From the IMG/VR virus record IMGVR_UViG_3300034998_000069, positions 1-20,507 of that record: a stretch of 20,507 bases of DNA; one strand, written 5' to 3'. Shown one piece after another: positions 1 through 20,507 of the stretch (position 1 is its first letter; each line of letters begins with the position of its first letter). A program made the translations under genes and the position numbers. Source of the stretch: a virus. The notes under the pieces were generated by a model. That model did not search any database. It was not told the origin of the DNA and saw nothing but the letters and a program-made list of their open reading frames with translations.

Positions 1-42
1 AATTAAAGCCTTAAAGCTAGTTTGCTTGCATAATTTTGCAGC

Positions 43-2169
43 ATGGCACTAGGTTTAGGATTAGGTATAGGAAAAGGATTTCGCAAGGCTCTGTCTATCG
101 TAAAGATGAACCTCCAACTATGGCTCGGCTTTGAAAAGAGCGAGGTTATAGGGAGTGAGTTGGTTGTTAATGGAGATTTTGAAACAGATTCTGATTGGGT
201 TAAAACAGGAGGAGCTACTACAACAGGTGGTGTCGGGTTTTTAGACAACTCTCCTGCATCTTCATTATCTCAAAATATACTCACCATTGGAGATATTTAT
301 CGGTACACTTTAATAGCTAAAAGCGATTCAGGTAGTGGGGATTTAAAAATGTCTGATGGTACTACACTTCATAGGACTATAGATAATGTACCAACAGAAT
401 TCACTTCATATAGTGGCTCTTTTGTAGCTGATAATACTTCGCTTACTTTCTCGGAAAGTGGAGCAGGTGATATATCTATCGACAATGTATCCGTAAAAGA
501 AGTAACCCAATTCGCTAAAGACAAATCGACCAACACGAACAACGCTAAGTTGTTTACAGGTAAGGCGTTGAGCTTTAATGGGAATGATGCGGTTACAGAC
601 TTTGGTAATCCAAACATTAATCTAAAGTCTATTTGTTTTTGGGTTAATTTAGGCACAACAACTGAGCAGATTATTAACTTAACTGCAACGCAATCGATTG
701 AAGTAGTTAGTGGGGTTATTACACTTAACGGAACTTGGTCTAATTCAAATATATATGTTGATGGTATTAATACAACTTCGATAGGAACAACTCATCAAAG
801 AGTGGTAGTAACAACAGACACGAATATATTAGTAAGTGATTTAGAGTTTGCTCGTATTGGTTCGGATTACGGCTCTTTAGATTTAGCAGATGTACAAATA
901 TATGATGCTGAATTTACTTTAGCAGATTCTTTATTAGACTACAACAACCCTAATCATTTAATATTCGATATTGGTGGTTCTATTTCTCTATCTAATCTGA
1001 AAGGATATTGGGCGTTGAGTGAAGGTGCTGGTGATTTCGCTTATAATAGTGCGGTTGCATTGGGTTCTGAGGAGGTTGTTAATGGTGATTTTGCTACTAA
1101 TATCATCGGATGGACTGGAAGCGACGCAGCAGCAGAACTAGAATGGGATAGCGGAAGGATTAAGGTAACAAACGGAGATGGTTCAGCAGCAGGGGTGGTT
1201 TCAACCGCGATTAATGTTGAAATTGGAAAAACTTATTTGTTTGGCTTCGAAAGTTCTCAAGGCACTTCGGTAAACGAATCAACATCATTCGGATTTGGTA
1301 CTTCTACAACGAATGTAAATAAATTTTGGCTTACTGGCGCGTCAGGTTTCACAACTGATGGCTTGCATACGTATATGTATACATCAGACTTTACGGGCAC
1401 TGGATATGTTGTAGTTAAAAATGCAACCATTATTATCAACGAGTATATGTTCTTTGACAACATATCCGTAAAAGAAGTTTCGGTAGGAACAATCAACGGA
1501 GCTACTCCAGTCTTAGCACAAGCAACAATCCCACAACTAGGATTAATGGATTGGGCGAAGTCTACGGTAGGCTCTGATGAGATTACTTTAGTACAAGCAC
1601 CTAATAACGAGGGCTACGATATACTAGGCAATGCGCTAAGACTGCGTGAGAACGCTTTTAACCTTGACGGTTCGGGTTATGGTCAAGTGGCTGATGATGA
1701 TTCGCTTGACTTTGGTACAGGTGATTTTAGTATTGAGTGTTGGTTAAAGATTGGCGAAGCTAATGCTGAGAGAATTATAGATAAGAGAGATGGTTCAAGT
1801 GGTTATACATTATATCGCACATCTTCAAATGTGTTAAAGTTAGAATTGAATGATGGTACGGGTAATAGTGGCTTCACTATTTCAAGTGCACAAAGTTCGG
1901 GAGTTTGGGTTCACGTTGCTGTGGTAGGTGTTCGCGATGGGGATGCAACTTGTTATATAGATGCAGATGCAGAAACACCGATAAGTATATCGGGAAAATC
2001 GGGTAACTTAGACTCATCTTCTCCGTTAATTATTGGAGCTGATGCGCCTTTAGGGGACACGTTATTCTCAACAGACATCATAGACGATGTACGAATCTAC
2101 AACAGAGCATTATCATCAGACGAAGTAGAGCAAAACTACAAAGCGGGCAAATCAAAACATAAGAACTAA
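43..2169 (+). CDS. LamG/carbohydrate-binding domain phage surface protein (tail fibre-like)
   Basis: 708 aa, probably a receptor- or glycan-binding structural protein of the virion tail. Two similar modules can be seen. Residues 37-156 (SELVVNGDFETDSDW ... IDNVSVKEV) resemble a CBM_4_9-like beta-sandwich, followed by a degenerate LamG-like stretch at about 174-300. The CBM-like module recurs at 341-480 (SEEVVNGDFATN ... FDNISVKEV) and is followed by a better LamG/concanavalin-A-like domain at about 536-700 (NLDGSGYGQVADDDSLDFG, FSIECWLKI, WVHVAVV, IDDVRIYNRALSSDE). The first 30 residues are glycine-rich and amphipathic and may be the attachment segment. An in-frame stop lies at 4-6 and ATG 43 is the first start after it, so the gene is complete. 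It heads the lysis genes and overlaps the next one by one base (TAATG). The binding role is inferred from domain type and position. Confidence 0.8.
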   Translation: MALGLGLGIGKGFRKALSIVKMNLQLWLGFEKSEVIGSELVVNGDFETDSDWVKTGGATTTGGVGFLDNSPASSLSQNILTIGDIYRYTLIAKSDSGSGDLKMSDGTTLHRTIDNVPTEFTSYSGSFVADNTSLTFSESGAGDISIDNVSVKEVTQFAKDKSTNTNNAKLFTGKALSFNGNDAVTDFGNPNINLKSICFWVNLGTTTEQIINLTATQSIEVVSGVITLNGTWSNSNIYVDGINTTSIGTTHQRVVVTTDTNILVSDLEFARIGSDYGSLDLADVQIYDAEFTLADSLLDYNNPNHLIFDIGGSISLSNLKGYWALSEGAGDFAYNSAVALGSEEVVNGDFATNIIGWTGSDAAAELEWDSGRIKVTNGDGSAAGVVSTAINVEIGKTYLFGFESSQGTSVNESTSFGFGTSTTNVNKFWLTGASGFTTDGLHTYMYTSDFTGTGYVVVKNATIIINEYMFFDNISVKEVSVGTINGATPVLAQATIPQLGLMDWAKSTVGSDEITLVQAPNNEGYDILGNALRLRENAFNLDGSGYGQVADDDSLDFGTGDFSIECWLKIGEANAERIIDKRDGSSGYTLYRTSSNVLKLELNDGTGNSGFTISSAQSSGVWVHVAVVGVRDGDATCYIDADAETPISISGKSGNLDSSSPLIIGADAPLGDTLFSTDIIDDVRIYNRALSSDEVEQNYKAGKSKHKN

Positions 2170-2516
2170 TGAGAGGAAACATATTTTTAGCGGTTCCAGT
2201 AGAAAATGTAAACGATTTAGTACCGATAGATCGCTACAATTATCAGGAACAAATCTCGGAAGAAGAAACGGTTACTCATCACCCTACATGGGCAGAGATG
2301 GGCGCGCGTAACAAACGCAAGTACGGTGCTGTTTTGGAAAAGAAATACTTGGGAAAAGTGTATCACATTTTCGAGATTGGCGCGAGTTGGTTAAATGGCG
2401 AAGTCAGTACTTTAATTGCTTTAGGTAATGGCAAAGCTGCTCCAGCCTTTACATTGTTAGAGGCGGCAGAGGTGCGTACATTTAACTGGGATGTTGATCC
2501 AAATGAAACACTTTAA
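2169..2516 (+). CDS. Conserved-looking phage protein of unknown function
   Basis: 115 aa, not recognised. It is soluble, with no membrane segment or signal peptide, and moderately charged. The N-terminus has a hydrophobic strand (MRGNIFLAVPVENV), the middle is rich in basic and aromatic residues (NKRKYGAVLEKKYLGKVYHIFEIG) and the C-terminus is acidic. It sits between the tail surface protein and the lysis genes and is joined to both by TAATG stop/start overlaps, so it is probably translated by coupling within the late operon. A role as a small tail accessory protein or fibre chaperone would suit the position, but nothing in the sequence proves it. Confidence 0.7.
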   Translation: MRGNIFLAVPVENVNDLVPIDRYNYQEQISEEETVTHHPTWAEMGARNKRKYGAVLEKKYLGKVYHIFEIGASWLNGEVSTLIALGNGKAAPAFTLLEAAEVRTFNWDVDPNETL

Positions 2517-2737
2517 TGCCTAACGAATTCTCACATATCAAGTCTATGTTTTCTTCAGTTTTTACCATTAGCGTAGGGCTTATGCAGTTTGTGGATGCTA
2601 TATCGCCCATATTGGGTTTGTTGGCTGTTGGCTTGGGTGTGGCTGGTGGTGTTCGTACCTATCAAGTTAAGGGCTTAGAAAAGGAGTTGAAAGAACTGGA
2701 GTTAGAGAAACTGAGAAAAGACAATGAGCAAACTTAA
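2516..2737 (+). CDS. Small membrane protein, holin-like
   Basis: 73 aa. Residues about 12-45 form a long hydrophobic stretch, glycine/alanine/valine-rich at its end (ILGLLAVGLGVAGGV), enough for one long or two short membrane helices. It is followed by a highly charged heptad-like tail (KGLEKELKELELEKLRKDNEQ, about 52-72) that should form a cytoplasmic coiled coil. Small size, membrane segment, charged C-terminus and placement directly upstream of the amidase (14-base overlap) make it a holin or holin-like lysis protein. Holins have no diagnostic motif, so the function is inferred from context. It could also be a membrane anchor for the neighbouring unknown protein. Confidence 0.65.
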   Translation: MPNEFSHIKSMFSSVFTISVGLMQFVDAISPILGLLAVGLGVAGGVRTYQVKGLEKELKELELEKLRKDNEQT

Positions 2738-3197
2738 ATATTTAATCATTCATTGCACCGATACACCCGAAGGTAGAGCGGTGAGTTCTGCGGATATTCG
2801 GCAATGGCATATCGTAGAAAATGGCTGGTCTAAAGTGGGCTATTCTGATATGATCCATTTAGATGGAATGCTAGAAAACCTTACACCATTTAACCAGGAC
2901 AATACCGTTGACAACTTCGAAATTACAAACGGAGCTCGAGGCTATAACGGTGTGACTAGGCACTTGGTTTATGTTGGTGGTCGTAGAGGTGGAAAGCCAA
3001 GCGATACGCGAACCAATGAGCAATGGGATGCGTTGGAAACTTATGTGCGCTATATGGTGTTAAGGCATCCGGATATACAAGTGGCTGGCCATAACCAATT
3101 CTCTTCCAAAGATTGCCCCTCGTTTGATGTGCCATATTGGTTGGAGAGTATTTGTGTAGAAGAACAAAATATTTACAGAGAAAATAAATCACTATGA
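2724..3197 (+). CDS. N-acetylmuramoyl-L-alanine amidase (T7 lysozyme/PGRP type endolysin)
   Basis: 157 aa endolysin expected to cut the amide bond between N-acetylmuramic acid and L-alanine in peptidoglycan at the end of the lytic cycle. The zinc site of Amidase_2/T7 lysozyme is visible: His10 (LIIHCTDTPEGR), His123 and Cys131 (GHNQFSSKDCPSFDV). The catalytic positions are Tyr40 (VGYSDMIH) and Lys129. The His-to-Cys spacing of eight and the Lys two residues before the Cys match T7 lysozyme (H17, Y46, H122, K128, C130). There is no signal peptide, so export would depend on a holin, and candidates lie on both sides. The start overlaps the upstream gene by 14 bases; the stop overlaps the next start (ATGA). 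Confidence 0.93.
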   Translation: MSKLKYLIIHCTDTPEGRAVSSADIRQWHIVENGWSKVGYSDMIHLDGMLENLTPFNQDNTVDNFEITNGARGYNGVTRHLVYVGGRRGGKPSDTRTNEQWDALETYVRYMVLRHPDIQVAGHNQFSSKDCPSFDVPYWLESICVEEQNIYRENKSL

Positions 3198-3451
3198 AAA
3201 AGAAGTTTTTAGATACCCTAGTCGGGCGCGTATTCGTAGGTGCTTTAGGTGCCGTTCCTTATGTGGGCAAAGATATTCAAAACGAATTAAAGCAAAACGT
3301 AGCTTCACCCATTGCGGGCGAAGGTAGTGTAGATTATGCACGTTTATTCGGTTACCTAATGGTGGGTGCTTTGTTCGTGCTAAAGATTCTCGATATAATT
3401 ACCTGGGAAGATTTAGAAGCCTTTATCAAAATCATTTTCAAACTTGATTAA
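3194..3451 (+). CDS. Small single-pass membrane protein, possible second lysis protein
   Basis: 85 aa. Residues about 48-70 (LFGYLMVGALFVLKILDII) form a clear transmembrane helix. The N-terminal half is amphipathic and basic at its start (MKKKFLDTLVGRVFVGALG). It is the last gene of the rightward late operon, coupled to the amidase by an ATGA overlap, so a holin, antiholin or spanin-like lysis role is plausible but unproven. Its TAA stop interlocks with the stop of the convergent integrase gene: the two share the four bases TTAA at 3448-3451. No hairpin terminator can therefore lie between the late operon and the integrase gene. Confidence 0.65.
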   Translation: MKKKFLDTLVGRVFVGALGAVPYVGKDIQNELKQNVASPIAGEGSVDYARLFGYLMVGALFVLKILDIITWEDLEAFIKIIFKLD

Positions 3452-4701
3452 ACCACTTTAAGGTGCGCATCTTTAAAGAATGGATGTTGGGCAATTCGCT
3501 CAGCTATTTGTAGAGGTGTTACTTTAATGTACTTCAAGAAATTATTTTCGGTAGTGTGTCCGCTTATCGCCATAATGTCTATCGAGTTCATTCCGTTTAA
3601 ATAGGCGTTTGTACAGAAGCTTCGGCGCGCTGTATGTGTACATATTTTAGAGTACTTTTCTACCCGCTTTTGCACCTTCAAACCTCCAATGGTTTTATTG
3701 TCGTCTACCATTTCGTATAAACCAATCTGTTTACCCAGCTCTTTAATGATGTCGTTAATCTTTTGCGGAGGAATGCTTTTAGGCGGTGTGCCGTCGCGTT
3801 TTTCTAAAATAGATTCTACGATAGGGTGAAGAGGTATAATTACTACACGCCCAGTTTTTAGAGTCTCCTTTTTAATGTATCGGAAGTTGCCATTGTCGTA
3901 TATGTTATCTTCGGTAAGATGGGTATAATCCGAAACACGAAGTCCTGTAAAAGCGCCTATTAAAAATAGATCGCGTGCAATAGCATCGTACTCTTTTACA
4001 ATAGGCATATCGTAAAATTGTTTTAGCTCGCCTTCGGTCAGGTAAATATTATCAACTTCTTCTCTGAGTACCTTAAAGCGCTTACTCTTATAAGCTAAGT
4101 TGGTGTTGATGCCCTCATCCGTAGCATCATTTAAAACAGTCTTCAATACTTTTATGTGCTTACCTATATAGTTCAGACTATGGTTACGCTCTTCCAGGAA
4201 CTCTATAAAGTTGTAGTAGAAATCTAAGTCAATAGTATTGAAGTTGATTTTAGCGCGGTAGAGGTGGTATTGTTTAAAGTTCTTATACAATGTTCGGTAG
4301 GTTCTAACGGTGCTTAGTCTTATGCGTTTCTCGGCTTTCTCGTTATAGTCAGCAAAGTATTCCATAAAGGAAATTTTAGCAGATGGATTTTCACCGCGCT
4401 TTAAAAAGCCGTCCATCTTTACACGTAGCAAATCATTATCTACATATCCATGCGCAGAGAGTAATTCGGCATAGGCTTTAAATATAAAGGGTTCAATCTT
4501 CCGAATAGTGTCATTGATGATGTCGCGCTCCATAACCTCGGTTGTGTTTTTCACGATCTCTTTTTGAGCATTCCAGAATTTAGGTAGGACTTTGAATTTT
4601 GTTGGGTAGTAAAATCGTAATGCTCCGCTTCTAAAAAAAACATAAATAGAATTCGGTTTATCTTTTTTTGAGCCTCTAATAATAAACTTTAAGGTTGCCA
4701 T
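3448..4701 (-). CDS. int: Tyrosine recombinase, phage integrase
   Basis: 417 aa, expected to catalyse site-specific recombination between attP and the host attB. Residues 1-80 look like the Bacteroidetes arm-DNA-binding domain (KFIIRGSKKDKPNSIYVFFR). Residues about 108-205 are the SAM-like core-binding domain (ISFMEYFADYNEKAEKR) and 215-410 the catalytic domain. The active-site set is complete: Arg255 (TGLRVSDYTHL), Lys282 on the beta-hairpin (KTGRV), His356 and Arg359 (THTARRSF), His381 (ISGHTTENNFLKY) and nucleophile Tyr391. The length is normal for the family. It reads towards the late operon, and the repressor lies upstream on the same strand, 284 bases away. I see no strong promoter of its own; a CAAAGGTA at 4806-4813 gives a -7-like TACCTTTG on the minus strand. 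Confidence 0.96.
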   Translation of the reverse strand: MATLKFIIRGSKKDKPNSIYVFFRSGALRFYYPTKFKVLPKFWNAQKEIVKNTTEVMERDIINDTIRKIEPFIFKAYAELLSAHGYVDNDLLRVKMDGFLKRGENPSAKISFMEYFADYNEKAEKRIRLSTVRTYRTLYKNFKQYHLYRAKINFNTIDLDFYYNFIEFLEERNHSLNYIGKHIKVLKTVLNDATDEGINTNLAYKSKRFKVLREEVDNIYLTEGELKQFYDMPIVKEYDAIARDLFLIGAFTGLRVSDYTHLTEDNIYDNGNFRYIKKETLKTGRVVIIPLHPIVESILEKRDGTPPKSIPPQKINDIIKELGKQIGLYEMVDDNKTIGGLKVQKRVEKYSKICTHTARRSFCTNAYLNGMNSIDIMAISGHTTENNFLKYIKVTPLQIAERIAQHPFFKDAHLKVV

Positions 4702-4727
4702 AATTTAGTGGTTTTATAGTGATTCCT

Positions 4728-4753
4728 TTTTTGCTGCTATTTTTGCTGCTATT
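4728..4753. repeat. 26-bp direct repeat copy 1 (two 12-bp units), left side of candidate attP
   Basis: Two tandem copies of TTTTTGCTGCTA plus TT, identical over 26 bases to the copy at 4957-4982. It begins 27 bases upstream of the integrase start. The arrangement suggests integrase arm-type binding sites. This copy also supplies the -33 element of a rightward promoter. Confidence 0.85.
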
Positions 4754-4760
4754 ATCTTTG
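4730..4760 (+). promoter_or_regulatory. Bacteroidetes-type promoter for the small ORF at 4795
   Basis: TTTG at 4730-4733, a 19-base gap, then TATCTTTG at 4753-4760. This fits the Bacteroidetes sigma-ABfr consensus (TTTG or TTG, about 19 bases, TAnnTTTG) exactly. The start of transcription would be near 4767, giving a leader of about 28 bases before the ATG at 4795. It is the best promoter match I found in the window. The second repeat copy at 4957 has the same -33 part, but its downstream TATCTACA does not match the -7 box. Confidence 0.6.
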
Positions 4761-4794
4761 TAGTTAATAACTATCAATAAGCTAAATACAAACA

Positions 4795-4926
4795 ATGATT
4801 AGCATCAAAGGTATGTCTTTTGCGGTTAATATAAAGGCTTGTGTATGTTTTATTACCTTTTTAGACATTATCAATGCTAACAAATCTTTGTACGCTTCCG
4901 ACCTCACCCATTACCAAGAACCCTAG
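4795..4926 (+). CDS. Possible 43-aa small protein (or small RNA) in the attP region
   Basis: Open frame of 43 codons starting MISIKGMSFAVNIK and ending DLTHYQEP, with a moderately hydrophobic centre (KACVCFITFLDII). It has a consensus promoter upstream (4730-4760), and its TAG stop lies inside the stem of a strong terminator (4921-4945). The unit is thus a complete transcript of about 180 bases between integrase and repressor, oriented opposite to both. Whether the peptide or the RNA is the product is unclear. The last codons may also be the 3' end of a host gene carried in attP, as happens when a phage integrates at a gene end and restores it. I do not recognise the peptide. Confidence 0.4.
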   Translation: MISIKGMSFAVNIKACVCFITFLDIINANKSLYASDLTHYQEP

Positions 4927-4945
4927 CAAACGCTAGGGTTTTTTT
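4921..4945 (+). terminator. Intrinsic terminator
   Basis: Perfect 7-bp stem CCCTAGC / GCTAGGG with an AAAC loop (4921-4938), followed by seven T (4939-4945). It is a textbook rho-independent terminator for plus-strand transcription and closes the small ORF unit at 4795-4926. It also stops rightward readthrough before the repressor gene. Confidence 0.85.
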
Positions 4946-4956
4946 ATGCTTGTATA

Positions 4957-4982
4957 TTTTTGCTGCTATTTTTGCTGCTATT
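4957..4982. repeat. 26-bp direct repeat copy 2, right side of candidate attP
   Basis: Same 26 bases as at 4728-4753, again two 12-bp units of TTTTTGCTGCTA in the same orientation, 203 bases away from the end of copy 1. It lies just downstream of the repressor stop codon (4986-4988, minus strand). Together the pair brackets the terminator and small ORF, the expected layout of arm sites around an attP core. Confidence 0.85.
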
Positions 4983-4985
4983 TAT

Positions 4986-5624
4986 CTACAGTCTACTCAA
5001 TACTCCTTTCACTTCCCACACGCCTTCGATGTCGTTCTTTAAGACGTTTACGGGCGGGTAATTCGAATTACTGCTCGTTAATACGATGGTCGTATCCTTA
5101 ACAGTCATTCGACGAAGGATTAATTCTCCAGCAATATCGATTAAGAAAATGTGCCCCCAATTGGTGAAGGGATTTATTAAAGTCTTTTTGATCGCTAAGA
5201 AATCCCCTTGGTTAATTTCGGGCTGCATAGCATCGGTATCACACGGGCGTATCAGTTCACAATCTGTAATCGATTGAATAGATGCAGGCGAAAGTTTATC
5301 GGTGTAATCTTTATCCTTTAATTGCGAAGCTGAAGAAGATATAGGTGCCATTACTGTAGGGGTGAACTCACCTAAGACTGGGATATTATCTTGTAACCTA
5401 TTAAGCATTCTACCATTCCCAGTTACAATCCAATTCATATTTACTTGAGGAAGTAATTTTGCAAAATCTTCTAAGAAGCCACAACTAGGCTTAGACCTAC
5501 TGCGCATAATGTTATATACGCGTGTGTTTCCTTTATAGTTTAACGCAATTGTTAAGCTATTAGAGTTGTAACCGTAATGTTCAATCACTTTTACAACGCG
5601 CTGATTTATAGCGAGTTCTTTCAT
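4986..5624 (-). CDS. CI-like repressor: HTH plus S24/LexA-like domain lacking catalytic residues
   Basis: 212 aa, probably the lysogeny repressor. Residues 5-75 form an HTH domain of the kind common in Bacteroidetes phage repressors, ending in the typical MNWIVTGNG turn. Residues about 120-210 match the S24/LexA C-terminal dimerisation fold (TDAMQPEINQGDFLAIKK, then ELILRRMTVKDTTIVLTSSN). The Ser of the usual GDSM motif is Ala132, and the catalytic Lys is replaced by Arg171, so RecA-stimulated self-cleavage should be impossible. It lies upstream of integrase on the same strand and diverges from the early operon. A promoter with -7 TATGTTTG (5652-5659) would give a leader of about 20 bases. 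Confidence 0.88.
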   Translation of the reverse strand: MKELAINQRVVKVIEHYGYNSNSLTIALNYKGNTRVYNIMRSRSKPSCGFLEDFAKLLPQVNMNWIVTGNGRMLNRLQDNIPVLGEFTPTVMAPISSSASQLKDKDYTDKLSPASIQSITDCELIRPCDTDAMQPEINQGDFLAIKKTLINPFTNWGHIFLIDIAGELILRRMTVKDTTIVLTSSNSNYPPVNVLKNDIEGVWEVKGVLSRL

Positions 5625-5644
5625 TGTTGAAAAGAGTGTTTAAA

Positions 5645-5772
5645 ACTAACGCAAACATAAGTTGCATAATAACAACAAATGTTAGTATACTTGCCTAGTA
5701 TTAAATATTTGTACTAACAAAAGTAACAAAAAAAAATGTATAATTCCTAATTGTTTTATCCTGGTAGTTAGT
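5645..5772. promoter_or_regulatory. Putative operator region with alternating half-sites
   Basis: The hexamer ACTAAC or its complement GTTAGT occurs four times in alternating orientation: ACTAAC 5645-5650, GTTAGT 5681-5686, ACTAAC 5713-5718, GTTAGT 5767-5772. The middle pair belongs to a perfect 8-bp inverted repeat, TGTTAGTA (5680-5687) and TACTAACA (5712-5719). They lie in the divergent region between repressor and early operon, where CI/Cro-type operators are expected. The rest of 5773-5940 is AT-rich. It holds a 6-bp inverted repeat AAACAC/GTGTTT (5852-5872) and no exact rightward -33/-7 pair. Confidence 0.4.
5652..5679 (-). promoter_or_regulatory. Putative repressor promoter
   Basis: Read on the minus strand: TTTG (5676-5679), 16 bases, then TATGTTTG (5652-5659), close to the Bacteroidetes -33/-7 consensus though the gap is shorter than the usual 19. 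Transcription would start near 5645, about 20 bases before the repressor ATG (5622-5624). GTTAGT/ACTAAC half-sites lie at both edges, which would suit autoregulation. Confidence 0.45.
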
Positions 5773-5940
5773 GGTTTAAGTATTTTTTGTAGTGAATATC
5801 AAGGCGTAGTAAGCGAAATAAAATTGCGTTTAAGTTTAATTAAGTGTGTAAAAACACATGGAATTCGTGTTTAAACGAAACATTTATACTGTTTGTTACC
5901 TTTTTTTTGGAATATAATAACAACATAAATTAGTATTTGA

Positions 5941-6177
5941 ATGAAAGTTTTTAAAATTGATGGTCAAAACCTTATCGAAAGTGATAGATGGAAGCTCAGA
6001 ATGCTACGAGCGAAGGCTGGATTGCCAAAAGATATTGGCTATGTCGCCTTATTTCGACACTACTATCCAAAGAATGGAATCGAAGACTGGTCGCTCAGAA
6101 ATGTGTGGGGATTAAAAGTAGTGATTCCCGAAGTGATAGAATCTTTTGAGGCAATAAGCGAGAACCTAAAGCAATGA
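5941..6177 (+). CDS. Small putative DNA-binding protein, first early gene (Cro-like position)
   Basis: 78 aa. The central part (LPKDIGYVALFRHYYP ... DWSLRNVWGLKVVIPEVIESFEAI) follows the pattern of small Bacteroidetes phage HTH proteins: a 'LPK-Y' start, a turn, a helix resembling IxxVwxG, then a C-terminal helix. A DNA-binding role is therefore likely but not certain. It is the first gene of the rightward early operon, directly opposite the repressor, where Cro or an early activator usually sits. ATG 5941 is the only reasonable start. Its TGA stop overlaps the start of a 19-codon mini-ORF (ATGA at 6174-6177). Confidence 0.65.
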   Translation: MKVFKIDGQNLIESDRWKLRMLRAKAGLPKDIGYVALFRHYYPKNGIEDWSLRNVWGLKVVIPEVIESFEAISENLKQ

Positions 6178-6233
6178 TCGTAATCCAGACCACTAAAGAA
6201 ATGTTATTGAAACTAATAAAAGCATCCAAATAA
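6174..6233 (+). CDS. 19-codon mini-ORF coupled to the first early gene
   Basis: The frame reads MIVIQTTKEMLLKLIKASK then TAA, starting in the ATGA overlap with the preceding gene. The sequence resembles the first residues of small HTH/excisionase-like phage proteins, so it may be the remnant of a truncated gene or a real leader peptide. It is followed at once by a hairpin (6236-6257). Confidence 0.3.
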   Translation: MIVIQTTKEMLLKLIKASK

Positions 6234-6235
6234 AA

Positions 6236-6257
6236 AAGACGAGCCGCCGCCCGTCTT
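6236..6257 (+). terminator. Hairpin in the early leader, possible terminator or attenuator
   Basis: AAGACG (6236-6241) pairs with CGTCTT (6252-6257) around a GC-rich loop that can extend the stem by GC/GC past one A-C mismatch. The tail CTTCTTAT is only partly T-rich, so it may be a weak terminator or an attenuator between the first early gene and SSB. The A-run before it would give a similar signal on the other strand. Confidence 0.4.
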
Positions 6258-6266
6258 CTTATACCA

Positions 6267-6308
6267 ATGACTAAGCGATTAAACTTAGTGCAAGCCAAAG
6301 ATATATGA
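6267..6308 (+). CDS. 13-codon mini-ORF upstream of the 55-aa gene
   Basis: Reads MTKRLNLVQAKDI then TGA, with the stop overlapping the next start (ATGA, 6305-6308). Its first six codons and the bases before them closely match the start of the winged-helix gene at 6875 (MTQRLN), 22 of 26 bases over 6259-6284 versus 6867-6892. It is either a coupling leader peptide or a duplicated and truncated gene start. Confidence 0.3.
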   Translation: MTKRLNLVQAKDI

Positions 6309-6472
6309 AAATTCCAGACCGATACAAAAGGATAGCAGAAAACTGCGACACCGACGAAGAGGTGTTCATTGCCTTTAAAACTTTTAGCCGACGTATACGC
6401 AAACGACTGTGCTACGATCACAGCCGAGTAGCCGCTTGGTATTATATAAACTACAAAAGAAAGCAACTATGA
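6305..6472 (+). CDS. Small basic protein of 55 aa, unknown
   Basis: Complete frame beginning MKIPDRYKRIAENC and ending INYKRKQL. It is strongly basic in the second half (KTFSRRIRKRLCYDHSRVAAWYYINYKRKQL), suggesting nucleic-acid contact. The start lies in an ATGA overlap with the 13-codon mini-ORF, and the stop is interlocked with the SSB start (ATGATG at 6469-6474). Close coupling on both sides supports real translation. Codon use resembles the neighbouring genes. No family recognised. Confidence 0.6.
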   Translation: MKIPDRYKRIAENCDTDEEVFIAFKTFSRRIRKRLCYDHSRVAAWYYINYKRKQL

Positions 6473-6858
6473 TGAATTTAACGGTATTAGGCCGAATAGG
6501 TAAAGACGCAGAGGTGCGCGATGTAAACGGACAAAAAGCAATAGGCTTCTCCTTAGCACACTCTTCGACTTATAAAGATAAGAACGGAGTAAAGCACGAA
6601 AAAACAACCTGGATAGATTGCACCATTTGGAGAAAGGAATCTACCCTAGCACAGTACATCCGCAAAGGAGGCTTGTTAGTGGTAAGTGGAATGCCAACGG
6701 CAAGAGCTTACAAGAATAAAGATGGCGTTGCTGTAGGTGTTTTAAATCTTAAGGTAGACAATCTAACATTTGTGCCAACGGGTAAAGCAAAGGAGACAGA
6801 CGCAACTCCAGCAGCACCTTCACAAGAGTTTCACTCTGCTAACGATTTACCATTTTAA
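6469..6858 (+). CDS. ssb: Single-stranded DNA-binding protein
   Basis: 129 aa from ATG 6469 (or 128 from the adjacent ATG 6472); a longer in-frame extension exists upstream but the family begins at this MNLTVLGRIGKDAEVR. The OB fold is recognisable: LGRIGKDAEVRDVNGQKAI, the TTWIDCTIWRKE strand, YIRKGGLLVVSGMPTARAYKNKDG and LKVDNLTF. A short flexible linker leads to the acidic tip ANDLPF, which in bacterial SSBs recruits replication and repair proteins. It coats single-stranded phage DNA during replication and recombination. The start interlocks with the stop of the 55-aa gene, suggesting translational coupling. Confidence 0.95.
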   Translation: MMNLTVLGRIGKDAEVRDVNGQKAIGFSLAHSSTYKDKNGVKHEKTTWIDCTIWRKESTLAQYIRKGGLLVVSGMPTARAYKNKDGVAVGVLNLKVDNLTFVPTGKAKETDATPAAPSQEFHSANDLPF

Positions 6859-6874
6859 TTAAATAATCATACCA

Positions 6875-7150
6875 ATGACGCAACGATTAAACCGAGACAC
6901 TTCCGTAGAAGCTTACCGCGAACTTCTGGAAAGCGGGCAAATGAGCCGCAAAGAGAAAATGATTTATCAGGCAATTGTAGATATGGGCGGGAAAGCCACT
7001 AACACAAACATCGCTACGTATTTACGATTGCCTATAAATCAGGTTACAGGCCGCGTGAGAGCACTTTATTTAAAAGGCTTGATTACCGAGAATCAAAGAG
7101 TTAATAATCCGCATACAGGCAGAGCTAATTGGCAATGGAAACTGGTGTAA
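6875..7150 (+). CDS. Winged-helix DNA-binding protein
   Basis: 91 aa. Residues about 24-75 form a winged helix-turn-helix (SRKEKMIYQAIVDMGGKATNTNIATYLRLPINQVTGRVRALYLKGLI). The recognition helix is PINQVTGRVRAL and the wing region runs to the HTGRANWQWKLV end. Similar small wHTH proteins commonly precede the replication initiator in Bacteroidetes phages, so a replication or early-regulation role is likely. Start ATG 6875 sits in the ACCAATG context also seen at 6267 and 10700. The last 16 bases overlap the replication gene. Confidence 0.75.
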   Translation: MTQRLNRDTSVEAYRELLESGQMSRKEKMIYQAIVDMGGKATNTNIATYLRLPINQVTGRVRALYLKGLITENQRVNNPHTGRANWQWKLV

Positions 7151-7956
7151 CAAACTACAGCTTTAGAGTTTCGCACGCTCAAAAGTATGGTTTAGAAGAG
7201 GCGGTTATCATTTACCACTTTCAATTCTGGATAGAAAAGAATGCGGCAAATAAGATAAATGTACGCGAAGGTAATGTCTGGACTTATAACTCTGCCAGAG
7301 CCTTTTCAGAGATCTTTCCTTTTTGGAATAAGCATAAGGTTCGTAGGGTATTAGATAGCTTGATAAAGCAGAAGGTAGTGGTGAAAGGTAATTATAATAA
7401 AGCGGGCTACGATCGCACTTCATGGTTCGCATTTGTAGAGCCAGCCTCATTTTGCAGAATTGCCAAATGCATGTTGCAGAATTGCCAAATGCATGTTGCA
7501 GAATTGCCAAATGCATTTGACGAATCTGCAACACCTATACCAGATACATTACCATATAGTAATAAGCATATAGTAAACAAAGATAAAAAGGCTGTCCCGC
7601 TAAAAGCGGAACCCTCAACAGAAGGGATTTTACATCAGCATTTAATGGAGTTATATGCCGACTATGTAGAAAAAAGAACTGGTGTAAAAGCAAAAATCAC
7701 TGCGGCGGATGCTAAGTCTTTAAAAAACATAAGGCAGTATCTGTTAAAACAATGTGAGGACGATCCGGAAAAGGTAAAGCTCAGTTGGAAAGTTATCCTG
7801 GACAACCTCCACCTCTGCGAAAAGTTTTACCAAACCAACTTTCAGCTTACCGCACTTAATAAAAACTTAGTACAAATTATAGATCAGATAAGAAATGGAA
7901 CTAGCCAGAACAAACAACAGCACCGAGCTAACGCCCTCAACGAATTCAACATGTAA
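7135..7956 (+). CDS. Phage replication initiator/replisome organiser with internal iterons
   Basis: 273 aa from ATG 7135; a TTG two codons earlier is less likely. Residues 1-105 are a winged-helix replication-protein N-terminus (SFRVSHAQKYGLEEAVIIYHFQFWI, WTYNSARAFSEIFPFW, VRRVLDSLIKQKVV). Residues about 106-128 are encoded by three 22-bp DNA repeats. The C-terminal domain (about 163-255, ending FQLTALNKNLVQIIDQIRNG) resembles the DnaD/O-like tail that loads helicase. Initiators of this type bind repeats within their own gene, as lambda O does. It overlaps the wHTH gene upstream by 16 bases and the next gene by 62 bases. Helicase loading is inferred from the family; no helicase gene is visible in the window. 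Confidence 0.8.
   Translation: METGVTNYSFRVSHAQKYGLEEAVIIYHFQFWIEKNAANKINVREGNVWTYNSARAFSEIFPFWNKHKVRRVLDSLIKQKVVVKGNYNKAGYDRTSWFAFVEPASFCRIAKCMLQNCQMHVAELPNAFDESATPIPDTLPYSNKHIVNKDKKAVPLKAEPSTEGILHQHLMELYADYVEKRTGVKAKITAADAKSLKNIRQYLLKQCEDDPEKVKLSWKVILDNLHLCEKFYQTNFQLTALNKNLVQIIDQIRNGTSQNKQQHRANALNEFNM
7452..7517 (+). repeat. Three tandem 22-bp repeats, candidate replication origin (iterons)
   Basis: The unit runs TTGCAGAATTGC ... AAATGCATG, at 7452-7473, 7474-7495 and 7496-7517. Copies 1 and 2 are identical; copy 3 differs only in its last base. Each contains the palindrome ATGCAT. The period of 22 is not a multiple of three, so the same DNA is read in three different frames (CRIAKCM, LQNCQMHV, AELPNAF). 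Selection is therefore on the DNA, not on the peptide. An AT-rich stretch follows (about 7530-7590). This fits iterons plus unwinding element as in lambda gene O. Confidence 0.75.
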
Positions 7957-8686
7957 GATAAGCCAATTGGATGCGCTGCCAGGTTTAGGCTGCTTACCAA
8001 AATCGACGCTTACAGTGCTTGTAAAAACAATGTTGTTACTCTTAGGGGTAAAACCAGAGAACTATCCTAACGGCTCAGAAAAAGCAGTACTAGGCGAATA
8101 CATAAACGGTTCTTTAAAAAACTACTCGCCACTCGAAATTAGAAAAGCCTTTGAATTGGCTATTCAGGGGAAGTTAAAAGTAGAGGTCTATCAAAAGCTC
8201 GATTGCATTTTAGTTGGTAAAGTGATGAGTGCTTATGAAAAGTACAAGCAAATAGAAATTAAGAGAGAGCAAACCCAAGACGCATCCCGCAAAAGAGAGG
8301 AGCGCGAAAACAGAATTGTAAGTCCAAACGAAAAGGCGCAAATCGAAAGGGACTTTATAGAATCGTCTGTATTGCCGAGCTATAAGAACTACAAAGCAGC
8401 AGCCGATTGGAATGTGGAACAAGTACACTGTCATATTTACGATTTACTAGATCGTAGAGGTTTAGTTGAGTTAACTAACGACGTTAAGTATGGATTAATG
8501 AAAGATGCGGAATCAATACTACGCCAACGCATCGCCGAAAAGAGAGCTACTAATGGCCGTGCTTTTCAGTTACTCACCTCTGCTATGGATAACGATGTGC
8601 GAAACATAGCCAAGAGCCTTGCCTTACGACAGGTATATTTTGAATTACAACTCAGCGAAACCAACCTAATAGAAGTCTTAAAATGA
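7895..8686 (+). CDS. Replication-associated phage protein, unknown
   Basis: 263 aa, soluble, largely helical. The first 25 residues are low-complexity (NNSTELTPSTNST). Residues 28-120 are probably a compact helical domain (LLLGVKPENYPNGSEKAVLGEYI, YSPLEIRKAFELAIQGKL), followed by a long charged helix (about 118-155, KREQTQDASRKREERENR). I recognise the type as one that often follows the initiator in Bacteroidetes phages, without known function; loader or primosome-like roles are possible. The ATG at 7895 overlaps the initiator by 62 bases. The next in-frame Met (KTMLLLLG, about residue 46) would delete conserved-looking sequence, so the early start is preferred. It is coupled to the nuclease gene by ATGA. 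Confidence 0.7.
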   Translation: MELARTNNSTELTPSTNSTCKISQLDALPGLGCLPKSTLTVLVKTMLLLLGVKPENYPNGSEKAVLGEYINGSLKNYSPLEIRKAFELAIQGKLKVEVYQKLDCILVGKVMSAYEKYKQIEIKREQTQDASRKREERENRIVSPNEKAQIERDFIESSVLPSYKNYKAAADWNVEQVHCHIYDLLDRRGLVELTNDVKYGLMKDAESILRQRIAEKRATNGRAFQLLTSAMDNDVRNIAKSLALRQVYFELQLSETNLIEVLK

Positions 8687-9096
8687 GTAGCGAAAAACAA
8701 TTGCATAGAGATGTGTGTATCTATCTAAAGAAGCAATATCCAGGCATTCGATTTAAAAGCGATATGAGTGGCGAATGGATTGGAGGAGGTAAAAAGAACT
8801 TCGGACAAACATCGCGTATAGCAAGTCAAAGAAGCCATAAAGGATTCCCAGACATTCAGATTTACGAGCGTAGAGGTCCATTTTGTTCGCTGGCCATAGA
8901 GTTGAAAGCCGAAGGAAGTAGCCCTTTTAAAAAAGATGAAACCTATAAAAAGGAATATGCCGAAGGGGGTAAGCGTCACGATCAGGTATTATGGGTGGGG
9001 CATTTAAGAGCATTGGGTTGGTACGGCGATTTTGCTGTTGGCTTTGATGAAGCTAAAGTTTTAATAGATAATTATTTAAAATTAAAAGATGCCTAA
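8683..9096 (+). CDS. VRR-NUC-type nuclease (PD-(D/E)XK fold)
   Basis: 137 aa. The restriction-endonuclease-like core is visible: GFPDIQIYERRG with Asp57, then LAIELKAEGSSPFKKDE with Glu73 and Lys75, forming PD...ExK. The HDQVLWVGHLRALGWYGDFAVGFDEA segment (99-124) is the Q-x-x-W...L...G-x-x-A-x-V-G-x-D-E-A end typical of VRR-NUC proteins. These act on branched or flapped DNA, as Holliday-junction resolvases or structure-specific nucleases, and would process replication or recombination intermediates before packaging. Length is normal for stand-alone phage members. The start overlaps the previous stop (ATGA). Confidence 0.85.
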   Translation: MSSEKQLHRDVCIYLKKQYPGIRFKSDMSGEWIGGGKKNFGQTSRIASQRSHKGFPDIQIYERRGPFCSLAIELKAEGSSPFKKDETYKKEYAEGGKRHDQVLWVGHLRALGWYGDFAVGFDEAKVLIDNYLKLKDA

Positions 9097-9376
9097 GAAA
9101 CTAGACAAACAAACGGCGGGCGATGTGGTATTGCTACTCGCCACCTTTAGATGCTTCGAGGAGCAGTTGTATAACCTAAAAGGAAAGCACGCTCAAATTG
9201 TAAAGCAGTATTTCAACCAAATGATGAATACGGTTCGCCAATACGAAAGCTTTGTAACCAAACAATTAGATCTGGTAGATAAAGAAAAACAAGACCAGGT
9301 GCACGATACGCTTATGGAAGTGATTTACTCAATTCAAAACTTAATAGATAAAGAACATGGAACAGGACGAAATTAA
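9089..9376 (+). CDS. Small helical protein, unknown
   Basis: 95 aa, predicted to be almost entirely alpha-helical with regular heptads (VVLLLATFRCFEEQLYNLKG, QYFNQMMNTVRQYESFVTKQLDLVDKEK, DTLMEVIYSIQNLIDKE), so probably a coiled-coil or helical-bundle protein. It has no membrane segment. It overlaps the nuclease gene by eight bases upstream and a small membrane-protein gene by 20 bases downstream, so it is firmly in the early operon. No family recognised. Confidence 0.65.
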   Translation: MPKKLDKQTAGDVVLLLATFRCFEEQLYNLKGKHAQIVKQYFNQMMNTVRQYESFVTKQLDLVDKEKQDQVHDTLMEVIYSIQNLIDKEHGTGRN

Positions 9377-9533
9377 AATGCTCATGGCTTTTATACTCTT
9401 TTTATTTGGCTTTTTCGGCTGTATGATTTGGGCTTATGGTAGAGGTCAGCAACAAGGTCATACGCAAGGATTTGAAGAGGGTTATAAAACTGGGGAGTAT
9501 CAAGCCCGAAGTAGAAATGAAAAACCACACTAA
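9357..9533 (+). CDS. 58-aa single-pass membrane protein
   Basis: Complete frame beginning MEQDEIKMLMAFILF. Residues about 8-29 (MLMAFILFLFGFFGCMIWAYG) form one transmembrane helix, followed by a glycine/glutamine-rich cytoplasmic tail (GRGQQQGHTQGFEEGY). It overlaps the upstream gene by 20 bases and the HNH gene by 17, the dense packing seen across this operon. It may be a small host-takeover or exclusion protein; the sequence itself shows only a membrane anchor with a polar tail. Confidence 0.6.
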   Translation: MEQDEIKMLMAFILFLFGFFGCMIWAYGRGQQQGHTQGFEEGYKTGEYQARSRNEKPH

Positions 9534-9816
9534 AGTATACCTCCAATTCTTCGACCTCTGCGGACAGGAGTTTATCCAATGCGAATGCTGTAATGAGCGC
9601 GCTGTAGATATTCACCATATCGAAGCCAGAGGAATGGGAGGAAGCCAGGAGAAAGACCGTATAGAAAACCTGATGGCATTGTGTAGAGCTTGCCATATAG
9701 CTTACGGCGATATAGAATTGTTAAAACCAATGTTAACCAAAATTCATCGCTACATTCTTAAAAATAGAATGGGTGGATCTGATAAAGGAGAATATAACAA
9801 TGAAAAAGAACTTTAA
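9517..9816 (+). CDS. HNH endonuclease-fold protein (recombination/NinG-like position)
   Basis: 99 aa from ATG 9517 (MKNHTKVYLQFFDLCG); the frame is open further upstream, but that part would run through the membrane-protein gene. A zinc-bound HNH core is visible: Cys22/Cys25 (CECC), the His33-His34 pair (DIHHIEARGMGG), Asn51 (ENLMALC) and Cys56/Cys59-His60 (CRACH). It is expected to nick or cut DNA with a metal ion. Its place between replication genes and an exonuclease suggests work on replication/recombination intermediates, as with NinG/Rap-type proteins of lambdoid phages, rather than packaging. It overlaps the exonuclease gene by 17 bases. Confidence 0.78.
   Translation: MKNHTKVYLQFFDLCGQEFIQCECCNERAVDIHHIEARGMGGSQEKDRIENLMALCRACHIAYGDIELLKPMLTKIHRYILKNRMGGSDKGEYNNEKEL
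9784..9790 (+). promoter_or_regulatory. Shine-Dalgarno-like site deciding the exonuclease start
   Basis: AAAGGAG nine bases before ATG 9800, a strong Shine-Dalgarno match that is rare in this window. It supports ATG 9800 over the in-frame GTG at 9773. Confidence 0.5.
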
Positions 9817-10348
9817 AAATCTAATGATAGACATCGAAACCATGTCTACCACCAACAACGCAGCCATTGTGAGTCTTGCGGCGGTGCAATTCGATTTAAA
9901 TACGGGCGAAACTGGGCAAGAGCTGTACTGTAATGTAAGTTTAGATAGTTGCCTTAGGGCTGGCTTGCAAGTAGATGCCGATACCATAGAATGGTGGATG
10001 AATAAAAGCGACCAGGCGCGTAAGATTCTCTTTAATAAAACGATGAATATTACCTCTGCATTAAATGCCTTAAGCGCTCTGGTAATTCGTACCAATGGCG
10101 ACGATACCATAGTATGGGGAAACTCGGCACGTTTCGATTTAGGCATCTTAGAAAATGCATACCACAAGTGCAATGCTGTTAAATACTGGAGCTTTTATAA
10201 CGAAAGATGCGTGCGCACTTTAGCGGCTTTAAATCCAAGCATTAAAAAGAATACAGCCTTTATAGGCGAAGCGCATAACGCCTTAGACGATTGCAAGCAC
10301 CAAATAAACTACTGCAACGAAACTTATAAAAGTCTTAAGGTATGTTAG
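9800..10348 (+). CDS. DEDDh 3'-5' exonuclease (exonuclease VIII C-terminal/Rv2179c-like)
   Basis: 182 aa from ATG 9800, chosen because of the AAAGGAG nine bases upstream. The DEDDh active site is complete: Asp11 and Glu13 (LMIDIETMST), Asp113 (WGNSARFDLGILENAY), His159 and Asp164 (EAHNALDDCKHQ). The NAAIVSLAAVQFDLNTGE and DTIEWWMNKSDQARK segments are typical of the 3'-5' exonuclease family found in phages and in Rv2179c-like exoribonucleases. It would trim 3' ends of DNA or RNA during phage replication or host RNA/DNA turnover. It overlaps the HNH gene upstream by 17 bases and the next gene by 7. Confidence 0.88.
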   Translation: MKKNFKNLMIDIETMSTTNNAAIVSLAAVQFDLNTGETGQELYCNVSLDSCLRAGLQVDADTIEWWMNKSDQARKILFNKTMNITSALNALSALVIRTNGDDTIVWGNSARFDLGILENAYHKCNAVKYWSFYNERCVRTLAALNPSIKKNTAFIGEAHNALDDCKHQINYCNETYKSLKVC

Positions 10349-10689
10349 TAGAAGGAAAGAAACCCGTGTTTATTCGTGGCGAGCACGATTACGATTATAC
10401 ACAAAACACCGAAAACCATATAGAAGTCTTTCGCTTATACCGAAGCACGGATAAAGCTTGGGCGTCGGAATGTAGAGGTGAGTTATTAATGGAGCTTCGA
10501 GATACAGGAAATGAACGCATTGTAGAAGGAAAGAGGGAGCTGCTATTTGATGAGGTGGCTCAATACAAAGAAAACCTATCGCTCAGCTTTAACTATTCGC
10601 AAATAGAAGAATTGGAAATACTGCTGAGAGTTGCACGCGGCAATAATCAGCTGAACGCATTTTCAATTGAAACAATAACAGAAATATAA
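10342..10689 (+). CDS. Phage protein of unknown function
   Basis: 115 aa, soluble, mixed alpha/beta, with no signal peptide or membrane segment. The first half is rich in polar and aromatic residues (GEHDYDYTQNTENHIEVFRLYRSTDKAW); the second half contains a helical, leucine-rich stretch (YSQIEELEILLRVARG). The start overlaps the exonuclease stop by seven bases, so it is probably translated with it. No family recognised. Confidence 0.62.
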   Translation: MLVEGKKPVFIRGEHDYDYTQNTENHIEVFRLYRSTDKAWASECRGELLMELRDTGNERIVEGKRELLFDEVAQYKENLSLSFNYSQIEELEILLRVARGNNQLNAFSIETITEI

Positions 10690-10699
10690 AACCACACCA

Positions 10700-11032
10700 A
10701 TGGCTAACACAAATCAAATCATCCTTTCTTCTATCGATTTAGAAGAATTGCAAAACAATCTAAGTAGAGGTTTAGAACAAAAGCTGGTAAACATCTTATC
10801 GAAGCTCAGTTTAAATACACAAGAGCATCACCCTACCGAGGATAAAGAAGTGTTTTTAAGTGTAAAACAAGTACAAGAGCTGCTTAACATTTCTACCTCT
10901 ACCGTAAAAGAGTGGACTAAAAAAGGAGTGCTTACCGCATACCGAATTCAAAAACGCATTTACTACAAACGCTCAGAGATAGACGCAGCTCTGGTAGAGG
11001 TAAAAGGTGCTAATGTTAATTATGAAGATTAA
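10700..11032 (+). CDS. Helix-turn-helix protein, excisionase/MerR-like (HTH_17)
   Basis: 110 aa. Residues 1-42 are a helical oligomerisation segment (IDLEELQNNLSRGLEQKLVN). Residues about 51-100 form the HTH_17 domain (FLSVKQVQELLNISTSTVKEWTKKGVLTAYRIQKRIYYKRSEIDAAL), with recognition helix STSTVKEWTKKG and a basic wing (RIQKRIYYKRSEI). Proteins of this layout are very common in Bacteroidetes phages and mobile elements and may be excisionases or early regulators. It lies far from the integrase and inside the early operon, which would let it be expressed on induction for excision. It has its own ACCAATG start context, 10 bases after the previous stop. Confidence 0.75.
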   Translation: MANTNQIILSSIDLEELQNNLSRGLEQKLVNILSKLSLNTQEHHPTEDKEVFLSVKQVQELLNISTSTVKEWTKKGVLTAYRIQKRIYYKRSEIDAALVEVKGANVNYED

Positions 11033-11037
11033 AAGAA

Positions 11038-11229
11038 ATGGCAAAATTTAAATGCACCCAATGCGCTAAGGAGTTAGAACTCCTAAAGCATAGCATGAAA
11101 GTGGTAGACGGCAATGTGGTAGCTCCCGAAGCAATGTGCTGCGATACCTATATGGAAAGCATTCGCGAGCATAAAGGCTTTGGCGGTGTAATTACGAAGC
11201 CCGGTGGTAAAGTAGGAGGTAAATTTTAA
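11038..11229 (+). CDS. Small zinc-ribbon-like protein
   Basis: 63 aa with an N-terminal CTQC pair (Cys6, Cys9) and a second pair at Cys34-Cys35 (EAMCCDTYME), which together could hold zinc. The C-terminus is glycine/lysine-rich (GFGGVITKPGGKVGGKF) and likely disordered or nucleic-acid-binding. It lies 5 bases after the HTH gene and 1 base before the next. Function unknown; small metal-ribbon proteins of this kind often act as adaptors or regulators in phage operons. Confidence 0.6.
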   Translation: MAKFKCTQCAKELELLKHSMKVVDGNVVAPEAMCCDTYMESIREHKGFGGVITKPGGKVGGKF

Positions 11230-11230
11230 G

Positions 11231-11851
11231 ATGCCTAAAGGACAATTTACACCACTAACAGCTTCGGATGAAGCTCAGATAAGAAAGGAGTATTTAACAA
11301 AGCCAATAAAGCGTATAGCTAAAGAGTTGGGAACTACCAATGGCGTAATAATGCGCCGCTTAAAAAAGTGGGGTTTAAGTATTCCGGTAGAGGTAAAGCA
11401 GCAAAGTATAAGGCAAAGCCAATTTGCTGTAGGTAGTACGCCATCCAACAAAGGCAAGAGTTTAAGCGATTATCTGTCGCCAGAGATCATTGAGAAAATG
11501 AAACGCACGCAATTTAAAAAAGGTGCAATTCCTAAAAACTCAAAACACGATGGTTATGAACGCAGTACCCGAGATGGGTATATAGAGATCCGTGTTTCGC
11601 CTGGTTGTTTTCGTTTAAAGCATAATGTAGAGTGGGAAATGGATCATGGTAACGTACCTAAAGGGTATTGCTTAAAGTGTATTAGTGGCGATAAAACAAA
11701 CACGCATCCGAGTAATTGGCGAAAGATTAGCCGAGCAGAAAATATGCTAATGAATTCTAGGGGGAGGTTTCCGAAAGAGATTATTCCTTCGATGGCTTTA
11801 GTAAGTCAAATTAACAAACGATTAAAAAATATACAACATGGCTCAAAATAA
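11231..11851 (+). CDS. HNH endonuclease (HNH_3 type) with N-terminal HTH
   Basis: 206 aa. Residues about 8-50 form a helix-turn-helix (LTASDEAQIRKEYLTKPIKRIAKELG, NGVIMRRLKKWGL). Residues about 110-180 match the phage HNH_3 domain: DGYIEIRVSPGCFRLKHNVEWEMDHGNVPKGY, then GDKTNTHPSNWRKISRAENMLMN. The segment before GDKTN reads CLKCIS rather than the more usual hydrophobic VIFLDG-like stretch, a mild divergence. The N-terminal HTH suggests target recognition. This type is often a free-standing homing endonuclease, but its place within the operon and the 14-base overlap with the next gene would also fit a resident phage nuclease. Confidence 0.75.
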   Translation: MPKGQFTPLTASDEAQIRKEYLTKPIKRIAKELGTTNGVIMRRLKKWGLSIPVEVKQQSIRQSQFAVGSTPSNKGKSLSDYLSPEIIEKMKRTQFKKGAIPKNSKHDGYERSTRDGYIEIRVSPGCFRLKHNVEWEMDHGNVPKGYCLKCISGDKTNTHPSNWRKISRAENMLMNSRGRFPKEIIPSMALVSQINKRLKNIQHGSK

Positions 11852-12083
11852 ATTATCAGATCTAAACAATCACCTCTTCGCACAATTAGAACGCTTAGGA
11901 GACGAAGACTTAACTCCCGATCAGCTAAAAGTAGAGGTAGAGCGATCAAAGTCTATTAACATTATAGCGCGTAACATCATAGACAATGCGAAAACCTCTT
12001 TAGAAGGTGTGCGTATTGCTTATGAGTACAGTCCACGCGATACTATGCCCGAGCAGTTTTTACCGAAGCAGTTAAATACCTAA
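11838..12083 (+). CDS. Small helical phage protein
   Basis: 81 aa, almost entirely helical (LSDLNNHLFAQLERLGDEDLTPDQLKVEVERSKSINIIARNII). This pattern recurs in many tailed-phage early or head-proximal operons without known function. The 14-base overlap with the HNH_3 gene suggests coupled translation. It is the last of the tightly packed early genes; after its stop the spacing widens and cassette-like sequences begin. Confidence 0.65.
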   Translation: MAQNKLSDLNNHLFAQLERLGDEDLTPDQLKVEVERSKSINIIARNIIDNAKTSLEGVRIAYEYSPRDTMPEQFLPKQLNT

Positions 12084-12109
12084 GCTTATGGCATACTACA
12101 AGTCGCTAA

Positions 12110-12123
12110 CGGGAATATTCCCG
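12110..12123. repeat. 14-bp perfect palindrome
   Basis: CGGGAATATTCCCG, a perfect palindrome directly preceded by a GCTAAC-type motif (12105-12110). It lies in the 65-base gap before the DUF7220-like gene. It could be an operator, a small hairpin, or the boundary of a cassette. A 14-codon frame (12088-12132) also crosses it. Confidence 0.45.
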
Positions 12124-12148
12124 ATAGATTAACTAAAACAAGAGTAAG

Positions 12149-12364
12149 ATGCAGACAAAGAAACAATCATTGTTAGAATCGCTGTTTAATTTATCAATAG
12201 GTTACATCATTTCCCTAATATCCCTATTCATTATTTTCCCAATCCTGGGAATTGAGAGTAGTGTAGGAAAGAACTTAACTATAACATTATACTTTACTGT
12301 TATTAGTTTATTTAGAAGCTACATCATTCGTAGATACTTCAATAAAAAGCAGCAGAATGCATGA
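12149..12364 (+). CDS. Small two-helix membrane protein, DUF7220-like
   Basis: 71 aa with two membrane helices (about 15-33 and 43-57) and a basic end (FRSYIIRRYFNKKQQ). The pattern SLLESLFNLSIGYIISL ... FPILGIESSVGKNLTITLYFTVISLFRSYIIRRYFN is recognisable as the small phage membrane family DUF7220 (ExxxNxxxGYxxx, FPxxG, GxNLxIxxxFTxxSxxRSYxxRRxFN). This family is scattered in many unrelated phages and has no assigned function. Loose spacing and flanking inverted repeats suggest it entered as an accessory gene. A membrane-acting exclusion or host-modifying role is only a guess. Confidence 0.75.
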   Translation: MQTKKQSLLESLFNLSIGYIISLISLFIIFPILGIESSVGKNLTITLYFTVISLFRSYIIRRYFNKKQQNA

Positions 12365-12365
12365 C

Positions 12366-12416
12366 AACGTTTAGTATATGAGCCGTTTTTTCTATGGCTT
12401 ATATACATTGTTAGAA
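12366..12416. repeat. Imperfect inverted repeat, attC-like, upstream of methyltransferase
   Basis: GTATATGAGCC (12374-12384) and GGCTTATATAC are complementary except for one G-T pair, around an 11-base loop. The outer parts, ACAACG on the left and ATTGTTAG on the right, are partly complementary with a few unpaired bases between. This two-block design with extrahelical bases resembles integron attC sites, although the end triplets do not match the GTTRRRY rule exactly. A factor-independent terminator is less likely because no T-run follows. Confidence 0.4.
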
Positions 12417-12434
12417 ACTTTAAACACGGATTAA

Positions 12435-13148
12435 ATGGAAGATATAAAATTAATACACGGGGATAGCTTACAAGGCTTAAAAGGCTATGGAGATAATTAT
12501 TTTGATGTGGCTATTATTGACCCACCTTACGGAATCAAAATGGATGGTAGAGGGATGCCAAGTGAAGCAGGATTAGCAAAGCAAAAAAACGGGAATAAAT
12601 TATCTGTAAAAAGAAACAATTATAAAGGCAAAGAATGGGATAGTAACAGCCCTGATAAGTGTTTTTTTGATGAAGTTATGAGGGTTTCTAAAAATCAAAT
12701 AATTTGGGGTGCAAATCACTTTATAAGTAAAATACCTTATGATAGTAGTTGTTGGATTGTATGGGATAAGGTAAACGGAACAACAAATCAAAGTGATTGC
12801 GAATTAGCTTGGACTTCTTTTGGTACGGCAGTTAGACAGTACGAATTTATGTGGTCTGGTATGTGCCAAGGAAGCAACGAAAACGGAAGGGTAATGCAAG
12901 GCAATAAAAAACTAAATGAGAAGCGAATACACCCTACGCAGAAGCCTGTAAAGCTTTATAATTGGCTACTTAAAAACTACACGAGCGAGGGCGATTTGAT
13001 TTTAGACACCCATTTAGGAAGCGGAAGTATAGCCATAGCTTGCCACCAAATGAAACGAAAGCTAATAGCCTACGAAATAGACTCAGAATACTACGAAAAG
13101 GCTTGTAAGCGATTTAAACAACAAACTGCACAAAAAGCACTATGGTAG
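12435..13148 (+). CDS. DNA methyltransferase (N6-adenine/N4-cytosine, DPPY type)
   Basis: 237 aa. The catalytic DPPY motif (residues 29-32, IIDPPYGIKMDG) comes before the AdoMet-binding motif DTHLGSGSIAIA (191-202), the order of the beta class (N6_N4_Mtase). HPTQKP (166-171) is the usual conserved loop ahead of the AdoMet site. It transfers methyl from S-adenosylmethionine to adenine or cytosine amino groups in a DNA target. With no restriction partner nearby it is probably an orphan methylase that protects phage DNA from host restriction or alters expression. The gene is AT-rich and is bracketed by inverted repeats, suggesting insertion as a cassette. The specificity cannot be read from the sequence. 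Confidence 0.93.
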   Translation: MEDIKLIHGDSLQGLKGYGDNYFDVAIIDPPYGIKMDGRGMPSEAGLAKQKNGNKLSVKRNNYKGKEWDSNSPDKCFFDEVMRVSKNQIIWGANHFISKIPYDSSCWIVWDKVNGTTNQSDCELAWTSFGTAVRQYEFMWSGMCQGSNENGRVMQGNKKLNEKRIHPTQKPVKLYNWLLKNYTSEGDLILDTHLGSGSIAIACHQMKRKLIAYEIDSEYYEKACKRFKQQTAQKALW

Positions 13149-13159
13149 TGTTTACTGTT

Positions 13160-13194
13160 GCTAACGTTTGTGTAAACTCAATATTACTGTTAGC
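13160..13194. repeat. GCTAAC/GTTAGC inverted repeat after methyltransferase
   Basis: GCTAAC at 13160-13165 is complementary to GTTAGC at 13189-13194, 12 bases after the methyltransferase stop. The GCTAACG motif also occurs at 12105-12111 before the DUF7220-like gene, and the related ACAACG at the methyltransferase's left side. This may be a cassette boundary. Confidence 0.4.
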
Positions 13195-13214
13195 CCTCCT
13201 ATAAGGGTGGCTAA
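13190..13214. terminator. Hairpin between convergent genes
   Basis: TTAGCC (13190-13195) pairs with GGCTAA (13209-13214). The inner CCT/AGG pairs leave a three-base loop, with one mismatch and one G-T pair. It lies between the methyltransferase (plus) and the minus-strand regulators, so it may end transcription from either side. There is no clear T-run on the plus strand. The stretch 13215-13294 is AT-rich and holds only a 15-codon frame (13244-13291). Confidence 0.4.
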
Positions 13215-13294
13215 ACGTACTTATTATAATTTAAATAAAATTTATGGCATGGTTTAATTTAGAAGATAAAGAAGAAACAAAGGTTGAATAATAA

Positions 13295-13510
13295 TTAACC
13301 TGGCATACTTGTTAAATAGGCATCTCCTTTGTGTACCAATAAATTAAGCAGTGAGTCTACCGTGTAGTTGCGACCGTGTAGGATGTTGTATATAATTGTT
13401 TTGCTCATTCCTGTTTGGCGCGTGATTTCCTCAATTACGACACCTCTTTCGCTAATAATATGCGAAAGAAATTGCCCAATTAACGATCGGGCTTTCTCAT
13501 TTCTTGTCAT
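13295..13510 (-). CDS. Small XRE-like HTH protein
   Basis: 71 aa with a helix-turn-helix across residues about 24-55 (VIEEITRQTGMSKTIIYNILHGRNYTVDSLLNLL). The recognition helix is MSKTIIYNILHG, the pattern of Cro/CI-type proteins. It is a DNA-binding protein with no other domain. The start overlaps the end of the upstream gene (ATGA at 13507-13510), so the two are a bicistronic unit. It lies in a minus-strand island opposite to all neighbours, as expected of genes expressed in the lysogen. Confidence 0.7.
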   Translation of the reverse strand: MTRNEKARSLIGQFLSHIISERGVVIEEITRQTGMSKTIIYNILHGRNYTVDSLLNLLVHKGDAYLTSMPG

Positions 13511-13776
13511 CTTATAGCATTGAATTTCAACCAGTTATCAACCTCGTCAGTCCAATATCTAATTGGCTTTCCTGCAATATGAGGCAACCCCATACTGCGG
13601 TATTTAACCATCGTTGTATTAGACTTAATTTTAAAAAGTTCTTGTAACTCTTTAGTTGTTACCAATCTGCGTTTCGATGGGTTTTCCTTTCCTTCGATAA
13701 GCACTTCATGAAATATCCTCTTGAAGTACTCTTTAGCTTGTTGGTCATCTAGGTCAAATTGAATAAATTGTTTCAT
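13507..13776 (-). CDS. HTH protein, excisionase-like
   Basis: 89 aa. Residues 1-35 form a helical N-terminal segment (FDLDDQQAKEYFKRIFHEVL). Residues 37-86 are an HTH_17/Xis-like domain (RRLVTTKELQELFKIKSNTTMVKYRSMGLPHIAGKPIRYWTDEVDNWLKF), with 'xRYWTDEVDxWL' as the wing and final helix typical of such proteins. Being unlinked to the integrase, it could be a directionality factor or a regulator. A -7-like TATCTTTG lies on the minus strand at 13830-13837, about 50 bases upstream, but I see no -33 match at the usual distance. Confidence 0.7.
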   Translation of the reverse strand: MKQFIQFDLDDQQAKEYFKRIFHEVLIEGKENPSKRRLVTTKELQELFKIKSNTTMVKYRSMGLPHIAGKPIRYWTDEVDNWLKFNAIR

Positions 13777-13874
13777 CTTTTCGGATGGAGTTTAAAATTG
13801 CGGATAATTTCTACCTTTTTTGTTATACTCAAAGATACAAGAAAATGTACGATTATTTAGTGAGTGTGTAGGAT

Positions 13875-14099
13875 TTATGCGAAGGAAACAATTACTTGAA
13901 AAACAAACAACTCGCTAAACTGCGTATTTTGAAGAGGTTTGGTGATAAAGGGGCTGTTCCCGATGCTGTTATTGGCTTGAGCCGAGATGTATACAAAAGC
14001 TCCAGGGGAGCGATCAAATGACTTAGACCAACTGCCCGAGCTTACCGATTGCTGCTCAGTGTTACCACCTGCATTTTCATAATAGTTAGATTTAATTAA
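13875..14099 (-). pseudogene. Decayed fragment of a Bacteroidetes secreted beta-sandwich protein
   Basis: On the minus strand the frame reads YENAGGNTEQQSVSSGSW, then SKSFDRSPGAFVYISAQANN, and on to a TAA at 13875-13877. The first part looks like the middle of small Bacteroidetes lipoprotein or secreted beta-sandwich domains (pattern Y-N-A-G-G-T-E-Q ... W-S-K-S-F ... G-x-F-V-Y-I-S-A-Q). No start codon precedes it in frame before a stop at 14124-14126, and the sequence after ISAQANN no longer resembles the family. The stretch about 13930-14080 is visibly richer in GC than its surroundings, consistent with recent transfer followed by truncation. The similarity is from memory of the family, not from a search. 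Confidence 0.45.
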
Positions 14100-14110
14100 T
14101 AGGCAATCTT

Positions 14111-14419
14111 TTATTCGGGGGATTTATTCAATGCTGCAAGCTTTATTTTTATTCGTTCTAAATCCTTTTCCACTCTTTTTAAGCGGTCTTCATCTTGATT
14201 TACAATCATTTTACCTCTTCCAAACAATAAATATTCGTAATTCAAGTCTTCAAAGGTGTGAATTATATTGAGCAATTTGTCAACACCAAAGTTTTGCCCC
14301 TTACAAATGTTTCCAATTTGAGCTCCAGACGTTCCAATTAGTTGACCAGCTTTATTTTGACTAATCTTCTTTGCATTCAAGTACTCTTTAAATCGATGTC
14401 CTATGTTTTTCAGTAGCAT
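14111..14419 (-). CDS. XRE-type HTH regulator with coiled-coil tail (second repressor-like gene)
   Basis: 102 aa. Residues about 6-60 form a helix-turn-helix of the XRE kind (RFKEYLNAKKISQNKAGQLIGTSGAQIGNICKGQNFGVDKLLNIIHTF), followed by the short YEYLLFGRGKM linker and a charged helix (about 75-97, DEDRLKRVEKDLERIKIKLAAL) probably used for dimerisation. The design resembles short phage and plasmid repressors without a C-terminal peptidase domain. It is divergent from the packaging/head operon, with operator-like repeats in the 281-base gap upstream. A candidate promoter on its strand has TATATTTG (14487-14494) and TTG (14510-14512), 15 bases apart. Confidence 0.78.
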   Translation of the reverse strand: MLLKNIGHRFKEYLNAKKISQNKAGQLIGTSGAQIGNICKGQNFGVDKLLNIIHTFEDLNYEYLLFGRGKMIVNQDEDRLKRVEKDLERIKIKLAALNKSPE

Positions 14420-14486
14420 AAAAAATATTTTACGATATGCATCTTAAAGGAAAATATATTTTATATATTCGTTTTACTGATACAAA

Positions 14487-14512
14487 CAAATATAGTGATT
14501 TAGATGTCTCAA
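14487..14512 (-). promoter_or_regulatory. Putative promoter of the second HTH regulator
   Basis: Minus-strand TTG (14510-14512), 15 bases, then TATATTTG (14487-14494). The -7 element fits the Bacteroidetes consensus, but the gap is shorter than the usual 19, so this is tentative. The leader would be about 60 bases. Confidence 0.3.
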
Positions 14513-14595
14513 TGGCGTTTTTTTAGTTTCACAAAGAGTTTGTTATTAGGTGTTTTTACTCATTACTCGCCCCACGAGTTGTTTGCATGTTAATA

Positions 14596-14652
14596 CTAAT
14601 TAATATTAGCTTAAACGCTAATTAAGTTTGTATATTTAACAATATATATTTG
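14596..14652. promoter_or_regulatory. Putative operator and -7 boxes upstream of the late operon
   Basis: Three half-sites alternate: CTAAT (14596-14600), ATTAG (14605-14609), CTAAT (14618-14622). The last two belong to a perfect inverted repeat ATTAGC-N6-GCTAAT (14605-14622). Two exact TAnnTTTG boxes follow: TAAGTTTG (14623-14630) and TATATTTG (14645-14652). They lie between the divergent HTH regulator and the HNH/terminase operon, where a repressor could block rightward transcription. No -33 TTG sits at the ideal distance from either box. The rest of 14420-14700 is AT-rich without other clear features. Confidence 0.4.
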
Positions 14653-14700
14653 TATTGCAAATAATGTTTATGTGTTTTTTAACGATGTAAAACTAATGAT

Positions 14701-14937
14701 ATGAGCGATTTAAGTACTAATACAACACACAAGATTACCGACACGGGTAGGCTTATTCAAGGTTATAAGGATCTTGGAAAGGGTAAATACAAAATAGAGT
14801 GGCTAATATTCCAGCGCACTCGAGGCCAATTTACCTGGGAAACCTTTAAGACTTTCAACACGAAAGCAGAACGAGATATTTGTCTCGAGCATCTACAAAG
14901 TCAAGCAAGTACACAGAAATACAGACTAAAGCACTAG
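14701..14937 (+). CDS. Small phage protein of unknown function, first of the packaging operon
   Basis: 78 aa, soluble and basic, with an apparently beta-rich middle (GKYKIEWLIFQRTRGQFTWETFKTFNTKAERDICLEHLQ). It has no membrane segment or metal-binding motif. It opens the rightward operon that continues with HNH and terminase, four bases before the HNH start. A regulatory or DNA-handling role would fit, but no family is recognised. Confidence 0.6.
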   Translation: MSDLSTNTTHKITDTGRLIQGYKDLGKGKYKIEWLIFQRTRGQFTWETFKTFNTKAERDICLEHLQSQASTQKYRLKH

Positions 14938-14940
14938 CCT

Positions 14941-15273
14941 ATGCCATATATGCCAGAACGTAAGTCTAGACCATGGATTCCGAAAGCTCGTAAGAAAACG
15001 CAGCCAAAAGAAACCAATGAGAATTGGGGTAAAACAGCCTTCTACCATTCTAAAGAGTGGCGCAGGCTGCGTGCTCGATTTAAAGCTAAGAACCCTTTAT
15101 GTGTGGAATGCGCTAAGAAGAACCGTGTGGTAGAGATGTATGCCGTCGATCACATCATAAATATTAAAGATGGCGGTGCTCCATTAGATGAGAAGAACCT
15201 CCAGAGCTTATGCGGTAGCTGTCACGCTCGTAAGACAGGGAAAGAATCAAGACGAAGGACTAATAAGAAGTAG
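14941..15273 (+). CDS. HNH endonuclease of the packaging module
   Basis: 110 aa. The HNH core is clear: FYHSKEWRRLRARF, then Cys54/Cys57 (PLCVECAKKNRVVE), Asp70-His71 (AVDHIINIKDGG), Asn86 (EKNLQSLC) and Cys91/Cys94-His95 (CGSCHARKTGKE). HNH proteins next to the terminase in HK97-like phages work with TerL in cutting concatemers at cos sites, and this position just before the small terminase fits that role. The basic N- and C-termini (KARKKTQPK; RRRTNKK) should help DNA binding. It is of a different subtype from the two other HNH proteins in the window. Confidence 0.88.
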   Translation: MPYMPERKSRPWIPKARKKTQPKETNENWGKTAFYHSKEWRRLRARFKAKNPLCVECAKKNRVVEMYAVDHIINIKDGGAPLDEKNLQSLCGSCHARKTGKESRRRTNKK

Positions 15274-15275
15274 AT

Positions 15276-15524
15276 ATGTCGAGGCAAGAACGTAGAGCAA
15301 AGCAAAGAGAAGTCGATAATCTTATGGATTATGTAGCATGGATTGAAGACCAATTTGTTGCAGCATTGTTCGAAGATGACGGTATGACATATAAAGAACT
15401 TTACGACGCTTACTTAGGTTATTGGGTACAAGTATGCACTTGGTTTAATAAGCACGTAGCGCGCCACGTACATGCGGATATTTACTACTTCAATGAAGTA
15501 TATAAGCCTGTCGAAGCTTTGTAA
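15276..15524 (+). CDS. Small acidic/aromatic phage protein, unknown
   Basis: 82 aa. A basic start (MSRQERRAKQREVDNLMDYV) is followed by an aromatic, acidic body (AWIEDQFVAALFEDDGMTYKELYDAYLGYWVQVCTWFNKHVARHV). There is no membrane segment long enough to insert. It lies between the HNH and small terminase genes, two bases after the HNH stop, and may be a packaging accessory. No family recognised. Confidence 0.6.
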   Translation: MSRQERRAKQREVDNLMDYVAWIEDQFVAALFEDDGMTYKELYDAYLGYWVQVCTWFNKHVARHVHADIYYFNEVYKPVEAL

Positions 15525-15533
15525 AAAGATTAA

Positions 15534-15600
15534 GGGGGGAGGGGGTAAATTCCTTGGAGGTAAAAGTTGCTGTAACCATTGGTGTCTAAAGAGAGACACG
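15534..15600. other. G-rich tract and hairpin before terminase, candidate cos region
   Basis: A G-rich run (six G, A, five G; 15534-15545) is followed by GGAGG (15556-15560) without a nearby start, then a perfect inverted repeat GTGTCT/AGACAC (15582-15599) two bases before the TerS ATG. In HK97-like phages the cos site lies between the genome's last genes (often HNH) and terS, so this gap is the natural place for it. The hairpin may instead control TerS translation. No cut site can be assigned from sequence alone. Confidence 0.35.
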
Positions 15601-15601
15601 T

Positions 15602-16105
15602 ATGCAGAATGCAAAACAAAAAAGTAGAATGGCCGGAAGGAAGAAAACGCCTACAAAAATGAAGATTCTTAAAGGGACGGCGCAGAAGTGTCGGATCAAT
15701 AAGAACGAGCCTGTGCCGAAAGTTGCCAAACTTGCTACGCCTAGTTATTTAGACGCGCAAGGAAAGCGAACTTTTGCCGACATGGCAAAGCTTATTGCTG
15801 ATATGCGCATTAGTGCCGCCAGCGATAAACACGCTTTGGCTATGATGGCCGACATGCATTCTATCTACCGAAAAATGCGCAAGATTTTAGAAGTCGAAGG
15901 CTTTACTTACGAAACCACCAACCAACATGGCGACACCATGTTCCGAGCTCGCCCCGAAGTAGCCATATTATCCGATGCCTGGAAGAATGTTCGCTCTATG
16001 ATGAGCGAATTCGGACTCACGCCAAGCGCCCGCGCCAAGGTTTCGGCAACGGGAGAAAAAGAAGAAGACCCTTTAAAGAAATTCCTCCTCCGAAAAAATG
16101 GCTAA
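15602..16105 (+). CDS. terS: Terminase small subunit, P27 family
   Basis: 167 aa. The N-terminus GRKKTPTKMKILKGTAQKCRINKNEPVP is the signature of phage P27-type small terminases, followed by helices for DNA binding and oligomerisation (FADMAKLIADMRISAASDKHALAMMADMHSIYRKM) and the LSDAWKNVRSMMSEFGLTPSARAKV end. It recognises the packaging site and brings TerL to it. Start: ATG 15602 gives nine extra residues; the in-frame ATG 15629 (MAGRKKTP) matches the usual family start and may be the real one. It overlaps terL by eight bases. A hairpin lies directly upstream of 15602. Confidence 0.93.
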   Translation: MQNAKQKSRMAGRKKTPTKMKILKGTAQKCRINKNEPVPKVAKLATPSYLDAQGKRTFADMAKLIADMRISAASDKHALAMMADMHSIYRKMRKILEVEGFTYETTNQHGDTMFRARPEVAILSDAWKNVRSMMSEFGLTPSARAKVSATGEKEEDPLKKFLLRKNG

Positions 16106-17771
16106 AAAGAAACTACACCCTGCTATGCAGTACGCCGCAGACGTCAGAAAAGGAAATATCCTTGCTGGGCGCTTGGTGAAACTTGCCGTTAAACGCCATA
16201 CCAAAGATTTGAAGGATGGCCACAAACGCGGTTTGTATTTCGATGAGGAAGCTGCAACGCATGCTATAGATTTCTTTGCCTTTTTAAAACATACCAAAGG
16301 CGCTCTAGCTGGGAAAACCTTTGAACTAGCCCCCTTCCAACAATTCAAACTTTGGTGTTTGTTTGGTTGGAAAAATAATGACGGCACCCGTCGGTTTAAA
16401 TACGCTTACAACGAAATCGCCCGTAAGGGTGGTAAAACCACTGAAGCCGCGGGTGTCGCCAATTATTTATTAGTAGGTGATGGCGAATCGGGAGCTGAGA
16501 TTTACACGGCTGCCACCAAAAAAGACCAGGCTAAAATTGCCTTTCACGAAGCGCAAAACCAAATTAGAAGCAGTGCGCAATTAAAAGATTATGTAGGAGT
16601 TCATAAAAACAACCTCCACATACTTGCCACCTCTTCTAAGATGGAACCGCTTTCGAGCGATTCGCATACGCTGGATGGATTAAACCCTTCGGGCGTAATA
16701 CTCGATGAGTTCCATGCGCATAAAGATCAAGGTGCCTTGTACCACGTATTAAAATCGGCAACCGGTTCGCGGGAGCAACCGCTTATCTACATTATTACCA
16801 CCGCTGGATTCAATAAAGAATCAGCTTGTTTTAAACTGCGCAAAACCTGTATTGATATACTGGAAGGGCGTAAGGTAGATGACACCATGTTCATTATGAT
16901 TTTCACCTTAGACGAAGGCGACGATTGGAAGGACGAAGAGGTGTGGATTAAAGCGAATCCCAACTTAGGGAATTCCATTTCGATGAAATACCTGAGAGAC
17001 GAATACAACCAGGCAAAGAACAATCCATCCGAAGAGGTAAACTTTAAAACCAAGAACCTTAATATTTGGACGGACAGTTCTATGGCTTGGATAAACGACG
17101 ATGATTGGATGCTTTGCAATTTACCTGGAGATCCCGACAAATTAGAAGGCCGCGTATGTTATGCCGGTTTAGACTTGGCGAGTACCACAGATGTAAACGC
17201 TTTTGTGATGGTATTCCCAGACGAAGACGGCGAATACTTTGAAGTAATCTGCCACTTCTGGATTCCAGAAATTAAGGCCCAGAAAAAAGCCGATCAAGTA
17301 GATTATTTATTATGGGCCAACCAAGGTTATGTGACACTAACTGACGGGAATATTGTCGATCATCGCATAATAGAAAGAGATATAAAAAGAATTATACAAA
17401 ACTACCACCTACAGAGTTTAGCAATTGACCGCGCACTCGCATATACGGGTCTGGCTCAAAGTCTGATGGAGGAAGAATTGCCCTTAAATAATTTCGGGCA
17501 AGGTTTTGTAAGCATGAGCGAACCAACCAAAGAGTTGGAACGTAAAATACAATTAAAAAGAATTAATCATTTTGGAAATCCCGTTTTACGCTGGATGGCT
17601 TCAAATGTAGAATTGAAGTTAGATCCTGCAGGAAACATTAAGATTGACAAAAGTAAATCATCCGAAAAGGTCGATGGGATGGTCGCTTTGGTTATGGCGC
17701 TTGGGGCGTTTATGACACCCCCCGAGAGCGAAGATTCCGTTTATCTAGAACGAGGAATTAGAACATTATAG
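16098..17771 (+). CDS. terL: Terminase large subunit (HK97/P27-type)
   Basis: 557 aa packaging motor. The ATPase domain shows the variant Walker A ARKGGKTT (108-115) and Walker B VILDEFHA (200-207, Asp203 and catalytic Glu204), with the coupling motif IITTAGF (232-238). The RNase-H-like nuclease has Asp359 (YAGLDLASTTDVNAF), Asp444 (LAIDRALAYTG) and Asp526 (EKVDGMVALVMALGAF) as metal ligands. It translocates DNA into the prohead and cuts the concatemer, helped by TerS and probably by the HNH protein. Length and motifs are intact. The start overlaps terS by eight bases. Confidence 0.97.
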   Translation: MAKKKLHPAMQYAADVRKGNILAGRLVKLAVKRHTKDLKDGHKRGLYFDEEAATHAIDFFAFLKHTKGALAGKTFELAPFQQFKLWCLFGWKNNDGTRRFKYAYNEIARKGGKTTEAAGVANYLLVGDGESGAEIYTAATKKDQAKIAFHEAQNQIRSSAQLKDYVGVHKNNLHILATSSKMEPLSSDSHTLDGLNPSGVILDEFHAHKDQGALYHVLKSATGSREQPLIYIITTAGFNKESACFKLRKTCIDILEGRKVDDTMFIMIFTLDEGDDWKDEEVWIKANPNLGNSISMKYLRDEYNQAKNNPSEEVNFKTKNLNIWTDSSMAWINDDDWMLCNLPGDPDKLEGRVCYAGLDLASTTDVNAFVMVFPDEDGEYFEVICHFWIPEIKAQKKADQVDYLLWANQGYVTLTDGNIVDHRIIERDIKRIIQNYHLQSLAIDRALAYTGLAQSLMEEELPLNNFGQGFVSMSEPTKELERKIQLKRINHFGNPVLRWMASNVELKLDPAGNIKIDKSKSSEKVDGMVALVMALGAFMTPPESEDSVYLERGIRTL

Positions 17772-17784
17772 AATAAATAGAATT

Positions 17785-18024
17785 ATGGAAAAGTACCCAG
17801 ATGAAATATTATGCTTGCTAACCGATAAGGGCTTCGATAAGAAATTCGAAACATGCATTTCAACTTTCTCTACGCACGAAGAGGCGTATGAAGCGGTTGA
17901 AGCGGTTGTTTACCACTGGTTTAAAATAAGAAACTACGCCTCGTATAATAGTTATCGTGGATGCCGAAATTTAAGATTAAAGAAAAAAATAGGCACCGAC
18001 AAAAAAAAAGCCAAACGCATTTAA
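17785..18024 (+). CDS. Small phage protein between terminase and portal, unknown
   Basis: 79 aa. The N-terminal part is acidic and helical (YPDEILCLLTDKGFDKKFETCISTFSTHEEAYEAVEAVVYHWFK); the C-terminus is strongly basic (RNLRLKKKIGTDKKKAKRI), which suggests nucleic-acid binding. It interrupts the usual terL-portal adjacency, with a 13-base gap upstream and 68 bases downstream, and is probably an inserted accessory gene. No family recognised. It is followed directly by a 15-bp palindrome. Confidence 0.55.
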   Translation: MEKYPDEILCLLTDKGFDKKFETCISTFSTHEEAYEAVEAVVYHWFKIRNYASYNSYRGCRNLRLKKKIGTDKKKAKRI

Positions 18025-18025
18025 A

Positions 18026-18040
18026 TGTAAACTGTTTACA
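18026..18040. repeat. 15-bp perfect palindrome
   Basis: TGTAAAC-T-GTTTACA, starting one base after the stop of the preceding gene. It may be a protein-binding operator or a small stem with little loop. It has no T-run and is unlikely to be a standard terminator. Confidence 0.5.
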
Positions 18041-18070
18041 CCTATAAGCTAACGCGCTACGCTACTTTTC

Positions 18071-18093
18071 AAGCACAAAATACAACTGTGCTT
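18071..18093 (+). promoter_or_regulatory. Hairpin sequestering the portal start
   Basis: AAGCACA (18071-18077) pairs with TGTGCTT (18087-18093) around a nine-base loop. The last paired base is the first base of the portal's TTG start codon (18093-18095). A stem here could limit initiation until opened by upstream ribosomes, lowering portal synthesis. Confidence 0.4.
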
Positions 18094-19319
18094 TGAAGAT
18101 TTTAGGATACGATTTTAAGGTAGAAAAACGCTCAGGCGAGAGTTCATTAAAGAACCCTCAAGCTTGGCTGGCAAGTTTAATGGGTAGAGCAACCGCCGCT
18201 GGCGAGACTGTTAATCCTACCACAGCATTAAGCTTATCGGCGGTATATTCGGCTACCTCTATAATTGCCAATACCATTGCCTCGCTGCCTTGCCAAGTGT
18301 ATAAAACTACCGAAGGCAATAGAGCGCCAGTATCGGTACACCCTTTAAACTTTATTTTACGCGACGAGCCGAATAGAAATATGACGGCTTTTATCTTTTT
18401 CCAAACCCTACAAACTTCGGTTTTGCTTTGGGGTAATGCTTATGCGCGCATACACCGCGACGAGGCTGGACGACCGCACACACTTGAATACTTACACCCA
18501 AGTTCGGTAACGCCTACACTTTATCAGGGCGAACTCTTCTATAAAATTGACGGACAAAAAGAAACCGTAAACAACTTTGATATGCTCCATGTTCCAGGAC
18601 TTGGTTTTACAGGCTTAGTCGGAAAAGGAGTCATAGAAGTAGCAGCCGAAAACATTGGTTTAGGCTTGGCGGCACAAAGCTATGGTTCGGAGTTTTTCGC
18701 CAATGGCGGAAACCTTGCGGCAACTCTAGAAACGGATAGCAAACTAACCGACGAAGCTTTTGAGCGTTTGCAGACTTCGTGGTACGATAACAACGGCGCA
18801 AAGGGCAAGCGTGCGGGAACTAAGATTTTAGAGCAAGGTTTAAAATATAAGCCGGTGACTATTCCACCGGAGCAGGCGCAATTTATCCTGACCAAAAAAA
18901 TTACGGTAACAGACATCGCTCGATACTTTGGGCTGCCACCGCATTTAATTGCAGACCTCGAAAGATCTACGAATAACAATATCGAACACCAGGGAATAGA
19001 ATTCGTACAGCACTGCATTCGTCCGTGGGTAAAGCGATGGGAGCAAGAGCTCGACCGCAAACTCTTTAGAGACGATGAGAAAGGGATGTTCGCTATCAAG
19101 TTCAATTTAAACAGCCTTTTACGAGGCGACGTTAAGAGTAGAGGTGAATACTACAGCAAGCTCTTTTCTGTTGGCGCACTATCGCAAAACGACATCCGAA
19201 GACTCGAAAATCAAAACGATATAGATGGAGGCGATCGCTACTTCGTGCAAAACACGATGATCCCTGTAGATATGGTAGACAAACAAAAACAATTTCAGCA
19301 TGAAGAAACCAGTAAGTAA
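18093..19319 (+). CDS. Portal protein, HK97 family
   Basis: 408 aa, forming the dodecameric ring at the head vertex through which DNA enters. The family pattern is clear: MKILGYDFKVEKRS start, GRATAAGETVNPTTALSLSAVYSATSIIANTIASLPCQVYK, HPLNFILRDEPNRNMTAFIFFQTL, LLWGNAYARIHRDEAGRP, then the ITVTDIARYFGLPPHLIADLERSTNNNIEHQGIEFVQHCIRPW stem region. No ATG lies upstream in frame before the stop at 18045-18047. TTG 18093 gives the canonical N-terminus, whereas the first ATG (18180) would remove about 29 residues. The start is partly in a hairpin. The stop overlaps the protease gene by 20 bases. Confidence 0.95.
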   Translation: MKILGYDFKVEKRSGESSLKNPQAWLASLMGRATAAGETVNPTTALSLSAVYSATSIIANTIASLPCQVYKTTEGNRAPVSVHPLNFILRDEPNRNMTAFIFFQTLQTSVLLWGNAYARIHRDEAGRPHTLEYLHPSSVTPTLYQGELFYKIDGQKETVNNFDMLHVPGLGFTGLVGKGVIEVAAENIGLGLAAQSYGSEFFANGGNLAATLETDSKLTDEAFERLQTSWYDNNGAKGKRAGTKILEQGLKYKPVTIPPEQAQFILTKKITVTDIARYFGLPPHLIADLERSTNNNIEHQGIEFVQHCIRPWVKRWEQELDRKLFRDDEKGMFAIKFNLNSLLRGDVKSRGEYYSKLFSVGALSQNDIRRLENQNDIDGGDRYFVQNTMIPVDMVDKQKQFQHEETSK

Positions 19320-19926
19320 AACAGACTTCGAAAGAAGGTATGTGGCTTTTGAAGGTTCGAAAGTTGAATACCGTGGAGAGGGCGACGAAAAGAAACCTTT
19401 TGTAGTTGGACACGCGGCGGTATTTAATAGCCTAAGCGAAAACTTAGGTGGCTTTAGAGAGCTCATTCACAAAGACGCATTTGCAGACGTGATGCAAGAC
19501 GATGTTCGCGCATTGTTTAACCACGACTCAAACCTAATTCTAGGTAGAACAAAAGCCGGCACGCTAGACATTAGTGTAGACGACAAAGGTTTGCGCTACG
19601 AATTAGATGTGCCAGAAACTACGGCTGGCCGCGACTTACTCATCTCTATAGAAAGAGGCGATGTCTCGCAGTCTTCTTTTGGCTTCAGAGTATTAGAAGA
19701 CAATTGGGACGAAGACGAAGACGGTAGATGGGTACGAACCATTACAAAGGTAAAACGCCTTTTTGATGTATCGCCAGTGGTTTATCCGGCTTATCCGGAT
19801 GCTACCGTAGCAAAACGCTCGCTTGATGCGATGCAAGAAAAACGCAAGATCGATGAGGAGGCTGATGCCGAATCTAACCTTGATATGTACAAACGTAAGT
19901 TGAATCTTTTAAAACTAAAGGCATGA
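19300..19926 (+). CDS. Prohead protease, HK97 type (peptidase U35)
   Basis: 208 aa maturation protease that removes the capsid delta/scaffold domain. The herpesvirus-assemblin-like core is visible: VVGHAAVFNSLSENLGGFRELI, His75 (ALFNHDSNLILGRTKAGTL) and Ser126 (GDVSQSSFGF) as the catalytic pair, then VSPVVYPAYPDATVAKRSL. The C-terminal helix (DAMQEKRKIDEEADAESNLDMYKRKLNLLKLKA) resembles the self-cleaved tail that contacts the capsid. It overlaps the portal gene by 20 bases and the capsid gene by four (ATGA), so head proteins are probably made in a coupled series. Confidence 0.94.
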   Translation: MKKPVSKTDFERRYVAFEGSKVEYRGEGDEKKPFVVGHAAVFNSLSENLGGFRELIHKDAFADVMQDDVRALFNHDSNLILGRTKAGTLDISVDDKGLRYELDVPETTAGRDLLISIERGDVSQSSFGFRVLEDNWDEDEDGRWVRTITKVKRLFDVSPVVYPAYPDATVAKRSLDAMQEKRKIDEEADAESNLDMYKRKLNLLKLKA

Positions 19927-20507
19927 AACCAAAATCATTGCAGTTAAAGGAAGAGAGAGCATCAGTCATTGAAAAGATGGATGCTATCTATGCGAAAGCT
20001 GAGCAAGAAACTCGAGGCTTAAACGCAGAAGAAGTGAAAAATTGGAGCGAGCAAGAGGCACGCACAAAAGAGTTGGATTCGCAAATTCACATTGCGAAAA
20101 CACAAGAATCGCGCGCAGCAGCAGCTGCGGGTGGCGGTGCTGGTGTAGACCAATCTCAAAACGAAAAAAGAGACTTAGACAAGTTTTCTTTTGTAAAGGT
20201 TATGCGCTCACAAATGAGTGGGAAAGCCTTAGACGGTTTGGAAGCCGAAATGATCCAAGAAGGTCAGAACGAAGCGCGTAACAGCAATTCAAACATCGAA
20301 GGTTTTGCAATTCCTTCTTTGGTATTGAACCACCGTTCTAGGCTAAACTGCGAAACGCGTACTACGCTTACAGCAGCGGAAGCAGCAACGGCTGGAAGTT
20401 TAATCCAAGATGCGGGTTTATCATTTGTGGAAGCTTTAAGAGCTAGAGCAATGGTCGTGCAAATGGGTGCAAAATTCCTAGGCGGATTACAAGGGAACTT
20501 ACCGTTC
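19923..20507 (+). CDS. Major capsid protein, HK97 fold (5' part, cut by window end)
   Basis: 195 codons are visible from ATG 19923 (MKPKSLQLKEERASVIEKM), with no stop before the window ends. Residues about 1-70 form a charged coiled coil (delta or scaffold domain), followed by an alanine/glycine-rich linker (RAAAAAGGGAG). From about residue 105 the capsid proper appears: GFAIPSLVLNHRSR, TTLTAAEAATAGSLIQ, FVEALRARAMVVQMGAKFLGGLQGNLPF, matching the HK97 gp5 N-arm and start of the P domain. The protease upstream should cut between the linker and this part. It makes the icosahedral shell. Confidence 0.95.
   Translation, partial: MKPKSLQLKEERASVIEKMDAIYAKAEQETRGLNAEEVKNWSEQEARTKELDSQIHIAKTQESRAAAAAGGGAGVDQSQNEKRDLDKFSFVKVMRSQMSGKALDGLEAEMIQEGQNEARNSNSNIEGFAIPSLVLNHRSRLNCETRTTLTAAEAATAGSLIQDAGLSFVEALRARAMVVQMGAKFLGGLQGNLPF

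Follow-up and report, generated by a model that had tools for sequence, protein, structure and literature searches.

A probable replication origin of 22-bp iterons and an AT-rich 12-mer element inside the winged-helix initiator gene of a temperate phage

Most phage replication origins are unmapped outside a few models; the origin whose iterons lie within the initiator gene itself is, as a kind, already known from lambda, SPP1 and the RepA_N plasmids. The O proteins of lambda and its Stx-phage relatives bind, as dimers, imperfect 19-bp inverted-repeat iterons located centrally in gene O, beside which lies an AT-rich unwinding region, with the P gene next (PMC7466680). In SPP1, oriL is located within gene 38 and comprises direct repeats and an AT-rich unwinding element bound by gp38, and replication has been reconstituted in vitro (PMC6316719). 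Similarly, the pSK41 Rep protein binds four boxes placed centrally in rep (PMC5703833), and the RepA_N initiators have an N-terminal winged-helix (wHTH) dimer followed by a host-specific C-terminal domain (PMC5703833, PMC7145576). By analogy, lambda O, SPP1 gp38 and pSK41 Rep furnish experimental precedents for the model proposed here.

The locus described here comes from a linear 20.5-kb virus record, the whole of which was analysed and is termed the window. Its positions 7446-7585 very probably constitute a phage replication origin inside the initiator gene, made up of an iteron array for initiator dimers and an unwinding element. An earlier sequence-only reading had regarded this as an origin type of Bacteroidetes phages not known to be described; as a kind, it is known from the precedents above. 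The relevant features are:

7135..7956, plus strand: replication initiator gene, encoding P0001 (273 aa), with a wHTH, a predicted disordered linker and a helical C-terminal domain
7156..7434, plus strand: N-terminal winged-helix domain, residues 8-100, confidently modelled by AlphaFold
7330..7368, plus strand: predicted recognition helix, residues 66-78, with H67 and R70 as the putative specificity residues from covariation
7446..7467, plus strand: iteron unit 1, CTCATTTTGCAGAATTGCCAAA, dyad centre at 7458/7459
7468..7489, plus strand: iteron unit 2, TGCATGTTGCAGAATTGCCAAA
7490..7511, plus strand: iteron unit 3, TGCATGTTGCAGAATTGCCAAA
7512..7533, plus strand: iteron unit 4, degenerate, TGCATTTGACGAATCTGCAACA
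7534..7585, plus strand: probable DNA unwinding element of low stability, opening with the conserved 12-mer CCTATACCAGAT
7895..8686, plus strand: next gene, overlapping the initiator gene (phrog_26016); a candidate helicase-loading partner by position only

The initiator gene has its best start at the ATG at 7135. Its product matches the replication initiation protein family phrog_11233 (E 6.8e-33) over residues 7-104, which span the wHTH, and there are further profile matches to the DnaD-like phrog_6493 and the O-like phrog_678, the latter a distant, profile-level match (E 1.4e-8, residues 37-197). On these matches, P0001 belongs with the phrog_11233 initiators and is not filed as RepA_N. Pfam and NCBIfam gave no family model for the wHTH, and the Pfam RepA_N model (PF06970) matched neither the window protein nor the 11 scanned members; a RepA_N profile-profile comparison was weak (probability 27%), and a search of the PDB by sequence gave no credible relative of the window protein. 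A fold search of the PDB placed RepA_N initiator domains at ranks 1-3 (4pql, 4pt7 and 5kbj; probability 1.00, target TM 0.49-0.55, modest E-values of 0.014-0.04). The AlphaFold2 model (overall pLDDT 80, from a 36-sequence alignment) predicts a wHTH with helices at 12-18, 20-38, 54-60 and 66-78 and wing strands at 82-85 and 97-100, and a helical C-terminal domain at residues 162-254; residues ~107-160 are of low confidence (AlphaFold2 block means mostly 42-52) and are taken as a disordered linker. The iterons encode residues 104-133 and the AT-rich element residues ~134-151, and on this model both fall in DNA coding for the disordered linker, where they would be free to evolve for DNA recognition at little cost to the protein.

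Three 22-bp direct repeats lie out of frame within this gene, just as the sequence-only reading had reported: in its register the copies at 7452-7473 and 7474-7495 are identical and that at 7496-7517 differs in the last base only, the three being translated in three frames (CRIAKCM, LQNCQMHV and AELPNAF). TRF returns them as the top array of the window (period 22, 3.1 copies, match 97%, score 131). When placed in the family-wide register, the array occupies 7446-7533 and comprises four units, including a degenerate fourth that is also an inverted copy at 7511-7533, the minus strand from 7533 to 7511 matching the unit at 20/23 bases (BLAST and a repeat finder). A chance origin of these repeats is excluded: the gene has a local lag-22 score of 45, the highest value in 2000 codon shuffles (lags 8-60) being 17, and its lag-22 value is reached by none of 300 synonymous recodings. 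No further copy of the unit occurs anywhere in the 20.5 kb of the window, and Rfam gave no match. The array is likewise confined to the initiator gene in two complete relatives, with isolated matches to the main unit outside it only at a cost of at least 5 mismatches. No GC-skew switch, which had been proposed as a mark of the origin, is seen; the skew runs monotonically through the window and through the two complete relatives, so that this check is uninformative.

Copies 1-3 are nearly identical, like fresh duplicates, and the linker is predicted to be disordered, both of which would suit a recent and functionless tandem duplication tolerated at that place. Comparative data contradict such a duplication and leave it exceedingly improbable. 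Homologues were found by tblastn in 108 phage records, including phages of Bacteroides, Flavobacterium, Vibrio, Burkholderia, Pseudoalteromonas, Lactobacillus and Staphylococcus. In the close-relative scans the window protein alone found no relatives, and wHTH alignments were needed as the query; with these N-terminal alignments only, relatives were gathered from viral and genome contigs in addition to phage records, giving 361 loci, 231 distinct sequences and 186 clusters (<85% identity). Since selection used the wHTH alone, repeat-bearing genes were not favoured in this sample. The 160 nt behind the wHTH were then compared with 60 synonymous recodings that keep both the peptide and the codon usage. 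The mean local lag-22 score over the 186 clusters is 18.4 versus 7.2 in the recodings, and 133/186 clusters (71.5%) lie above all 60 recodings, with the other 53 failing; control segments at the same lag score 3.6 (wHTH domain) and 4.0 (C-terminus). Of the other lags, 44 exceeds all recodings in 46% of the clusters, 12 in 26% and 24 in 11%, and the remainder in 0-7%, mostly ~1%. The 22-bp period and its register are thus found in most of the clusters despite different unit sequences, which, together with the dyad covariation, the covariation of residues 67 and 70 and the locked codons described below, duplication alone does not explain.

These results bear out the claim of the sequence-only reading that conservation acts at the level of the DNA, and the check on homologues that it had proposed came out strongly in its favor, with repeats persisting while the peptide varies. 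Selection on a repeated peptide has in its favor only a similarity of style among the linker peptides (QNCxM, PNGQM, LSNG, AQKG) and is scarcely credible as the source of the repeats: 22 is not a multiple of three, the synonymous recodings lose the signal, even the in-frame lag 12 still exceeds all recodings in the fraction of clusters given above, and the protein segment encoded by the pSK41 ori is dispensable (PMC5703833).

Clear 22-bp arrays are present in the Bacteroides phages B124-14, BF766P1 and BF3-TP1, Flavobacterium phage elemoE and Vibrio phage 1.091; in Pseudoalteromonas H6/1, BcepMigl, Maritalea, Paraburkholderia, Oribacterium and several Clostridia; and in bins of Nitrospirae, Victivallales and Treponema. 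Bacteroides C3_41T2LP, Psychrobacter D'Alembert, Vibrio VH-8, Vibrio 1.247 and one Cytophagales bin are without a clear 22-bp array, and Lactobacillus phiLdb is an exception in having 24 bp instead of 22 bp. The hosts or host bins of the layout span about six phyla (Bacteroidota, Pseudomonadota, Bacillota, Nitrospirota, spirochaetes and Victivallales), as far as the labels of metagenome bins, which may be wrong, can be followed. Thus, the layout is wider than the origin type of Bacteroidetes phages for which it had been taken.

The unit is a semi-palindrome about an A-rich centre, consisting of an 18-bp imperfect palindrome and a 4-bp spacer. The inverted repeat is shown at the level of the family by dyad covariation—pairs 7:20, 8:19, 9:18 and 11:16 are complementary with z of 10-13.5 over cross-gene shuffles—and is imperfect in the window copies. 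From one phage to another, positions 8, 9, 18 and 19 show the lowest conservation in the unit or close to it (25-33% identity), and they reach 61-70% within arrays, where only contrasts between positions are used, the arrays having been picked for self-similarity (at least 20 of 44). Of all wHTH columns, the two whose covariation with these bases is strongest are H67 (positions 18/9 of the iteron) and R70 (positions 19/8), both located where the predicted recognition helix begins. At residue 67, K accompanies G at base 18 (28/43), R accompanies T (24/33) and H accompanies C (10/10); at residue 70, R accompanies C at base 19 (39/45) and G accompanies A (8/8), with weaker preferences of D, mostly for G (5/7), and of Q, most often for T (6/13). 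The window fits this code, having H67 with C18 and R70 with C19. Covariation is inflated by related sequences, and the 67/18 pair is still the top one in sets reduced to <70% identity (91 sequences) and <60% identity (46 sequences). A test on 64 disjoint nearest pairs, which is a partial control, finds that base 18 tends to change where residue 67 does (odds ratio 9.6, p 5e-5), and most of the top places among the 308 tests of this kind, in which pair divergence is only partly controlled, go to helix residues 66-74. W49 (domain position 44) also covaries strongly with positions 1, 3 and 17, but this signal probably stems from a few outlier sequences and was discarded, being missing from the top pairs in the redundancy-reduced sets.

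This covariation, the best evidence on the point, suggests that it is most probably the initiator's own N-terminal wHTH that binds the array. The sequence-only reading, which had taken the repeats for a protein-binding array, is supported in this. The covariation speaks for binding and not for replication, and the array might instead be an operator of the wHTH, serving autoregulation or copy-number control by titration or handcuffing, with the origin elsewhere. Repression is common among wHTH proteins, and iteron-binding initiators frequently autoregulate as well. An operator is nevertheless an unlikely account of the locus, for the array lies ~310 bp within the gene and not at a promoter, and the conserved AT-rich 12-mer right after the last unit, found in 129 arrays, is the anatomy of ori-lambda rather than that of an operator. 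Iteron arrays occur in partition and packaging sites too; a centromere-like or packaging function is a very improbable reading of an array that lies inside the initiator gene and covaries with the recognition helix of the initiator, and no partition gene was recognised beside it.

A replication origin, the preferred reading, is further indicated by the AT-rich stretch that the sequence-only reading had seen after the array, and which starts at 7534. When stability is ranked over 50-bp windows, its positions 7536-7585 are among the lowest 0.8%; over 80-bp windows the element is only among the lowest 12%, a fall in rank from which the stability dip can be seen to be short. In the 129 anchored arrays, the units stand in a single register relative to the following CCTATACCAGAT, and the AT-rich 12-mer element follows the last unit directly, with no base between them. 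Unit sequences vary among the phages; the constants are the 22-bp period and the point at which the following element joins the array. The codons of CCTATACCAGAT are nearly fixed across the family, to an extent not seen for the same codons elsewhere in those genes: CCT at 86% versus 30%, ATA at 97% versus 38%, CCA at 99% versus 37% and GAT at 100% versus 62%. This locking also holds in several genes of >50% GC. The family element consists of about three 12-bp blocks (CCTATACCAGAT, ATAAACACAGAT and AAAAAAACAGAT), of which the window has the canonical form in the first only. As lag 12 is in frame, the peptide may give part of its signal; the choice of codons is skewed nonetheless. When reverse-complemented, the 12-mers may resemble the 13-mers of E. 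coli oriC, a likeness given no weight here. A possible link of these blocks to TnnT, the single-strand motif of DnaD (PMC10201434), was also considered.

As to the known systems, the lambda-type traits found in the window are several repeats in the initiator gene, imperfect inverted repeats and an adjoining AT-rich region, and the comparison with lambda gene O that had been drawn earlier holds in anatomy. The lambda iteron TCCCTCAAAACGAGGGA, like the units of the window family, has arms around an A-tract. The two part ways in that the lambda iterons start 20, 24 and 23 bp apart as against the strict 22 bp of the window family, and in the junction to the AT element, which is fixed to the base in the window family, unlike in lambda; no CCTATACCAGAT 12-mers are present in the lambda stretch examined. 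The likeness to SPP1 gp38/oriL, compared by anatomy, lies in having both repeats and an unwinding element within the initiator gene; SPP1 differs in having a second origin, oriR. With the RepA_N initiators (pSK41 Rep and PLE RepA), the family shares an N-terminal wHTH and, as in pSK41, iterons in linker-coding DNA, together with semi-palindromic iterons converging on an A-tract and a conserved DNA-binding domain set against varying C-terminal domains (PMC5703833, PMC7145576). The RepA_N genes examined from bacterial genomes (e.g., L370, L372, L374, L376 and L378) have repeats behind the wHTH mostly of 23 bp, one base longer than the 22 bp of the phage family. The DnaD-like initiators of Staphylococcus, Listeria and Bacillus phages have a related wHTH with an intragenic array directly behind it, in which spacing alternates between ~22 and ~23 bp; the resulting lag of 45 is in frame, and the linker peptide therefore repeats as well. 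Such lag-45 arrays are seen, for instance, in L365 and L364, from Staphylococcus and Listeria phages.

Within the proposed origin, each 22-bp unit would be bound by one winged-helix dimer, a step that the covariation supports. With three good units and a degenerate fourth placed two helical turns apart, the dimers would lie on one face of the DNA, as the sequence-only reading had also envisaged, and might form a complex like the O-some. The A-rich centres would bend the DNA and put strain on the immediately adjoining AT-rich 12-mer element, which would then melt, upon which the host replicative helicase would be loaded by the C-terminal domain, possibly aided by the product of the next gene. 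We infer the steps after dimer binding, and with them the use of the locus as an origin, from lambda, SPP1 and RepA_N. The open-access literature searched yielded no data on binding or replication for any member of the family.

The gene directly after the initiator in relatives often codes for a DnaC-like loader, DnaB or a primase-helicase; in the window no helicase or loader gene was recognised. On the other side, the gene of a small second winged-helix protein (6875-7150; TrmB-like, phrog_1123) runs into the beginning of the initiator gene, and two relatives, L004 and L018, have a small HTH or replication protein at the same place. The C-terminal domains fall, by BLAST, into 11 multi-member groups and 26 singletons. 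In three pairs (L340/L351, L030/L139 and L080/L300) the wHTH domains are 84-89% identical, yet the C-terminal groups differ, and L030 and L139 have similar iterons despite this. These patterns look as if C-terminal exchange occurs at the origin-bearing linker.

It is possible, if still somewhat doubtful, that all this reflects an origin class spanning phyla under a single grammar: strictly spaced 22-bp semi-palindromic iterons, a fixed base at the junction, 12-mers of the CCTATACCAGAT and ATAAACACAGAT-like kinds whose single strand is recognised either by the initiator or by a universal host factor, specificity set chiefly by two residues of the recognition helix, and the linker as the joint for C-terminal exchange. 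If so, origin and protein sequences would each be predictable from the other. The open-access literature searched contained no account of the strict 22-bp grammar, of the conserved 12-mer element or of the recognition code, which does not by itself prove novelty. The probable origin, together with its binding unit and melting element, can be read from the initiator gene alone in well over 100 phages of several phyla, including Bacteroides phages such as B124-14; with the two-residue code, both binding specificity and the compatibility of origins become open to direct test, and the fixed 22-bp step with the conserved 12-mers sharpens the question of how such initiators open DNA.

The virus of the window is a temperate phage; among its other genes are:

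3448-4701, minus strand: integrase
4986-5624, minus strand: repressor (S24)

The integrase has a domain that is common in Bacteroidota, which is at most suggestive as to the host. Between the two genes are identical, intergenic 26-bp copies at 4728-4753 and 4957-4982, 229 bp apart and each with tandem 12-mers TTTTTGCTGCTA, which might serve as operators or, around attP, as arm sites of the integrase. Between these two 12-mer clusters, a hairpin at 4916-4943 (AAGAACCCTAGC / GCTAGGGTTTTT) followed by a T-run is likely an intrinsic terminator. Upstream of the S24 repressor gene, a 23-bp direct repeat ATAATAACAACAAATGTTAGTAT at 5666-5688 and 5914-5936 (87% identical, 248 bp apart) possibly represents repressor operators. 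Farther along, at 13295-13776, two small overlapping genes on the minus strand stand among plus-strand genes, one with a weak match to RelB-like antitoxins and the other coding for an HTH protein.
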